This document shows, one piece after another, positions 1-64,000 of a DNA stretch of 64,000 nucleotides. The notes beneath the pieces are model-generated. The model did not search any database. It was given only the letters and a program-made list of their open reading frames with translations, and had not been told where the DNA came from. This stretch comes from Bacteroidales bacterium. GTDB lineage: Bacteria > Bacteroidota > Bacteroidia > Bacteroidales > UBA932. The stretch covers positions 26,034 to 90,033 of the forward strand of contig JAFTDJ010000021.1 in assembly GCA_017454265.1 (NCBI GenBank). Reading direction: 5' to 3'. Each line of letters opens with the position of its first letter. Position 1 is the stretch's first letter. Both the position numbers and the translations under genes were made by a program.

Positions 1-741
1 ATCGTGGGCGACAACCCCGCAAGCCGATCCTACGTACGCGGAAAACTTAAAGCCGTGGAATTCACGGGTATGGAAAGCCGTCTGCTGGAACTTCCGGAAG
101 ACGTGAGCGAAGAGAAACTGCTGCAATTAATCGGGTGTTTCAACGAAAACTCCGACGTGGACGGCATCCTGGTGCAGCTTCCCCTCCCCCGCCACATCAA
201 CGAAGACCGCGTGATCGACGCAATCCTGCCCCGAAAAGACGTAGATGGTTTTCACCCGCAGAACGTAGCCAATCTGTGGCTGGGCCGCAAGTGCTTCGTG
301 CCATGCACTCCGCAGGGTATCATAAAGCTCATAGAGAGCACCGGAGAGAACATCGAAGGCAAAAGGGCCGTTGTTGTAGGACGCAGCAACATCGTCGGCA
401 AGCCTGTGGCCAAGCTGCTTCTCGACCGCAACGCCACCGTGACCGTCGCCCACTCCCGTACCCCGGACCTCAAGGCAGTCACGCGCGAGGCGGACATACT
501 CGTTGCCGCGGTAGGACGCCCCGGGGTCATAACCGGCGATATGATAAAGCCGGGTGCCATTGTAATAGACGTAGGCATCAACCGTACGGATGACGGACAT
601 CTTACCGGGGATGTGGACTTTGCCTCGGCATCCGAAGTCGCAGGCTGGATAACGCCCGTCCCCGGAGGCGTGGGGCCGATGACCATAGCAATGCTTATGG
701 AAAACACCTACAGCGCCTGGTGCGCTATATCAGATCGGTAA
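1..741 (+). CDS. folD: FolD, methylenetetrahydrofolate dehydrogenase/cyclohydrolase (5' partial)
   Basis: FolD interconverts 5,10-methylene-, methenyl- and 10-formyl-tetrahydrofolate in the cytoplasm. 10-formyl-THF is the formyl donor for PurN and PurH, encoded next door. The frame is open from base 1, so the N-terminus (about 45-50 residues, including the catalytic Lys region) lies outside the window. Visible family motifs are [10 protein letters not shown] and the [10 protein letters not shown] segment. The Rossmann part has [17 protein letters not shown], then [15 protein letters not shown] near the C-terminus. The 3' end overlaps the convergent purD by 34 bp, and no terminator is visible in the overlap. 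The family assignment is secure. Confidence 0.97.
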
Positions 742-1955
742 AAGAGGTTCTCACATCCGACCTGTTCTACAATCTCATATACACGGGTGCGGGCTTCATG
801 CAGGTCCGCGCCTTTGCAAACCGGCATAAGGACGCGGCCTCCGGCAGTAAGCAGCCTGCCGTCCTTTGTTGATGTACCCATCTGATAAAGTCGCATCCCT
901 TCCGGGAGTTGCGGGAGGGTAATTTCGAATCCTTTTGAATATGCTCCCGGGTAACCTTTGGACGCCAATACCACGCCAATGGACACAGCGTCGCTCCATT
1001 TCAGTTCCGGCCCTGGACGATTGTCTGCGACAGCGCAGAAAACATCTGTTATATCGCTCTCCAGCAAGGGCAGCACAACCTCGGTCTCAGGGTCGCCGAA
1101 CCGTGCGTTGAATTCAATTACTTTTACACCGTCTGCGGTCTTCATAAGACCGCCGTACAGCACTCCGCTCAGCGGAAATCCTTCAGACGCCATCGCGGAC
1201 GCCGTCCTGCACATTATCTCCCTGAAGGCAAATTCCTTATCTTCATCAGAAATGAACGGCAATCCTGTATAGGCTCCCATTCCGCCGGTATTCGGACCAC
1301 GGTCTCCATCGAAGGCACGCTTGTGATCCTGAGCCAGCGGCATAGGATACACGCGTTCCCCGTCCACAAAACACATAAAGGAAAACTCCGGCCCTTCCAG
1401 ATAGTCTTCGACCACTACGCGCCCCTGTCCGAAACTATGGTCAAGGAGCATAGAAGCAAGCGCTTCCCTTGCTTGCATCTCATTCTCCGCTATAACCACC
1501 CCCTTGCCTGCAGCAAGCCCGTCGTATTTCAGCACTGCGGGGAAAGTGCGGCCGGAAACATACTCCAGCGCCTCTTCATAATCGGAGAAACTGCGGTAGG
1601 CAGCGGTGGGAACGCCATACTTATCCATCAGCTTCTTGGCGAACTCCTTGGAACTCTCGATGGCCGTAGCAGCCTTCGTGTGGCCGAAAATCCTCAGCCC
1701 TGCGGCCCGGAAGGCATCCACTATGCCGGCTGCAAGCGCAGCTTCGGGGCCTACCACAGTCAAGTCCACCGAGTTCTCCAGCGCAAAGGCCTTCAGGCCT
1801 TCCACGTCGGTATCCTTCAGAAGCACGTTGACCGCCTGATCCCCGGTTCCGGCATTGCCCGGAGCGCAGTAGATTCCTGACACCTTGGGAGAACGGGCGA
1901 GCGCGTCCACTATCGCATGCTCGCGGCCGCCGGATCCTATTACCAATACTTTCAT
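708..1955 (-). CDS. purD: PurD, phosphoribosylamine-glycine ligase (GAR synthetase)
   Basis: PurD carries out step 2 of IMP synthesis: phosphoribosylamine + glycine + ATP to GAR. At 415 aa it has the usual length. It begins with [15 protein letters not shown], continues with an ATP-grasp fold ([26 protein letters not shown]) and carries the metal/ATP-binding segment [10 protein letters not shown]. It is the last gene of the minus-strand purine operon, one base downstream of purH. Its product-side partner PurF has a dead glutaminase, so the phosphoribosylamine used here is probably made from free ammonia (inference). Its 3' end runs 34 bp into folD on the opposite strand. Confidence 0.97.
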
Positions 1956-1956
1956 A

Positions 1957-3486
1957 TCAATGCTTGAAGTGTCTTACACCGGTAAACAGCATGCAGATCC
2001 CCAGTTCGTCTGCCTTGGCGATGGCGTCCGCATCACGGATGCTGCCGCCGGGCTGAACGATGGCGCTCACTCCATATCCTGCTGCCAGCGCCACGGTGTC
2101 ATCGAAGGGAAGGAAACCGTCGGATGCGAGGATGAGGCCTGAGCCGAACCCGGCGGCCTTAGCCTCTTCCAAAGCTATACGGGCAGACCCGACGCGGTTC
2201 GTCTGTCCTGCGCCGATGCCTATTGTGCGGCCATCACGCACGACTGCTATTGCATTGGATTTCACGTGTTTGACTATCTTCCACCCGAACTCCAGATCCT
2301 TCATCAGACCGGCAGAAGGCTTGACTCGAGTCACGCACATTTCCGGCGTAACCTGCTCGACCTGCGTATCCAATTGCTGCACCAGCAGACCACCGGCAAC
2401 ACCCACATACTGCGGCACGGGTGCTCCGGTCTTGGTCATATCCACCTGCAGCACACGCAGATTTTTCTTTGCTGCGAGGATTTCCAGAGCCTCGGGAGTA
2501 TAAGAAGGGGCTATCACAATTTCCAGGAAAATGGGCTTCATGCCCTCCGCCACTTTTGCGGTAAGTTCGCGGTTCACGCCCACAATTCCGCCATAGATGC
2601 TGACGGTATCAGCCTCGTATGCTGCCTGCCAGGCTTCTTCTATCGTGGAGCCTACTGCGGCGCCGCAGGGATTCATGTGTTTCAGCGCCAGGCAGAAGGG
2701 CTCGTCGAAATCCCTCAACACGTTAAGGGCGGCATTCGCGTCCTGTATATTATTGTAGGACAGTTCCTTGCCCTGGATCTGCTTAGCAAAAGCCAGAGAG
2801 AAAGGCACAGGCTTGGAGTCTGCATAGAAAGCTGCTTCCTGATGAGGGTTCTCGCCATAGCGAAGGGCCTGCTTGAAGTCGAATTCCAGGAAGAGTTTTT
2901 CAGCAAGTCCCGCCTTCCCGCGCATGTAACTTGCGATACAGCTGTCGTATTCGGCCGTATGCGTATATGCCTTGGCAGAGAGTTTCAGCCGGGTCTCGGG
3001 AGAGGTATTACCTTTGTCGCGTATTTCGGCGAGCACGGTTTCATAATCTGCTGGGTCACATACAATAGACACGTCCCTCCAGTTTTTGGCGGCGCTGCGA
3101 ACCATAGAAGGCCCGCCTATATCTATATTCTCTATCGCTTCCTCCAGCGTCACCCCCTCCTTTGAGATGGTCTGACGGAAAGGATACAGATTGACGCAGA
3201 CGAGGTCTATAGTTTCTATGCCCTGCTCCGCCAGGGTCTTCATGTGCTCCGGCAGTTCCCTGCGGGCAAGGATTCCCCCGTGCACCTTGGGATGAAGGGT
3301 TTTCACACGCCCGTCCAGGATCTCGGGAAAACCTGTGACATCACTGATTCCGATAGTTTTAACTCCCTCTTTCTCGAGGAGTTTCTGCGTTCCTCCGGTG
3401 GCTATTATCTGCCATCCAAGAGCCTCAAGTCCCTTCATGAAAGGCACCAGGCCGGTTTTGTCGCTCACACTTACAAGTGCTCTCAT
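1957..3486 (-). CDS. purH: PurH, bifunctional AICAR transformylase/IMP cyclohydrolase
   Basis: PurH catalyses the last two steps to IMP: formylation of AICAR with 10-formyl-THF, then ring closure. It is 509 aa, typical for the family. The N-terminal MGS-like cyclohydrolase domain starts ALVSVSDKTGL and contains FPEILDGRVKTLHPK. The transformylase domain carries the catalytic Lys-His pair in ALKHMNPCG and ends in GVRHFKH. Its ATG overlaps the purN stop in an ATGA arrangement (3483-3486), indicating translational coupling. All key residues appear intact, in contrast to PurF and PurC1 in the same operon. Confidence 0.97.
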   Translation of the reverse strand: MRALVSVSDKTGLVPFMKGLEALGWQIIATGGTQKLLEKEGVKTIGISDVTGFPEILDGRVKTLHPKVHGGILARRELPEHMKTLAEQGIETIDLVCVNLYPFRQTISKEGVTLEEAIENIDIGGPSMVRSAAKNWRDVSIVCDPADYETVLAEIRDKGNTSPETRLKLSAKAYTHTAEYDSCIASYMRGKAGLAEKLFLEFDFKQALRYGENPHQEAAFYADSKPVPFSLAFAKQIQGKELSYNNIQDANAALNVLRDFDEPFCLALKHMNPCGAAVGSTIEEAWQAAYEADTVSIYGGIVGVNRELTAKVAEGMKPIFLEIVIAPSYTPEALEILAAKKNLRVLQVDMTKTGAPVPQYVGVAGGLLVQQLDTQVEQVTPEMCVTRVKPSAGLMKDLEFGWKIVKHVKSNAIAVVRDGRTIGIGAGQTNRVGSARIALEEAKAAGFGSGLILASDGFLPFDDTVALAAGYGVSAIVQPGGSIRDADAIAKADELGICMLFTGVRHFKH

Positions 3487-4043
3487 TTTAACAGTTCTGC
3501 TATAGTTTCTACATAAAGTTTATGCTCTATTTCGTGGCCGATACGATGTGCTTCCCCTGCATCGGTACCATCGTAATCGTACGCCCTCTGGGCGATTATC
3601 TGCCCGCCGTCCAGCTCGGAGTTTACGTAGTGGACGGTGACGCCAAGCACCTTCACCCCGTACGCCAGAGCGTCCTCGACTGCATGCGCTCCCTTGAATG
3701 CCGGGAGCAAAGAAGGATGTATGTTGATGATACGGCCTTCGTATGCCTTCAGCAGCACATCCCCGACGATACGCATATATCCGGCCAGACATACGAGATC
3801 CACTCCGGACGCATCCAGCCTGGCCACGATTTCCTGCTCATAAGCGTCCTTTCCGACATAATCTTTCGGGGAATAGACAAAGGAAGGGATTCCGTGGCGG
3901 GCCGCACGTTCCACGACTTCAGCCCCGGGCTTGTCGCAGACCAAGAGGGCGCAGCGGGCCGGAATCCTTCCGTCTTCGCAGGCACACGCAATAGCCTCGA
4001 AGTTTGAGCCGGTTCCGCTGGCAAAGACTGCAATGGTTTTCAT
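3483..4043 (-). CDS. purN: PurN, phosphoribosylglycinamide formyltransferase
   Basis: PurN transfers a formyl group from 10-formyl-THF to GAR (step 3). The start chosen is the ATG at 4041-4043, giving MKTIAVFASGTGSNFEAI, the standard N-terminus. A longer open frame extends upstream into purM but is out of register with any family homology. The product is 186 aa, with the catalytic Asn-His in INIHPSLLPAFKG and Asp in SELDGGQII. It starts 2 bp after purM ends and overlaps purH by 4 bp. Confidence 0.96.
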   Translation of the reverse strand: MKTIAVFASGTGSNFEAIACACEDGRIPARCALLVCDKPGAEVVERAARHGIPSFVYSPKDYVGKDAYEQEIVARLDASGVDLVCLAGYMRIVGDVLLKAYEGRIINIHPSLLPAFKGAHAVEDALAYGVKVLGVTVHYVNSELDGGQIIAQRAYDYDGTDAGEAHRIGHEIEHKLYVETIAELLK

Positions 4044-4045
4044 AT

Positions 4046-5074
4046 TCAGAGGACCGTTACTCCTTCGCCGTTTATCACTTCTCCGATTACGGAGGTCTTC
4101 TCTCCATATCCGCGCAGGATCTCCATAGCCTTGTCCGCTTCTGAAGAATCCAGTACTATAACCATGCCCACGCCCATATTGAAGATGTTGAACATCTCCC
4201 GGTGCGGAATGCATCCCATACGCTCCAAAGCCCGGAATACAGGCAGGATTTCCCAGCTTCCTTCCTTTACCTGCACACCCTGGCCCGGCTTGAGTACGCG
4301 AGGGATGTTCTCGTCAAACCCGCCTCCGGTGATATGGCTGATTCCGTGAACGCAGCAGTTACGGACAACGTCGAGTACCGGCTTCACGTATATCCTGGTC
4401 GGAGTCAGAAGCACCTCGCCAATGCCGCGCCCGCCGAGTTCCGGCACGCTGGTGTCCGTCCAGTCAAGACCCGCTTCCGCAACAATCCTGCGCACCAGGC
4501 TGAAGCCGTTGGAATGTACGCCGCTGGAAGCAATACCAATGAGTACATCGCCCACTTTAACCCTGGAGCCATCGATAAGGGCAGACTTTTCCACGACGCC
4601 CGTAGTACATCCTGCAATGTCGTACTCGCCTCCTTCGTACATCCCGGGCATTTCTGCCGTTTCGCCTCCTACCAGAGCGCAACCGGCCTGACGGCATCCC
4701 TCGGCAACGCCGGCAACAATCGCCTCCACCTTTGCAGGCTCATTATGCCCCAGCGCCACATAGTCAAGGAAGAAGAGCGGCTCGGCACCCTGCGCGAGCA
4801 CGTCGTTGACGCACATTGCTACTGCGTCAATACCTATCGTGTCGTGTTTGTCTAGCGCGAATGCGATTTTCAATTTGGTTCCCACTCCGTCGGTACCGCT
4901 CACCAGCACCGGTTCCTTGAAATCCAATGCGGAAAGATCGAACATTCCCCCGAAGGAACCAATACCGCCCATAGATCCTTTTCTTGCGGTGGACGCCACG
5001 TGGGACTTTATTCTGCGGACCACCTCGTAACCGGCTTCCAGATTGACGCCTGAGCGTTCGTAATTCTCGGCCAT
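4046..5074 (-). CDS. purM: PurM, phosphoribosylformylglycinamidine cyclo-ligase (AIR synthetase)
   Basis: PurM carries out step 5: FGAM + ATP to AIR. It is 342 aa, the usual size. Visible motifs are [12 protein letters not shown], the metal/ATP region [32 protein letters not shown] and [13 protein letters not shown]. It sits 2 bp downstream of purF and 2 bp upstream of purN, in the middle of the tightly packed purine operon. Confidence 0.97.
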
Positions 5075-5076
5075 AG

Positions 5077-6435
5077 CTATTCGTTTTCTACTGATTCATC
5101 GTACAACAAAGTGGGATATTCGCCCGTGAAACAGGCCTGGCAGGGGTCCGCACAGCCGAAACAAGATGCGCGGGTAGACTCCGGGCTCAGGTACCCCAGG
5201 GAATCCGCCCCGATTGCCTGACGGGCTTCTTCCAGGGTACGGTGAGAACACAGCAGTTCCTCTGGGGTGGAGGTATCCACGCCGTAATGGCAGGTATAGC
5301 GCATCATGGGGCTGGCAATCCGGACATGCACCTCAGTGGCACCGGCCTCCCGCAGCAGTTTTACTATCTTAAGCGAGGTTGTGCCGCGCACTATGGAATC
5401 ATCCACCAGGACAATACGCTTGCCGTTCACTATGCTGCGCACGGGAGAGAGCTTCATCTTCACGCCCAGCTCCCGGAGCGACTGAACAGGCTGGATGAAT
5501 GTCCTGCCCACATACTTGTGCTTTACAAGTCCCATTTCGTAAGGGATACCGCTCTCCTCCGCGTAGCCCTGCGCGGCGCTCAGGCTGGATTCGGGTACAC
5601 CGACCACTATGTCCGCGTCTGCCGGACACTCCCTGTACAGGCGACGGCCCGCCTCTTTGCGGTAGGCGTGCACGTTGCAACCGTCTATGTCACTGTCGGG
5701 ACGCGCGAAATAGATATACTCCATCGCGCACATCCTGTGCCGGTTGAAATGGGAATATATGGTACTCCGTATGCCGTGACGGTCCAGCGACACGATTTCT
5801 CCGGGCTTCACGTCGCGGACAAACTCGGCCCCCATAATCTCAAAGGCGCAGGATTCGCTGCTCACCACGTATCCGTCGCCCAGTTTTCCTATACACAGCG
5901 GCTTGATTCCGTACTTGTCGCGGCATGCATAGATACGGTTCCTGGTCATAATGACGAAGGTGAAACCACCCTCTATCATATTAAGGGCTTTCACGATCAT
6001 CACTATCCTGTCCACATTGGAGCCTTTCTTGATGAGGTGGGCCAGGAGTTCGCTGTCCGTGCCGGTCTGAAAAATGGAACCGTGTCTCTCCAGGTACTCC
6101 GCGACCTGCCTGGCATTAACCAGGCTCCCCTCTCCGGCAATCGCAAAATCTCCCGAATGATGATGGAAGAACAAGGGCTCTACATTATCCAGCCCAGACT
6201 TTGATGCATTCGCATACTTTACACTTCCGATACCAAGGCTTCCGGGCAGATGATTCAGCTCACCGTTGATAAAGATTTCGCTCAGAAGGCCCTGCCCACG
6301 GTAGCGGTGAGGGACCCCGTCGCGGTCGAAAGTGACTATGCCCCCACCCTCCTGTCCGCGGTGCTGCAGGTTATGGAGACCATAATAGATGAAATTGGAT
6401 GCGTTTTCTACGCCATATACAGCAAGTACACCCAT
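5077..6435 (-). CDS. purF: PurF, amidophosphoribosyltransferase with inactivated glutaminase domain
   Basis: PurF makes 5-phosphoribosylamine from PRPP (step 1). The 452-aa protein is of the Bacillus type. The PRTase domain is intact ([27 protein letters not shown]), as are Cys residues matching Fe-S ligands ([25 protein letters not shown]). The N-terminal Ntn glutaminase domain is not functional by sequence. Family members begin, after propeptide removal, with Cys1 in CGVFGI; here the protein begins MGVLAV, with the initiator Met in the Cys1 position. A TAA lies two codons upstream, so no longer start exists. Arg73 is Lys, and the oxyanion-hole motif HNGN is GEGS (residues 101-104), although Asp127 and QHRGQE remain. 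Ammonia-dependent activity is the likely outcome (inference). Confidence 0.95.
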
Positions 6436-6438
6436 ATT

Positions 6439-7161
6439 TTAGACGTTTAATACTTCTTTCAATCTTTCCAGGACAGTGCTGTAGCTCTCTATCACCTTGC
6501 TCTGGTCGAGACGGAAACGGTCCTTGTCCAGTCTTTCCCCGCTTGTCTCGTCCCACAGGCGGCAGGTGTCCGGACTGATTTCATCGGAAATAATAATCGC
6601 TCCGGAATCAGCGGCTTTCCCGAACTCCAGTCGCATATCTACGAGCTCTATGCCGGCACGGTGGAAAAGCGGTTTAAGCAACTCGTTGGCCCTGCGTGCC
6701 GTATTGTACATGGCGTCAAGTTCCTGGTATGTGGCCAGGCCGAGGGCTACCGCGTGGTCGCGGTTGATGAAAGGATCGTCCAGCGCATCGTTGTTGTATC
6801 GCAGGTCAACTATGGTATTCGGATGCGCATAGCCCTCCTCGACACCAAGGCGGTACGCCAGGGAACCTGCAATCCGGTTGTGCACGACAACCTGCAACGG
6901 GATAATTTCTATCATCCTGCACAGCTGCTCCTTCTCTCCCAAAGTGCTGATGTAATGGGTTTCCACTCCGTTTTCATTCAGATAGTTGAGCAGCAGGGCC
7001 GATATTTTGTTGTTCAGTGCGCCCTTCCCCTTAAAACGGGCCCTCTTTACATTGTTGTAGGCAACCATTACGTCCTTGTAACGGAATATCACCTGATCGG
7101 GGACATCGGTCGAGAATACCTGTTTCTCGTTCCCTTCAAAAATAAGACTGCCCTTTACCAT
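6439..7161 (-). CDS. purC: PurC paralogue 1, SAICAR synthetase-like, degenerate active site
   Basis: This is a 240-aa homologue of the E. coli/B. subtilis-type SAICAR synthetase (CAIR + Asp + ATP). The start chosen is the ATG at 7159-7161 (MVKGSLIFEG), one base after purL; the frame continues upstream without homology. The fold signatures DEISPDTCRLWD and RIAGSLAYRLG are present. Several conserved residues differ: the ATP-site EGKxK is EGNEK (Asn11), PLE(V)VVR is PLQVVVH (Gln90) and DFKLEFG is DMRLEFG. A second, differently typed PurC lies at the head of the operon and keeps GKTK and DIKFEFG, so this copy may be inactive, regulatory or altered in function (inference). Confidence 0.85.
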   Translation of the reverse strand: MVKGSLIFEGNEKQVFSTDVPDQVIFRYKDVMVAYNNVKRARFKGKGALNNKISALLLNYLNENGVETHYISTLGEKEQLCRMIEIIPLQVVVHNRIAGSLAYRLGVEEGYAHPNTIVDLRYNNDALDDPFINRDHAVALGLATYQELDAMYNTARRANELLKPLFHRAGIELVDMRLEFGKAADSGAIIISDEISPDTCRLWDETSGERLDKDRFRLDQSKVIESYSTVLERLKEVLNV

Positions 7162-7162
7162 A

Positions 7163-10100
7163 CTACTTATGCCTGAAATAATTGACGGCGTTCTCGAACA
7201 GAGGCTGCCGCAGTTCCTCATTTATATTCTTGAACAAGCCGGGAGCAAAACGCTCGGAGTGCCCCATCTTGCCAAGTATCTGTCCGTCCGGACTCACTAT
7301 GCCCTCTATTGCATATAAGGAGCCGTTGGGATTGAAAGAAGGATCCATCGAAGGTTCGCCGGACGCAGGATCCGCATATTGGAAAGCCACCTGACCCCGC
7401 CCGAACAACTCTTTTGCAAGTTCCCTGTCGATTACGAACTTGCCTTCACCGTGACTTACCGCTATAGTATGAAGGTCGCCCTGCTTGAATCCCTGAAGCC
7501 AGGGGGACGCCACGGACGCCACCCGTGTCGTGACCATACGTGAGACGTGTCGGTTGATGTCGTTACGGAAGAGAGTAGGCGATGATGTGGTCAAAGTCCC
7601 CGTACGGCCGTAAGGAAGGAGTCCGCTCTTCACCAGCGCCTGGAATCCGTTGCATATGCCCAGAATCAGTCCGCCCCTTGCCAAAAGCGCCTCGATGCTG
7701 CGCGCCACGCTGGAATTGCAGAGTACATTGGCAATGAACTTGCCGCTGCCGTCTGGCTCGTCTCCGGCAGAAAAGCCTCCGGCGAGAGCCAGGATGTGGC
7801 AGGAGCCTATTGCAGCGGCCATTTCCGATATGGAGTTACGCACGTCATCGGCGGTCAGGTTGCGGAAAATGCCGGTCCTGACTTCGGCACCTGCCGCACG
7901 GAATGCTGCTGCCGTATCATAATCGCAGTTGGTTCCGGGGAATACCGGGATGTACACCACAGGCTTATCCACCTTTCCGCCAGGGTAACGGAAGCGGCGG
8001 GCAGGCCCCGGAGCGGCTTGCATCAGAACATCAGCCGCCGGTGGAACAGTAACGGGATACAATTTGGAAAAGCGCCTGTTGAGAGAGCTCTCAAGCTCGT
8101 CCAGAGGCATTTTTACCCCATTCACCACTAACACATCGTCTTCCAGGACTACTCCCAGATACTGAGCCCACGGTGCCTCAAGAGGAACTGAAGATTCAAC
8201 CACCAACGAACCGTAAGACAAACTGTACAGCTCTTTTTCATTTATATTGACGGAAGCTCCGAAACGGTTGCCCAGGCACATTTTGACGAGCGCTTCACCC
8301 ACTCCGCCGAAACCTGTCGCCCATGCGGAAACTATGTCGCCGTTCTGAATATGGGCGTGCGCGAAATCCCACACCTGCTTGAGCTGTGCCGTATCCGGCA
8401 TATAATCTTGAAGCGGAGTATGACGAAGCAGATAAATGCGGTTGCCGTCCCACTTAAATTCAGGGGAAATAACCTTGGAAGCTTTCACTGTAGTGATACC
8501 GAAGGCAATCAAAGTAGGCGGCACGTTGAGTTCCTCGAAGCTCCCGCTCATGGAATCTTTTCCTCCGATGGAAGGCAGGCCCAGTTCCACCTGCATTCTC
8601 AATGTTCCCAAAAGCGCAGCAAGAGGTTTGCCCCAACTATGCGGCTCTGCCGTCATACGCTCGAAGTATTCCTGATAGGAGAAACGCATACCAGACCAGT
8701 TCCCTCCGGCAGCAACCACCTTGGAGCAGGCCTCCACCACCGCATACGCCGCCCCGTGGTAAGGGCTCCAGCTGCTCAGGTCGGGATTAAACCCGAAAGC
8801 CATGATGCTTGCAGTATCCGTAGCCTCCAGAGGCAGTTTCTGAACCGAGACCTGAGTTTCGGTGGATTGGGTAAGACCTCCGTATGGCATAAGTACAGTA
8901 GAGCGTCCGATAGTAGAATCGAACATCTCCACAAGGCCCTGCATGGATGCCACGTTCGGACTTTGCAGCACACTTTGAAGCCGGGTTTTCAGGCTGTCCC
9001 CTTCAGGAGTACGAGCAAACGGGTCCGTCTCCTCTACGGCGCCTATGCAGGCGCGGGCGTAATGAGGCGCGCCGGTACTGTCTATGAAGGCACGGCTCAA
9101 GTCCGCCACCTTCTTGTCTCCCAGAAACATGCGCATATGGCCGCTGTCGGTGACATCGGCCACATAGCTCACTTCTATGTTGTCCTCCTTGGCCAGGCGT
9201 TCAAATTCATCCCTGTCCCCGGCCGAAACGACCACGGCCATACGCTCCTGAGACTCGCTGATAGCAAGCTCGGTGGCGTTCAGGCCTGAATATTTCACAG
9301 GTACGCGGTCCAGATAAATATCCAGTCCGTCGGCAAGTTCGCCAATGGCAACGCTTACTCCGCCTGCCCCGAAATCGTTGGAACGCTTGATGAGGCGCGT
9401 AACCTCCGGCCTGCGGAACAGGCGCTGCAGCTTGCGCTCTTCCGGCGCGTTTCCTTTCTGAACCTCGCTGCCGGCTGTTTCAAGGGATGTGCCTGTATGA
9501 CTCTTGGACGAGCCGGTGGCGCCGCCAATACCATCCCGTCCCGTACGGCCGCCAAGCAGCAGCACCACATCGCCCGGCCGGGGAGCTTCACGCCGGACGT
9601 CAGCCGCACGCACCGCGCCTACCACGGCACCTACTTCCAGGCGCTTTGCCATATAGCCCTCGTGATAAATCTCGCGTACGTGGGTGGTCGCAAGTCCTAT
9701 CTGGTTTCCATAACTCGAATACCCGGCGGCGGCCTTGCGGCTGATTACCCTCTGAGGAAGCTTTCCCGGAATGGTGTCCGCGACGCTCCGGTTTATGTCT
9801 CCGGCTCCGGTTACCCGCATTGCCTGATATACATACGCACGTCCCGACAAAGGATCGCGGATAGCGCCCCCCAGACATGTGGATGCGCCGCCGAAAGGCT
9901 CAATCTCCGTAGGATGATTGTGGGTCTCGTTCTTGAACTGCAGCAGCCACTTTTCCGTACCGGCAGGGGTATCGACGTCAACGTAAATGCTGCATGCATT
10001 GTTCTCGCCGCTGACTTCCAGGTCGTCGAGGAGTCCCTTGCTGCGAAGATAGCGGGCTCCTATAGTGGCAAGTTCCATCAGGCAGAAACGCTTGTCGCCC

Positions 10101-10876
10101 CTGCCCAGGGACTCCTTTATCTGCGAGAACTGGCGCAAGCTGCTTTCAAGGGCAGGCTTGATAAATGAATCGTCCACCGCCACCTCCTGAAGGTCCGTAT
10201 TGAAAGTGGTATGCCGGCAATGGTCGCTCCAGTAGGTATCCAGGATACGAAGTTCCGTCTCCGTAGGGTTACGCCCTTCACCCGAAAACCAGCGCACGAC
10301 TTCCCTGAGGTCGTCTGCATTCATGGCAAGGCCGTGCAAACGGCAGAATCCTTCAAGTTCCGCATCCTTCATCGTGATGAACCCGTCCAGCTCTTCCATA
10401 GGCCGCACATCCGCCCTTCCGGGGGCCTGCAGTTTGGAAAGGTCCTTCTCACGGGATTCAACCGCATTTATGAAGTAATGCCTGATTGCCGCAAGTCCTG
10501 CATCTGAAAGGCTGTCTTCGAAGATCAGGAGGCGCGAGCTGCGAATCTGCACGTCTGCATCCGGTTCTATAAGATGTACGCAATCCACAGCGGAAGAAGC
10601 CCTTTGGTCGAACTGGCCGGGGATGTACTCCACTGCCAGGTACTTTTTGCCGTCAAGCGGGCACTCGTCGCTAACCTTGTCGGTAACAGTCTCTCCGAAA
10701 ACCGTGTACCGGCATTTCTCCAGCAGTTCGTCGCTGAAGCCGAAAAGATCATAGACATTAACAAGCCTCAGGGAACGCAGCCCCAGAGAAAGGTTTTCGT
10801 TGAATTCTTCCAGAAGGCTGCGCGCCTCGACTTGAAACTCCGAATACTTTTCTACGTAGATGCGGTGTATGTTCAT
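7163..10876 (-). CDS. purL: PurL, phosphoribosylformylglycinamidine synthase (large single-chain type)
   Basis: PurL carries out step 4: FGAR + Gln + ATP to FGAM. The 1237-aa chain has the large architecture: N-terminal linker domain, two PurM-like halves (GGASTCLGGAIRDPLSGRAY; LPSIGGKDSMSGSF) and a C-terminal class I glutaminase. The glutaminase keeps its nucleophile in LGICNGFQAL and its His/Glu in MGHSER, so unlike CarA and PurF here it should still use glutamine. It lies 3 bp after purE and 1 bp before purC1. The start ATG at 10874-10876 gives MNIHRIYVEK. Confidence 0.97.
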   Translation of the reverse strand: MNIHRIYVEKYSEFQVEARSLLEEFNENLSLGLRSLRLVNVYDLFGFSDELLEKCRYTVFGETVTDKVSDECPLDGKKYLAVEYIPGQFDQRASSAVDCVHLIEPDADVQIRSSRLLIFEDSLSDAGLAAIRHYFINAVESREKDLSKLQAPGRADVRPMEELDGFITMKDAELEGFCRLHGLAMNADDLREVVRWFSGEGRNPTETELRILDTYWSDHCRHTTFNTDLQEVAVDDSFIKPALESSLRQFSQIKESLGRGDKRFCLMELATIGARYLRSKGLLDDLEVSGENNACSIYVDVDTPAGTEKWLLQFKNETHNHPTEIEPFGGASTCLGGAIRDPLSGRAYVYQAMRVTGAGDINRSVADTIPGKLPQRVISRKAAAGYSSYGNQIGLATTHVREIYHEGYMAKRLEVGAVVGAVRAADVRREAPRPGDVVLLLGGRTGRDGIGGATGSSKSHTGTSLETAGSEVQKGNAPEERKLQRLFRRPEVTRLIKRSNDFGAGGVSVAIGELADGLDIYLDRVPVKYSGLNATELAISESQERMAVVVSAGDRDEFERLAKEDNIEVSYVADVTDSGHMRMFLGDKKVADLSRAFIDSTGAPHYARACIGAVEETDPFARTPEGDSLKTRLQSVLQSPNVASMQGLVEMFDSTIGRSTVLMPYGGLTQSTETQVSVQKLPLEATDTASIMAFGFNPDLSSWSPYHGAAYAVVEACSKVVAAGGNWSGMRFSYQEYFERMTAEPHSWGKPLAALLGTLRMQVELGLPSIGGKDSMSGSFEELNVPPTLIAFGITTVKASKVISPEFKWDGNRIYLLRHTPLQDYMPDTAQLKQVWDFAHAHIQNGDIVSAWATGFGGVGEALVKMCLGNRFGASVNINEKELYSLSYGSLVVESSVPLEAPWAQYLGVVLEDDVLVVNGVKMPLDELESSLNRRFSKLYPVTVPPAADVLMQAAPGPARRFRYPGGKVDKPVVYIPVFPGTNCDYDTAAAFRAAGAEVRTGIFRNLTADDVRNSISEMAAAIGSCHILALAGGFSAGDEPDGSGKFIANVLCNSSVARSIEALLARGGLILGICNGFQALVKSGLLPYGRTGTLTTSSPTLFRNDINRHVSRMVTTRVASVASPWLQGFKQGDLHTIAVSHGEGKFVIDRELAKELFGRGQVAFQYADPASGEPSMDPSFNPNGSLYAIEGIVSPDGQILGKMGHSERFAPGLFKNINEELRQPLFENAVNYFRHK

Positions 10877-10879
10877 CGT

Positions 10880-11347
10880 TTAGAGTTCTGTTTGCAAAAC
10901 TTTTTCTTTCTGCGAAATCCGGTATGCCTCAAGCTTTTCCGCAAGTTGCGCGTCCCGGAGGGCCAGAATGCTTATCGCGTACAGGGCGGCATTCTTCGCC
11001 CCGTCAACAGCCATGGCAGCCACCGGAATGCCGGACGGCATCTGCACTATGCTGAGCAACGAATCCAGGCCGTTGAACGCGGCACTTTTTATAGGGACTC
11101 CTATAACGGGCAGCGTAGTAAGCGCAGCGGCCATTCCGGGCAGATGCGCGGCCCCGCCTGCACCGGCTATCACGATATCCACGCCGCGCCCGCGCGCGCC
11201 CTTCACATAATCGACGAAAAACTCAGGAGTGCGATGTGCGCTTATTACCTTTTTTTCAAAGGGAACTCCAAATTCTCCGAGCAGGTCGCAGGCTGCAGAC
11301 ATCACGCCCCAGTCGCTCTTCGAACCCATTATTATGCTGACTTTCAT
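10880..11347 (-). CDS. purE: PurE, N5-carboxyaminoimidazole ribonucleotide mutase
   Basis: PurE converts N5-CAIR to CAIR (class I) in step 6 of purine synthesis. It is 155 aa, with the family signatures MGSKSDW, SAHRTPE and [12 protein letters not shown] class I PurE normally needs PurK for N5-CAIR, and no purK lies in this window, so PurK must be elsewhere or CO2 is used directly (open question). Its ATG shares a base with the purC2 stop (TAATG at 11345-11349), implying translational coupling. Confidence 0.96.
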
Positions 11348-12030
11348 TATTTCTCGAAGAACAGGCGTGAAAGGGTCATCGGTTCTATATACTTTCCGTC
11401 CTTGTAAACGCGCATATTGCCGGAGGCTATCTCGTCTATGAGCATCACTTCACCGTTGGCGTCGTATCCGAATTCGAATTTGATGTCGTACAGCTGCATG
11501 CCGCGGTCTTTCATCTCATCCGCAACGATACGGGTTATCCTTTGCGTCTCGGCTTTGATGTCGTCGTACTGCTTTTCGGTCATCACGCCCAGCACCACGA
11601 GTCCGTCTTTCGTAACCAGAGGATCTCCCTTAGCATCGTTCTTGAAAGTCATTTCCACATACTCGGGAAGGTCTGAGCCGCTCTCCACATACTCGCCATA
11701 GCGGCGGATGAAACTCCCCACGGCCTTAAGACGGCAAATCACCTCCAGGCCGTGTCCGAACACCTTGGCCGGAAGCACCTCCATTGTCGTGTCCTTCAGA
11801 TCCGCAGACACATAGTGGGTACGGATCCCTGCAGCGTTGATTTTCTCGAAGAAATAGATGGACATACGGAGATTTACGTCTCCCACGCCCTCAATCGTAA
11901 GCCCTACAGAATTCTCGCCCGGGTCGAACACGCCGTCCTTTCCGGTACAATCGTCCTTGAATTTGAGAAGATAATTACCATTTTCCAAGGAAAAAACGTC
12001 CTTGGTCTTTCCAGAGTAGATCTTTTTCAT
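11347..12030 (-). CDS. purC: PurC paralogue 2, SAICAR synthetase (short, clostridial-like type)
   Basis: First gene of the purine operon, 227 aa. It resembles the short SAICAR synthetases common in Firmicutes: YSGKTKDVF at the N-terminus (ATP-site lysines intact), [37 protein letters not shown] and [15 protein letters not shown]. It differs strongly from the canonical-type PurC1 in the same operon, so the two are ancient paralogues or one was acquired, not a recent duplication. On residue conservation this is the better candidate for the working enzyme. A TAnnTTTG box lies about 27 bp upstream. Confidence 0.93.
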
Positions 12031-12056
12031 AGAGCAACAGTATACACACTTGGTTG

Positions 12057-12064
12057 CAAAGGTA
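12057..12064 (-). promoter_or_regulatory. -7 box of the purine operon promoter
   Basis: Read on the minus strand this is TACCTTTG, matching the Bacteroidota -7 consensus TAnnTTTG. The predicted +1 is near 12050, giving a leader of about 20 nt before purC2. No well-spaced -33 TTTG is visible. The short leader leaves no room for a riboswitch. Confidence 0.5.
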
Positions 12065-12115
12065 CGCTATAAAATCCAATATTTATTCACAATCCATTGT
12101 TTATAAAAAAAATTT

Positions 12116-12143
12116 TTTGTTCCGCGTATTCTTTATACCTTTG
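12116..12143 (+). promoter_or_regulatory. Predicted pyrimidine operon promoter (-33 and -7 boxes)
   Basis: A TTTG at 12116-12119 is followed after 16 nt by TACCTTTG at 12136-12143, close to the Bacteroidota consensus though with a somewhat short spacer. The predicted +1 is about 12150. That leaves a leader of about 100 nt before pyrC, containing a short open frame and a terminator-like hairpin. Confidence 0.55.
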
Positions 12144-12148
12144 CACAA

Positions 12149-12193
12149 ATGCGCAAAGAAATGACCGACTTCATTTGCATACTATTTATATGA
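12149..12193 (+). CDS. Possible 14-codon leader peptide of the pyr operon
   Basis: ATG at 12149 opens a 14-codon frame, MRKEMTDFICILFI, ending in TGA at 12191-12193. The start is within a base of the predicted transcription start. The end is about 11 nt before the 5' arm of a terminator-like hairpin. Its second half is encoded by a U-rich stretch. The arrangement recalls the E. coli pyrBI leader, where translation coupled to UTP-dependent pausing controls termination. There is no independent evidence that it is translated. Confidence 0.3.
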   Translation: MRKEMTDFICILFI

Positions 12194-12204
12194 ATAATAA
12201 CCAA

Positions 12205-12233
12205 GGGCAGCCGTTATAGCTGTCCTTTTTTTT
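12205..12233 (+). terminator. Terminator-like hairpin in the pyr operon leader (putative attenuator)
   Basis: Arms GGGCAGC (12205-12211) and GCTGTCC (12219-12225) form a 7-bp stem with one G-U pair and a 7-nt loop, followed directly by eight T residues (12226-12233). It lies between the predicted promoter and the pyrC start at 12250, so it should abort transcription unless read through. A weaker AT-rich hairpin (12159-12164 with 12171-12176) precedes it. Confidence 0.6.
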
Positions 12234-12249
12234 GGTTAGTTGGAGTGAT

Positions 12250-13356
12250 ATGGTAACATTACCCGCCTTTGTCGACCTGCATGTTCATCTGCGGGAACCC
12301 GGGCAGACCTGGAAGGAAACAATTCGCAGCGGAAGCCTTGCTGCAGCACGCGGAGGATACACTACCGTCTGCGCAATGCCCAATCTCGATCCAGTCCCCG
12401 ACTCTCCCGGGAATCTCGCCCTGGAGCAGGAGATCATCGACCGTGACGCCATAATCAACGTACTGCCATATTGTTCCATAACCAAAGGCCGCAAAGGGCT
12501 GGAGCTGGTTGACTTCGAAGCCCTGAAAGACAAATGCGTCGCCTTCTCCGACGACGGTAGCGGCGTTCAGGGGCAGGATATAATGCTGGCAGCAATGGAG
12601 GCCGCTGCAGCCGCCGATGTCATCATAGCGGCACACTGCGAAGACAACAGCCTGCTGCACGGCGGCTATATTCACGCCGGGCGCTGGTGTGCCGCACACG
12701 GGCACCGTGGGATCTGCTCCGAGAGTGAATGGATACAGATAGAAAGGGATCTTGAGCTTTGCGCTAAGACAGGTTGCCGTTACCACGTATGCCATATTTC
12801 CACGACCCGAAGCGTGCAGCTGATTCGCGAAGCCAAGGCGAGCGGAGTAAGGGTTACCTGCGAAACCGCCCCGCACTACCTGCTGCTTTGCGAAGACGAC
12901 CTGCAGGAAGACGGGCGTTTCAAGATGAATCCTCCACTTCGCACAGCCGAAGACAGAGATGCGCTGGTGGAAGGACTTAAAGACGGAACCATAGACGTTG
13001 TGGCAACAGACCACGCGCCCCATTCTGCAGAGGAAAAATCCCGCGGTCTCGCGGGCAGCGCCTTCGGTATCGTGGGACTCGAGACAGCCTTCCCCGTTCT
13101 ATATACCGGGCTCGTACGAAGCGGAAAGTTGAGCCTGGACCGGCTCGTAGAGGTCCTTTCCATTGCTCCCAGACGCATATTCCGACTCTCCGGGGCACCA
13201 CAGGACAACGTAGATTTAGATTTGGACACGCCTTTTACCATAGACAGCAGGAACTTTCTCTCTATGGGCAAATCCACGCCCTTTGACGGTTTGACCGTTT
13301 ACGGCCGTGTCCTTGAAACCAGATACAATAACAAAACAGTTTATAAAGCAATATGA
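12250..13356 (+). CDS. pyrC: PyrC, dihydroorotase (class I type, N-terminally trimmed)
   Basis: PyrC cyclises carbamoyl aspartate to dihydroorotate. The start chosen is the ATG at 12250 with GGAG 5 bases upstream; a TTG at 12232 falls in the terminator U-tract. Metal-site motifs are DLHVHLREPG, the class I Asp in FSDDGSGVQG, AHCED, CHISTT and TDHAPH. At 368 aa it lacks most of the roughly 50-60-residue N-terminal beta-sandwich of class I enzymes, starting only about 10 residues before HVH. It is the first gene of the pyr operon and overlaps carA by 4 bp. Confidence 0.93.
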   Translation: MVTLPAFVDLHVHLREPGQTWKETIRSGSLAAARGGYTTVCAMPNLDPVPDSPGNLALEQEIIDRDAIINVLPYCSITKGRKGLELVDFEALKDKCVAFSDDGSGVQGQDIMLAAMEAAAAADVIIAAHCEDNSLLHGGYIHAGRWCAAHGHRGICSESEWIQIERDLELCAKTGCRYHVCHISTTRSVQLIREAKASGVRVTCETAPHYLLLCEDDLQEDGRFKMNPPLRTAEDRDALVEGLKDGTIDVVATDHAPHSAEEKSRGLAGSAFGIVGLETAFPVLYTGLVRSGKLSLDRLVEVLSIAPRRIFRLSGAPQDNVDLDLDTPFTIDSRNFLSMGKSTPFDGLTVYGRVLETRYNNKTVYKAI

Positions 13357-14444
13357 TTCGACCAAAGAAAAAACTGGTGCTTGAGAACGGGACCGAATTT
13401 TACGGGACCCTCTTCGGCGCGGACTGCAACCGCGTGAGCGAAATTGTTTTCAACACATCAGTCGTGGGTTACCAGGAGATTTTATCAGACCCTTCCTATG
13501 CCGGCCAGATTGTGGTTATGACTTATCCGCTGGCAGGCAATTACGGTATCACGGACGAAGATTTCGAATCCAAGGTCTCGTTCATAGACGGTATTGTGGT
13601 CCGGGAGTGCTGCGATACCCCAAGCAACTTCCGTCTTACCAAAACTCTGGAAGAAGAACTGGAGGAGCACGGCATTCCATGCGTCAGCGATGTCGACACC
13701 CGAATGCTCACGAAGCAGATACGCAGCCTGGGGCGTCCCCGGGCAGCAATCGTAGATGCCGACATGACCGTAGAAGACGCCTTGGAGCTCATTCGCAACA
13801 CCCCCGAAGGCAGCAGGGCCGTAAAGCAGGTCAGCTGCCGCAAGCGCTGGCTTACCCGCACCCAGGGCCACCGCTTCCACGTGGTAGCAGTAGATTGCGG
13901 CATCAAGCATTCCATCCTGCGGCTGCTCGGCGCCAAAGGGTGCAATGTCACGATAGTTCCATTCGACACCCCGGCTTCCGATATCCTTGCGTACAATCCT
14001 GACGGGATACTTTTGTCAAACGGCCCAGACAACGTTCCGGAAGTGCCTGAGGTGAACAAGCTCTTCAGCGAACTGAAAGGGCGGCTCCCCGTATGCGGGA
14101 TTGGCCTCGGAGCCGAAATTATCGCCTGCAGTTACGGTGCCCGGCCCGAATGGATGGGCTGCGGCATTCACGGAGACCACCCGGTGCGCGACCTGGGGAG
14201 CGGACGTATCGGCACTGCTGTACTGAACCAAAGCTTCTTTTTCAGGAATGTGGAAGGCACATCTCTCACTCCCACCCATGTAACTGTGCCGGAGGGCTTC
14301 ATAGCAGGTTTCGAAAACCTGGAAGACAAGGTCTTCGGAGTACAGTTCCAGCTCGAGGCCGCCCCCGGTCCCAAGGATTTCATTCACTTGATAGACAAAT
14401 TCATTAGCATGATGGAGGAACAGCAAAATGCCAAAGAGAACTGA
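13353..14444 (+). CDS. carA: CarA, carbamoyl-phosphate synthase small subunit with dead glutaminase
   Basis: CarA normally hydrolyses glutamine and channels ammonia to CarB. The 363-aa protein aligns throughout: N-terminal CPSase_sm domain ([26 protein letters not shown]) and a C-terminal class I glutaminase domain. In the latter the nucleophile elbow GICLGHQ is GIGLGAE, with Gly251 replacing Cys. The NHG motif is NQS, and the catalytic HPE is QLE (Gln333 for His; Glu335 kept). All these sites are changed by in-frame substitutions with no frameshift, so the domain has been kept as a scaffold. This parallels vertebrate CPS I, which uses free ammonia after losing the Cys. It overlaps carB by 17 bp. 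Confidence 0.95.
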
Positions 14445-17400
14445 TATACGCAAAATAATGGTCATAGGCTCCGGCCCTATCGTGATCGGGCAGGCAGCTG
14501 AATTCGATTATGCGGGCACCCAGGCCTGTCTTGCGCTCAAGGAAGAAGGATACCAGGTTATTCTTGTAAACTCCAACCCGGCCACCATCATGACTGACAC
14601 CCATATTGCCGACAAGGTGTATATGGAGCCGCTTAAACTGGAGTATCTGGCCAAAATCATCCGTTACGAGCGCCCTGACGCCATAGTCCCGGGACTGGGA
14701 GGGCAAACCGGCCTCAACCTGGCCGTCCAGCTCGCCCGGAAGGGCGTACTTGAAGAATGCGGAGTGGAGATACTCGGCACGTCCTTCGAGGGCATCGAGA
14801 TGGCTGAAGACCGTGAGAAGTTCAAGGAATTATGCCTGAGAATAGGAGAGCCCGTGATTCCGTCCGAAATTTGCTACAGCATAGAGGAAGGAGTCCGCGT
14901 AGCGGCAGAAATCGGCTACCCCGTGATTCTCAGGCCCGCCTTCACCCTTGGTGGAACCGGCGGCGGATTTGCCGACAATGAGGAGGAGTTGCGCGACTTG
15001 ATGCGCGGCGCCCTTTCCCTCTCCCCTGTGCACCAGGTGCTGGTGGAAAAAAGCATCAAGGGTTACAAGGAAATTGAGTTCGAAGTGATGCGCGACGCCG
15101 CCGATACCGCAATCGCAGTGTGCAGCATGGAGAACATCGACCCCGTAGGAGTACACACAGGTGATTCCATGGTAGTCGCACCCGCCCAAACCCTTACCGA
15201 CAAGGAATACCAGATTCTGAGGGACAGCGCGTTGAAGCTCATACGCGCCCTGGGAATCGAAGGAGGGTGCAACATACAGTTTGCCCTGGACCCCCTTTCT
15301 TTCAGATATTACCTCATCGAGGTAAACCCCAGGGTATCCCGTTCTTCCGCCCTCGCCTCAAAGGCCAGCGGCTTTCCCATAGCCCGGGTCACCGCAAAAG
15401 TCGCTGTAGGCTTGCACCTGGACGAGATAATGATTGCAGGAGCTCCTGCCTGCTGTGAGCCTGCAATCGATTATGTCGTAACCAAAGTAGCCCGCTTTCC
15501 CTTCGACAAATTCACTGAGGCCTCAAATGAGCTCGGCACCCAGATGAAGGCCACAGGAGAGGTGATGAGCATAGGCCGCACACTGGAAGAAAGCATCCTG
15601 AAGGCCATTCGTTCTCTGGAGAACGGCTGCTGCCACATCCATAAAAAGAAATTCGATGACTGGACCCTGGAACAGCTCCTGGACTATATTTCCCGTCCCA
15701 CAGACGACCGCATCTACGCCATAGCCCAGCTGCTCAGGCTCCGAATCGACCTGGCCCGCATCTACGACCGCACCAAGATAGACATGCTCTTCCTCGAGAA
15801 GATTTACAATATTGTACGTATGGAGCGGGAGCTGCAGGCGGCGAGCGAACTTGATCCCGAATTGCTGCTCAAGGCCAAGCGGATGGGCTTCGGAGACAAG
15901 TTCCTGGGCCAGCTTCGCGGCAAGACCGAGGAGGAAATGATACGCCTGCGGGAAAGCCTGGACATACGTCCAGTTTACAAAATGATAGATTCGTGCGCCG
16001 GCGAAAGGGAAACATATGTCCCCTATTTCTACTCCACCTACGAAGGTGAAAACGAGTCTGCCCGCAGCGCCCGCAAGAAAATCCTGGTCCTGGGCTCCGG
16101 CCCCATCAGGATTGGCCAGGGAGTGGAATTCGACTACTCCACGGTACACGCCATTCTGGCTATCCGTGAAGCCGGATACGAAGCCATAATCATCAACAAC
16201 AACCCTGAAACCGTATCCACGGACTACACCATTTCCGACAAGCTCTACTTCGAGCCCCTGACTCCCGAAGACGTTATGAATGTAGTACGTCTGGAGCAGC
16301 CGGACGGAGTAATCGTAACCCTCGGAGGCCAGACTGCAATCAATCTTGCAGCGCCTCTTTCCAACTTCGGAGTGCCGCTCATAGGCACCGACCTGCAGGC
16401 CATAGACAATGCCGAGGACCGCAAGCTCTTCGAAGCAATACTGAGACGCATAGGTATAGCCCAGCCCAAGGCAAAGGCGGTTACCAACGTCGAGGACGGA
16501 GTGGCGGCTGCCGCAGAGATCGGCTATCCGGTACTGGTACGCCCGAGTTTCGTATTGGGAGGCCGCGCCATGATGATAGTCGGCAACGAGGAGATGCTCC
16601 GCCACTACCTTCACAACGCAGTGGAAATCAACGAAGATTCCCCTGTGCTGGTGGACCGTTACATCATGGGGCGCGAAACTGAAGTCGATGCCATCTGCGA
16701 CGGGACGGACGTCTTCATCCCGGCTATAATGGAACACGTTGAGCGCACCGGAATACATTCCGGCGACAGTATCAGCGTCTATCCTTCCTTCAGCCTCAGC
16801 GATAAGGTAAAGCAGCAGATTATAGATAATACGGTTCAGCTCGGCCTTGCAATAGGTATCAAGGGACTGTTCAACATTCAGTTCATAGTGGACGAACACG
16901 ACGACGTTTACGTAATCGAGGTGAATCCCCGGTCTTCCCGTACGGTCCCGTTCATCTCCAAATCTACCGGCATACCGATTGCGCAGATTGCGACACGGGT
17001 GATGCTGGGGCATTCACTGAAGGAACAGGGCATCAGCGAGGTGTACTTCCCCGAGCGCAAACGCCACTTCGTAAAGACACCGGCTTTCTCCTTCGGCAAG
17101 ATCAAGGGCATAGACTCTTACCTGTCACCCGAAATGAAGTCTACCGGAGAGGCCATAGGCTACGACAAGACTCTTACCCGCGCCTTGTACAAGTCGCTGC
17201 AGGCTTCCGGCATGGACGTGCGGCCTTACGGCACTGTACTGGTGACCATAGCAGACAAGGACAAGGAGGAAGCCCTTCCCCTGATTCGCCGCTTCTACAA
17301 CCTTGGATTCAACCTGGAGGCCACCAGCGGCACAGCGCGTTTCCTCAAGGAGCACGGGCTGCGCACCAGAACCTTGCGCAAGATTAACGAAGGCAGCGAT

Positions 17401-17619
17401 GACATAGCCAACTCCATCCGCAAGGGTCACGTAAGCTACGTAATCAACACCATAGACCTCAACCAGAAGTCATCCCACCTGGACGGCTACGACATCAGGC
17501 GCTTCGCGGTAGAAAACAACGTAACCACTTTTACAGCCCTGGAAACCGTTCGGGTTTTGCTCGATGTCCTGGAAGAAATCAGCTTCACAGTATCCACGAT
17601 AGATGCCGAATATAAGTAA
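14428..17619 (+). CDS. carB: CarB, carbamoyl-phosphate synthase large subunit
   Basis: CarB makes carbamoyl phosphate from bicarbonate, ammonia and two ATP, feeding pyrimidines and arginine. The full-length 1063-aa chain has two homologous ATP-grasp halves ([37 protein letters not shown]), a central oligomerisation segment (about 400-550) and a C-terminal MGS-like domain (about 935-1063), which binds UMP/IMP-type effectors in E. coli. Motifs such as [16 protein letters not shown] and [12 protein letters not shown] are intact. With CarA catalytically dead, CarB is predicted to be supplied by free NH3. It overlaps pyrK by 17 bp. Confidence 0.97.
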
Positions 17620-18340
17620 AATATCATTGGAAATCCGGTCCAACGAGCCGCTGAACAGGAATTGTTTCCGCCTGGAAATGTGCGGAGATGGCATTCCCGC
17701 CTTTTCTCCGGGCCAATTTGTTCAGTTGGGAATTCCCGGGAAGTTCCTCAAGAGACCCATTTCGGTCTGCGACGCTGACGGCGAACATATAGTATTGATA
17801 TACAAAGCTGTAGGAGAAGGCACAGAGATTCTCTCAGGCCTCTCCGGAGGCAGCCGCCTGGAACTTCTCGCACCTCTCGGACGCGGTTTTTCTGCAGAAG
17901 CATGCAAACGGAGCGCCCTTCTGACAGGAGGCGGTCTTGGCAGCGCTCCCCTGCTTTTTCTGTGCAAAACCCTGCTTGGCGCCGGGAAAAAAGTCAACGC
18001 TGTGCTTTGCTTCAACACGGCGGCCGACGTGGTGCTTGCGGATGAGTACAAGAAGCTTGATGTGGAGCCGCAAATAGTAACGTTGGACGGTTCAATGGGG
18101 ATTAAAGGATACGCCACCGATGCAGTCTTTCCAGGGCACGACTTCTTCTACACCTGCGGTCCGCTTCCTATGATGCGCGCCGTCTGCAATACTTTGCCGG
18201 GGCCCGGACAAGCCAGCATGGAGGAAAGGATGGGATGCGGCGCTGGCTACTGCTACGGATGTACAATCAAGACTGCTGACGGCCCTGCGCGGGTATGTGC
18301 GGACGGCCCGGTTTTCGACAAGGACAAACTGTTATGGTAA
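17603..18340 (+). CDS. pyrK: PyrK, dihydroorotate dehydrogenase electron-transfer subunit
   Basis: PyrK is an FAD and [2Fe-2S] protein that passes electrons from dihydroorotate oxidation (PyrD) to NAD+. It is 245 aa. The FAD-binding RPISV and GTEIL segments, a GGGLGSAPL nucleotide-binding motif and the C-terminal cysteine cluster ([10 protein letters not shown] ... [10 protein letters not shown]) are all present. The start ATG at 17603 lies inside the carB end, and the gene overlaps pyrD by 7 bp. The pair defines a class 1B enzyme. Confidence 0.95.
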
Positions 18341-19245
18341 GAAAGCTTTCTACAGAATTCTGCGGTCTCAGCTTCACGAACCCGGTAGTTCCTGCAAGCG
18401 GCACATTCGGATTCGGCCTGGAGCTGGCAGACAGCATGGACCTGAACGTTCTCGGTGGCATATCGCTTAAAGGCACCACCTTGGAGGCGCGTTTCGGCAA
18501 TCCCACGCCGCGTATTGCCGAGTGCAACGGCGGACTGCTCAACTCGGTTGGCCTGCAGAATCCCGGAATCCGCGAACTGGTAAATGCCAAGGTGCCGGCC
18601 CTGAGGCGCATATTCAGCGGCCGCATCATTGCCAACATCAGCGGTTTCTCCGCCGAAGAATACAAGGAGTGCTGCCGTATTGCAGACAGCTGCGGGGGCA
18701 TCGACATCATCGAGCTCAACATTTCCTGCCCTAACGTGCATGGCGGCGGAATGGCGTTCGGCACCGACCCCGGCGCTGCAGCTGAAGTGACCGAGGCGGT
18801 ACGCTCCGTATGCAGCAAGCCCCTGGTAGTGAAGCTCAGTCCCAACGTTACCGATATAGTTTCCGTCGCACGTGCCTGCGAAGATGCCGGAGCGGACGGC
18901 CTGTGCCTGATCAACACCATACTTGGGATGCGCATAGACATCAAGACCCGCCGCCCGGTACTCGCCAACAGGACAGGAGGGCTGTCCGGCCCTGCAGTAT
19001 TTCCGGTAGCGTTGAGGATGGTCTACGATGTTGCGCATGCCTGCAGCATTCCGGTAATGGGATGTGGAGGCGTGAGCGGCGCGCAGGACGTGGTGGAAAT
19101 GATGATGGCCGGAGCCAGAGTAGTGCAGGTCGGTTCGGAAAACCTGCGTAACCCGTTTGCCTGCAAGGAAATCGTAGAAGATTTGCCCGTCGTAATGGAA
19201 AAACTTGGAATAGAAAAACTTAGTGATATAATTGGATGCGCATGA
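18334..19245 (+). CDS. pyrD: PyrD, dihydroorotate dehydrogenase (class 1B catalytic subunit)
   Basis: PyrD oxidises dihydroorotate to orotate with FMN. The start ATG at 18334 overlaps the pyrK end and gives [14 protein letters not shown], 303 aa. The class 1 catalytic Cys is in NISCPNVHGGG; FMN-site segments are ASGTFGFG, SVGLQNPG and GCGGVSGAQD. It depends on PyrK for NAD+ reduction. It ends in an ATGA overlap with pyrF. Confidence 0.96.
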   Translation: MVRKLSTEFCGLSFTNPVVPASGTFGFGLELADSMDLNVLGGISLKGTTLEARFGNPTPRIAECNGGLLNSVGLQNPGIRELVNAKVPALRRIFSGRIIANISGFSAEEYKECCRIADSCGGIDIIELNISCPNVHGGGMAFGTDPGAAAEVTEAVRSVCSKPLVVKLSPNVTDIVSVARACEDAGADGLCLINTILGMRIDIKTRRPVLANRTGGLSGPAVFPVALRMVYDVAHACSIPVMGCGGVSGAQDVVEMMMAGARVVQVGSENLRNPFACKEIVEDLPVVMEKLGIEKLSDIIGCA

Positions 19246-19940
19246 AAAGAGACGTCATTATAGCCTGCGACTTCAGCGGGGCCGGAGAGGTGTATGATTT
19301 TCTGGACCTCTTCAAGGGCGGCCGCAAGCCCTTCGTAAAGATAGGTATGGAGCTGTTCTACGCAGAAGGCCCCTCCATCGTGCGCAGCATCAAGGAAAGG
19401 GGGCACAATGTTTTCCTCGACCTCAAGCTTCACGACATTCCCAACACCGTAAAAAAATCCATGCGGGTACTGTCCGGGCTTGATGTGGACATGGTGAATC
19501 TGCACGCCGCCGGCGGCAGCGCCATGATGCGGGCGGCTCTTGACGGCCTCACCAGGCCCGACGGCAGCCGTCCTCTGCTCATAGCCGTTACGCAGCTTAC
19601 GTCCACAAGCGCCGAAATGCTGAGGGATGAACTTCTCATCGGCTCTTCCATGGAAGAAACCATCTCCAGCTATGCAGTGAACGCGCGGAATGCAGGTCTG
19701 GACGGAGTGGTGTGTTCCCCGCGCGAAGCTGCGGCAGTGAAGGCTGCATGCGGCCCTGGCTTCGTTACAGTGACCCCTGGGATCCGCTTCGAAGGAGCTT
19801 CGACAGACGACCAGGTGCGCATCACCACTCCTGCCGGGGCAAGGGAACTCGGATCTGACTTCATAGTCGTCGGACGGCCTGTCACCGCCGCTCCCGACCC
19901 CGTTGCAGCATACAACAGGTGCTTGAATGACTTTATTTAG
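19242..19940 (+). CDS. pyrF: PyrF, orotidine 5'-phosphate decarboxylase
   Basis: PyrF decarboxylates OMP to UMP. The start chosen is the ATG at 19242, which forms an ATGA overlap with the pyrD stop; another ATG two codons upstream is possible. The 232-aa TIM barrel has the substrate Asp in ACDFSG and the signature [10 protein letters not shown] carrying the catalytic Lys/Asp pair. The C-terminal phosphate-binding part includes TPGIRF and [12 protein letters not shown]. It is followed after 37 bp by pyrE. Confidence 0.95.
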
Positions 19941-19977
19941 ATGTTCCGTTTTTACCCGACATGACAGTTATACAGTT

Positions 19978-20586
19978 ATGGAAAAAGAAATAGCCAAAGC
20001 TTTACTGAGCATCGGTGCCGTGTTCCTGCGGCCCGACGACCCGTTTACCTGGGCCAGCGGCATCAAGAGCCCCATATATTGCGACAACCGCCTGACCCTG
20101 TCCGCCCCTGCCGTACGCGAAAAGGTGGAAGCCGGCCTTTCCGCCCTGGTACGGGAACATTTTCCCGGGTGCGAAATGCTGATGGGCACATCCACGGCAG
20201 GCATTGCCCACGCGGCAATAACCGCCACACTTCTGAACTTGCCTATGGGCTACGTACGGAGCGAAGCCAAGAGTCACGGCAGGACGAACCGTATAGAGGG
20301 ACGCATGGAAAAGGGGTGCAAGGTCGTGGTAGTGGAAGACCTTATTTCCACCGGAGGCAGTGCAATCGACGTCGTGAACGCCCTTCGCCAGGAAGGCGCG
20401 GAGGTGCTTGGAATCGTCAGCATCTTCACCTACGGAATACAGCGCGGAATTGAAAGGCTCTCTGCAGCAGGCACCGTGAACTACTCCCTGAGCAACCTCG
20501 ACGCTCTCGTGGACGTTGCAGCCGAGGAAGGTTATATTGCATCAGATCAGAAAAAAAATATCATCGAATTCAGAAACAGTCTATGA
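19978..20586 (+). CDS. pyrE: PyrE, orotate phosphoribosyltransferase
   Basis: PyrE joins orotate to PRPP to give OMP. The start ATG at 19978 gives [17 protein letters not shown], matching family N-termini; the frame continues upstream inside the pyrF end without homology. The 202-aa product carries [16 protein letters not shown] and the PRPP-binding motif [16 protein letters not shown]. It overlaps pyrB by 4 bp (ATGA). Confidence 0.96.
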
Positions 20587-21659
20587 AGCACCTTATCGAC
20601 CCCACAGACCTGAGCAAGGCCGAAACAGACGAGATTATCGCCCTCGCAGAAGACATCATAAGCAACCGCGCCGCATACCGTGAGCGCTGTGCATTCAACA
20701 AACTTGCGACGCTCTTCTACGAGCCCAGCACCCGAACCCGCCTGAGTTTTACCTCCGCGATGATGGAACTGGGCGGAAATGTACTCGGTTTCTCGGACGC
20801 ACGCAATTCATCGGTCAGCAAAGGGGAAACTGTCCAGGACACAGTACGCGTAGTGGGTTGCTTTGCAGACGTGATTGCGATGAGGCATCATATAGAAGGC
20901 GCTCCTCTAGCCGCAGCGCTGGTCTCCCCTGTTCCCATCATCAATGCAGGCGACGGGAGCCACAGCCATCCCACTCAGACCCTGACAGATTTGCTCACTA
21001 TCAAGAGGGAGCTTGGGCGCATAGACGGAATCACAATCGGATTCTGCGGAGACCTCCGTTTCGGGCGCACAGTGCACTCCCTCATAAAGGCCCTGGCGCG
21101 TTACAGGGACATCAAGGTCATACTTATCGCCCCCGATGAACTGAGACTTCCGGACTACATCAAGCAGGACGTCTGCGACCGGTCAGGCATCAGCTACCGG
21201 GAGGTGCACACTATAGAAGAGGTAATATCAGAGCTTGACGTTCTCTATATGACCAGGGTTCAGAAAGAACGTTTCCTGGATGAGGACGAATTCGACAGGG
21301 TGAAAGACAGCTTCGTACTGGACACCGCACGTATGTCCTTGGCTAAAAGGCACATGGCCGTCCTTCACCCGCTCCCTCGCGTAAACGAAATCCTGCCCGA
21401 GGTGGACGCAGATCCCCGCGCCGCTTACTTCCGCCAGGTGGAAAACGGCAAATTTGTCCGCATGGCACTGATAAGCAAACTGCTGGAATGGAAAGACGCC
21501 CCTTCGCACGCATGGAGCCCGGGGCCCGTCGCCGACGTTCCCGGGCGCTGCCCCAACCCCAAGTGCATCTGCAACTGCGAAAACGTAGAAAAACGCATCC
21601 GGCTTTCCGAAGACGGAACCGCCAGATGCGCCTATTGCGATGCCAAGATAGTTTCCTAG
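20583..21659 (+). CDS. pyrB: PyrB fused to the PyrI zinc domain, aspartate carbamoyltransferase
   Basis: The 358-aa protein makes carbamoyl aspartate from carbamoyl phosphate and aspartate. Residues 1 to about 305 are a complete catalytic chain with [12 protein letters not shown], the SKGETVQDT loop and HPTQTLTDL. The last 50 residues form a Cys4 zinc domain with the spacing of the PyrI C-terminus: Cys323-x4-Cys328 and Cys349-x2-Cys352. The nucleotide-binding allosteric domain of PyrI (about 100 residues) is missing and no separate pyrI is in the operon. The zinc domain may hold catalytic trimers together without CTP/ATP control (inference). It is the last gene of the pyr operon and overlaps convergent glpF by 4 bp. 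Confidence 0.93.
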
Positions 21660-22381
21660 TACATCAGGGAGAAGCAAAGCGCTGCGATGCAGCCTCCCAC
21701 AACAGGTCCCAATACGGGCACCCAACTGTAACCCCATCCGCTGTCGCGCTTGCCGGAGATGGGCAGTATGGCATGGGCAATCCTCGGAGCAAGATCTCGG
21801 GCAGGGTTAATGGCATATCCGGTAGCTCCTCCAAGTGACATGCCTATCGCCATAATGAGCATGGTCACGGGGAAGGCGCCAAGGGAACCCATTCCAAGCA
21901 CAACGTTCTCCTTTGTGGAGAAAACCAGGATTACGAAGACCAGCAGCCATGTCGCCAGGGCTTCGCAGAAAAAATTGCGCCACTTGTTCTGGACTGCAGG
22001 CATGGTGCAGAATACGCCGAGCTTTGTATCGGGGTCTTCTGTGGCGTCGAAGTGATCTTTGTAGAAAAGGAACACCGCGACGGCTCCGAGAAGGCCTCCG
22101 AGAAGCTGGGAGACTATGTAAGGCAGCACTTCGGACCAAAGGAACTGGCCCGCCAGGGCAAGGCCCATGGTAACGGCAGGATTGAGGTGAGCGCCGGAAT
22201 ACGGTCCTGAGATAAAAACGCCGCACATTACCGCGAGACCCCAACCAATCGTTATTACAATCCAACCTCCGCCGAAGCCTTTGGACTTCTTGAGAGTGGT
22301 ACAGGCGACAACGCCGTCGCCAAGGAGGATCAACACGAAAGTGCCGACCAGCTCAAAAAGGCATTTTGTAAAAAGATCCAT
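21656..22381 (-). CDS. glpF: GlpF-like aquaglyceroporin (MIP family)
   Basis: A 241-aa inner-membrane channel with six predicted helices and the two NPA loops HLNPAVT and AINPARDLAPR. The Asp after the second NPA and the neighbouring glycerol kinase point to a glycerol facilitator and not a strict water channel. It follows glpK by 4 bp on the minus strand, so glycerol uptake and phosphorylation are co-transcribed. Confidence 0.9.
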   Translation of the reverse strand: MDLFTKCLFELVGTFVLILLGDGVVACTTLKKSKGFGGGWIVITIGWGLAVMCGVFISGPYSGAHLNPAVTMGLALAGQFLWSEVLPYIVSQLLGGLLGAVAVFLFYKDHFDATEDPDTKLGVFCTMPAVQNKWRNFFCEALATWLLVFVILVFSTKENVVLGMGSLGAFPVTMLIMAIGMSLGGATGYAINPARDLAPRIAHAILPISGKRDSGWGYSWVPVLGPVVGGCIAALCFSLMY

Positions 22382-22385
22382 TTGC

Positions 22386-23870
22386 TTATTCTGCTTTTTT
22401 TGTCAATGTTCTGGAAACAGCGTCTTTCCAACCGTTTACCGCGGCTGTCACGCACTCGGGACTTGCCTCGGGATGGAATACGCGCTCTGCACGCCACTGC
22501 ATCTTGAGTTCATCCAGGGATGCCCAGAAGCCGACGGCCAGTCCTGCCAGATACGCAGCTCCGAGCGCAGTGGTTTCAGTGACTACGGGACGCACCACAT
22601 CGGTGCCCAGTATATCGGCCTGGAACTGCATCATAAGGTTGTTACGGGAAGCCCCGCCATCCACCTTCAGGGAGCGAAGCGCAACGCCCGCATCCTTGCG
22701 CATCGCATCCACAACATCCATGGTCTCGAATGCGATACCTTCGAGGGCGGCGCGTGCAATATGTGCAGCGGTAGTTCCACGGGTGATACCGGTGACGGTA
22801 CCTTTGGCATAAGGGTCCCAGTACGGGGCGCCGAGTCCGGTGAGCGCAGGTACCAGACATACACCGCCGCTGTCGGGCACCTGTGAGGCCAGGGCCTCTA
22901 TTTCAGATGAGCTCTTTATTATTCCCAGGCCGTCACGAAGCCACTGGACTATGGAGCCGGCAACGAAAACACTGCCTTCCAGGGCATAGTCTACGCGGTC
23001 GCCTATCTTCCATGCAATGGTGGTGAGAAGCTGATTTTCAGACTTGATGGCCTTGGAGCCGCTGTTCATCAGCAAGAAGCAGCCTGTGCCGTAAGTGTTT
23101 TTGACCTCTCCGGGATCGGTACACATCTGCCCGAAGAGAGCGGCCTGCTGATCTCCCGCAGCACCTGCGACCGGTACTCCGCCAAGGAGTTCGCAGGATC
23201 CGTACACCTCGCTGGAAGAGCGCACCTGAGGCATCATGGAAGCCGGGATGCCGAGAAGGTTGAGCAGTTCATCGTCCCAGCGCAGGGTGTGAATGTTGAA
23301 CAGCATGGTGCGGGAGGCGTTGGATACGTCGGTACAGTGCACACGGCCGTCTGTCAGTTTCCATATCAGCCAGCTGTCGACAGTACCGAAACGCAGGCGG
23401 CCCTGCCGGGCAAGGTCCCTGGCTCCATCCACGTTCTCAAGTATCCAGCGTATCTTGGTACCGCTGAAGTAGGCGTCAATGAGCAGGCCGGTCTTGTCGC
23501 GCACCTTTTCCGTAAGGCCGAGGGCCTTCAGGGAGTCGCAGTATTCCGACGTACGGCGGTCCTGCCATACGATTGCGTTGTGTATGGGCTTACCGGTCTC
23601 AGCGTCCCACACTATGGTGGTTTCGCGCTGGTTGGTGATACCCACCGCGGCGATCTCCTGTGCTGAAACGCCCGATTTCTCTATGACCTCCTTCATTACG
23701 GAATACTGGCTGGACCAGATTTCTTCCGGGTCGTGTTCCACCAGTCCGGGCTGTGGAAAATACTGGGTGAATTCCTTTTGGCTTACGGCGCAGGGCGTGC
23801 CGTCGTGATCGAAGATAATGGCGCGGGAACTGCTTGTTCCCTGGTCCAAAGCTAAAATGTACTTTTTCAT
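22386..23870 (-). CDS. glpK: GlpK, glycerol kinase
   Basis: GlpK phosphorylates glycerol to sn-glycerol 3-phosphate, trapping what GlpF admits. The start chosen is the ATG at 23868-23870 ([18 protein letters not shown]); an ATG five codons upstream falls in the promoter region. It is 494 aa, typical for FGGY kinases, with [41 protein letters not shown] and [17 protein letters not shown]. It diverges from a glycerophosphodiesterase gene, which could release glycerol phosphate from phospholipid headgroups outside the cell. Confidence 0.96.
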
Positions 23871-23882
23871 AATGTGGTATCG

Positions 23883-23890
23883 CAAATATA
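23883..23890 (-). promoter_or_regulatory. -7 box for glpK-glpF
   Basis: The minus strand reads TATATTTG, an exact TAnnTTTG match. The predicted +1 (about 23876) lies only six bases before the glpK ATG, a very short leader. No clear -33 element is seen. It is back-to-back with the promoter of the glycerophosphodiesterase gene. Confidence 0.5.
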
Positions 23891-23902
23891 AGCTTTTTTT
23901 GG

Positions 23903-23910
23903 TATTTTTG
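23903..23910 (+). promoter_or_regulatory. -7 box for the glycerophosphodiesterase gene
   Basis: TATTTTTG matches TAnnTTTG. It predicts a start near 23917 and a 14-nt leader before the ATG at 23931. The -33 region is weak. Confidence 0.45.
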
Positions 23911-23930
23911 CAGAACTAAGCTACACTAAT

Positions 23931-24785
23931 ATGCGTCTCTTCAAATTTATGGCAATCGCCGCTGCAGCCCTGGCCATGGCCGGCTGCTCCACATCGAAAA
24001 AAATAAGCTACAATCCCGAGACGGGTTTCCCCGTAATAGACCAGAAAGGCAAGGTGGCCATAGTAGCCCACCGCGGCTTCTGGAAGTCGGAACAGGGCGG
24101 AATGAGCGAAAACTCCATCGCCTCTCTCAAGGCGGCCCAGGACGCGGGTCTCTGGGGCAGCGAATGCGACATCCACCTTACAGCAGATGACGTAGTCATC
24201 GTAAATCACGACAACAGCATCGAGGGCAAGAAGATTGCAACCCACAAGTTCGAGGACTTTGCCAACGACCTCCTCCCCAACGGAGAACGTCGTCCGACGC
24301 TGGACGAGTACCTTGTTCAGACAGCGAAGAACCGGAACACGAAGCTGGTCATCGAATTTAAGAAGCAGCCATCTCCGGAGCGTGAGGATTTGCTGGTAGA
24401 AAAGACCATTGCCGCACTCAAGGCCCATAATCTCTATACCCCGGAGCGTGTGTTGTTCATCAGTTTCAGCAAGCACATCTGCGAGAAAGTCGCCCGCGAG
24501 CATCCCCGGTTTATCAACCAGTTCCTTTCTGCAGACCCCATAGGAAACCAGAATCCCGACATCTACGGAGACCTGGGAATCAACGGAGTGGATTACCACT
24601 ACAAAATGTTCAAAGCCCATCCCGAGTGGGTCAGGGGCGCTCATCAGCGCGGCATGTCGGTAAACGCCTGGACAGTAAACAAGGCGGATGATATCCGCAG
24701 GATGATTGAGGTGGGGGTGGACGCCATAACCACCAACGAGCCCCTGCTGGTACGTGATTTACTCGGCGAGAAAGAATATAAATGA
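23931..24785 (+). CDS. Glycerophosphodiester phosphodiesterase lipoprotein
   Basis: A 284-aa secreted lipoprotein: the signal peptide ends in the lipobox AMAGC, followed by a GDPD TIM barrel. Catalytic/metal residues are visible in VAHRGFW, SENSIAS, ECDIHLTADD and VNHDNS. Such enzymes hydrolyse glycerophosphodiesters to sn-glycerol 3-phosphate and an alcohol in the periplasm or at the outer membrane. The divergent glpK-glpF fits a glycerol/phospholipid-headgroup salvage role. Its stop overlaps the next ATG by 4 bp. The family is well supported; the substrate is not known. Confidence 0.9.
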   Translation: MRLFKFMAIAAAALAMAGCSTSKKISYNPETGFPVIDQKGKVAIVAHRGFWKSEQGGMSENSIASLKAAQDAGLWGSECDIHLTADDVVIVNHDNSIEGKKIATHKFEDFANDLLPNGERRPTLDEYLVQTAKNRNTKLVIEFKKQPSPEREDLLVEKTIAALKAHNLYTPERVLFISFSKHICEKVAREHPRFINQFLSADPIGNQNPDIYGDLGINGVDYHYKMFKAHPEWVRGAHQRGMSVNAWTVNKADDIRRMIEVGVDAITTNEPLLVRDLLGEKEYK

Positions 24786-25504
24786 GATATTTCGGAGCAA
24801 TAGCGGCCATGATACTGGCTTGCGCTCCGCTCAGAGCTGCCGGCCCCGGTTTTTCCGTGGACGGCAGAGTTCTGCTGTCTTCTGCCTATCTGTGGCGTGG
24901 CGACAGGGTCTGCGGCACCCACTTCAATCCGGATGTGTGCCTGAACTTCGGAAACTTCACTATTGAGAACTACGACTACCTCTCGTTCGACGGACAGTAC
25001 AAAGAAATCGACTGGGACCTCAGCTGGAAAGCCGGTGATTTCACCTTCCACCTTGCAGACTACTATGCACGCTACGCAAGCGACCCTGGGAAGGAGAACT
25101 TTTTCAACTGGAAGAAAGGACAGACAAATCACGTGGACGAGATTGCCCTCGTTTACGACAGTTCCCTGTTCCCTCTCACGGCCAAATGGTTCACCTTCTT
25201 CTGGGGAGATTGGATTCCGGACAGTACCGGCGCTCCGGACAGGCTCTCGCTGTCGTCTTATCTGGAACTCGGCACATACTACAAATCGGAGAAATGGGGT
25301 ATATGCAGCCTCGCCCTGGGCGCCAGCGTCCTGAAAGGTTCATATACAAACTATTCCCGCGACTTTGCGCCCATTCATTTAGAACTCAAATATGAAAAGA
25401 TTCTGGATGCCGGCAGTATCAGGATACCTGTCGGCGCTTCTTTTGTCGTTAATCCTTACAACCACAGCTGCTACGGCGCAGCCTGGGCAGGATTCGAATT
25501 TTAA
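24782..25504 (+). CDS. Predicted outer-membrane beta-barrel protein
   Basis: A 240-aa protein of unknown function with a cleavable-looking signal peptide (MRYFGAIAAMILACAPLRAA). The body is rich in alternating aromatic/polar strands and ends in a terminal Phe (WAGFEF), both typical of outer-membrane barrels. It is translationally coupled (ATGA) to the glycerophosphodiesterase lipoprotein upstream and followed after 22 bp by pgi. It may be a porin-like partner for the substrate of the upstream enzyme, but no family is recognised with confidence. Confidence 0.65.
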   Translation: MRYFGAIAAMILACAPLRAAGPGFSVDGRVLLSSAYLWRGDRVCGTHFNPDVCLNFGNFTIENYDYLSFDGQYKEIDWDLSWKAGDFTFHLADYYARYASDPGKENFFNWKKGQTNHVDEIALVYDSSLFPLTAKWFTFFWGDWIPDSTGAPDRLSLSSYLELGTYYKSEKWGICSLALGASVLKGSYTNYSRDFAPIHLELKYEKILDAGSIRIPVGASFVVNPYNHSCYGAAWAGFEF

Positions 25505-25526
25505 CAACAAAGAAAACATATCATCT

Positions 25527-26855
25527 ATGGTAAAAATCAATTTAAACGGTTGCAATTCCTTCGTAAAGGATGCAGATTATCAGAAGTATGTGCAGAAGGC
25601 GCTCGAAGCCTATGACATACTGGACAAGGAAACCGGAGCAGGCAACGACTTCCTGGGCTGGAAAACGCTGCCAGACGGCACCCCGGAGTCGCTCATTACC
25701 GCCTGTGAGGCCGTACGCGACGACTGGAAGGCACGCGGAGTGAACCTCGTGGTCGTCATCGGCATCGGAGGTTCCTACCTCGGCGCACGCTGTGCCCTGG
25801 AGGCTCTCAACCACCAGTTCATTCAGGATCCGGCAAGGCCCCGCGTAGTCTTTGCCGGCAACAATCTATCCGAAGAGTATCTGGCGGAAATGATGGACCT
25901 TGCAGAAAAGAGCAGCGTAGCATGCATAGTCATCTCAAAGTCCGGCACCACCACGGAACCTGCGGTGGCATTCCGCATCGTCAAGGAGCATATTGAAAAG
26001 CGCTATGGCAAGAAAGAGGCCGCTGACCGTATCGTAGCCGTTACCGATGCCGCCCGCGGCGCTCTCAAGACGCTTTCGACACAGGAAGGATACCGCACCT
26101 TCGTAGTTCCCGACAACGTAGGCGGACGCTTCTCCGTACTCTCCCCCGTCGGCCTTCTGCCCATCTGCGTAGCCGGTTACGACGTACGGGCGATGCTCAA
26201 GGGCGCTGAAGCGGCAAAGGCTCAGGTAAGCGTACGCTCAGCCGGGAATCCCGCGGTACAGTATGCTGCAATGCGCAATTTGCAGTACTTCGAACTGGGC
26301 AAAAAAGTGGAGGTTCTCGTAACCTACAATCCCCGTTTCATGTTCCTTGGCGAATGGTGGAAGCAGCTCTTCGGCGAATCCGAGGGCAAGGACGGAAAGG
26401 GAATATACCCTGCCTCCGCCAACTTTACCACCGACCTTCATTCGATCGGCCAGTTCATCCAGGACGGCGACCGTTGCATGTTCGAGACGGTGGTCAGCAT
26501 CGAGAAGTCGAACCGTAACGTAGTAATAGGCAGCGACGAGCAGAACCTCGACCAGCTCAACTACCTTGCCGGTAAGAATGTGGAGCACTGCAACGCAATG
26601 GCTGCACTGGGTACCAAACTCGCCCATATCGACGGCGGAGTACCCCAGATAGAGATATCCATCGAGCGAGTGAACGAATACTGCATAGGCGAACTGTTCT
26701 ATTTCTTCGAAGCCGCCTGCGGCATAAGCGCTTACCTGCTGGGGGTCAATCCTTTCAACCAGCCCGGTGTGGAAGCATATAAAAAGAATATGTTCGCCCT
26801 GCTGCGCAAGCCCGGATACGAGGCCCAGACCGAGGAAATACTCAAACGCCTCTGA
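25527..26855 (+). CDS. pgi: Pgi, glucose-6-phosphate isomerase
   Basis: Pgi interconverts glucose 6-phosphate and fructose 6-phosphate. The start chosen is the ATG at 25527 (MVKINLNGCN); the upstream open frame overlaps the preceding gene in another register and encodes no homologous sequence. The 442-aa size matches the short Bacillus-type enzyme. Motifs are GIGGSYLGARCALEAL, the SKSGTTTEPA phosphate loop, HIDGGVPQIEISIER and NPFNQPGVEAYKKNM, which carries the catalytic Lys. It overlaps convergent lpdA by 14 bp. Confidence 0.96.
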   Translation: MVKINLNGCNSFVKDADYQKYVQKALEAYDILDKETGAGNDFLGWKTLPDGTPESLITACEAVRDDWKARGVNLVVVIGIGGSYLGARCALEALNHQFIQDPARPRVVFAGNNLSEEYLAEMMDLAEKSSVACIVISKSGTTTEPAVAFRIVKEHIEKRYGKKEAADRIVAVTDAARGALKTLSTQEGYRTFVVPDNVGGRFSVLSPVGLLPICVAGYDVRAMLKGAEAAKAQVSVRSAGNPAVQYAAMRNLQYFELGKKVEVLVTYNPRFMFLGEWWKQLFGESEGKDGKGIYPASANFTTDLHSIGQFIQDGDRCMFETVVSIEKSNRNVVIGSDEQNLDQLNYLAGKNVEHCNAMAALGTKLAHIDGGVPQIEISIERVNEYCIGELFYFFEAACGISAYLLGVNPFNQPGVEAYKKNMFALLRKPGYEAQTEEILKRL

Positions 26856-28107
26856 CAGCCGCAAGCAACACCTCGCTGAGCGTGGGGTGGGCGTGGATTA
26901 TGTCCCCCGCCTGCCCGGCAGTGGCTCCGAGGGCTATCAATACGGCGGCCTCGTGAATGAGGTCCGAAGAATGGGCGCCCAGGATATGGGCGCCTATTAT
27001 TTTGCCGGTGGCCTTGTCGGCAATGACCTTGCACCAGCCGTCGGCCTCTCCGCTCGCGACAGCCTTGCCGTTGGCGCGGTAGTTGGCTTTGCCGACGGAA
27101 ATATCCCTTCCGGCGCACTCCTCTTCCGTCAGTCCCACGGTAGCGGCTTCGGGCACGGTAAACACTGCGGCCGGCACGACTGACATATCTATAAGGCATG
27201 CTTCGCCGATAATGTGCGCAAGGGCCTTGCGTCCCTGGGCGGAGGCCACGTGAGCGAGCATCATACCGCCGGTAATGTCTCCGACAGCATATATTCCCGG
27301 CCGGTTTGTCTGCATGTTCTCATCCACCACTATGCCGCGCGGAGTGTATTCTATGCCCGCCTCATCGAGATTCAGGGAGGCCAGGTTCGGCCTGCGGCCT
27401 ACCGCCATAAGGATGCAGTCGGCAGCCGTTTCGAATTCCTTGTCGCTCTTGGACCAGCGTACTGCGCCATCTTCAATCGCCGTTACACGGGCAGATGTTT
27501 CTATCTTTATGCCCCGCTTGACAAGGGATGCCTTCAGGCGTTTGGCAAGGTCCACGTCAAAGCGCGGGAGGATGTTGGGACAGAACTCCAGCACTGTAAC
27601 CTCAGAGCCGAATTTCCGGTAGATGGAAGCGAATTCCAGGCCGATTACGCCGCCGCCTATTACGCAAAGACGTTCCGGGACTTCGCTCAGTTCCAGCATT
27701 GCAGAAGAGTCGAGGGCCTTTTCCGCTCCGGGGATGGGAAGGCTTGCGCTGACGGAACCGGTTGCAATGATAATTGCGTCCGCATCGAAGTGAAGAGTGC
27801 TCCCGTCATCGGCACGCACATCCACGCAATGCCCGCATCCCAGACTCGCAACGCCTTGCACAACAGTGATGAGAGGATTGCGCATCAGCTGGTTTATGCC
27901 GCCGGTGAGCTGCTCCACGACGGCGTGTTTACGTTCCTGATCGGGAGCGTCCATAGCACATAGCGCCTTGGTAGGAATGCATCCTTCATTCAGGCAGGTG
28001 CCTCCGAGAGGGCCGTCGGATATTAATACTACTTCAATTCCACGTGCGGCAGCTTCCGCCGCTGTTTCATAACCGCCTGGGCCGGCGCCGATGATAATCA
28101 GTTTCAT
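26842..28107 (-). CDS. lpdA: LpdA, dihydrolipoyl dehydrogenase
   Basis: This flavoenzyme reoxidises dihydrolipoamide of 2-oxoacid dehydrogenase or glycine-cleavage complexes. It is 421 aa, shorter than the usual 460-475. It has the FAD GAGPGGYETA motif, the redox disulfide in GGTCLNEGCIPTK, the NAD-binding VIGGGVIGLEFASIY and the C-terminal His-Glu active site in HAHPTLSE. No E1/E2 or lipoate genes are nearby. It is coupled to priA by TAATG (28105-28109), an unusual partner. Confidence 0.93.
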   Translation of the reverse strand: MKLIIIGAGPGGYETAAEAAARGIEVVLISDGPLGGTCLNEGCIPTKALCAMDAPDQERKHAVVEQLTGGINQLMRNPLITVVQGVASLGCGHCVDVRADDGSTLHFDADAIIIATGSVSASLPIPGAEKALDSSAMLELSEVPERLCVIGGGVIGLEFASIYRKFGSEVTVLEFCPNILPRFDVDLAKRLKASLVKRGIKIETSARVTAIEDGAVRWSKSDKEFETAADCILMAVGRRPNLASLNLDEAGIEYTPRGIVVDENMQTNRPGIYAVGDITGGMMLAHVASAQGRKALAHIIGEACLIDMSVVPAAVFTVPEAATVGLTEEECAGRDISVGKANYRANGKAVASGEADGWCKVIADKATGKIIGAHILGAHSSDLIHEAAVLIALGATAGQAGDIIHAHPTLSEVLLAAVRGV

Positions 28108-29717
28108 TATATTGGATCTACGTCTATGATTACGCGTACACGGCCCCCCGCCTTCTTCTCGAAGTCAAGCGCCCTCGCACGCAATTCCTGTTTCTTTTTT
28201 GTGAGGCTGCCGTCCGGTGTCAAGACCAGCCGCTCCTTGCGCCCGCCGAAATCCGTATCCACCAGACGGGTATAGGGGGGTAGGGCGAAGCTTCGCCTCT
28301 CCTCCAGAAGCCGTGGATATATGTCTTCGAAGCTCCTGAATACAGGATGCTCCTGTTTGGCTGTCTGCACTATGAATGTACCCCTGCATTGCTCCCGCAA
28401 CATGGCCAGGGTCTGCACGGCGCGCTCGTCGGAACGGAATCCGTCGTCTGAAAACAGAGCGTCCGCCTGAAGTATCGCAACAAGGGAATACCCTCCAAGG
28501 TCGGACAGGCGGGCCTGGGCAGGTGTATAAATGTCGGCTTGTATATCCTTGAACAACTCTGCAGCCTGCCCAAGCAACTCGTCCGGTTTTTCCCAGCCGC
28601 GTATCAAAGCAACAGGACCTCCCGATAATGCTGCAGCTTTGAGGAGTTTCCTTGAGAAATGTCCCACCATACCGTTTTTGTGCTTCTCCTCGCTTACGTC
28701 TATGACAGTCATACGCGCAGATGGCTGAACGGCTTTTTGCAATTCGTACTTACCGCTCACAGCATTATAGTAGGATTCCAGCGACGGAGACGGAGAGCCG
28801 AGCACCACCGGGCATCCGTGTATGCGGCCAAGCATTACAGCGGCATCACGGGCATTGTATCTCGGATTGTGTTCGGACTGTTTGTAAAAAGGGTCCTGCT
28901 CGTTATCTACTATTATAAGACCGAGCCTGCTGAACGGAAGGAAAAGGGCACTTCTCGCGCCAATCACCACCTGCCCGCCAAAACTGCGGAGATCTTCGGC
29001 CACCCTGCGCCTGCGAGCCTCGGAGATGTGCGAGTTCACGCTGTGGACTTGTCCGGGAAAGGCTTTCTCAAACATACCTTCCAACAAGTCCCCCATTGCT
29101 ATTTCCGGCGTAAGTACAAGTACATTCCGACCTTGGGAAAGCACATCGCGACAAAGCTCCAGGTAGTGTTCCGGACGGCCTGCGCCGGCAAAAAGCACCG
29201 GTTTGGGAGGGCGGGAAGTCTTTCCGGATGTGACCGGACAAGGAATCCGGGTGAGTTCATCTATCTGTCGCCTGATTTTATCTCTTTCCGCTTCCAGCCT
29301 CTCCCGCACATTATCACGATGTTTTTTTGTTAAAGCCTCTTCACGGACAGCCAAGCGCTGATGCAGACGCTCAAGGATGCTGGCGGCTTTCTGCTCCCCC
29401 TTGATTTTACCTGCCGGGCAGGCCGTTTTGTAGACCTCGCCTATACTGCACAGATAATACCCGGAAAGGAAATCCCAGAAGGCGAGCTCCTCCGCGCTCA
29501 CCGCCGGCAGTTCGTCACAGATTCTGGTTACACTTTGTATCTTGGTCTCGTCGAGCCCCGGAGTTTCCGTGCATTGCAGTACAACGCCAACATAGCTGCG
29601 CCTGGCAAAAACGACGGAAACACGCGTTCCGGGGGCAAGGGCTTTTGGGCTGCTGTACCAAGGCACCCACTCCAGACGGAGCGGGAGAATCACCTGTATG
29701 AAGCAGCACCCGGGCAT
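28107..29717 (-). CDS. priA: PriA-like primosomal protein N', shortened and ATPase-dead
   Basis: The protein aligns with PriA end to end but is only 536 aa against about 730-820. The N-terminal 3'-DNA-binding domain (about 1-105) and the C-terminal end (RSFALPPYTRL ... IIDVDPI) remain. In the helicase core the Walker A GVTGSGKT is FAGAGRPE (about 176-183), the DEEH box is DNEQ (271-274), SAT is SPS (308-310) and motif VI (GRAGR) is gone. The paired zinc ribbons are replaced by a short linker. No frameshift is needed to explain this. Actinobacterial PriA has also lost helicase motifs, so a structural primosome role is possible (inference). It is coupled to lpdA. Confidence 0.85.
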   Translation of the reverse strand: MPGCCFIQVILPLRLEWVPWYSSPKALAPGTRVSVVFARRSYVGVVLQCTETPGLDETKIQSVTRICDELPAVSAEELAFWDFLSGYYLCSIGEVYKTACPAGKIKGEQKAASILERLHQRLAVREEALTKKHRDNVRERLEAERDKIRRQIDELTRIPCPVTSGKTSRPPKPVLFAGAGRPEHYLELCRDVLSQGRNVLVLTPEIAMGDLLEGMFEKAFPGQVHSVNSHISEARRRRVAEDLRSFGGQVVIGARSALFLPFSRLGLIIVDNEQDPFYKQSEHNPRYNARDAAVMLGRIHGCPVVLGSPSPSLESYYNAVSGKYELQKAVQPSARMTVIDVSEEKHKNGMVGHFSRKLLKAAALSGGPVALIRGWEKPDELLGQAAELFKDIQADIYTPAQARLSDLGGYSLVAILQADALFSDDGFRSDERAVQTLAMLREQCRGTFIVQTAKQEHPVFRSFEDIYPRLLEERRSFALPPYTRLVDTDFGGRKERLVLTPDGSLTKKKQELRARALDFEKKAGGRVRVIIDVDPI

Positions 29718-29724
29718 TTCGAGA

Positions 29725-29732
29725 CAAAAATA
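29725..29732 (-). promoter_or_regulatory. -7 box for priA-lpdA
   Basis: The minus strand reads TATTTTTG (TAnnTTTG), with a TTTG 22 nt upstream. The predicted +1 is 29718, one base before the A of the priA ATG, so the mRNA would be essentially leaderless. Confidence 0.5.
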
Positions 29733-29742
29733 TAAAATTTTA

Positions 29743-29773
29743 TTTGTAAAGTCTCAAATTATTTCTACCTTTG
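29743..29773 (+). promoter_or_regulatory. tRNA-Phe promoter
   Basis: TTTG (29743-29746), a 19-nt spacer and TACCTTTG (29766-29773) form a near-ideal Bacteroidota sigma-70-type promoter. The predicted start is about 29780, 12 nt before the mature tRNA. Confidence 0.75.
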
Positions 29774-29791
29774 CATTCCCACAAGGGAACT

Positions 29792-29864
29792 GGTGCTGTA
29801 GCTCAGGTGGTAGAGCAATGGACTGAAAATCCATGTGTCGCTGGTTCAACTCCCGCCAGCACCA
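29792..29864 (+). tRNA. tRNA-Phe (anticodon GAA)
   Basis: A 73-nt cloverleaf: acceptor GGTGCTG/CAGCACC, D-arm GCTC/GAGC, anticodon stem ATGGA/TCCAT with loop CTGAAAA (anticodon GAA at 29825-29827), TTC-containing T-loop and discriminator A. The T-stem GCTGG/CCCGC has one T-C mismatch at its middle pair. CCA is not encoded and must be added by the CCA-adding enzyme. It has its own promoter and terminator, so it is a single-gene unit. Confidence 0.95.
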
Positions 29865-29865
29865 C

Positions 29866-29900
29866 AAAAAAAACCGACAAGCAATTGCCGGTTTTTTTTA
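29866..29900 (+). terminator. Intrinsic terminator after tRNA-Phe
   Basis: An A-rich arm ending in ACCG (29873-29876) pairs with CGGT (29889-29892) across a 12-nt loop and continues as A-U pairs into a run of eight or nine T. It is directly downstream of the tRNA. Confidence 0.7.
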
Positions 29901-29920
29901 TTATCTGGACTCCACCAGTC

Positions 29921-30280
29921 CTAACGTCTTGTGGGGAACTCCGCTATGCGCAAGGTGGTGCAACCGTAAGGAATCAGTTCTATCCATCGCTCTTCCCCTG
30001 TGTCTTTTCCGTCTTCCGTAAAATACGCTACAGGGCCGACCGAGCCGTTTACGGCAACCCAGTCCGGGAGTTCCACTGCCTTCGCACGCAGCACGACCGG
30101 AGCATTGTCCACATTCCAGGGATATGAACCATCATAATGGCGCTCCTCCACGAGTTCGATTACGCTGTCATTCTTCCGCAGGGCGAAGTTCCATGGCGTG
30201 GTGGAAGTAACCTCATAATAGGAGCTTCCGTACTGCTGCCTGTCAGCCCCTTCAAACTCCTTTCGTTCCCATTTTTCGGC
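29921..30280 (-). pseudogene. C-terminal fragment resembling GH127-type (beta-L-arabinofuranosidase-like) proteins
   Basis: A 119-codon frame is open from just below a TGA at 30281-30283 down to TAG at 29921-29923. It reads like the end of a secreted glycosidase: KEFEGADRQQYGSSYYEV, TTPWNFAL, then VVLRAKAVELPDW and a C-terminal IPYGCTTLRIAEFP. The PWN...LIPYGCTxLRIxxFP pattern is what I associate with C-termini of GH127-like proteins (from memory, moderate certainty). There is no credible start and no catalytic region, and its 5' end overlaps the end of the mutarotase-like gene in another frame. It is most likely a decayed remnant. Confidence 0.45.
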
Positions 30281-31121
30281 TCACGGTTGAATACCTGAGC
30301 GCCGGCAGGCGCGTACGGAATGTATTGTACGGCTCCGGGCAGGCGACCCTGTGGTTCGCCCAGAAAACGATGTGCGACAAAGCCGTATCTCCGCTTATAC
30401 TCACTCCGCGGGAAGCCTCCCTGAGAATTAAAGCGTAAGGAGTACTGGAGGCACCGGCTGCGTGCATATTTCCCATATACACCGATTCGCCTTCTACCAG
30501 TTTTCTGGAGAAGCGCAGGCCGGAGGCGGAAAGTGCAACGCTGTCGTGTTGCGCACGCCAGCTGCCTTCAGGTCTGAAAGCCACATCCAGCATTCTGTCG
30601 GGGCCGACTCCCAGATTTCCAAGGGTCCAGAAGTTATGGTTATACACTTCTCCATCCAGCACGGGGCCAAGGCTGTCCAGGCTATGGCGAATCTCAAAAG
30701 AATCCGGACCGGTACAACAAATATCTTTTCTGTAGTCGTACCATCCAGGAAGGATCTGCCTGAAGGCAACACCCCCGGGACTTTTCTCAATTCTCCAATC
30801 CCCCTCATCGGACAATTCATAAAGACGGAAACGGTCATACGCCTCATCATCAGGTCTTTTCAACAACCCCACTCCAATCTTCAGGAAAGCCTCTCCCGGC
30901 GCTGCAGATTCAAAGCCGTTTGCGGAAAACTCCTCTGCAGGACCGCATACGGTATCGTGCCGGAAAGGGTCGTAACCCTCGAACCATCGGTCTGCATACT
31001 CAACGCCTTTGAAGACAATGCTGTCGAAAACTCCCGACCTGTCGAAACGGGTTCCCCTGTAGAATCCGTCCAGGGGCTCGTGAATCGCCATTTCAAGGTC
31101 TCCAAAGCCTATAACCAGCAT
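30252..31121 (-). CDS. Galactose-mutarotase-like protein (aldose 1-epimerase superfamily)
   Basis: A 289-aa protein with features of a Bacteroidota mutarotase-like family: FYRGTRFDRSGVFDSIVFKG, YDPFRHDTVCGPAEEF, VYNHNFWTLG and a C-terminal SHIVFWANHRVACPEPY. These proteins probably equilibrate sugar anomers. There is no signal peptide. It is the last intact gene of the sugar operon, one base after the ROK kinase stop. The last 20-25 residues do not look like family C-termini and run out of frame into the fragment downstream, so a small indel near 30290-30330 is possible. Enzymatic role unproven. Confidence 0.6.
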   Translation of the reverse strand: MLVIGFGDLEMAIHEPLDGFYRGTRFDRSGVFDSIVFKGVEYADRWFEGYDPFRHDTVCGPAEEFSANGFESAAPGEAFLKIGVGLLKRPDDEAYDRFRLYELSDEGDWRIEKSPGGVAFRQILPGWYDYRKDICCTGPDSFEIRHSLDSLGPVLDGEVYNHNFWTLGNLGVGPDRMLDVAFRPEGSWRAQHDSVALSASGLRFSRKLVEGESVYMGNMHAAGASSTPYALILREASRGVSISGDTALSHIVFWANHRVACPEPYNTFRTRLPALRYSTVSRKMGTKGV

Positions 31122-31122
31122 A

Positions 31123-31917
31123 TCAGAACATACTTTTCAGCCCCCGGAAGACAGCCCCTTCCGGAGAAGGTACCACAGCGACTCCCGGAAGTTCCCCCTC
31201 GAGAGGCCCGACAAACAAAGAAAGAGATTTGGAAATCTGGCCTCCGATCAATACAGCCGAAAGTTCCAACTTCCGGGCCAAAGGTGCGAGAACCTGGCCG
31301 AGAAGCCTGCCCGTGCCCTGATAGACGTCTAAAGCCGCCTGATCGCCTGAGAAAGCCAGACGCGCTACGTCGTATGCCGACAGTCCGGAACCCCCAGTAA
31401 TCTGCTCATAAGCAGAGACAATACCGCGTCCGCTGATACGGTCTTCCAGTAGTCCGCCATTATGAGGCAGGTTCCAAAGCCCGTACGCAGGAGACAGGGA
31501 CTGATTGCACTGAACAACGCCGGAAACTGCATAAGAAAAGCCAAGACCGGTCCCAAGAGTGACAAGTGCACAGTTGGAACTTCCCAGATCAAGCATTTCA
31601 AGCGCCCCGGCCAGTACCGCATTTACGTCGTGCATGAACTTAAGGCTCACGTCCTCCTGCAGCCCGGCAATCTCCCGGAAGCTGCAGCCGTAAACCGAGG
31701 CGAACTTATGCTTCATCAGGAAAATCCCCTCACGGTAATCGAAGGGGCCGGGAATTGCAACGCCGACGGCATCTACTGCTTCAACCGGGCCGACAGCATC
31801 CTTTAAGGATTGCTGTATCTGCATGCGGCTCCCGGAAGACGGCACAGGAATCTGCCGGCCGTCGCTGCACTTGATGAAAGTGCCGCCTACGTCAAGCAGG
31901 ATCGTTCTGGTATCCAT
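31123..31917 (-). CDS. ROK-family sugar kinase
   Basis: A 264-aa ROK protein with DVGGTFIK (phosphate loop), GVAIPGPF, the catalytic Asp in FMHDVNAVLAG and GTGLGFSY. It lacks the usual ROK zinc motif (CxCGxxGC): the corresponding stretch is GLWNLPHNGG. With no HTH domain it is a kinase and not a repressor. The operon (transporter, isomerase, M6PI-like protein) suggests it phosphorylates the isomerised sugar. Its 5' end overlaps the preceding gene by 26 bp. Substrate unknown. Confidence 0.85.
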   Translation of the reverse strand: MDTRTILLDVGGTFIKCSDGRQIPVPSSGSRMQIQQSLKDAVGPVEAVDAVGVAIPGPFDYREGIFLMKHKFASVYGCSFREIAGLQEDVSLKFMHDVNAVLAGALEMLDLGSSNCALVTLGTGLGFSYAVSGVVQCNQSLSPAYGLWNLPHNGGLLEDRISGRGIVSAYEQITGGSGLSAYDVARLAFSGDQAALDVYQGTGRLLGQVLAPLARKLELSAVLIGGQISKSLSLFVGPLEGELPGVAVVPSPEGAVFRGLKSMF

Positions 31918-33763
31918 CTCGCAGACAAGTCTTGTGTACGCGTATGGGCTCCTTGCCGAGATTCTCGATAACGTATCTGCCCATGCTCGCAGGCACGCAG
32001 GCTATCTCCATGAAATCAAGGTCAAAAAACCTCTCAGGGTGTTCCTTGCTGCGGATACGTATGCTTTCCCCGTCCACCAGGGTAAGCACGTGGAATTTCT
32101 CCCCGCGGGTATCCTGTTCGCACGCCTTGTCGAATTCCAGGCGGCGCAGGGATATGTACATCTGGGGATTCTCGCCCAGGATGTATTCGCTCCAACCGCC
32201 CCCGGAGACGTCCAGTCTTGGCTCCTGTACGATGTACTCGGGGCTTTCGGGGTCATGTATCACGCTGTGGCGACGGTCCTGCCGTACGTTCAATTCCCCA
32301 AGATGCGTGTGGATAGGGCGCTGCTTGCCGTCGAAGTCGAGACGGAGATAATCGTACATCTTATAAGTATAGGAGCCTATGGTCAGCGAGCCTATCTCAA
32401 GAATCACCTGATTCCGGCCGCTGGAATGTATGGTGCCGGCAGGCAGCATAACCTGCAGGCCGGGCTTGGATTCCTCATAGCTCACATACTTCATATAGTC
32501 GCAGGGCACGTGATCGGTGTCGGCCGCCTCTATCTCCTTGAAGAAAGCGGGAATGTCGGCGTCGTCGCGGAAGCCTATGAAGGTCTTCGCCTCGTGACCG
32601 GTCACCACTACGTAATAACTCTCGTCCTGGCGTCCGAACTCGTTGTAGTTCTCCACGTTGAACTTGCCTCCGGAGTGGCACTGGATGCTCATATTGCCGG
32701 TCGAGTGATACGAATCGTCCCAGTTGAAACGTATAGGGAAATACCCTTTGTACTTGCGCACGCAGTCTTCGCCCATCAGCTTTACGCCTTCCTTGTGGAC
32801 GAAAGAGCAGAAATTGATGTCCAGCTTCTCACCTCCTGCATCAACCAGCACGCTGACTTCCATAGGTATGAAGTCGAACACCCAGGCAGCGTTGCGCATC
32901 TTCTCCGGGAGCCCGCGCTGCTTCTTCATATAGGAGCCGCCCCAAACGCCTTCCAGGTAACATGGCTTGGCGCGGAAAGGATACTTGACAAGCTGGGCGC
33001 ATATCTCCGAGAAACTGCCGAAAGGCATCATCTGCAGGTTCGCCCGGTCATTGTCCAGGAAGTACCAGTCGATGGCGCTCTCGGAAAAAAGCTCCTTGCG
33101 CAGCTGCACCGCATTCTCGAAGTCGCAGTAATAGCAGCGGCGTATAGTCCTGTTGATGATGCCGGTGTGCTTCTTGCCTATGTTGGCGTACTCGCCGGCA
33201 CGAATACGGAGCATACTGTTCATGGGGGTTATATCCAGCCAGCATTTCACGTCGTACATCCCGCGGAACTCCTTTATAAGGGAGCCGTAACCGTACACTA
33301 TGACAAGTTTGCCGGGAGCCTTGAGGCCGGGAACATACTCCCTGAAAGCCTTTACCCCGGCTTCATCCATCAAGCCGATGTATCCGCCGTGATATACTTT
33401 GCCATAGAGGAGGGTGGGATCAATTCTTTTGTCCCAGATCAGGAGAGGGTCTATGATACTGTCTATTTCCTCGCCGCTCTTGAATGTGCGGACGGCGCTG
33501 TCCACAAATTCAATCTTGAAACCGAACACCTCGCACTCCCTTGCCAGAAGGCTCACCATCAAATCCCACTTGGCCGTCGTATATCCGTCGAAGGCTATGA
33601 TGACTCCTTCTTTCTCCACCATCGGGGCCAGCTCCGTCATCAGTCGTTTTGCAACTGCCTGATTGCCGCCGGACACTATCGATTCTACCGTCTTTTTTGA
33701 AAGTTCCGGCCTGTTCACGGGCTTGGGGTCGTGATAGGGGAACGGGTTATACATAAAACTCAT
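31892..33763 (-). CDS. Large class I mannose-6-phosphate isomerase-like protein
   Basis: 623 aa. Residues from about 300 on resemble the type I phosphomannose isomerase cupin, with Zn/substrate residues in QCHSGGKFNVENYNEFGRQD, MLPAGTIHSSGRNQ and IGSYTYKMYDYLRLD. The N-terminal 300 residues (VIIAFDGYTTAKWDLMVSLL, LLIWDKRIDPTLLYG) look like a nucleoside-kinase-type alpha/beta domain whose P-loop is missing. Large versions of this protein occur in Bacteroidota sugar loci. Its place between isomerase and ROK kinase genes suggests action on the phosphorylated sugar. The exact reaction is unknown. An alternative ATG lies three codons in. Confidence 0.7.
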   Translation of the reverse strand: MSFMYNPFPYHDPKPVNRPELSKKTVESIVSGGNQAVAKRLMTELAPMVEKEGVIIAFDGYTTAKWDLMVSLLARECEVFGFKIEFVDSAVRTFKSGEEIDSIIDPLLIWDKRIDPTLLYGKVYHGGYIGLMDEAGVKAFREYVPGLKAPGKLVIVYGYGSLIKEFRGMYDVKCWLDITPMNSMLRIRAGEYANIGKKHTGIINRTIRRCYYCDFENAVQLRKELFSESAIDWYFLDNDRANLQMMPFGSFSEICAQLVKYPFRAKPCYLEGVWGGSYMKKQRGLPEKMRNAAWVFDFIPMEVSVLVDAGGEKLDINFCSFVHKEGVKLMGEDCVRKYKGYFPIRFNWDDSYHSTGNMSIQCHSGGKFNVENYNEFGRQDESYYVVVTGHEAKTFIGFRDDADIPAFFKEIEAADTDHVPCDYMKYVSYEESKPGLQVMLPAGTIHSSGRNQVILEIGSLTIGSYTYKMYDYLRLDFDGKQRPIHTHLGELNVRQDRRHSVIHDPESPEYIVQEPRLDVSGGGWSEYILGENPQMYISLRRLEFDKACEQDTRGEKFHVLTLVDGESIRIRSKEHPERFFDLDFMEIACVPASMGRYVIENLGKEPIRVHKTCLRDGYQNDPA

Positions 33764-33837
33764 ATATTTCTATCTTACTTTTTCAATTATTGTACGATGT
33801 TACTTTTGCTTACGTTCTGCTGATTTGGGGGTGAGTT

Positions 33838-35313
33838 TTATGTACGATTCTTTCTTATATCGTAATACTCAAATCCCATTATTTCGGCGAAGGCCTCGAG
33901 CTGTGGGCGCCAGTCGCCGTCAGCGATGGCGAAATGCTGGGTTGATCCTATCTTCAGTATCTGCTCGAAGAGTTCCTTCACCGGCACCACCGGCCTGAAA
34001 ATAGTGTGGCTGTAGGTTGCCAGGAGGTGCTTTTTGGTGCTCTGGGGAGTATCTTTTTCGGATAGGCTTTCCGCCTGGAAAGTAATCAGCTTGTAACGGC
34101 CGTCTTCTTCGTAAAGGCCGGCAACCGTCTTCATGCCCGGGCTGAACCGATACCAGGCGAAAGGCGCCCCGGCATATTTCCAGTTCGTCTTGGCAAAACG
34201 CACATCCCTGGAAATCACGACATTGTCCTGCCACTCGGGGTCGTTATGGTCGTTGGGGCCAGCGTGCCCGCCGGCAAAGGTACCGAAGTCGTCCTCGATA
34301 TGGAACGGCTCAATGAAATTCACATTCTTTCCGCTCAACAGCTTGAGTATGTATGTAATCAGGCCGGCGCCTATGTCCGCTTCCGGCACCAGCACGCTCA
34401 CGTTCTCGTTGAACCACCGGGGATAGAAACCGGCGCGGCATCCCGCGGTGCGGAATGTGGCCTGGTCTATGTCGTTATAAACGTAGCAGTCTATGTCGTT
34501 CTTCCGGGCGAGCTTCTTGATGGCCAGGGTCGCCTTGACGCAGCCTATGAACTTGTCGTACTCGACGTCAGGCATCATCTTGTACCTGGACGTGAGTTCA
34601 TCCGCATATTCCTTCACCTCATCATCGGTAAGACTGTCTATTTCCGCCCCGTATTCGCTGTAGGGCAGGTAATGGATTTCCGGGCCTATCTTAGTAAACA
34701 GATCGTAGTTATCGATATACGTGCTCCACATCGCCTCGTTCATATTTGCCATGAGGCCTACATTGGAATGACGCAGGATGCTGCGGGCTTTTGCGGCGTC
34801 GGCGTAAACTTTCATTTTTTCCGTCACTTCCTCTCTCGTCCCCAACACCGTATGCACGCCCTTGCGGGGCACCCGGCGCACGCTTCCGGAGCCCTCCAAC
34901 GAGCCCACAAGCGTTCCGGCGCACAGATAATCCACGAAGTCGTCTTCGTCGAGCGTGGTCTCGAAGCTCATCCTCGGCTTGGCGACGTTCGCAAAGAAGA
35001 CAGGCATGGGAGGACAGTCGCGCAGGAATCGTATCCAGGCGAAATCTTCGCTCCAACTCAGGAACTCGGCATACACGAAATCGACTTTCTCAGAGTAGAA
35101 CAAATCCATCGCTTTCTGTGCATCCTCCCTCTCATACACGATACCCGGATCCACGAGCTCCAGAAAATCCATAGTAGCCTTGATTTCCTTGACCGCTTTG
35201 TCTTTGCGTTCGCCGTATGTCCCTCTCACCGGACCGCTCAGGTTCTTGAAACGGGGAGAGGCTATGAGGAGCAATCCCGCCTTGGGTCTGCGAAGTTTAT
35301 CTTTTGCTTGCAT
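33838..35313 (-). CDS. L-fucose/L-arabinose isomerase family protein
   Basis: A 491-aa cytoplasmic isomerase-fold protein. Recognisable segments are GPVRGTYGER near the N-terminus, LMANMNEAMWSTY, YNDIDQATFRTAGCRAG and the metal-site-like HIEDDFGTFAGGHAGPNDHND, plus a terminal STQHFAIADGDWRPQLEAFAE... region. The family converts aldoses and ketoses with Mn2+. Divergence from true FucI/AraA leaves the sugar undecided. It starts 3 bp after the MFS transporter gene ends and belongs to the GntR-controlled operon. Confidence 0.75.
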   Translation of the reverse strand: MQAKDKLRRPKAGLLLIASPRFKNLSGPVRGTYGERKDKAVKEIKATMDFLELVDPGIVYEREDAQKAMDLFYSEKVDFVYAEFLSWSEDFAWIRFLRDCPPMPVFFANVAKPRMSFETTLDEDDFVDYLCAGTLVGSLEGSGSVRRVPRKGVHTVLGTREEVTEKMKVYADAAKARSILRHSNVGLMANMNEAMWSTYIDNYDLFTKIGPEIHYLPYSEYGAEIDSLTDDEVKEYADELTSRYKMMPDVEYDKFIGCVKATLAIKKLARKNDIDCYVYNDIDQATFRTAGCRAGFYPRWFNENVSVLVPEADIGAGLITYILKLLSGKNVNFIEPFHIEDDFGTFAGGHAGPNDHNDPEWQDNVVISRDVRFAKTNWKYAGAPFAWYRFSPGMKTVAGLYEEDGRYKLITFQAESLSEKDTPQSTKKHLLATYSHTIFRPVVPVKELFEQILKIGSTQHFAIADGDWRPQLEAFAEIMGFEYYDIRKNRT

Positions 35314-35316
35314 GTT

Positions 35317-36558
35317 TTAGTGTAGTTTATTATAGTCTTTCTGGTAATTTGTATTTGCAACTATGAGCATAAGTATGCCGCACACTATCCAAATGACGGC
35401 AAGTATGGGAAAAGTCCGCGACAGCGAACCCATGCTTTCCTTGAGCGCCCCCAGGATAACCGGAGCCAGCGCGCCCACTGCGAATCCCGTCATTATCATT
35501 GCGCTTGAGCAGCTTGCGTGCAGGCGGGGCGGGGTGACGTCGTACAGTACGGAGTAGGTGTTGGCATCGAAGAAAGCGCGGAAGAAGCCCCAGCCGGCGA
35601 AACTCGCGTAAAGCAGCCAACGGGCGGGGTGGCCTCCCATCATGAAGAGAAAAACGGCACCTCCCAGAAGACCTGCTGCCTGGAGCTGCATGCGGCTCTT
35701 ATGGCTGCGGGCGGCGAGCTTGTCGGAAAGGGTACCGGCGAGCAGCACTCCGATGAAGGCAGCCACGTATGTCCAGAACATGGAGTTGAAACCTGCAGCA
35801 GCCTGATTCATATCGAATTCCTCCTGAAGGTAGGCGGGTACCCATGTCATGTAGCCTGTGATGACGAATATCAGGCCGCTGAAGCCTATGGTGAGCATAA
35901 GGGCCGTGGGGGTGGTAAAGACAGTCTTGAATCCTTCGAAGAAACCGGGCCTGGAGAGATCCTTCGGCGACGAAGAATCTCCACCCGCCGGGTAATCCTT
36001 CAGCCGTACAATCATAAGTATGCCCCAGACTATGCCGACGGCGCCGAAAATGATGAAAGAGTACTGCCAGCCCAGTTTGTCCGCAATCAGACCGGCAAGC
36101 CACCCCGCCAGAATCACACCAACGTAATAGGCCGTCTGGTGGATCGACATGGCGCGTGCACGCGTGCCGGTGTGATACTGCCCGAGAAGCGAATAGTTGG
36201 CCGGGCCGAAAAAGGCCTCGCCGCCTCCGGTAGCAACGGAGCGGAGGACTATAAGCCACATGAAGCTGGTCGCAAGACCTGTGAACATCGTGGCGACGCT
36301 CCAGAACAATATGCTCAGCGTAGTCACCCACTTGCGGGAGAAACGGTCACCGGCCCAACCGCCGACGGGCACCATGGCGGCGTAAAACAAGTTGAAAATA
36401 GTGGCTATAAGGCCTACGGAGGTATCGGTAAGCTGAAGGGCGTCCCTGATTGCAGGGAGAACCGTATTGAAGACCTGCCTATCGCCCTGGTTGAGCAAAT
36501 ATGCCATCCAAAGCAAGAACAAAACTTCCCATTTATACCATTTTGCTGACACTTTCAT
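35317..36558 (-). CDS. MFS sugar transporter
   Basis: A 413-aa inner-membrane permease with 12 predicted helices. The start chosen is the ATG at 36556-36558 (MKVSAKWYKWEV); the frame runs on into the operator region without a plausible N-terminus. The MFS loop GGWAGDRFSRK follows helix 2 and GTLSDKLAARSHK follows helix 8. NQGDRQVFNTVLP in helix 1 resembles the anion/sugar-acid and phthalate-type MFS branch more than FucP. First gene of the catabolic operon; its promoter overlaps operator 1. Confidence 0.88.
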   Translation of the reverse strand: MKVSAKWYKWEVLFLLWMAYLLNQGDRQVFNTVLPAIRDALQLTDTSVGLIATIFNLFYAAMVPVGGWAGDRFSRKWVTTLSILFWSVATMFTGLATSFMWLIVLRSVATGGGEAFFGPANYSLLGQYHTGTRARAMSIHQTAYYVGVILAGWLAGLIADKLGWQYSFIIFGAVGIVWGILMIVRLKDYPAGGDSSSPKDLSRPGFFEGFKTVFTTPTALMLTIGFSGLIFVITGYMTWVPAYLQEEFDMNQAAAGFNSMFWTYVAAFIGVLLAGTLSDKLAARSHKSRMQLQAAGLLGGAVFLFMMGGHPARWLLYASFAGWGFFRAFFDANTYSVLYDVTPPRLHASCSSAMIMTGFAVGALAPVILGALKESMGSLSRTFPILAVIWIVCGILMLIVANTNYQKDYNKLH

Positions 36559-36564
36559 CTTTAA

Positions 36565-36584
36565 CTGTGGTATGCTGTGGTGTG
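36565..36584 (+). promoter_or_regulatory. Operator 1: tandem CTGTGGTRTG repeat at the MFS operon start
   Basis: CTGTGGTATG followed directly by CTGTGGTGTG, a 10-bp direct repeat. It covers the predicted transcription start (about 36581) of the MFS operon and lies just upstream of the ATG at 36558. Copies of the same repeat occur at 36637-36652 and 40727-40742. The probable ligand is the GntR regulator encoded divergently. Confidence 0.75.
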
Positions 36585-36587
36585 ATG

Positions 36588-36619
36588 CAAAAGTGAGAAT
36601 TATTTTTGTGCTTTGCAAA
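36588..36619 (-). promoter_or_regulatory. MFS operon promoter
   Basis: On the minus strand TTTG (36619-36616), a 20-nt spacer and CACTTTTG (36595-36588) match the Bacteroidota consensus except for the first -7 base. The predicted +1 near 36581 falls inside operator 1, a layout suited to repression. Confidence 0.55.
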
Positions 36620-36634
36620 TTTTTCTTAATTTTG
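36605..36634 (+). promoter_or_regulatory. gntR promoter
   Basis: TTTG (36605-36608), an 18-nt spacer and TAATTTTG (36627-36634) match the Bacteroidota consensus. The predicted +1 is about 36641, inside operator 2, implying autoregulation. Confidence 0.7.
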
Positions 36635-36636
36635 AA

Positions 36637-36652
36637 CCACAGCACACCACAG
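36637..36652 (-). promoter_or_regulatory. Operator 2 at the gntR start
   Basis: The minus strand reads CTGTGGTGTGCTGTGG(TT), the same tandem repeat as operator 1 in inverted orientation with one base difference over 16. It overlaps the predicted +1 of the gntR transcript. Confidence 0.75.
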
Positions 36653-36674
36653 ATAATAATCAATTTGTCACAAT

Positions 36675-36779
36675 ATGTCCAATACATTCAAGCTGAAAAC
36701 TGAGTCTGAACTTGCAAAAAGCGGATTCCAGCGTTTCGAGCAACTGGAAGAATACAAGAAACAGAAAAAAACAAAATAA
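36675..36779 (+). CDS. 34-aa small protein coupled to gntR
   Basis: A short open frame, MSNTFKLKTE ... KKQKKTK, strongly basic at its C-terminus, with an amphipathic helix-like middle (GFQRFEQLEEYKK). Its TAA overlaps the gntR ATG (TAATG), so it is either a translated small protein or a coupling leader that sets regulator levels. It starts about 34 nt after the predicted +1. No family recognised. Confidence 0.45.
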   Translation: MSNTFKLKTESELAKSGFQRFEQLEEYKKQKKTK

Positions 36780-37804
36780 TGAAGTTCACTATAAACACCA
36801 ACGGCAAGGACCCTATCTACAAACAGCTTGTAAACCAGGTTGAACGGGGTCTGCACAACGGGAAGCTGGCCGTAAACGAGCAGCTCCCGTCTATGAACGA
36901 GCTCGCAGCAGAGCTTCACATTTCAAGGGAGACGGCAAAGAAGGCCTACGGTATCCTCACGGAAAAAGGCTTGCTGCTGCCAAGGCAGGGCCGTGGTTTC
37001 TTTACTCAGGACCCTGCTTCCAGCTCCCGTTCCCAGGTGCTTGTCATATTCGACAAGTTCTCTGTTTACAAGCAGATTCTTTTCAACGCCTTTGCTGAAA
37101 GGCTTGGCAAGAATGCGGAAATCACCATCCTCAACCACAACCAGAGCATAGACCTGTTCGAGTATTACCTGGACAACAATCTGGACAGCTTCGACTACTA
37201 CGTCGTGGCCCCCCACTTCCCGCTGAACACAAAGACACAGAAACGTGTAGAAAAGCAGCTCAACCGCATACCATTCCGCAAAATGATAATGCTGGACCGC
37301 CTCCAGCCGGATATGAACGGGCACTTCGGGGCCGTCTATCAAGATTTCGAGAACGACGTTTATGAAGGTCTTTCCCAAGGCTTGAGCAGCGGAGGCAGGA
37401 TAGAAAAGCTGCGTGTCATCACTTTGCCAAAGTCATTGTACGGTCCCCACATCCATAAAGGAATTGAGCGCTTTGCAGCCGACCACGATATTCCGGTAGA
37501 ATTCCTGAGCGAAGCGCCGGACAACATAAAGCCTCATGACACCTTCCTTGTCCTGAATTCCCAGCTGGACGCCGGACTTGTGGGACTTGTACGCAAAATC
37601 AAGGCTTCGGGACTGCAGGTAGGACAAGATGTGAACATCATATCCTACAATGAGTTCGACATGAACGAGCTGGTCCTGGGAGGCCTCACCACAATATCTA
37701 CGGACTTCCGAATGATGGGGCAGACAGCCGCAGAAATGATACTGAACCGCCAGATGCAAAAAGTCCACTGCCCGTTCGGGATGTACAAACGAAGTACTTT
37801 TTAG
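36779..37804 (+). CDS. GntR-family regulator with periplasmic-binding-protein-like sensor
   Basis: 341 aa. Residues 1-75 form a GntR winged helix (DPIYKQLVNQVERGLHNG, LPSMNELAAELHISRETAKKAY, LLPRQGRGFF). The rest is a LacI/PBP-type sugar-sensing domain (SQVLVIFDKFSVYKQIL; TFLVLNSQLDAGLVGLV; GLTTISTDFRMMGQTAAEMI). The same architecture is found in FucR, the fucose-locus regulator of Bacteroides thetaiotaomicron. It diverges from the sugar operon, and matching operator repeats sit at its own promoter, the MFS promoter and the GH3 promoter. Probably a sugar-responsive repressor (inference). Confidence 0.9.
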   Translation: MKFTINTNGKDPIYKQLVNQVERGLHNGKLAVNEQLPSMNELAAELHISRETAKKAYGILTEKGLLLPRQGRGFFTQDPASSSRSQVLVIFDKFSVYKQILFNAFAERLGKNAEITILNHNQSIDLFEYYLDNNLDSFDYYVVAPHFPLNTKTQKRVEKQLNRIPFRKMIMLDRLQPDMNGHFGAVYQDFENDVYEGLSQGLSSGGRIEKLRVITLPKSLYGPHIHKGIERFAADHDIPVEFLSEAPDNIKPHDTFLVLNSQLDAGLVGLVRKIKASGLQVGQDVNIISYNEFDMNELVLGGLTTISTDFRMMGQTAAEMILNRQMQKVHCPFGMYKRSTF

Positions 37805-37807
37805 ATA

Positions 37808-37927
37808 ATGACTGCAAAAAAATACCTGACACCGCGTATTGAAGAAACCGGCATAAACGAAGCCACCCTTTTTTGCGTTTCCCCCTCCTTTGCCGAGAAG
37901 AACTCACCGGCAAATTTTTTGCCCTGA
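37808..37927 (+). CDS. 39-aa small peptide ORF downstream of gntR
   Basis: ATG three bases after the gntR stop opens a 39-codon frame: MTAKKYLTPRIEETGINEA, then TLFCVSPSF and a short tail. The KKYxxPxxE...I...CxS layout is shared with the 61-aa ORF at 40722 and resembles short peptides I recall as frequent in Bacteroidales genomes (unverified). A hairpin GGCAAA/TTTGCC near its 3' end (37909-37923) has no T-run. Function unknown; expression unproven. Confidence 0.4.
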   Translation: MTAKKYLTPRIEETGINEATLFCVSPSFAEKNSPANFLP

Positions 37928-37975
37928 ATTCGGTCTCTGCGTTTGGCTGGGGTGGTCTGTTTCCGCAGAAATAAT

Positions 37976-37983
37976 TATCTTTG
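37976..37983 (+). promoter_or_regulatory. -7 box for the ABC importer gene
   Basis: TATCTTTG matches TAnnTTTG. The predicted +1 falls exactly on the A of the ATG at 37990, so the transcript may be leaderless. The -33 region is weak. Confidence 0.45.
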
Positions 37984-37989
37984 CGGCCT

Positions 37990-40677
37990 ATGAGTCTTGT
38001 AGAAAGTTTTACCAATAATCTGATTGCAGAAGACCGCTACAGAATGATTCTGGACGGCCTTCAGGTAACGTTGCTTATCACGCTGTGCGCCATCCTGCTG
38101 GGCACCGTGCTGGGCGGGGCGGTTTGCTGGATGCGCATGAGCAGGCGGAAGTGGCTGCAACAAACCGCGAAGGTATATATAGACATTATGCGCGGCACTC
38201 CCGTACTGGTGGTACTCATGCTGATGTATTACGTAATAATGGCGCCGCTGGATGCTACGGGCATTGTCGTTGCCATCGTAACCTTCGGCATGAACACTGC
38301 AGCCTATATCGGCGAGATGCTGCGTACCGCCATCCAGGGTATCGACCGCGGACAGACGGAGGCCGGGCTGGCCCTGGGTTATACGCCACGACAGACGTTT
38401 TTCAGGATTGTACTGCCTCAGGTAGTGAAGTCCGTCATGCCTGTTTACCAGGGTGAGGTGGTGAGCCTTCTGAAGGGAACGAGCATCGTGGGATACATTG
38501 CAGTCACCGATATGACCAGAGCGTCGGACCTCATCCGCTCCCGCACTTTCGAGGCCTTCTTTCCGCTCATCGTAACGGCTATCATCTATTTTACCGTGGC
38601 ATGGATCATCGGAGTGCTGCTTTCCTCTCTGGCGCAGCACAGAAAGGGCAAAGCTGTAGTTGCCGCCGCTGCGCTGTCGCTCTTCGGCCTGGCGGGCTAC
38701 ATTCCGGCCATGTTTTCCTCCGGCAGCACTGTAGGGCAAAAGGACGACATCCCTTCTGTATTTGAAGCCTTGAACGGGAAAAAAGTGGGGGTTGTCATAG
38801 GCAGTATACAGGATATCGCCGTCAGCGGCATGGCTCCCGGGGCCGATATCCAGCGATTTGCCAATATGGCCGACATGCTAGTGGCACTGGAAAGCGGCAA
38901 GGTTGACGTGGCGGGCAGCGAAAGCCTTACCCTTACGTTCAACAAAGAGATTGCTTCCAAGGTGGACTCTGTGGGTGCAGGGCTTGTCCCCATCCCGATC
39001 GGTGTCTGCTTCCAGCTGGGAGACAGCGAACTGCAGGAGGATTTCAACCGTTACCTTTCCGATATCCGCCGCGAAGGCACCTACCGCGAGATTATCGACC
39101 GTTGGAGCAATGCCGACGATCCTTCGGTCCTCTCTGCCCCCAAGCAGAGCGGAACGGGACGCACCCTTCGCGTTGCCACCTTCCCGGGCATGCCTCCGTT
39201 CAATTTCGTCAGTTCCGGTCATCCTTCCGGCCTTGAGATAGACCTTCTCACCCGCTGGGCCAACAGGCGCAACTGGAGGCTGGAGTACCTTGTAATGGAC
39301 TTTGCATCCCAGATTCCGGCGGTTCAAACGGGCAAGGCCGACCTGGCCATAGGCGCCATCAGCATCACCGGGGAACGGCAGAAACAGGTGCTCTTTTCCG
39401 ACGGATACATCGATTCGCACATAGTGCTGCTCACGCGGAAAGGGGAAATCGGCTTGCTCACGGATCCCTCTCAGGGCCCGTCAGACGCCGGCAAGGGAAA
39501 GAAGTGGCCCTGGGCCTTGGCGCTGTTGGCTTTACTCGGAGGAGGAGCCTGGCTTCTGGCCCGCCGCAAGGGAGGTGAAAGACAATCATCGGTCTCTCAG
39601 GCACAGTCTGCCCAAACGCCCATTATCCGTATCTCCCACTTGAAAAAGAGTTACGGCTCCCTGGAGGTACTGAAGGACATCAATGCAGATATCCGCCGCG
39701 GCGAGGTGATCTCCATCATCGGCCCTTCCGGTACGGGCAAGAGCACCCTGCTTCGCGCCCTTAATCTGCTGGATCCGCCCACAGGAGGCAGCGTTTTCGT
39801 GGATGGAGAAGACATAATGGAAAAAGGCTACCCCGTGAGCCGGCTTCGCCGGAAGATGGGCATGGTATTCCAGAGCTTCAATCTCTTCCCGCATAAAACC
39901 GTGCTTGAGAATGTAGTCATGGCGCCACTCCAGCTCCGTCATATCTCGCCTGAACAGGCGCGCGAAGAAGGGCTCACACTTCTTCGCAAAGTAGGATTGG
40001 CCGAGAAAGCCAATGTTTACCCGTCCTCTCTTTCCGGAGGGCAGAAACAGCGGGTGGCCATCGCCCGCGCCCTTGCCATGAAGCCGGAAGTCATTCTTTT
40101 CGATGAACCCACATCGGCCCTTGACCCCACAATGGTGGGTGAGGTGCTCAGTGTCATCCGCTCACTGGCGGAAGAAGGCCTTACGATGCTCATCGTCACT
40201 CACGAAATGAAATTCGCACGCGATGTGAGCACCCGCATTTTCTTCATGTACGACGGATATATCCACGAGGACGCTACGCCGCAGCAGATATTTGAACAGC
40301 CTGTACACAGCGCCACAAAGGCCTTTATCCAGCGTATCCGGAAGGAAGTGTTTGAGATTGGCGGCCCCGACTTCGACTTCCTGGGCATGCGCTCCGCCAT
40401 AGCCGCTTTCTGTCACAAATACGGCATTTCCGACAAACAGGCAACAGCAGAACGGCTGACTGACAAGATGCTCGGCGACGTGATGGCCCGGTACCGTCCA
40501 ATAACCGTCCGCATCACCCACAGCGAGCTGTCCGGCGTCACCGCATTGGACTTCATGGTGGAGCAGATGACCGCTACGCCTCTGTCCGACGCGCAGCGCA
40601 GCTCACTTTCCCAGGAGTGCCGCCAGGTGGTGGAGGAACCCACTGAACGAGGTTTCCGCGTGAAACTTATCCTATAA
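37990..40677 (+). CDS. Single-chain amino-acid-type ABC importer (permease + permuted binding protein + ATPase)
   Basis: An 895-aa fusion. Residues 1 to about 220: HisM/GlnP-type permease with the EAA-like loop (GIDRGQTEAGLALGYTPRQ). About 221-240: extra helix. About 259-375: the second half of a solute-binding protein (LNGKKVGVVIGS ... REGTYREIIDRWSN). About 391-487: the first half (LRVATFPGMPPFNFV ... LAIGAISITGERQKQVLFSD). About 508-525: return helix. About 545-790: GlnQ-type ATPase (GPSGTGKST, LSGGQKQRVAIARAL, ILFDEPTSALDP), then a tail of about 100 aa (PDFDFLGMRSAIAAF) as in Bacteroidota GlnQ relatives. The two SBP halves are in reverse order. The ATG at 37990 is chosen over an upstream TTG. 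Substrate probably a polar amino acid. Confidence 0.88.
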   Translation: MSLVESFTNNLIAEDRYRMILDGLQVTLLITLCAILLGTVLGGAVCWMRMSRRKWLQQTAKVYIDIMRGTPVLVVLMLMYYVIMAPLDATGIVVAIVTFGMNTAAYIGEMLRTAIQGIDRGQTEAGLALGYTPRQTFFRIVLPQVVKSVMPVYQGEVVSLLKGTSIVGYIAVTDMTRASDLIRSRTFEAFFPLIVTAIIYFTVAWIIGVLLSSLAQHRKGKAVVAAAALSLFGLAGYIPAMFSSGSTVGQKDDIPSVFEALNGKKVGVVIGSIQDIAVSGMAPGADIQRFANMADMLVALESGKVDVAGSESLTLTFNKEIASKVDSVGAGLVPIPIGVCFQLGDSELQEDFNRYLSDIRREGTYREIIDRWSNADDPSVLSAPKQSGTGRTLRVATFPGMPPFNFVSSGHPSGLEIDLLTRWANRRNWRLEYLVMDFASQIPAVQTGKADLAIGAISITGERQKQVLFSDGYIDSHIVLLTRKGEIGLLTDPSQGPSDAGKGKKWPWALALLALLGGGAWLLARRKGGERQSSVSQAQSAQTPIIRISHLKKSYGSLEVLKDINADIRRGEVISIIGPSGTGKSTLLRALNLLDPPTGGSVFVDGEDIMEKGYPVSRLRRKMGMVFQSFNLFPHKTVLENVVMAPLQLRHISPEQAREEGLTLLRKVGLAEKANVYPSSLSGGQKQRVAIARALAMKPEVILFDEPTSALDPTMVGEVLSVIRSLAEEGLTMLIVTHEMKFARDVSTRIFFMYDGYIHEDATPQQIFEQPVHSATKAFIQRIRKEVFEIGGPDFDFLGMRSAIAAFCHKYGISDKQATAERLTDKMLGDVMARYRPITVRITHSELSGVTALDFMVEQMTATPLSDAQRSSLSQECRQVVEEPTERGFRVKLIL

Positions 40678-40684
40678 GACGGAT

Positions 40685-40715
40685 TTTGATTTTTAACAGA
40701 AAGTTATTATATCTG
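40685..40715 (+). promoter_or_regulatory. Promoter upstream of the small ORF-GH3 unit
   Basis: TTTG (40685-40688), a 19-nt spacer and TATATCTG (40708-40715), one mismatch from TAnnTTTG. The predicted +1 is 40722, exactly the A of the small ORF ATG. Operator 3 begins a few bases downstream. Confidence 0.55.
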
Positions 40716-40721
40716 CAAGGT

Positions 40722-40907
40722 ATGCACCACACTATACCACAGTTACAACCAAATAACTCCACACAGCCTACGACTCTCATCCAAAAGAAAAAGGAAACCT
40801 ACAAGGTTCCCGTAACGGAGCATACCAACACCATCCCCGACCTCCTCTGCAACAGCATGGTAGATGGAGGGATCGACGATCTCACAGAAGAAGAATGGAC
40901 ACTTTAA
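40722..40907 (+). CDS. 61-aa small protein upstream of GH3
   Basis: The frame starts at the ATG at 40722 and ends 13 bp before the GH3 ATG. The product begins MHHTIPQLQP, is rich in Thr/Asn/Gln, then has KKKETYKVPVTEHTN, LLCNSM and an acidic end (GGIDDLTEEEWTL). No signal peptide or known domain. The YxxPxxE...CxS spacing is shared with the ORF at 37808. Its start coincides with the predicted transcription start and operator 3 lies within its first codons. It may be a small protein or a leader for the GH3 gene. Confidence 0.4.
   Translation: MHHTIPQLQPNNSTQPTTLIQKKKETYKVPVTEHTNTIPDLLCNSMVDGGIDDLTEEEWTL
40727..40742 (-). promoter_or_regulatory. Operator 3 upstream of the GH3 gene
   Basis: The minus strand reads CTGTGGTATAGTGTGG(TGCA), a third copy of the tandem repeat seen at the gntR/MFS promoters. 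It has the same orientation relative to its promoter as the other two. It ties the GH3 glycosidase to the same regulator although the ABC gene lies between. Confidence 0.65.
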
Positions 40908-40920
40908 ACTCAAGCGGATC

Positions 40921-43140
40921 ATGAAAAAGTATATATCATACGGAATCCTGCTTCCCGCCGCCCTGGTTCTCGCGGCCTGCACTGCAAAGCCTGCCGTAAA
41001 AAGCATCGAAGAACGCATTGCGGAAGTGCTCCCGCAGCTCACCATCGAAGAAAAAGTGGCAATGACGCACGCACAGTCCAAGTTTTCCTCCCGCGGAGTC
41101 CCCCGGCTCGGCATCCCCGAAGTCTGGTGCACGGACGGGCCTCACGGAATCCGCCCTGAAGTTCTCTGGGACGACTGGAATCAGGCCGGATGGACCAATG
41201 ACTCCTGTACCGCCTTCCCGGCCCTTTCGTGCCTTGCCGCCACCTGGGACAGGGAGATGGGCCTGCTGTTCGGCAGAAGCATAGGAGAAGAAGCACGCTA
41301 CCGCAAGAAAGACGTACTGCTCGGCCCCGGTGTGAATATATGCCGCACTCCGCTGAACGGCCGCAACTTCGAATATATGGGAGAAGATCCCTACCTCGCC
41401 GGGCAAATGGTAGTACCCTACGTGAAGGGCGTGCAGGAGAACGGAGTCGCCGCTTGCGTAAAGCATTTTGCGGTGAACAACCAGGAGACACGCCGTACCT
41501 CCACCAACTCGGTAGTTGATGACCGCACCCTGTACGAGATCTACCTGCCGGCATTCGAAGCTGCCGTGAAAGAAGGCGGCGCCTGGGCGATAATGGGCTC
41601 CTACAACCTCTGGAACGGAGAATTCAACTGCCACAACAAGCGACTCCTCTGCGACATACTCAAGGGAGAATGGGGCTTCGACGGAGTGGTCGTCAGCGAT
41701 TGGGGCGGATGTCGAGACGACGACCAGGCAATCACCAACGGTCTGGATATGGAATATGGCACCTGGACCAACGGCCTGCGCGGAGCGCCCTCCGACAGCT
41801 ACAACAACTATCACCTCGCCGATCCCTATCTCCAGCGCATAGCCGACGGTCGCGTGGGCACGACAGAACTGGATGATAAAGCCACACGTATCCTTCGACT
41901 CATATTCCGCACATCAATGAGCGCCGAACCGCATTACGGCAGGTTCAATTCCCCGGAGCATTACGCTGCCGCACGCGAGATAGCTGCCGCCGGAACCGTG
42001 CTGCTGCAGAACCGGGGCTCTCTTCCACTCAGCGTCCCCGACGGAGGCAGGCTGGTGGTGATAGGAGAAAACGCAGTCAAGAAAATGGTGGTAGGCGGCG
42101 GCAGTTCCAACCTCAAGACAAAATATGAAATTACACCGCTTGAAGCACTCCGGGAAGCTTTCCCAAATGCAAACGTGGTATGGGAAAGAGGATATGTCGG
42201 AGACGTCTCCACTTCCTATAACCGCGTGAGTACGGGCCAGGACCTGAGTGATCCGCGCCCGGCAGACAAACTGCTTGCAGATGCACTGGCCGCCATAGAA
42301 GGGGCGGATGCCGTAATATTTGTAGGCGGACTCAACAAGAGCGCAAATCAAGACAACGAGAGCACGGACAGACTGAGCCTTTCCCTCCCCTACGGTCAGG
42401 ACGGCATCATAGAAGCTCTGGCGGAAAAGGTCCCCGGACTGATTGTCGTAAACATCTCCGGCTCGCCGGTGGCCATGCCGTGGAAAGACAAGGTCAATGC
42501 CATCGTTCAGGGTTGGTACGGAGGTTCGGAAACCGGGCATGCGCTGGCTGACGTGCTCACCGGAGCGGTAAACCCGTCCGGCAGGCTGCCGTTCACCTTC
42601 CCGGCGTCTTTGGATGACGGTCCTCTGAAAACCGAGCGCCAGTACCCGGGCATACAGGTCGAAGGCGAACAGTGGTGGCAAGAGTACTACGACGAAGGAG
42701 TCTTCGTGGGATACCGCTGGTATGGCAGCAAGGGCATCCCGGTGTGTTTCCCCTTCGGGCACGGCCTGAGCTATACCACTTTCGAATACGGCGACGCCAC
42801 TCTCTCAAAAAGTTCCGTAAGAAGTGACGGCCAGATCCGGCTTTCACTGGAAATAGATGTAAAGAACAGCGGAGAGAGGGACGGCAGCGAAGTCGTACAG
42901 GTGTACGTCGCCCCGCCTGCAGGCAAAGTTGAAAGGCCCGCATACGAACTCAAAGGCTTTGAGAAGCTGTTCATCCCAGCCGGAAAGACCGGAAAGGCCA
43001 CTATAAACCTGGGCAGCCGGTCGTTCTCACGCTTCGACGCAGAAGCGCACGAGTGGGTGGTGGATCCGGGTAAATGGCGGATATTTGTCGGCAGCTCTTC
43101 AGCCGACATAAGGTCGGAGGCCGTCCTGGAAATTATTTAG
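40921..43140 (+). CDS. GH3 beta-glycosidase lipoprotein
   Basis: 739 aa. The start ATG at 40921 gives a lipoprotein signal ending LVLAAC. The GH3 N-terminal barrel has VWCTDGPHGIR, GPGVNICRTPLNGRNFEYMGEDP, KHFAVNNQE and the nucleophile Asp in VVVSDWGG. The C-terminal domain carries the acid/base candidate Glu in ANQDNESTDR, PFGHGLSYTTF and a fibronectin III-like end. It is likely exported to the periplasm or cell surface to release sugar from beta-linked oligosaccharides for the GntR-controlled pathway. It overlaps convergent 43133 by 8 bp. Confidence 0.92.
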   Translation: MKKYISYGILLPAALVLAACTAKPAVKSIEERIAEVLPQLTIEEKVAMTHAQSKFSSRGVPRLGIPEVWCTDGPHGIRPEVLWDDWNQAGWTNDSCTAFPALSCLAATWDREMGLLFGRSIGEEARYRKKDVLLGPGVNICRTPLNGRNFEYMGEDPYLAGQMVVPYVKGVQENGVAACVKHFAVNNQETRRTSTNSVVDDRTLYEIYLPAFEAAVKEGGAWAIMGSYNLWNGEFNCHNKRLLCDILKGEWGFDGVVVSDWGGCRDDDQAITNGLDMEYGTWTNGLRGAPSDSYNNYHLADPYLQRIADGRVGTTELDDKATRILRLIFRTSMSAEPHYGRFNSPEHYAAAREIAAAGTVLLQNRGSLPLSVPDGGRLVVIGENAVKKMVVGGGSSNLKTKYEITPLEALREAFPNANVVWERGYVGDVSTSYNRVSTGQDLSDPRPADKLLADALAAIEGADAVIFVGGLNKSANQDNESTDRLSLSLPYGQDGIIEALAEKVPGLIVVNISGSPVAMPWKDKVNAIVQGWYGGSETGHALADVLTGAVNPSGRLPFTFPASLDDGPLKTERQYPGIQVEGEQWWQEYYDEGVFVGYRWYGSKGIPVCFPFGHGLSYTTFEYGDATLSKSSVRSDGQIRLSLEIDVKNSGERDGSEVVQVYVAPPAGKVERPAYELKGFEKLFIPAGKTGKATINLGSRSFSRFDAEAHEWVVDPGKWRIFVGSSSADIRSEAVLEII

Positions 43141-46066
43141 CACAAACCGCAGCCTTCCCCGTTTTGCCGTCTATGCAGATGCCAAGCGGCGCGGGGAAGC
43201 GCACATGGCGCAGGAATTCAGTTTCAAATACTGCAGGCTGTGCATCCAGCACGGCGAAATCCAGTTTCTCGGAAGGGCGTGCAAACTGGTTCACGTTGAT
43301 ATAGCCGACATTGAACGAAGTCAGGTTCTGGAAGAAATGGGTTCCCTGGCTCGGGTCTATCTGATAGTCTTTGAGGGAGCACTCCACAATGGCCTTGGCT
43401 TCAGAAATGTCGCCCCATCCTACAGGCACGCCAAGACTCGGTTGGCTGGTACCCCAGCGGCCGAAGCCGATGAGGATATAGCCTTGTTTCCCTGCCTGCA
43501 TCCGTGTATTCACTTCGGCAACCTGCGCGGCAATATCGCGAGTACGTAGCACGTCCCATGCGTCTTGCTTCAGATACACTACGTCGCTGACTCCCTCTAC
43601 CCATCCGATACCCAGGGCGCATTCCGAGAGCAGGAAAGCAGCATCCGTGTCTATTTTGCTCCAATCAACTTCGGCATATCTGGAGTCTGCGGATATGGGC
43701 CGCACCTGAAGCACATTGAAAACGGCGGCCCCGTCTTTATCGAAGTCGGCGGCGAATTCCAGTTCCACTTCGCATTTCATCTCTTCCCTGGAAATCTCGA
43801 GCAGGGTACGCACAATCTCGGCCAGCGGGAAAGTGTTGTACTTGAGCATCGATGCGAATGTTACGTATTTAGGGCCCTCAGGTATAGCGGAATCAACTAT
43901 ACGCATATTTCCAAGATCCCATGTGGAGGCAACCCTCTTGAGCGAAGGAAAAGCTTCACACTCCGAAATGCCCAGACGCTCCAGGTTCACCGAATCATTT
44001 ACGGATGCCGTAAACTTCTCCGGTCGCAGATTCATTGCATACATCACTCTCTGCGTGTCCTTCACGGTAAGTTCGGGCGTAGAGGTCTGGAGTACGTGCC
44101 TGGGATACTTGGGCGAGAAGCGCAACACCTGTTCCCCGTCCACAACGGCCTTTCCCAAGCCGTAAGCAAGCTTGGCTATGCCGTCTTCCGGCTTTTCGTG
44201 TCCGACGGGATAGAAATTGATGGAACGCGCCACTCCGGAAAGCGTGGGAAAGAAATACTCTCCCTGCCTGCTGCCGCAGATTTCTTCTATCACTATAGCC
44301 ATCCTTTCTTCGGAAATAACATTGCCGGAAGAAACGATATAACTCTTCGCCGAACCGAAAAACACACTTGCATACACGCTGGTGATGGCCTTGGAAAGCA
44401 TTCGAAGCTGCTGGTCCTCGTTCTGGGCATAGGGCAGCATATAAGTGGAATATACTCCGGCAAACGGCTGGTGGTAGGAATCCTCAAGCTTGGACGACGA
44501 ACGGATTGCTAGAGGCCTGCGCACGACCTTGATGAAGGCTCGAAGGGCGGCCAGAAGGTCCTGGGGCAAAGGCGACGAAACGAACTCCGACAGCAGCTCG
44601 GAATCGCTCAGATCTGAATTGATTACATACTTGAGCCCGTTGTCCTTGATAAAGCGCTCAAAGTAGTCTGTCGTGATGACAAGTGTACGGGGAACCAGCA
44701 CCCTTACATCTTCCCACTTGTCGTACAGGTTGTACTTATGCAACAACTGGTTGAGAAAAGCGAGGCCGCGGGCTTTGCCGCCAAGGGATCCGTTGCCGAA
44801 CCGCGAGAACCAGATAGCATCATTGTAAGCCCCGGGGTTGAATGCCGCGACAACGCCCTGCGCCTGAGAGATGCGGTAATCATGTATAGCCCGGAGGTCT
44901 GCACGGCGGTGGGATTCTATGTCTTCATAGTCTTCGGAACGTATCGGGCTGAGTCTGCGTCCCAGTCCGAAGAGACCGCGCGCAAAGAGCCACTTGGACA
45001 AGTAGTTGTTGTCTGTAAGCCTTCTGAAAGCAGTCGGAGGAATATCCCTGAGCACGGTCTCGAATTCATACAGGTCGTGGGCTCGGGCAATTTCCACCCG
45101 TGTATCAGGGTCTATTACAACGAAGTCGCCGAATCCGAACTCCCTCTCCATATACTCCTCGAGTTCCTGCGTGAGGGTCTTGGACTGCTTGAGCAGGAAT
45201 CCCGCCTTCATCCGGGCTGCAACGGAGCGCATACTCTCCTGGGAAGACTGCATGAGGAAAGGCATCCTCGGATTCTCCTTGCGCACCAGGCGACAGAAGT
45301 CTATTCCGGCATCAATCTTTTCAGTCGATGGATTGTCTCCCTTATGGAGCACGAAACCGATATCCGAGATTATGCCCAGCAAGTTCTTTCCATATTTGTG
45401 GTAATAAGCCACGGCGTCTTCGTAATTCGTAGCCATCAGCACCTTGGGGCGGGAACGTTTCCGAAGTATCTGCTGCTGCTCGTTGAGAGCGTCCTTGACT
45501 GCCTCCTTGTTCTGCCGCAGCACTATGTTGTAAAGCGCCGGCAGGTATGTGGAATAATACTTAATGGAATCTTCTACAAGCAGTATGGCCTGAACCCCCT
45601 GCTCCAGGATGTCCGCATCGGCGTTCATCCTGTCCTCCATCAATTTGATAATGGCGATGATAAGGTCTGTGGAGTAATTCCAGCAGAACACATAATCTAT
45701 GTCCTCTCCTCCGAACTCTTCTATCTTGCGATAAACTTCCTTCGAGAACGACGACAGCAGCACAATGGGCATTGAAGGACTGTACTGCTTGGCCTGCCTG
45801 GCGAAATCGAACACGCTGACGGCTCCTACGTAATACATAGTGATGACAAGGTCGAAGCGCTCGCCTGCGGCCAGCAGCTCAAGGGCTTCCGCAGTACCCG
45901 GCGTTCTCTTGATCTCAGGAGGATTGCTGAGGTTAAGCTCTGCATATTCCTGGGCAATCTGATTGTCAAGACGCCCGTCCTCCTCCAGGGAGAAGCTGTC
46001 GTAGCTATTGGAAATCAACAAGATACGACGAACCCTCCCGGCCATCAACGTGTTATTCGTATTCAT
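43133..46066 (-). CDS. PEP synthase-like protein with two receiver-like domains
   Basis: 977 aa. The N-terminal third has two receiver-type folds: one at about 14-140 (RILLISNSYDSF, DLVITMYYV) and one at about 160-330 (AILLVEDSIKYYS, LLGIISDIGFVLHKGD), the second with a plausible acceptor Asp. From about 425 comes a PPDK/PEP-synthase ATP-binding domain (GSLGGKARGLAFLNQLL, AIRSSSKLEDSYHQPFAGVYS, VLQVRPIS). The phosphohistidine and PEP-binding barrel domains are absent, so it cannot be a full PEP synthase. Similar proteins are often annotated as PEP synthase in Bacteroidota. It is the last gene of the glnN-ddh-gdhA operon (4-bp gap). Function unknown. Confidence 0.75.
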   Translation of the reverse strand: MNTNNTLMAGRVRRILLISNSYDSFSLEEDGRLDNQIAQEYAELNLSNPPEIKRTPGTAEALELLAAGERFDLVITMYYVGAVSVFDFARQAKQYSPSMPIVLLSSFSKEVYRKIEEFGGEDIDYVFCWNYSTDLIIAIIKLMEDRMNADADILEQGVQAILLVEDSIKYYSTYLPALYNIVLRQNKEAVKDALNEQQQILRKRSRPKVLMATNYEDAVAYYHKYGKNLLGIISDIGFVLHKGDNPSTEKIDAGIDFCRLVRKENPRMPFLMQSSQESMRSVAARMKAGFLLKQSKTLTQELEEYMEREFGFGDFVVIDPDTRVEIARAHDLYEFETVLRDIPPTAFRRLTDNNYLSKWLFARGLFGLGRRLSPIRSEDYEDIESHRRADLRAIHDYRISQAQGVVAAFNPGAYNDAIWFSRFGNGSLGGKARGLAFLNQLLHKYNLYDKWEDVRVLVPRTLVITTDYFERFIKDNGLKYVINSDLSDSELLSEFVSSPLPQDLLAALRAFIKVVRRPLAIRSSSKLEDSYHQPFAGVYSTYMLPYAQNEDQQLRMLSKAITSVYASVFFGSAKSYIVSSGNVISEERMAIVIEEICGSRQGEYFFPTLSGVARSINFYPVGHEKPEDGIAKLAYGLGKAVVDGEQVLRFSPKYPRHVLQTSTPELTVKDTQRVMYAMNLRPEKFTASVNDSVNLERLGISECEAFPSLKRVASTWDLGNMRIVDSAIPEGPKYVTFASMLKYNTFPLAEIVRTLLEISREEMKCEVELEFAADFDKDGAAVFNVLQVRPISADSRYAEVDWSKIDTDAAFLLSECALGIGWVEGVSDVVYLKQDAWDVLRTRDIAAQVAEVNTRMQAGKQGYILIGFGRWGTSQPSLGVPVGWGDISEAKAIVECSLKDYQIDPSQGTHFFQNLTSFNVGYINVNQFARPSEKLDFAVLDAQPAVFETEFLRHVRFPAPLGICIDGKTGKAAVCAK

Positions 46067-46070
46067 ATGG

Positions 46071-47429
46071 CTAAACCAGTCCCTGGTCCATCATCGCACC
46101 GGCCACTTTGAGGAAACCGGCGGTGTTGGCGCCTTTTACATAATTTACGTAGCCATCTTCCTCCGTACCGTACCTTGTACAGGCATCGTGGATGTCTGAC
46201 ATTATCCTGCGCAGATGAGCGTCCACTTCCTCAGGGGTCCATTTCTGCCGTATGGAATTCTGGGTCATCTCCAAACCGGAGACCGCTACGCCGCCGGCAT
46301 TGGAAGCCTTGCCGGGCGAATACAGCAGCTTCGCCTCCTGGATGATGGCGATAGCATCAGGAGTGGTGGGCATATTGGCACCCTCGGTTATGCATATGCA
46401 ACCGTTTGCTACAAGTTGCCTTGCGCCTTCTGCGTCAAGTTCGTTCTGGGTGGCGCAAGGAAGCGCTATATCGCATTTTACGCTCCAGGGCTTGGCTCCG
46501 TCTCCGAAATATTTTGCGGAAGGATACTTCTGCACGTATTCCTTGATACGCCCGCGAATTACGTTCTTCAGCTGCTGCACGTAGGCAAATTTTTCTTCGT
46601 CCAGCCCGTCAGGGTCCCAGATATAGCCGTCGGAATCGGAAAGGGTAACCACTTTGGCGCCCAGCCGCATAGCCTTGGCAGCGGCATATTGAGCAACGTT
46701 TCCGGCGCCGGATACAACCACCGTCTTGCCCTCGAAACTCTCGCCGCGGGTGGCAAGCATCTGCGAAGCAAAGTAGCACACGCCGTAACCGGTAGCCTCC
46801 GGGCGCAGGGAACTGCCGCCCCATGCAAAGCCTTTACCGGTCAGAGTTCCGGAAAACTCATCGCGGAGTCGCTTGTACTGACCGAAGAGAAAACCTATCT
46901 CGCGGCCGCCCACGCCTATATCGCCGGCGGGAACGTCTGTATCCTGACCTATGTGGCGCTGCAGTTCCGTCATGAAACTCTGGCAGAAACGCATCACTTC
47001 CGCGTCGGATTTCCCGCGCGGGTTGAAGTCGGAGCCGCCTTTTGCGCCTCCCATGGGAAGAGTTGTAAGCGCATTCTTGAAAGTCTGCTCAAAAGCCAGA
47101 AATTTCATGATGCTGAGATTGACGCTCGCGTGAAAGCGGATGCCCCCCTTGTAAGGACCTATGGCGCTGTTCATCTGCACGCGGAAACCCCGGTTCACGT
47201 GAATCTCTCCTGCATCATCCATCCAGGGTACGCGGAAAATAATCACCCGTTCAGGCTCAACCATTCGTTCCATGATCTTGTTTTCAAGAAGATACGGGTA
47301 CTCCTCAAGACACGGGGCTACACTGGCAAGCACTTCCCTTACCGCCTGATGAAACTCAGACTCACCTGGATTGCGGGCCTCAAGTTCGGCCATGAAATTC
47401 TTGATGTATCTATCTGTAAACACACTCAT
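46071..47429 (-). CDS. gdhA: GdhA, NADP-type glutamate dehydrogenase
   Basis: GdhA reductively aminates 2-oxoglutarate with free ammonium, the low-affinity assimilation route. It is 452 aa, a hexameric-type length. Motifs are QMNSAIGPYKGGIRFH, the catalytic Lys in PMGGAKGGSDFNPRGKS, DIGVGGREIGF and the nucleotide-binding VVSGAGNVAQYAA. Its start overlaps the ddh stop by 4 bp (ATGA) and it is followed by the PEP-synthase-like gene. Confidence 0.97.
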   Translation of the reverse strand: MSVFTDRYIKNFMAELEARNPGESEFHQAVREVLASVAPCLEEYPYLLENKIMERMVEPERVIIFRVPWMDDAGEIHVNRGFRVQMNSAIGPYKGGIRFHASVNLSIMKFLAFEQTFKNALTTLPMGGAKGGSDFNPRGKSDAEVMRFCQSFMTELQRHIGQDTDVPAGDIGVGGREIGFLFGQYKRLRDEFSGTLTGKGFAWGGSSLRPEATGYGVCYFASQMLATRGESFEGKTVVVSGAGNVAQYAAAKAMRLGAKVVTLSDSDGYIWDPDGLDEEKFAYVQQLKNVIRGRIKEYVQKYPSAKYFGDGAKPWSVKCDIALPCATQNELDAEGARQLVANGCICITEGANMPTTPDAIAIIQEAKLLYSPGKASNAGGVAVSGLEMTQNSIRQKWTPEEVDAHLRRIMSDIHDACTRYGTEEDGYVNYVKGANTAGFLKVAGAMMDQGLV

Positions 47430-48325
47430 ACCAATTGACTTATTAAAGTTTCACGATTCCCTTCCAAATAGTCTATCACGGGGATTTCTATCATAGTATA
47501 GCATCCCGGACGCTGGCGCACCGCAGCCCTTGCCGCCATTACGAGCACCTGTCCGGTAAGCGCGGGGTTGTTGATCTTCATATTGAACTCCAGCAGCTGG
47601 TTGTGAGTGGCGCCGGACACTCCCTTGCGGACCAGATTCACTCCGTGTCCCATATCATTCAGGGCGTCAACGCTGTCCACGGCAGACACGTGGGTATCGT
47701 CGTGTGCAAAATAGGGATCCGCCTTGATGGCGGCGCTGACCTTGGAGAGCTCGGCTCCGGGTTCGAGTTCCACATATACCATCCTGCGATGCAGACCGGT
47801 ACCGATGGGGATGGTGACGCTGAGTGCATCTTTCACGCCTTCTACAGATTTGGCGGCAACAGAATGGCCCATGGAGCGGCCGGGGCCGAAATTGGTATAG
47901 CTTATGCCCTTGGGGGCCAGTCCCTGCATAAGGGCCCGCACCACCGAATCACTGCCGGGATCCCATCCGGCGGAGATGACGCTCACCGCACCGTTTTCCC
48001 TGGCAAGCGGATCCAGTTGAGAGCGCAGGGCGCAGATATCCGTATGAATGTCGAAGCTGTCCACCGTGCTGATGCCGAGACGCAGATACTTCTGAGCTGT
48101 CTCCCCTACTTTTCGGGACGGAACGGCAAGGATGGCAACGTCAACCTTGCCCAGTTCACGGATGTCGGACACCACCTTGCAGGAAGCCAGCTCCGGTATG
48201 CCTTCGGCGGAACCGCTCCTGCGTATGACGCCCACACATTCCATATCAGCGGCAGCACGGACAGCCTCGAGAGAGAAGCGGCCTATGTTGCCGTAACCAA
48301 CAATTGCAACCTTTGTTTTTTCCAT
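47426..48325 (-). CDS. ddh: Ddh, meso-diaminopimelate D-dehydrogenase
   Basis: Ddh forms meso-diaminopimelate from tetrahydrodipicolinate, NADPH and free NH3 in one step, bypassing the succinyl/acetyl routes for lysine and peptidoglycan. It is 299 aa, with KVAIVGYGNIGRFSLEAV, VDSFDIHTD, SAGWDPGSDSVVRALMQ and FGPGRSMGHSVAAKSV, all typical of the family. It sits between glnN (10-bp gap) and gdhA (4-bp overlap), so three ammonia-consuming enzymes are co-expressed. Confidence 0.95.
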   Translation of the reverse strand: MEKTKVAIVGYGNIGRFSLEAVRAAADMECVGVIRRSGSAEGIPELASCKVVSDIRELGKVDVAILAVPSRKVGETAQKYLRLGISTVDSFDIHTDICALRSQLDPLARENGAVSVISAGWDPGSDSVVRALMQGLAPKGISYTNFGPGRSMGHSVAAKSVEGVKDALSVTIPIGTGLHRRMVYVELEPGAELSKVSAAIKADPYFAHDDTHVSAVDSVDALNDMGHGVNLVRKGVSGATHNQLLEFNMKINNPALTGQVLVMAARAAVRQRPGCYTMIEIPVIDYLEGNRETLISQLV

Positions 48326-48335
48326 AACACTACAA

Positions 48336-50516
48336 CTAACTTATAAACAATAATTCACGATACTTGGGAAGAGGCCATATACGGTTGTCGACGAGTTCCT
48401 CGAGCCTGTCGAGGGGCTTGCGGAGTTCCCTCAAACTTGCGGCGATGGATGAATACACCATAGCCCGCCTGTAGGAGTCCGTTGCAGACCTGGCCTCGTT
48501 GCGGGCCGTCTGCATAGCGTCAACTTTCAGGCGTATATCTTCTACCAGGGCGGATATTTCTTCTACCAGAATGCGCTCAGAAGTACAGCCTTCCAGATTT
48601 CCGAATACGTCCAGATTGTATTTCATTCCCTTGAGCAGTCGGGATTTATACTCGAGAGCGGCCGGGATAATATGGTTGATGGCCATACGCGCCATGACCA
48701 GCGACTCGATTTTAATTTTGTTCGAATAGGTGTCCCACTTAACTTCGTTCCTGGCCTGAAGCTCGCGGGCTGAGAAAACGCCGGTGCGGCTGAACATCTC
48801 TACCGATTGCTCCGAAGCGTAGGATGCGATGAGCTCCGGGACGCAAGTCCGGGTATCCAAGCCCCTGCGGGTTGCCTCGCGGACCCATTCTTCGGTGTAT
48901 CCGTTGCCGTCGAAACACACCACGTCTATTACAGACGCAATGAGAGGCTTCAGGGAATCCATAACGGCCACATCGAACTCCTTTCCTGCGGACAGTTCGG
49001 CGTCAAGGGCTTTTTTATACTCACGCAGCTGATCGGCCACCGCGGCGTTCAGCACGGTGAGGGCTCCTGCACAGTTGGCGGAGGACCCCACTGCACGGAA
49101 CTCGAAACGGTTTCCGGTAAATGCGAACGGGGATGTGCGGTTGCGGTCCGTGTTGTCCAGAAGGATCTCCGGAATCTCGACCAGTCCGACGCCCTTGCCC
49201 TTCTTCCCGGCTATCTCGACAGGTGTTCCGGAAGGAAGTTCGAGAAGTTTGCGCAGCACTTCCGTCATAGTGCGCCCCATAAAAGCAGAAACGATTGCGG
49301 GAGGAGCTTCGTTTCCGCCCAGACGATGCTCGTTGCCCGCACTGACGATGCTGGCCTTGAGCAGGGCGTTGTGCTTCTGTACGGCCACAAGGGAGTTCAC
49401 GAGGAAAATCATAAACTGCAGGTTGCCGCGGGCGTCTTTTCCCGGCCCCAGCAGTCCGACTCCGGTATCCGTACCAAGCGACCAGTTGTTGTGTTTTCCC
49501 GAACCGTTTATGCCTTCGAAGGGCTTTTCGTGCAGCAGTACCACGAAAGAGTGCTTCCTGGCGATGGTCTCCATCAGGTTCATGAGTATTTGGTTCTGGT
49601 CGTTGGCAAGATTGGCTTCCCCGTAAATGGGTGCCAGTTCGAACTGATTTGGCGCGGCTTCATTATGACGCGTTTTCACAGGTATGCCCAGCCGGAACGC
49701 CGCTATTTCCAAATCGCGCATAAATGCCGCGACACGCGAAGGGATAGCGCCGAAGTAGTGGTCGTCCAGCTGCTGGTTCTTCGAGGACATATGCCCCATA
49801 AGCGTACGTCCCGTAATCATCAGGTCGGTACGGGATGCATAGAGCGCCTCGTCCACGAGGAAATACTCCTGCTCCCAGCCAAGGTAGGAGTACACTTTTG
49901 TTACGTTGGGGTCGAAGAGCTTGCATATAGGCAGCGCCGCCTCGCAGACAGCCTTCAGCGCACGCTTCAACGGCGTCTTGTAATCCAGGGCCTCGCCGGT
50001 GTATGACACGAAAATAGTGGGGATGCAGAGCGTGTCTTCCTGAATAAAAACAGGAGATGTGGGATCCCATGCGGTATATCCCCGGGCCTCAAAAGTAGCG
50101 CGTATGCCGCCGCTGGGGAAAGACGAAGCATCCGGTTCCTGCTGCACCAGCGAGCTGCCGTCGAAGCGCTCTATCACTCCGCCTTTACCGTTGTAGTCTA
50201 TCAGGGTCTCGTGCTTTTCTGCGGTACCGTCTGTAAGCGGCTGGAACCAGTGCGTGACGTGGGTAACCTTATGTTCCAGCGCCCACTCTTTCATTCCTCC
50301 GGCAACCTCGTCTGCAGTCTTGCGGTCCAGGGGTTTGCCGTTGTCTATGCAGTCGAGCAAGCGGCTGAATGTCTTGGGATCGAGATACTGCCTCATCTTG
50401 GCGCGGTCGAACACCAGTTCGCCGAATATCTCCGACACCTTTTTGTCCAAGGCCTCGGACTGCAGAGCCTTTTTCTCAAAGGAACTCCGCACAAGGTCGA
50501 TTCTGTTAACGCTCAT
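48336..50516 (-). CDS. glnN: GlnN, type III glutamine synthetase
   Basis: This enzyme makes glutamine from glutamate, ammonia and ATP. The 726-aa length and the motifs SYLGWEQEYFLVDE, KTRHNEAAPNQFELAPI, GINGSGKHNNWSLGTD and NRFEFRAVGSSANCA identify the GSIII family common in Bacteroidota. First gene of the nitrogen operon. The upstream gap to tsaD is 40 bp and contains a small hairpin; no clear TAnnTTTG box was found in it, so the promoter is uncertain. Confidence 0.97.
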   Translation of the reverse strand: MSVNRIDLVRSSFEKKALQSEALDKKVSEIFGELVFDRAKMRQYLDPKTFSRLLDCIDNGKPLDRKTADEVAGGMKEWALEHKVTHVTHWFQPLTDGTAEKHETLIDYNGKGGVIERFDGSSLVQQEPDASSFPSGGIRATFEARGYTAWDPTSPVFIQEDTLCIPTIFVSYTGEALDYKTPLKRALKAVCEAALPICKLFDPNVTKVYSYLGWEQEYFLVDEALYASRTDLMITGRTLMGHMSSKNQQLDDHYFGAIPSRVAAFMRDLEIAAFRLGIPVKTRHNEAAPNQFELAPIYGEANLANDQNQILMNLMETIARKHSFVVLLHEKPFEGINGSGKHNNWSLGTDTGVGLLGPGKDARGNLQFMIFLVNSLVAVQKHNALLKASIVSAGNEHRLGGNEAPPAIVSAFMGRTMTEVLRKLLELPSGTPVEIAGKKGKGVGLVEIPEILLDNTDRNRTSPFAFTGNRFEFRAVGSSANCAGALTVLNAAVADQLREYKKALDAELSAGKEFDVAVMDSLKPLIASVIDVVCFDGNGYTEEWVREATRRGLDTRTCVPELIASYASEQSVEMFSRTGVFSARELQARNEVKWDTYSNKIKIESLVMARMAINHIIPAALEYKSRLLKGMKYNLDVFGNLEGCTSERILVEEISALVEDIRLKVDAMQTARNEARSATDSYRRAMVYSSIAASLRELRKPLDRLEELVDNRIWPLPKYRELLFIS

Positions 50517-50534
50517 AGATTTTTATACAAAAAC

Positions 50535-50550
50535 CTTGCAATTTAGCAAG
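50535..50550 (-). terminator. Small hairpin between tsaD and glnN
   Basis: On the minus strand CTTGC-N6-GCAAG is followed by GTTTTTG. It could end tsaD transcripts or be part of the glnN leader. The stem is only 5 bp, so it is weak. Confidence 0.35.
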
Positions 50551-50556
50551 AATTTT

Positions 50557-51579
50557 TCAAAAATCTGCAAGTCTTGAGACAGGAGCTACATCAAGAGGAG
50601 TACGTTCACCGGCAAGATAATGGTAATAGCCTGCTATAGCAATCATTGCAGCATTATCCGTGGTGAATTTAAATTCCGGGAGGAAGGTTCGCCAGCCGCG
50701 TTTGTTCCCCTCGGCCACAAGCCTTTCACGAAGGCCGCTGTTTGCGCTGACCCCGCCGCCTATAGTTATATCCTTGATACCGGTCTGCTTTGCGGCTTTT
50801 ATGAGCTTGTCCATCAGTATGTCTATCAAGGTCTTCTGGAAAGATGCGCAGATATCTTCCTTGTTGTTTTCCATAAACTGCGGGTCTCGGGCCATCTCGT
50901 CACGCACAAAATACAGCAGCGATGTCTTTATTCCGCTGAAAGAGTAATCGAGTCCGGATATATGGGGCTTTGCGAATTTAAAACGCCCGGGGTCACCAAG
51001 TTTTGCAAGGCGGTCTATGACAGGCCCACCGGGATACCCCAGGCCCATCATTTTGGAGCACTTGTCGAAAGCCTCCCCCACGGCGTCGTCTATAGTCTGC
51101 CCGAGAATAGTATAGGAAAGAGGAGCGTCCACTTTCACAATCTGGGAGTTGCCGCCGCTCACCAAAAGGCAAAGGAAAGGGAATCCCGGTTCGTTCACAG
51201 GCTTGCCTTCCTGCCTTATGAAATCGGCCATGAGATGTCCCTGCAGATGGTTGACCATAACCACCGGAATATCCAGCGAAAGGCCGAGCGCCTTGGCGAA
51301 GGATGTACCAACCAGAAGAGAGCCCAGCAGGCCCGGGCCGCGTGTGAAGGCTATTGCGGTCAGGTCGGACGGCTTGACGCAGGCCCTGGAGAGCGCCTCG
51401 CTTACCACGGGAACGATGTTCAGTTCATGAGCGCGGGATGCAAGCTCGGGGACCACGCCTCCATAGGCCCTGTGAACTTCCTGTGAAGCTATTACGTTGG
51501 ACAGCAGCCAGCCGTCGCGGATGACGGCGGCAGAAGTGTCGTCGCAGGAAGATTCTATGCCCAAAATAATATCTGCCAT
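50557..51579 (-). CDS. tsaD: TsaD, tRNA t6A threonylcarbamoyltransferase subunit
   Basis: TsaD transfers the threonylcarbamoyl group to A37 of ANN-decoding tRNAs with TsaB/TsaE. It is 340 aa, with ILGIESSCDDTSAAV, the metal-site His pair in VNHLQGHLMAD, LLVSGGNSQIV, YPGGPVIDRLA and TIGGGVSANSGLR. It diverges from tamB over a short overlapping promoter region. MtaB, encoded at 56474, acts on the t6A product in a subset of tRNAs. Confidence 0.97.
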   Translation of the reverse strand: MADIILGIESSCDDTSAAVIRDGWLLSNVIASQEVHRAYGGVVPELASRAHELNIVPVVSEALSRACVKPSDLTAIAFTRGPGLLGSLLVGTSFAKALGLSLDIPVVMVNHLQGHLMADFIRQEGKPVNEPGFPFLCLLVSGGNSQIVKVDAPLSYTILGQTIDDAVGEAFDKCSKMMGLGYPGGPVIDRLAKLGDPGRFKFAKPHISGLDYSFSGIKTSLLYFVRDEMARDPQFMENNKEDICASFQKTLIDILMDKLIKAAKQTGIKDITIGGGVSANSGLRERLVAEGNKRGWRTFLPEFKFTTDNAAMIAIAGYYHYLAGERTPLDVAPVSRLADF

Positions 51580-51601
51580 ATAAAAAGTCTTGTGGAGCCT
51601 G

Positions 51602-51629
51602 CAAATTTAACAATTATTTTATAAATTTG
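51602..51629. promoter_or_regulatory. Divergent -7 boxes for tsaD and tamB
   Basis: TAAATTTG reads on the minus strand at 51609-51602 (tsaD, +1 about 51595, 16-nt leader). It also reads on the plus strand at 51622-51629 (tamB, +1 about 51636). Both match TAnnTTTG. The boxes are only 12 bp apart, so the two promoters should compete for polymerase. -33 elements are weak. Confidence 0.5.
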
Positions 51630-51708
51630 TAGGATTTAAACCATCGACGTCATAGAAAAGGCCAGATACATAGCCGCACGTGCAGCGGGATTCCTGATAA
51701 CTTTATTT

Positions 51709-54700
51709 TTGGGGATCCTGCTGGTGCTGCAGATTCCTGCAGTACAGACCGGGCTAGCACAGTATGCCGGCAAAAAACTTGCTTCATCCCTGGACGGCCT
51801 GCTGACGATTGAGTCCATACAGGTACATCCATTCAACGCCCTTACAATCAAGAACGCCGTCATTCTGGACACAAATCCTTATACCGATGACCCTTACGGG
51901 CTTGGCGTAACAGACACGCTTGCACGTATCGAGAGATTGTCCGCCACCCTTTCCCTCAAAGGGCTGTTCAACAGACGGGGGCTGCTGCTCAACCGCGTAG
52001 AGGCGGAAGGATTGCTGTTCCAGCTGGCCATTGAGCCGGACGACAAGTACGGGAACAACCTTATCAGGATATTCAAGCTTATCGACGACGGGAGCGAGAT
52101 GAGCATGGACAGCATATTTACGGTAAAACACCTCAAAGTCAAGGATGCGCGCTTCCGTATGCTGAACCACTGCTACTACCTGGGTTACGATGCAGGAATG
52201 GATTACGGCGACCTGGATGTGAGCTTCGACGTTGACGGACAGGACATATCCTTCTCTGAAGGGCGTATGCGCGCCAAGGTCAATTCGCTGCAGGCACGCG
52301 AAAAAAGCGGGTACCACATACTGGATGCAAGCGGAAGCTGCTGCGTCGGAATGGGGAAGACGATTCTTAAGGACATCAATCTCAGGGACGCCTGCGGTTC
52401 AGACATAAACCTTCCCGATGCGGTCCTGAGCTATTCCTGCACCGACGACTGGGCAGATTACGTCAACAAGGTGGATATGGACATACGCTTTGCCCCTTCC
52501 AGGCTTGTGTTCGAATCCATCAGTTACTACAGCGGAGGCACGTTCAAGGACTGCAAGCTCACCACAGATATTCAGAAAGGACGCTTCAAGGGCACGGTAA
52601 GTGACTTTGCCGTCGAGTCCGTAGATTTTACTACTCCCTACGGACCATCCGGCAACGCGGACTATACGATGCGCGGCCTGCCTGAAGTGTCCGAGACCTA
52701 CCTGTCCGCCAAACTGAACGACATACAGTTCACGGGCGCAGGCCTTCAGGCTGCGCTGGCGGAGGTTGGAGCCGATATACCTATATCGAACTTTGCTCCG
52801 GGAACCGTTTTCACCCTCAACGGAGAAGGCTCAGGCCCCATGCGCGACCTGAAGGCCAACGCCAGCCTCAGTTCCGCAATAGGCGGGCTGAATATGAAAG
52901 TATTAATGCGCAACCTGCTGCAAGACAAAAAAAACATTGAGCTGAACGTCGATCTGGGTTCTGAGCGTCTGCATCTCGGCAAGTTGCTTGGTTCCGAACA
53001 ATTAGGCGAGAGCGCATTCAGCGCCAGCGCCGACGGTACTCTCGGGAGCGACATGGCGCTCAACGTCAGCAAACTGGAAATCTCCAGACTCGGATTCCTG
53101 GGATACGAATACAGCGGGCTCAGCCTGGACGGACGCCTCAAAGACAAGACCATTGCCGCAAGATTGCTCAGCAACGATCCGAACGCACTGCTGAATCTCG
53201 AAGGCAGTTTCGACCTGAACGACAAATCCGCACAACTGAGCGCAGACCTGCAGGAAATCAATCTCGCAGCACTGAATATAGACAAGCGCGGAGGCACTTC
53301 CAAAATCGCATGCACGATAAACGGCGAGCAGGGCATTCACAAGAAAGCTCCCTTGCACGTAATGATAAACGATCTTCTGCTCCGAAACGACAACGGCCTG
53401 TACCGCATCGGAGACATAGAGGCCGAAGCCAGACTGCAGGGAGAAGATTTGACGGCCCTGATAAACTCCGGTTTCATGGACGCGAAATACAATGGACCAT
53501 CCAATTTCAACGGTCTCGTAAAGTTCCTGAAGAGCGCTTCCATAGAACGTGAAATGCCTTCATTTTTCATCTCCGGAGCCACTGCAGATTCCAAGGCATA
53601 CAACGCCACCCTCAGTGCCGTATTCCACGACACCGAGGATATCCTAGCCTTCGTTATGCCCCAGGTGGGAATTGCAGCCGGGACAGCATTAAACATAGAC
53701 ATTGCAGAAGACGGCACCCTGCTGGGGTATATTAATTCCCCCCTCCTCAAATATGGCGGCATACGGGCAAGCGACATCAAACTTGCCCTGGACAATGCCG
53801 ACAGCAACCTGAGTTGCCTGGTCAACGCCGACTTGTTGAAGGTGAATGACATGAGTTTCGAAGAGGCCACGCTGCACGTGGAGACCGACGACAACCTTAC
53901 CAGCGTACGGGTCGGATACGAAGGCTCCGACCTGCTGAACAAAGGCAGCGAGCTTAACCTTCAGGCATTTCTGATGCGGGATGAAGCCGGACGTCCCGCA
54001 GTAAGCGCCAGCACTCTTCCGTCCATTCTTCGCATAAAGGAAAACATATGGGAGCTTCAGGAATCGTTCATAACCATGAACGGCGGAGAGCTGGAAATAT
54101 CCGGTTTCAACCTCGCCAGCGAAACTCAGAGCCTCACTATCGACGGCTGCATGTCGCCATTCCGGAGAGACACCCTGCAGGTGAGCCTGAGCAACCTCAA
54201 CCTGGATCTTGTGAACGAGTTCCTGTCTGAATCCACGCCGAAGATTGAGGGCGTCATAGACGGATATATGGGCATTCTGTCGCCGGTTCCCAAGGAATTC
54301 AGCCTGGGCGCGGACCTGACCCTCAAAGAGATGGCCGTCGATGGCATACAGGCCGGTGATTTCAAGCTCAAGAGCACCCTTGCCGATGACGGCAACCGTG
54401 TACGGCTCAAGCTGGACAACGACAAGGACGGGAAGCATATACTCGGTGTGGCCGGAACATACGGTATCAAGGACAGCAGCATAGACGCTACGGTGAATAT
54501 GGACCGCTTCGGCCTGGGCATAGGAGCGCCTTTCCTGCGCGATTATATCTCAGAACTTGGCGGCGACGCTTCAGGCGTAGTGCAATTGTCCGGCACCACC
54601 GATAAGCTGCAGCTGAAGAGCGACGGCATAAAACTGGACCAGGCACGCGCCAGGGTGCGGTACACCAACGTTGCATATATTCTGAACGGCACTATGGGAC

Positions 54701-56148
54701 TTGATGAAGGAGGCCTCAAGTTCAACGACATCAACGTCACGGACGACTTTGGCGGAAGCGGCACCTTGAGCGGAGGGCTGGCCTTCAAGTACCTGAAAAA
54801 CTTCCGTATGGACACCCGCCTCCGCATGCGGCAGCTGAAAGCCATAAACATCCCGGATGAAGACAGTCCCATCCTGGTATATGGCGACCTCGCGCTGTCC
54901 GGCTTTGGCAGGATTTCGGGGCCCTTCAATGCGCTTCATGTAGATGCCGACGTGGCGACCGACGGAACCGGCAACGTGAGCCTGCCCCTTCCATCTTCCG
55001 CCACCGCCCAAGGCAACGACCTCCTCACTTTCACCGCCGAGCCGTCACTGAACGAAGACGAAGTGCTCTCTGCATCCAGAGTCCTTCCTGCACCTTCTGC
55101 AAAATTTACCGCCCACGCCGTAGTGAGCGTATCTCCGGATGTAACCGCCAGCATAGAAATCGACAAGGAATCCGGGCACGCCCTGTCGGCCGAGGGCAAC
55201 GGACAGCTGATAGTGGACCTGAACACGTCGAATGCCTCGTTCCAGATCAACGGAGACTACAACATAGAAAAGGGCAAGTACTTGTTCAACATTCCAGGTA
55301 TAGTGAGCAAGGAATTCGATATCAAGTCCGGCAGCAAGCTCAAGCTCAACGGCGATATTATGGAGAGCGCCCTGGACCTAAAGGCGGTCCACACCGTCAA
55401 GACTTCCCTTGCCACGCTGGTGACGGCAGACAGCACCTCCGTCTCCAGCCGGAGGCCGGTGGAGTGCGGCATCAACATCGGAGGCAAGCTTCAAAATCCC
55501 GAAGTGGAGTTTTCCATCAACGTTCCTGACCTGGAGCCGAACACCAAAATGTACGTGGAATCCGCCCTGAGCACCAAAGACAAGGTGCAGAAGCAGTTCG
55601 TCGCCCTGCTGCTCTTCGGCACCTTCCTGCCGGAGGAAGGGTCCGGAGTCGTCAACGGTACCAATATGATAGCGTCCAACGTAGGAGAGATTGTATCCAG
55701 CCAGCTGAACAACATACTCCAGAAACTGGATATTCCGCTCGACTTCGGATTGGGTTACCAGCAGGACAATGTGGGTACGGACATATTCGACGTGGCAGTC
55801 TCTACGCAGTTGTTCAATAACCGTGTGCTGGTGAACGGTTCGGTGGGAAACCGTAAGTTCAGCACGTCCAAAAGCTCCTACGGCGACTTTGTGGGAGACA
55901 TAGACATAGAGGTAAAGATAGACCGGAGCGGAGAGTTGCGGTTCAAGGTATTCTCGCACTCCGCGGACGAATTTTCCAGCAGCCTTGACTTCTCACAGCG
56001 GAACGGCCTGGGCCTTTCGTACCAGAAAGAATTCGACCGTACAAAAGACTTCTTCAGGCAGCTTTTCATGTCCAGGCAGCAGAAAAACAATGAAGCTTTA
56101 ACCGAAGCGTCCCGGAATCGCAAGATGAAGACGATACAAGTGAAATGA
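51709..56148 (+). CDS. tamB: TamB/AsmA-like outer-membrane biogenesis protein (DUF490)
   Basis: About 1479 aa or more. A long beta-rich bridge-like body ends in the TamB C-terminal domain (LFGTFLPEEGSGVVNGTN, then LQKLDIPLDFGLGYQQDN and DVAVSTQLFNNRVLVNGS). TamB-family proteins span the periplasm and move phospholipids or assist outer-membrane protein insertion. The annotated start is the TTG at 51709, but the frame is open from 51640. The upstream codons encode KARYIAARAAGFLITLFLG, which completes the N-terminal membrane anchor, so the real start is likely further up, perhaps the ATC at 51643. Its end overlaps folB. Confidence 0.88.
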   Translation: MGILLVLQIPAVQTGLAQYAGKKLASSLDGLLTIESIQVHPFNALTIKNAVILDTNPYTDDPYGLGVTDTLARIERLSATLSLKGLFNRRGLLLNRVEAEGLLFQLAIEPDDKYGNNLIRIFKLIDDGSEMSMDSIFTVKHLKVKDARFRMLNHCYYLGYDAGMDYGDLDVSFDVDGQDISFSEGRMRAKVNSLQAREKSGYHILDASGSCCVGMGKTILKDINLRDACGSDINLPDAVLSYSCTDDWADYVNKVDMDIRFAPSRLVFESISYYSGGTFKDCKLTTDIQKGRFKGTVSDFAVESVDFTTPYGPSGNADYTMRGLPEVSETYLSAKLNDIQFTGAGLQAALAEVGADIPISNFAPGTVFTLNGEGSGPMRDLKANASLSSAIGGLNMKVLMRNLLQDKKNIELNVDLGSERLHLGKLLGSEQLGESAFSASADGTLGSDMALNVSKLEISRLGFLGYEYSGLSLDGRLKDKTIAARLLSNDPNALLNLEGSFDLNDKSAQLSADLQEINLAALNIDKRGGTSKIACTINGEQGIHKKAPLHVMINDLLLRNDNGLYRIGDIEAEARLQGEDLTALINSGFMDAKYNGPSNFNGLVKFLKSASIEREMPSFFISGATADSKAYNATLSAVFHDTEDILAFVMPQVGIAAGTALNIDIAEDGTLLGYINSPLLKYGGIRASDIKLALDNADSNLSCLVNADLLKVNDMSFEEATLHVETDDNLTSVRVGYEGSDLLNKGSELNLQAFLMRDEAGRPAVSASTLPSILRIKENIWELQESFITMNGGELEISGFNLASETQSLTIDGCMSPFRRDTLQVSLSNLNLDLVNEFLSESTPKIEGVIDGYMGILSPVPKEFSLGADLTLKEMAVDGIQAGDFKLKSTLADDGNRVRLKLDNDKDGKHILGVAGTYGIKDSSIDATVNMDRFGLGIGAPFLRDYISELGGDASGVVQLSGTTDKLQLKSDGIKLDQARARVRYTNVAYILNGTMGLDEGGLKFNDINVTDDFGGSGTLSGGLAFKYLKNFRMDTRLRMRQLKAINIPDEDSPILVYGDLALSGFGRISGPFNALHVDADVATDGTGNVSLPLPSSATAQGNDLLTFTAEPSLNEDEVLSASRVLPAPSAKFTAHAVVSVSPDVTASIEIDKESGHALSAEGNGQLIVDLNTSNASFQINGDYNIEKGKYLFNIPGIVSKEFDIKSGSKLKLNGDIMESALDLKAVHTVKTSLATLVTADSTSVSSRRPVECGINIGGKLQNPEVEFSINVPDLEPNTKMYVESALSTKDKVQKQFVALLLFGTFLPEEGSGVVNGTNMIASNVGEIVSSQLNNILQKLDIPLDFGLGYQQDNVGTDIFDVAVSTQLFNNRVLVNGSVGNRKFSTSKSSYGDFVGDIDIEVKIDRSGELRFKVFSHSADEFSSSLDFSQRNGLGLSYQKEFDRTKDFFRQLFMSRQQKNNEALTEASRNRKMKTIQVK

Positions 56149-56501
56149 TGGCAGATTCGATAGAATTGTTGGGAATGAAGTTTTTCGCCAGGCACGGATG
56201 CCTGGAAAGCGAAAGGCTGGAGGGCAATGAGTTCGTAGTGGACTTCCGTTGCGAACGGGACTTGACGGCCGCCGGCGTCAGCGACCGACTGGAAGACACG
56301 CTGGACTACGGCAAGGTGTATGCCGTTGTCGCCAGGGAAATGGAAGTTCCGTCCAATCTGCTCGAAAACGTCGCCGCAAGAATAGCGGACGCCCTGTCCC
56401 GGGAGATTCCGGAGATTGGTCATTTTGAGCTTAGTGTATCCAAAAAGAATCCCCCCGTGGGAGGTGAATGTGAATGGGCAAGAATATGTATAAGACGATA
56501 G
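56145..56501 (+). CDS. folB: FolB, dihydroneopterin aldolase
   Basis: FolB cleaves 7,8-dihydroneopterin to 6-hydroxymethyl-dihydropterin and glycolaldehyde in folate synthesis. It is 118 aa, a typical length, with FFARHGCLESER, LDYGKVYAVV, LLENVAARIADAL and the C-terminal catalytic-Lys motif SKKNPPVGG. Two ATGs in tandem (56145, 56148) overlap the tamB stop. It overlaps mtaB by 28 bp. Confidence 0.93.
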   Translation: MMADSIELLGMKFFARHGCLESERLEGNEFVVDFRCERDLTAAGVSDRLEDTLDYGKVYAVVAREMEVPSNLLENVAARIADALSREIPEIGHFELSVSKKNPPVGGECEWARICIRR

Positions 56502-57736
56502 CGTTGCTCACACTCGGCTGCAAGCTGAATTACGCCGAAACCAGCACCTACGAGCGAGGCTTTGTGGAAGCGGGGCTGAAAGTCGTTCCCTGGTCGGCCG
56601 GTGCAGACATCTACATCATAAACACCTGCTCCGTCACCGCCACGTCCGATGCCAAATCCCGCAATCTCATCCGCAAGGTCCACCGGATCAATCCCGACGC
56701 CTGCATAGTTGTAACCGGATGCAGCGCCCAGCTGCGCCGGTCCGAGATAGAGGCGATTCCCGGCGTGAGCATGGTTTTTGGCTGCGGCGAAAAGTCCCGC
56801 GTTGTCCCCGGCACCCTGTCCTTCTGCGGCATTACCGAGGTGTCTCCGGACGGAAAGCAAGACCCTTTCGCCGCCTGGAGCTCCGGAGAAAGGACAAGGA
56901 GCTTTCTGAAAGTACAGGACGGCTGCAACAATTATTGCAAGTACTGCACAGTCCCGCATGCCCGTGGGGAGAGCCGCAACGTTCCAATTGCCGAATGCGT
57001 AGATAACGCCCGTCGCGCCGCAGCCCTCGGGATTAAGGAAATAGTACTCACAGGGGTGAACACAGGAGACTTCGGACGAAGTACGGGCGAGAGCTTCCTG
57101 GATTTGCTCCGGGCCCTGAATGAAGTTGACGGTATAGAGCGATACCGCATCTCCAGCATTGAGCCCAACCTCCTCACAGAGGAAATCGTTGACTGGACAG
57201 CTTCAGGCACCAAATTCCAGCCTCACTTCCATATTCCGCTGCAAAGCGGTTCGGACGAGCTTCTGAAACGGATGGGAAGACGTTACGATACAGATTTCTT
57301 CGCCCGTAAACTGGAGTATGTGCGCAAGGCCATGGAAGCTCCCGGCCGCCCCCTGGTCTTCTTCGGGATTGACGTCATGGCCGGTCTGCCCGGCGAGACC
57401 GACAGGCACTTTGCAGACTGCATCGGCTTTCTGAAGTCGGTAAGGCCCGCTTATATTCACGTTTTTCCCTACTCCCGACGCCCCGGCACCGAGGCGGCCG
57501 CAATGGACGGGCAGGTGAGCGAAAGCGTAAAGAAAGAACGCGTAGCAGAACTGGAGAAACTGTGCAATACCCTGCATGATGAGTTTGTGGCGGCCAACAG
57601 GGGCGTTCACGAGAAAGTGCTCTTCGAGTCTACCGACAGGCTCGGTTATATGGAAGGATACACAGGTAATTACATACGCATACGGCGTCCTTATGAGGCG
57701 TCGCTGAGCGGCAAGATTGTGGACGTTATAATATGA
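56474..57736 (+). CDS. mtaB: MtaB, tRNA ms2t6A methylthiotransferase
   Basis: A radical-SAM enzyme that methylthiolates t6A37 to ms2t6A in tRNA. It is 420 aa. The N-terminal UPF0004 domain holds the auxiliary Fe-S cysteines (TLGCKLNYAET, NTCSVT, VTGCSAQ). The radical-SAM core has CNNYCKYCTVPHARG and GVNTGDFG. A TRAM-like tail ends near residue 420. ATG at 56474 or 56486 are both possible. It is co-transcribed with tamB and folB and overlaps the next gene by 4 bp. Confidence 0.93.
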   Translation: MGKNMYKTIALLTLGCKLNYAETSTYERGFVEAGLKVVPWSAGADIYIINTCSVTATSDAKSRNLIRKVHRINPDACIVVTGCSAQLRRSEIEAIPGVSMVFGCGEKSRVVPGTLSFCGITEVSPDGKQDPFAAWSSGERTRSFLKVQDGCNNYCKYCTVPHARGESRNVPIAECVDNARRAAALGIKEIVLTGVNTGDFGRSTGESFLDLLRALNEVDGIERYRISSIEPNLLTEEIVDWTASGTKFQPHFHIPLQSGSDELLKRMGRRYDTDFFARKLEYVRKAMEAPGRPLVFFGIDVMAGLPGETDRHFADCIGFLKSVRPAYIHVFPYSRRPGTEAAAMDGQVSESVKKERVAELEKLCNTLHDEFVAANRGVHEKVLFESTDRLGYMEGYTGNYIRIRRPYEASLSGKIVDVII

Positions 57737-58587
57737 AAGCAAAACTAACGATTCTTGGATCCGGAACGTCGTCCGGCATCCCTATGATAGGGTGCAGCTG
57801 CCCCGTGTGCAGTTCCACCGATCCCCGTGATTCCAGGCTACGCGCCTCGGCGCTGGTTGAGTACGGGGGGCTCACGATTCTGATAGACTGCGGACCGGAC
57901 TTCCGCCAGCAGGCGCTTCGCGCCGGGCTCAGGCACTTGGATGCAATACTCCTAACCCACAACCATATGGACCACGTCGGCGGGCTGGACGACACAAGGG
58001 CCTTGAATTTGTGCGAAAGCCATCCGGTCAACATTTATTGCGAAAAGTATGTGGAAGATTCACTCCGGCACACTTACGCATACGCCTTTGCAGAGCCCAA
58101 GTACCAAGGTGCGCCGGAGTGGCATATGCATACCATAGATGCCGGCGGTCCTTTCAAAGTATGGTCCAACGCCGGCGACGAAGTTCTTCAGTGGGAAAAG
58201 GGCTTCGGATACAGGCATCTTGAGAATAAGGGTTCCGCAGGAAAGTATGTGGAGGTCACTCCCATACAAGGGTGGCACCATAAGACCAAGAAGCTCTCAG
58301 TTCTGGGCTACCGCTTCGACGACATTGCTTACCTGACGGATATGAATCTCATAGACGACTGCGAGACAGCTAAACTGAAAGGCCTCAGGGCTGTTACCAT
58401 AAACTGTGTGAAGCCGGGGCCCCACCATTCTCACTTTTCGCTTGATGAAGCTTTGGAGTTCTTCGAAAAGGTGGGGGCGGAAGAATCATACATCACGCAT
58501 CTTTCGCATTTACTGCCTCCTCATGCCGAGTTCGAGAAGCAGCTTCCACCGCACGTTCATCCGGCATATGACGGCCTGATAATTTAA
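57733..58587 (+). CDS. MBL-fold metallohydrolase (PhnP-like)
   Basis: A 284-aa cytoplasmic metallo-beta-lactamase-fold hydrolase. It has the GSGTSSGIPMIGCSCPVCSS N-terminus typical of the PhnP/YycJ-related group, the metal motif THNHMDHVGGLDD and later metal ligands in TDMN and THLSHLLPPH. Relatives cleave cyclic phosphodiesters; no phosphonate genes are nearby, so the substrate is open. Coupled to mtaB by ATGA. Confidence 0.85.
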   Translation: MKAKLTILGSGTSSGIPMIGCSCPVCSSTDPRDSRLRASALVEYGGLTILIDCGPDFRQQALRAGLRHLDAILLTHNHMDHVGGLDDTRALNLCESHPVNIYCEKYVEDSLRHTYAYAFAEPKYQGAPEWHMHTIDAGGPFKVWSNAGDEVLQWEKGFGYRHLENKGSAGKYVEVTPIQGWHHKTKKLSVLGYRFDDIAYLTDMNLIDDCETAKLKGLRAVTINCVKPGPHHSHFSLDEALEFFEKVGAEESYITHLSHLLPPHAEFEKQLPPHVHPAYDGLII

Positions 58588-58593
58588 CAGCTT

Positions 58594-60687
58594 ATGAAAC
58601 GAATAATGCTTGCCGCATTTATCCTCGCGGCGTTAACCACATCCTGCAAAATGGAAAATCCCCTTCTGAGCGAGTCTCCTCTTGAGTATGGAGCACCGCA
58701 GTTCGACAAAATCCGAAACGAGCATTACCTCCCCGCCTTCAAGAAGGCGATCGAGGAGGCTAAAACCGAGGTGGACGCTATAGTAGCCAATACTGAAGAA
58801 CCAAGTTTTGCAAACACCATAGAGGCACTTGAGTTCAGCGGAGAAGCCCTTGAAAGGGTCTCATCCATCTTTTACAACCTGCTGGAAGCAGAGACCAACG
58901 ACACCCTTCAGGAAATAGCCGAGGAGGTCTCCCCTCTTATGACCGAGTATTCCATGTATGTTTCCCTGAACGAGAAACTGTTTGAAAAGGTGAAGGCTGT
59001 TTACGACAGCCGCGAGAGTCTCGGGCTGGAGGGTGACCAGATGCGTCTTCTGGAAAAGACTTACCTTTCCTTTGCCCGCGGAGGCGCCAATCTCAGCCCG
59101 GAAGACAAGAAAATTTACAGCAAACTGAGCGAAGAGCTGTCCCTGCTCTCGCTGAGTTTCAGCAAGAACGTTCTTTCAGCTACTAACGCATTTACACTCG
59201 ACCTCACCGATGAGTCTGATCTCGAAGGTCTTCCCGACTTCATCCGTGAGCTGGGGCGCCAGACTGCTGCCGAAAAAGGCAGGGAGGGCTGGGTATTCGA
59301 CCTCAGCTATCCAAGCTACGGCCCCTTCATGAAGTACTCCGCAAGGCGCGATCTGCGTGAACGCATGTACATGGCGTACAACAGCCGCGCACTCGGCGGA
59401 GAATACGACAACTCCGGCATAGTGAAGGATATAATAGACCACCGGATTCGCATTGCCAATATCCTCGGGTACGAAACCTATGCAGACTACGCCCTTGAGG
59501 AGCGCATGGTCAAGACCCCTGTGGAGGTGGATGAGTTCCTCACCGAACTTATGGAACCTTCGCTCCCTGCCGCACGCAAGGAGGTGGCCGCCATACTCAA
59601 ATATGCCCGGGACAACGGTTTCGAAGAGGAATCCCTCATGCCCTGGGACTTCAGCTACTGGAGCGACAAATACAAAGCGGCGGAATATACGCTCAACGAC
59701 GCCGAGCTCAAGCCCTACTTCCAGCTCGAGAGCTGCATTGATGCTGTGCTGGGACTTGCCACCAGGTTGTACGGCCTGCAATTCGTCCCGCGCCCGGACA
59801 TTCCCGTTTATCACAAGAATGTGAAGGTGTTCGACGTAAAGGACGAAGACGGCAGGCATCTGGCCCTGTTTTACGCCGACTTCTTCCCCCGCGCCGGCAA
59901 AAGGGGTGGTGCCTGGATGACCGAATTCCGAGGTCAGAGCATCAAGGACGGAGTTGAGAGCCGCCCTCTGATAAGCATTGTCACCAATTTCAGCAAGCCC
60001 ACTGCAGACACTCCTTCACTGCTTACCCACGACGAACTCACCACCTTCCTGCACGAGTTCGGACACTCTCTCCACGGTATGATGGCCGAGGGCCGCTACG
60101 GCTCGCTCACCGGCACCAGTGTTGCCCAGGACTTCGTGGAGCTGCCCTCCCAGATTATGGAAAACTGGGCATTCGAACCCGAATACCTGGGCGGCTTTGC
60201 AAAGCACTACAACACCGGCGAGGTCATTCCATCAGAACTGATAGACAAGATAGTAGCCACCAAAAACTACCTTGCCGCCTATTCTCAGGTGCGCCAGCTG
60301 GACTTCGGTACCATAGACATGGCGTGGCACAACAGGACAAGCGTACCGGAAGCCGATACCGAGACTTTCGAGAAGACTGTGCTCAAGCCTTCCGCGCTTA
60401 TGCCGCAGATTCCCGGAACCTGCTTCTCGACCTCATTCAGCCATATCTTCTCGGGAGGCTACTCGGCAGGGTATTATTCCTACAAATGGGCCGAAGTCCT
60501 GGAAGCAGACGCCTTCAGCCTGTTTCAGGAGAAAGGAATCTTCAACCGGGAAGTATCCGGAGCCTTCCGCCGCGAACTGCTCAGCAAGGGAAGCAGCGAG
60601 GATGAAGCTGTCCTCTACCGCAATTTCCGCGGCCACGATCCCGAGCCGCGCGCGCTCCTTGTAAAACTCGGAATAGTCAAACAATAG
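58594..60687 (+). CDS. M3-family metallopeptidase lipoprotein (Dcp-like)
   Basis: A 697-aa oligopeptidase/peptidyl-dipeptidase of the thimet family. The lipoprotein signal ends LTTSC, placing it in the periplasm or outer membrane. The zinc site is LTTFLHEFGHSLHGM, with the third ligand Glu in FVELPSQIMENW downstream, and the substrate-binding SGGYSAGYYSYKWAEVL near the end. It likely trims peptides taken up in the gut or released during protein turnover. It starts 6 bp after the MBL gene and overlaps recQ convergently by 11 bp. Confidence 0.93.
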   Translation: MKRIMLAAFILAALTTSCKMENPLLSESPLEYGAPQFDKIRNEHYLPAFKKAIEEAKTEVDAIVANTEEPSFANTIEALEFSGEALERVSSIFYNLLEAETNDTLQEIAEEVSPLMTEYSMYVSLNEKLFEKVKAVYDSRESLGLEGDQMRLLEKTYLSFARGGANLSPEDKKIYSKLSEELSLLSLSFSKNVLSATNAFTLDLTDESDLEGLPDFIRELGRQTAAEKGREGWVFDLSYPSYGPFMKYSARRDLRERMYMAYNSRALGGEYDNSGIVKDIIDHRIRIANILGYETYADYALEERMVKTPVEVDEFLTELMEPSLPAARKEVAAILKYARDNGFEEESLMPWDFSYWSDKYKAAEYTLNDAELKPYFQLESCIDAVLGLATRLYGLQFVPRPDIPVYHKNVKVFDVKDEDGRHLALFYADFFPRAGKRGGAWMTEFRGQSIKDGVESRPLISIVTNFSKPTADTPSLLTHDELTTFLHEFGHSLHGMMAEGRYGSLTGTSVAQDFVELPSQIMENWAFEPEYLGGFAKHYNTGEVIPSELIDKIVATKNYLAAYSQVRQLDFGTIDMAWHNRTSVPEADTETFEKTVLKPSALMPQIPGTCFSTSFSHIFSGGYSAGYYSYKWAEVLEADAFSLFQEKGIFNREVSGAFRRELLSKGSSEDEAVLYRNFRGHDPEPRALLVKLGIVKQ

Positions 60688-62557
60688 AAACTGCTCCCTC
60701 GTCTAAAAGAACGCGGTAAATTTCCATGGCATTCTGCGGCATCCCGTTCTGCGGGTCGCCGCAGAATTGTTTCAGGTCTGCCAAGCTCGCACCTGGATGC
60801 TGCGCGGCAAATTTCATGAGCGCTGCCCTGGTGCGGGCTTCCGGACCTGCAGCCCGGCATACGTCGCAGGTGCCGCAGTCCGTCGTTTCCGTCTGCCCGA
60901 AGTAAGCCAGAAGCTGGCGGGAGCGGCAGGTTTCACTGTCGAGAAGGTATCCTTCCATAGCGTTAAGCCGTGCTTCGGCATTGGAGCGCAGGAAAGTGTA
61001 CCGCTCAGGCTTCAGGTCTATATTTCCCGGCACCAGGCGGTCGTGATACAGGTACACCAGCGAGCAGCGGCCGGCAGGAATATAGTTTATTATCCGCTGG
61101 AGCGAGAGCTGATACAACAACTGGTGCAGCCAGGGCACGGTGACATCGCAGGCTCGAGCCAGGCTCTCGTCGTCTATGGTTACCGAGTAGGACATCACCC
61201 CCGGGTAGCCCCTCATCAGCGACTCCAGGAGAGGTATCATTTGCGGGTGGGGCAAATCAGCCTCATACAGAGAGTTACGCGGCACTGAAATGCGTACGCG
61301 GGTGGGCACGTCGGCATCTTCGTTCCAACTCAGGTGCCCGGCCCGGCACAGGTAGCGGAGGGCGTTACGCACTGAGGACGGCCTCAGTTTGAATTGCTTG
61401 CAGAAGGCATCAAAATCGAACTTGAGTGTCATCCCTTCGCCTGTTTCGTAGATGACGTTGTTAAAGATGTGCAGCTTCTGATATACGTCGGCAATGTACT
61501 CAAGCGACGGGAAGGAACTGTCCAGCATCTGGCGCAAATGGGCCAGGTCGGAGGGATTCCATAACAGCACGGCATAAGAGCGAAGCCCGTCGCGCCCTGC
61601 CCTGCCCGCCTCTTGAAAATAGGATTCCAGGCTGTCCGTGGGCTCCCAGTGCACCACAAAGCGCACATCTGGCTTGTCTATGCCCATACCAAAGGCGTTG
61701 GTACAAACCATTACGCGTATTTCTCCTGTTTTCCAGGCTTCCTGACGCTCCGTGCGGCTGCGCGTGCCCAGGCCGGCGTGATAAAACGATGCACTCACTC
61801 CCTCGGCACGGAGCAGCGCGGCAACTTCTTCACAGCGCCTGCGACTCCGCAGGTAAACGATTCCGGATCCTTGCACACCGCGGCAGATATCCAGAAGCTG
61901 CCCGGTTTTGTCGCGGCATTCGCGTACGATGTAAGACAAATTGGGGCGTTCGAATCCGCTGCGCAGGATGTTGAACGAAGGATTTTCCGGATCTTGGGAA
62001 AGGCGCATGGCTATATCCTGCGCGACTTTGGGCGTGGCGGTTGCAGTGAGGGCAATCACAGGAGCCTTCACCGAATTACGAAGTTCTCCTATATGCAGGT
62101 AGTCGGGACGGAAATCATAGCCCCACTGGGAAATACAGTGGGCCTCATCAACCACGATGAAGCAAATTTCCATCACTTCCAGATATGAACGGAAGAGAGG
62201 GCTGGAAAGCCGTTCGGGAGAGACGTACAGGAATTTACAGTCGCCGTAGGCAGCGTTGTTCAGCGCCAGGTCCACCTCGCGCCTGGTCATTCCGGCGTGC
62301 ACTGCAAGTGCCCTGATGCCGCGCTTCTCGAGATTCTGGACCTGATCTTTCATAAGCGCGATGAGCGGGGTCACCACCAGGGCCAGTCCGTCCCGCATCA
62401 TTGCGGGAACCTGAAAACATATTGATTTTCCTCCGCCTGTCGGCAGTATTGCCAGGGTGTCACGTCCTTCGAGGGCAGAAAGCACAATCTCTTTCTGCAT
62501 GGGCCGGAAAGAGTCGTAGCCCCACCACTGTTTCAGGATTTCCTCGGGCGTCTGCAT
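60677..62557 (-). CDS. recQ: RecQ-type ATP-dependent DNA helicase
   Basis: A 3'-5' helicase for recombination and repair. The start chosen is the ATG at 62555-62557 (MQTPEEILKQWWGYDSFRP), 1 bp after rsmI; a GTG eight codons upstream is less likely. The 626-aa protein has Walker A PTGGGKSICFQVP, VVDEAHCISQWGYDFRPDY, TATATPKVAQDI and the motif VI region YFQEAGRAGRDG. The zinc cysteines are in CRSRQLLAYFGQ and DCGTCDVC. No clear HRDC domain follows. Confidence 0.95.
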   Translation of the reverse strand: MQTPEEILKQWWGYDSFRPMQKEIVLSALEGRDTLAILPTGGGKSICFQVPAMMRDGLALVVTPLIALMKDQVQNLEKRGIRALAVHAGMTRREVDLALNNAAYGDCKFLYVSPERLSSPLFRSYLEVMEICFIVVDEAHCISQWGYDFRPDYLHIGELRNSVKAPVIALTATATPKVAQDIAMRLSQDPENPSFNILRSGFERPNLSYIVRECRDKTGQLLDICRGVQGSGIVYLRSRRRCEEVAALLRAEGVSASFYHAGLGTRSRTERQEAWKTGEIRVMVCTNAFGMGIDKPDVRFVVHWEPTDSLESYFQEAGRAGRDGLRSYAVLLWNPSDLAHLRQMLDSSFPSLEYIADVYQKLHIFNNVIYETGEGMTLKFDFDAFCKQFKLRPSSVRNALRYLCRAGHLSWNEDADVPTRVRISVPRNSLYEADLPHPQMIPLLESLMRGYPGVMSYSVTIDDESLARACDVTVPWLHQLLYQLSLQRIINYIPAGRCSLVYLYHDRLVPGNIDLKPERYTFLRSNAEARLNAMEGYLLDSETCRSRQLLAYFGQTETTDCGTCDVCRAAGPEARTRAALMKFAAQHPGASLADLKQFCGDPQNGMPQNAMEIYRVLLDEGAVSIV

Positions 62558-62558
62558 T

Positions 62559-63260
62559 TCAAGCGAGGATGATGAATACACAAGGACGTTTGCCTATTAC
62601 CGCCGGAGCGCCTTTCCACTGTGCTGCAGTAGCAGTGCGGATGAAGGCATCCGGAAGCGTGATGTCCGCCGCCACACATACGCGGGTCTGGGGTGAGAGG
62701 AATTGAAGCATGTCGGCAAACAGAGCGTCGTTGCGATATGGCGTCTCTATTATTATCTGACTCTGCCTCAACGCCTTGGACTGACGTTCAAGCTCCTTCA
62801 GGGCAGTCCTCCGCTCGTCTGTTTTGGCGGGAAGATACCCCCTGAAAGCAAAGCTCTGGCCATTAAGGCCGGAGGCCATCAAGGCCAGCATCAGGGAAGA
62901 AGGACCGACCATCGGCACCACTTCTACTCCCTTGCGGTGACAAAGGGCGACCAGGTCGGCTCCAGGATCCGCCACGGCTGGTAATCCGGCTTCCGATACA
63001 AGACCTGCGTCTCCCTTGTCGAAGACAGAAACCAGCGCTTCGACTTCAGCAGGTGTACTGTGCTCGTTGAGCACGTGGAATTCTAGTTCGTCTATGCGTC
63101 CCTTGAGTCCGGCTCTGGAGAGAAAACGGCGTGCGGTGCGCAGCTCCTCAACCACGAATACTCCAAGCTCCGAAATTTTGTCTATAACCGGAGCAGGGAG
63201 AACCTCAGAAGGATCGTAATCGCCCAGAGGCGATGGTATCAAGTATAGTTTCCCTTTCAC
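62559..63260 (-). CDS. rsmI: RsmI-like SAM-dependent methyltransferase (tetrapyrrole methylase fold)
   Basis: A 233-aa protein of the RsmI family, which 2'-O-methylates C1402 of 16S rRNA. Motifs are LYLIPSPLGD, VEELRTARRFL, GLVSEAGLPAVADPGA, VGPSSLMLALMASGLNGQSF and FRGYLPAK. The short form differs from E. coli RsmI in its C-terminus; this variant is common in Bacteroidota, so the exact target is less certain. The start is a GTG at 63258-63260, one base from the predicted transcription start. Likely co-transcribed with recQ. Confidence 0.85.
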   Translation of the reverse strand: MKGKLYLIPSPLGDYDPSEVLPAPVIDKISELGVFVVEELRTARRFLSRAGLKGRIDELEFHVLNEHSTPAEVEALVSVFDKGDAGLVSEAGLPAVADPGADLVALCHRKGVEVVPMVGPSSLMLALMASGLNGQSFAFRGYLPAKTDERRTALKELERQSKALRQSQIIIETPYRNDALFADMLQFLSPQTRVCVAADITLPDAFIRTATAAQWKGAPAVIGKRPCVFIILA

Positions 63261-63265
63261 GCTTA

Positions 63266-63273
63266 CAAATATA
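63266..63273 (-). promoter_or_regulatory. -7 box for rsmI-recQ
   Basis: The minus strand reads TATATTTG (TAnnTTTG). The predicted +1 (63259) coincides within one base with the GTG start of rsmI. No -33 element is clear. Confidence 0.45.
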
Positions 63274-63297
63274 CCAAAAAATAATGATGTAACAGTG

Positions 63298-63328
63298 TTT
63301 GTGTTGACGGTAAAAATTGTTAGATTTG
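63298..63328 (+). promoter_or_regulatory. pckA promoter
   Basis: TTTG (63298-63301), a 19-nt spacer and TAGATTTG (63321-63328) match the Bacteroidota consensus exactly. The predicted +1 is about 63335, giving a 30-nt leader before the ATG at 63365. Confidence 0.75.
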
Positions 63329-63364
63329 CAGACTGGAAACAACATTAATATTTATATATCAATT

Positions 63365-64000
63365 ATGGCTAACATCCAACTTTCCAAGTATGGTATCAAG
63401 GGCGTAAAGGAAATCCTCTACAACCCTACGTATGAAGTTCTTTACAACGAAGAGACCAAACCCGGCCTCGAGGGTTACGACAAAGGTCAGGTGACCGAGC
63501 TCGGCGCCATCAACGTAATGACGGGCGTTTACACCGGCCGTTCCCCCAAGGACAAGTACATAGTGTACGACAAGACCACAAAGGAAGGCGCACCCGGCGA
63601 GATTTGGTGGACAACCGAGGGCTATCCCAACGATAACCACAAGATGAGCGTAAAGACCTGGGGCGCAGTGAAGAAACTCGCCCAGAAGCAGCTCAGCGGC
63701 AAGCGTCTGTTCGTGGTCGACGGATTCTGCGGCACCCATGCCGACACCAGCATGAAAGTGCGCTTCATATTGGTGTTGGCATGGAAGGCCCAATTAGTGA
63801 CCAACATGTTCATCCGTCCCAAGAACCAGAAAGAGTTTGACCAGGAGCCCGATTTCGTGGTTTACTGCGCCGCAAAGGCAAAGGTGGACAACTACAAGGA
63901 ACTGGGTCTGCGCAGCGAGACCTGCGTCGCCTTCAACGTAACTTCCCGCGAGCAGGTTATCCTCAACACCTGGTACGGCGGCGAAATGAAGAAGGGTATG
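63365..64000 (+). CDS. pckA: PckA, ATP-dependent phosphoenolpyruvate carboxykinase (3' partial)
   Basis: The first 212 codons of pckA; the frame is still open at the window edge. PckA interconverts oxaloacetate and PEP. In gut Bacteroidales it usually runs toward oxaloacetate, fixing CO2 on the fumarate/propionate branch (family knowledge). Visible segments are the substrate-binding VMTGVYTGRSPKDKYIV, FVVDGFCGTHADTSMKVR and the start of the nucleotide/metal region (YGGEMKKGM). The catalytic core (P-loop and GxEGGCYAK) lies beyond the window. Confidence 0.96.
   Translation, partial: MANIQLSKYGIKGVKEILYNPTYEVLYNEETKPGLEGYDKGQVTELGAINVMTGVYTGRSPKDKYIVYDKTTKEGAPGEIWWTTEGYPNDNHKMSVKTWGAVKKLAQKQLSGKRLFVVDGFCGTHADTSMKVRFILVLAWKAQLVTNMFIRPKNQKEFDQEPDFVVYCAAKAKVDNYKELGLRSETCVAFNVTSREQVILNTWYGGEMKKGM

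Follow-up and report, generated by a model that had tools for sequence, protein, structure and literature searches.

A Pyrimidine-Operon Carbamoyl Phosphate Synthetase of Bacteroidales with a Vestigial Glutaminase Domain, Probably Ammonia-Dependent

Results

The small subunit (CarA) of carbamoyl phosphate synthetase (CPS) encoded in the pyrimidine operon of a Bacteroidales bacterium has lost the triad of its glutaminase domain, while the large subunit, CarB, is complete. CPS needs ammonia at CarB, and the glutaminase is merely its supplier. The best reading of the sequences, which we consider highly probable, is that of a bacterial CPS of the pyrimidine operon that would depend on ammonia and would keep its glutaminase domain as a vestigial scaffold.

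CarA of the Window Lacks the Glutaminase Triad

In the window, the 64,000-nucleotide stretch of a contig analyzed here, carA occupies 13353..14444 of the forward strand as a single uninterrupted frame of 363 codons, and was identified by its open reading frame and profile matches. Its product scores 318.4 bits against the TIGR01368 model (cut-off 307.35), with homology spanning both Pfam domains: the intact N-terminal CPSase_sm_chain domain (PF00988, residues 8-133, 13374..13751) and a vestigial class I glutamine amidotransferase domain (PF00117, residues 179-351, 13887..14405). In the alignment, Gly251 (GGC, 14103..14105) stands in place of the catalytic Cys269 of E. coli, Asn292-Gln293-Ser294 (14226..14234) replaces the NHG motif of E. 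coli residues 311-313, and Gln333-Leu334-Glu335 (14349..14357; the Gln333 codon is CAG, 14349-14351) replaces the HPE motif with His353 and Glu355. Thus, where a glutamine-hydrolysing CarA has Cys-His-Glu, the window CarA has Gly251, Gln333, and Glu335, with the Glu alone kept, and its nearest relatives (88-90% identical) carry the same residues at these sites. The original prediction had given this frame and length, an intact N-terminal domain, the motifs GIGLGAE, NQS, and QLE, and the positions of the Gly251 and Gln333 codons, all of which were reproduced by translation, alignment, and the PF00988 match.

The prediction had also set aside a nearby Cys as a substitute nucleophile, placing it two residues before the elbow position. 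The Cys is residue 248, three residues before Gly251, but the judgment stands: this position is variable, and all six other CarA with a Cys there (e.g., L012 and L018) have the real nucleophile too, which makes Cys248 an unlikely substitute. In the stretch 292-295, which corresponds to the region of E. coli CarA Gly293, the window CarA is one residue shorter and carries an Asp, with an ambiguous gap placement. In human CPS1, the ancestral ammonia tunnel is blocked at Gln318, the equivalent of that Gly293 (PMC4655335, in excerpt).

CarB and the Pyrimidine Operon

As the original prediction held, carB (14428..17619, forward strand) is complete: the frame is full-length, the product scores 1453.8 bits against TIGR01369, and the checked catalytic and ammonia-gate residues are kept. 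Across the 92 CarB sharing 65% identity or more with that of the window, 30 of the 42 positions compared with E. coli are identical in all, catalytic ones included. The roles of these E. coli residues are general knowledge, those of the gate excepted. Gate residues C232 and A314 are present in 92/92 and A251 in 89/92 of these proteins; their CPS1 counterparts are given in the excerpted text of PMC4655335.

The carA and carB genes are separate and overlapping, not the single fused chain of CPS I, and belong to the operon pyrC-carA-carB-pyrK-pyrD-pyrF-pyrE-pyrB, divergent from purC-purE-purL. Their place between pyrC and pyrK is that of the Bacillus type. All genes of the operon lie on the forward strand. 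The frame of pyrC (dihydroorotase, N-terminally short) was called at 12232..13356 from a TTG inside a T-run, and the ATG at 12250 is a likelier start. Profile matches identified pyrK (17603..18340), encoding the electron-transfer subunit of dihydroorotate dehydrogenase, and pyrD (18295..19245, start approximate), encoding the dehydrogenase itself. The frames at 19236..19940 and 19927..20586 are presumably pyrF and pyrE, as judged by translation and place in the operon. For pyrB (20583..21488, aspartate carbamoyltransferase), the coordinates are those of the region matched by B. velezensis PyrB in tblastn. The arrangement is conserved: in the gene order tabulated for 117 operon-type loci, carB was present in 117/117 and pyrC in 114/117, with contig ends accounting for some of the absences, and pyrB was reached at 70 of the 117, always directly after pyrE.

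Upstream of pyrC (12136-12233), a TACCTTTG box, which we take to be a Bacteroidales-type promoter element, is followed by a short frame (MRKEMTDFICILFI) and by a hairpin with a T-run (GGGCAG...CTGTCC, T8). As judged by eye, similar hairpins and T stretches precede pyrC in L077, L079, L109, and L112, and the hairpin with its T-run is possibly an attenuator of the pyr operon. A match of the leader to Rfam L20_leader (17.6 bits versus a gathering threshold of 58.7) was taken as chance. The window PyrC itself is missing about 48 N-terminal residues of the profile and starts just ahead of the DxHxH metal motif; among 27 loci read, a short N-terminus was also seen in L077, L078, L079, L092, and L098, while most others are longer and L083 could not be judged.

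Recurrent Loss of the Triad among Operon-Type CarA

Mapping of the triad across related Bacteroidales CarA, the check that the original prediction had proposed, revealed a clade-wide loss. Operon-type CarA, defined by at least 50% identity, were found in 66 of 400 genomes drawn from the genus of the window. They were pooled with loci of a named collection, of which the best 80 of 433 relatives by likeness to the query were taken. Where a host is named in the titles of this collection, its MAGs are mostly from ruminants or other herbivores, and their labels are Bacteroidales, Candidatus Cacconaster, Alistipes, Rikenellaceae, Tidjanibacter, Paludibacteraceae, and one "Clostridia". Made non-redundant, the pool gave 116 full-length CarA with open frames of similar length. 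The nucleophilic Cys is missing in 98/116, the triad is not intact in 106/116, and it is kept in full in 10/116, in a set whose collection part is biased toward window-like, i.e., Cys-less, loci. Partial sequences L187, L227, and L228 were left out; the Cys is missing in both of those that cover the elbow.

The loss is graded over the wider clade. At the position of E. coli Cys269, there are 70 Gly, 22 Ser, 18 Cys, 3 Ala, 1 Glu, 1 Asn, and 1 Asp (n = 116), so that six different residues replace the nucleophile. The His353 position is occupied by His (67), Tyr (21), Asn (12), Gln (11), Cys (4), or Ile (1), and the Glu355 position by Glu in 115 sequences and by Asp in one. Among the 98 Cys-less CarA, His353 is kept in 57 and gone in 41, and eight other sequences keep the Cys but have lost the His, in all eight cases to Tyr. 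As both combinations occur, the losses took place in different orders. Members that illustrate the range are L112 and L138 (triad intact), L005 and L206 (Cys present, Tyr for His), L109 (Ser for Cys), and the window (Gly and Gln). Other pocket residues recur as well: Met, Gln, or Ala at 272, Gln at 312, and a deletion near 295.

These residue counts bear on whether a remodelled pocket could still hydrolyze glutamine by means of a different nucleophile, namely Ser in some members or Cys248 in the window. The 22 Ser-bearing sequences, and the closeness of Cys248 to the elbow of the window protein, would fit such chemistry. However, most members (70/116) have Gly at the site, the 41 Cys-less sequences named above have also lost the His, Cys248 is disfavored as described, and human CPS1, which has Ser there, does not use glutamine (PMC4655335, in excerpt). 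We therefore regard an alternative nucleophile as very improbable.

On a tree of 86 rows (83 operon-type sequences, near-identical ones thinned, and 3 outgroups) with the catalytic columns masked, Fitch parsimony required 8 Cys/non-Cys changes. Counting losses only (Dollo), the Cys was lost 12 times, or 9 and 5 times when branches with support below 80 and 95 were collapsed, and the His 12 times, or 11 and 7 times, respectively; the tree is from an IQ-TREE "quick" run, not a careful bootstrap, and an earlier FastTree tree flagged long branches. By these counts, which imply several independent losses of the Cys among operon-type CarA, the loss goes far beyond a single organism or clade, both in its spread and in its recurrence. 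An artifact of sequencing or binning could be suspected, as the data are MAG contigs. Its probability is negligible: the loss is common to 98 different sequences from many assemblies in two collections, and this number of separate assemblies refutes it.

The distribution of the operon type is patchy, since a search of 393 genomes from 206 genera of the order (E <= 1e-60) found it in the window genome and in no other. It is possible that it spread from a Bacillota-like source. One MAG labelled Clostridia (L147, CAMEIT010000025.1) carries an operon-type CarA that has the complete triad and clusters with those of Paludibacteraceae (support 91), and also a second, Bacillus-like intact CarA (L293); its label is a case of either a mislabelled bin or a transfer.

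The Glutaminase Domain Is under Purifying Selection

The dN/dS ratios (Nei-Gojobori) were computed for the six close pairs among the window, L077, L078, and L079. They were 0.026-0.051 for the glutaminase (GATase) domain, values that are rough since dS exceeds 1 in four of the six pairs, 0.039-0.116 for the N-terminal domain of CarA, and 0.035-0.051 for CarB. The low-dS pair L078-L079 (dS 0.27) had a GATase-domain ratio of 0.051. When L080 or L081, which share 77% and 72% identity with the window, was one of the pair, the ratios were 0.10-0.31 for the GATase domain, 0.07-0.22 for the N-terminal domain, and 0.04-0.08 for CarB. CarA thus evolves faster than CarB at this range, yet purifying selection on it, the dead domain included, persists.

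Were the domain merely decaying under relaxed constraint on its way to gene loss, one might expect the graded loss across the clade with many different pocket residues, the ratios of up to 0.31 in the wider pairs, and the CarB genes without an adjoining carA that occur in arginine clusters (see below). Such decay is nevertheless very unlikely, given 116 open full-length frames of similar length, close-pair ratios of 0.03-0.05, Glu355 in 115/116, and many columns that are invariant among 31 aligned members. Taken together with the clade-wide triad loss and the intact CarB sites, these data support the original prediction of a conserved scaffold that would be catalytically dead.

Other CarA and CarB in the Same Genomes

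The original prediction named a second intact carA partnering CarB as a finding that would refute it. The window genome (75.65% complete) yielded one CarA and one CarB, and a second CarA may be present but unassembled; in relatives, by contrast, a second copy is common, in 39 of the 66 operon-type genomes of the genus. Among the 25 of the 66 that are near-complete (completeness of 90% or more, contamination of 5% or less), 22 have it, and G164, G230, and G187 have the Cys-less copy alone. Of the three nearest relatives, it is present in G027 and G356 and was not found in G135 (81% complete). Cys, His, and Glu are intact in 39/39 second copies read, from 38 genomes; the copy of G356 is cut by a contig end.

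The second CarA lies near argG (about 5 kb) in 12 of the 39 genomes and in one frame with CarB (1463-1651 codons) in 11. In G027, it is fused to its own CarB and placed between guaA and pyrG, and the notion that the intact copy is always dedicated to arginine was dropped on that ground. Neither argG nor a second CarA was found in G187 and G369, but argG is present in G164 and G230, from which a second CarA is absent; therefore, the arginine link is a mere tendency, and there is no clean arginine/pyrimidine split. Two of the single CarA-CarB frames, L037:5454-9842 (in the order guaB-guaA-carAB-pyrG) and L038, have 1463 and 1504 codons and an intact triad. In L039, an ArgR-like frame, scoring under its cut-off, lies just ahead of argG.

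The intact copies offer another explanation, in which the pyrimidine CarB would receive ammonia drawn from glutamine by a second CarA or a fused CarAB, and CPS as a whole would still be glutamine-dependent. The 39 of 66 genomes with a second copy, its intact triad in the 38 readable ones, and the 22 of 25 near-complete genomes would fit such cross-supply and count against the ammonia-dependent reading. Against it, a second CarA was not found in G164, G187, G369, G230, and G304, 11 of the 39 genomes have the intact CarA in a fusion with a CarB of its own, and the two kinds of CarB are merely 40-42% identical. Moreover, no other CarA domain was found in 36 of the 40 genomes labelled Alistipes, Rikenellaceae, or Tidjanibacter that carry a Cys-less copy (MAGs of unstated completeness). 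The exceptions are L128, L130, and L132, with an intact second copy, and L137, with two further partial matches; in all, one CarA was counted in 43 of the 48 genomes behind L109-L156. A chance gap across 36 genomes is implausible, and these genomes apparently depend for their CPS on the Cys-less CarA with its CarB partner. We consider cross-supply improbable, if the least so of the alternatives weighed here, and return to an ammonia-dependent enzyme as the preferred reading.

Among the class I domains found in the window genome, only that of CPS shows the loss, and four other amidotransferases keep the nucleophile: PurL (GICNGFQ), GuaA (GICYGAQ, HPE), a GATase beside hisA/hisF (GICVGMQ, HPE; HisH by position), and a fourth domain (AICRGSQ, HPE). 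There has thus been no general abandonment of glutamine.

Among the 31 genomes searched for CarB, G230 and G304 have two CarB and one CarA. Their second CarB is full length with 17/17 checked residues kept, and the 19 kb read around these genes held no trace of CarA. That of G230 lies with argH, argC, and argG- and argD-like genes that score under curated cut-offs. An orphan CarB adjoins argG in G214 and lies about 14 kb from it in G179, other copies being present besides. Dispensing with the glutaminase may thus extend to the loss of CarA itself. The full-length CarB without an adjoining CarA, in or near arginine genes, are at L276:3759-6956, L277:12274-15483, L278:4834-8106, and L279:15282-18485. 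Two argG-like frames (L276:13085-14833 and L278:8671-10425) have about 180 extra N-terminal residues before the argininosuccinate synthase domain, and this extension is possibly a fusion to an arginine repressor, given the ArgR-like frame ahead of argG in L039.

A Second CarA Lineage without the Nucleophile

Outside the operon type, the Cys is present in 80 of the 84 sequences of the first alignment readable at 269. The four exceptions are two partial operon-type sequences and L047 and L048, from G026 and G021 of the window's genus, in which Gly occupies 269 and the His353 position holds Asn or Ala. A targeted search found the L047/L048 clade in 20 of the 400 genus genomes, the 20 loci including the query's own and one identical protein. 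Gly is at 269 in 20/20, His at 312 in 0/20, and His353 is gone in 19/20 (L318 being the keeper); in 18 of the 20 genomes, one CarA-like match was counted. These proteins are 31-35% identical to the window CarA, and the clade is an independent second case of Cys loss in the same genus.

Discussion

In the ammonia-dependent reading, the CarA of the pyrimidine operon would have given up glutamine hydrolysis, and CarB would take free cytosolic ammonia together with bicarbonate and 2 ATP. CarA would be retained as a structural partner because CarB needs it, probably holding CarB in its working shape and shielding or guiding ammonia toward the intact CarB gate. Besides the second intact copies, the His353 kept in 57/98 Cys-less CarA and the GATase ratios of the wider pairs count against this reading. 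Ammonia is plentiful in the herbivore gut and abundant in the rumen, and the pattern suggests that herbivore-gut bacteria may make pyrimidines directly from free ammonia. A broader proposal, namely that ammonia repeatedly took the place of glutamine in Bacteroidales of the herbivore gut, within two CarA lineages unrelated to each other, with the pocket rebuilt as a site of ammonia or ammonium intake or sensing instead of merely decaying, is one we would put forward tentatively and hold as somewhat doubtful.

If true, a bacterial ammonia-type CPS of the pyrimidine operon with several origins would provide natural replicates of the CPS III to CPS I transition, including intermediates with the Cys kept and the His lost and the reverse. 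It would also help to show the reason why a dead amidotransferase domain is kept, and would tie rumen nitrogen ecology to enzyme evolution. The TIGR01368 family model still labels such proteins "glutamine-hydrolyzing", which calls for caution in annotation.

Comparison with Known Systems

The vertebrate liver enzyme is the best-known case of a switch to free ammonia. In human CPS1, Ser294 stands at the site of the Cys in a vestigial class I glutaminase domain beside an intact synthetase part, and the enzyme cannot use glutamine and takes external ammonia, thought to arrive via another path (PMC4655335, in excerpt). In fish and frogs, the use of glutamine was lost through changes of the pocket (PMC7657897, in excerpt). 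According to the portions consulted of one review, bacterial CPS is glutamine-dependent CPS II, ammonia-only use being reserved for CPS I of the urea cycle (PMC6022934). In the literature searched, which covers few subscription journals and in part excerpts, we found no report of a bacterial CarA without the Cys.

Human CPS1 chains were among the matches in a sequence search with the window CarA, which shares the hallmark of CPS I: the glutaminase domain is there and its nucleophile is gone. The parallel with CPS I drawn in the original prediction is thus a sound, sequence-based inference. The site of the Cys differs, with Ser in human CPS1 versus mostly Gly in the operon type, and in the window the His is lost too. 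Vertebrate CPS1 is one fused chain, mitochondrial, activated by N-acetylglutamate, and serves urea synthesis (PMC4655335 and PMC6022934, in excerpt), in contrast to the separate subunits of the window CPS, encoded in a bacterial pyrimidine operon.

The closest solved structures by sequence are those of E. coli CarAB (PDB 1t36, 1c30, and others), with which the domain plan and the conserved CarB residues are shared. Unlike the window protein, E. coli CarAB is glutamine-dependent, with Cys269, His353, and Glu355 (letters checked in the alignment) as the catalytic residues in glutamine use. The s-type CarAB of Bacteroidales (from arginine or nucleotide clusters) catalyze the same reaction with the same domains, often in the same genome; their CarA are about 31-39% identical to that of the window and have the Cys in the copies read, except in the separate clade of 20 loci.

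By profile score and gene order, the window CPS resembles Bacillus PyrAA/PyrAB. The best score of the window CarA is to NF009475, and Bacillus velezensis shares the order pyrC-carA-carB-pyrK-pyrD-pyrF-pyrE, although pyrB is last in the window operon and ahead of pyrC in Bacillus velezensis, and the upstream neighbor is a divergent purC in the window and pyrP and pyrR in Bacillus velezensis. The Bacillus CarA has the full triad. By its sequence and operon, the window protein is thus best classed as a CarA of the Bacillus operon type without the defining catalytic feature of glutamine-hydrolysing CarA, and the operon-type enzyme would work like CPS I while being, by its separate subunits and its pyrimidine operon, no member of CPS I.
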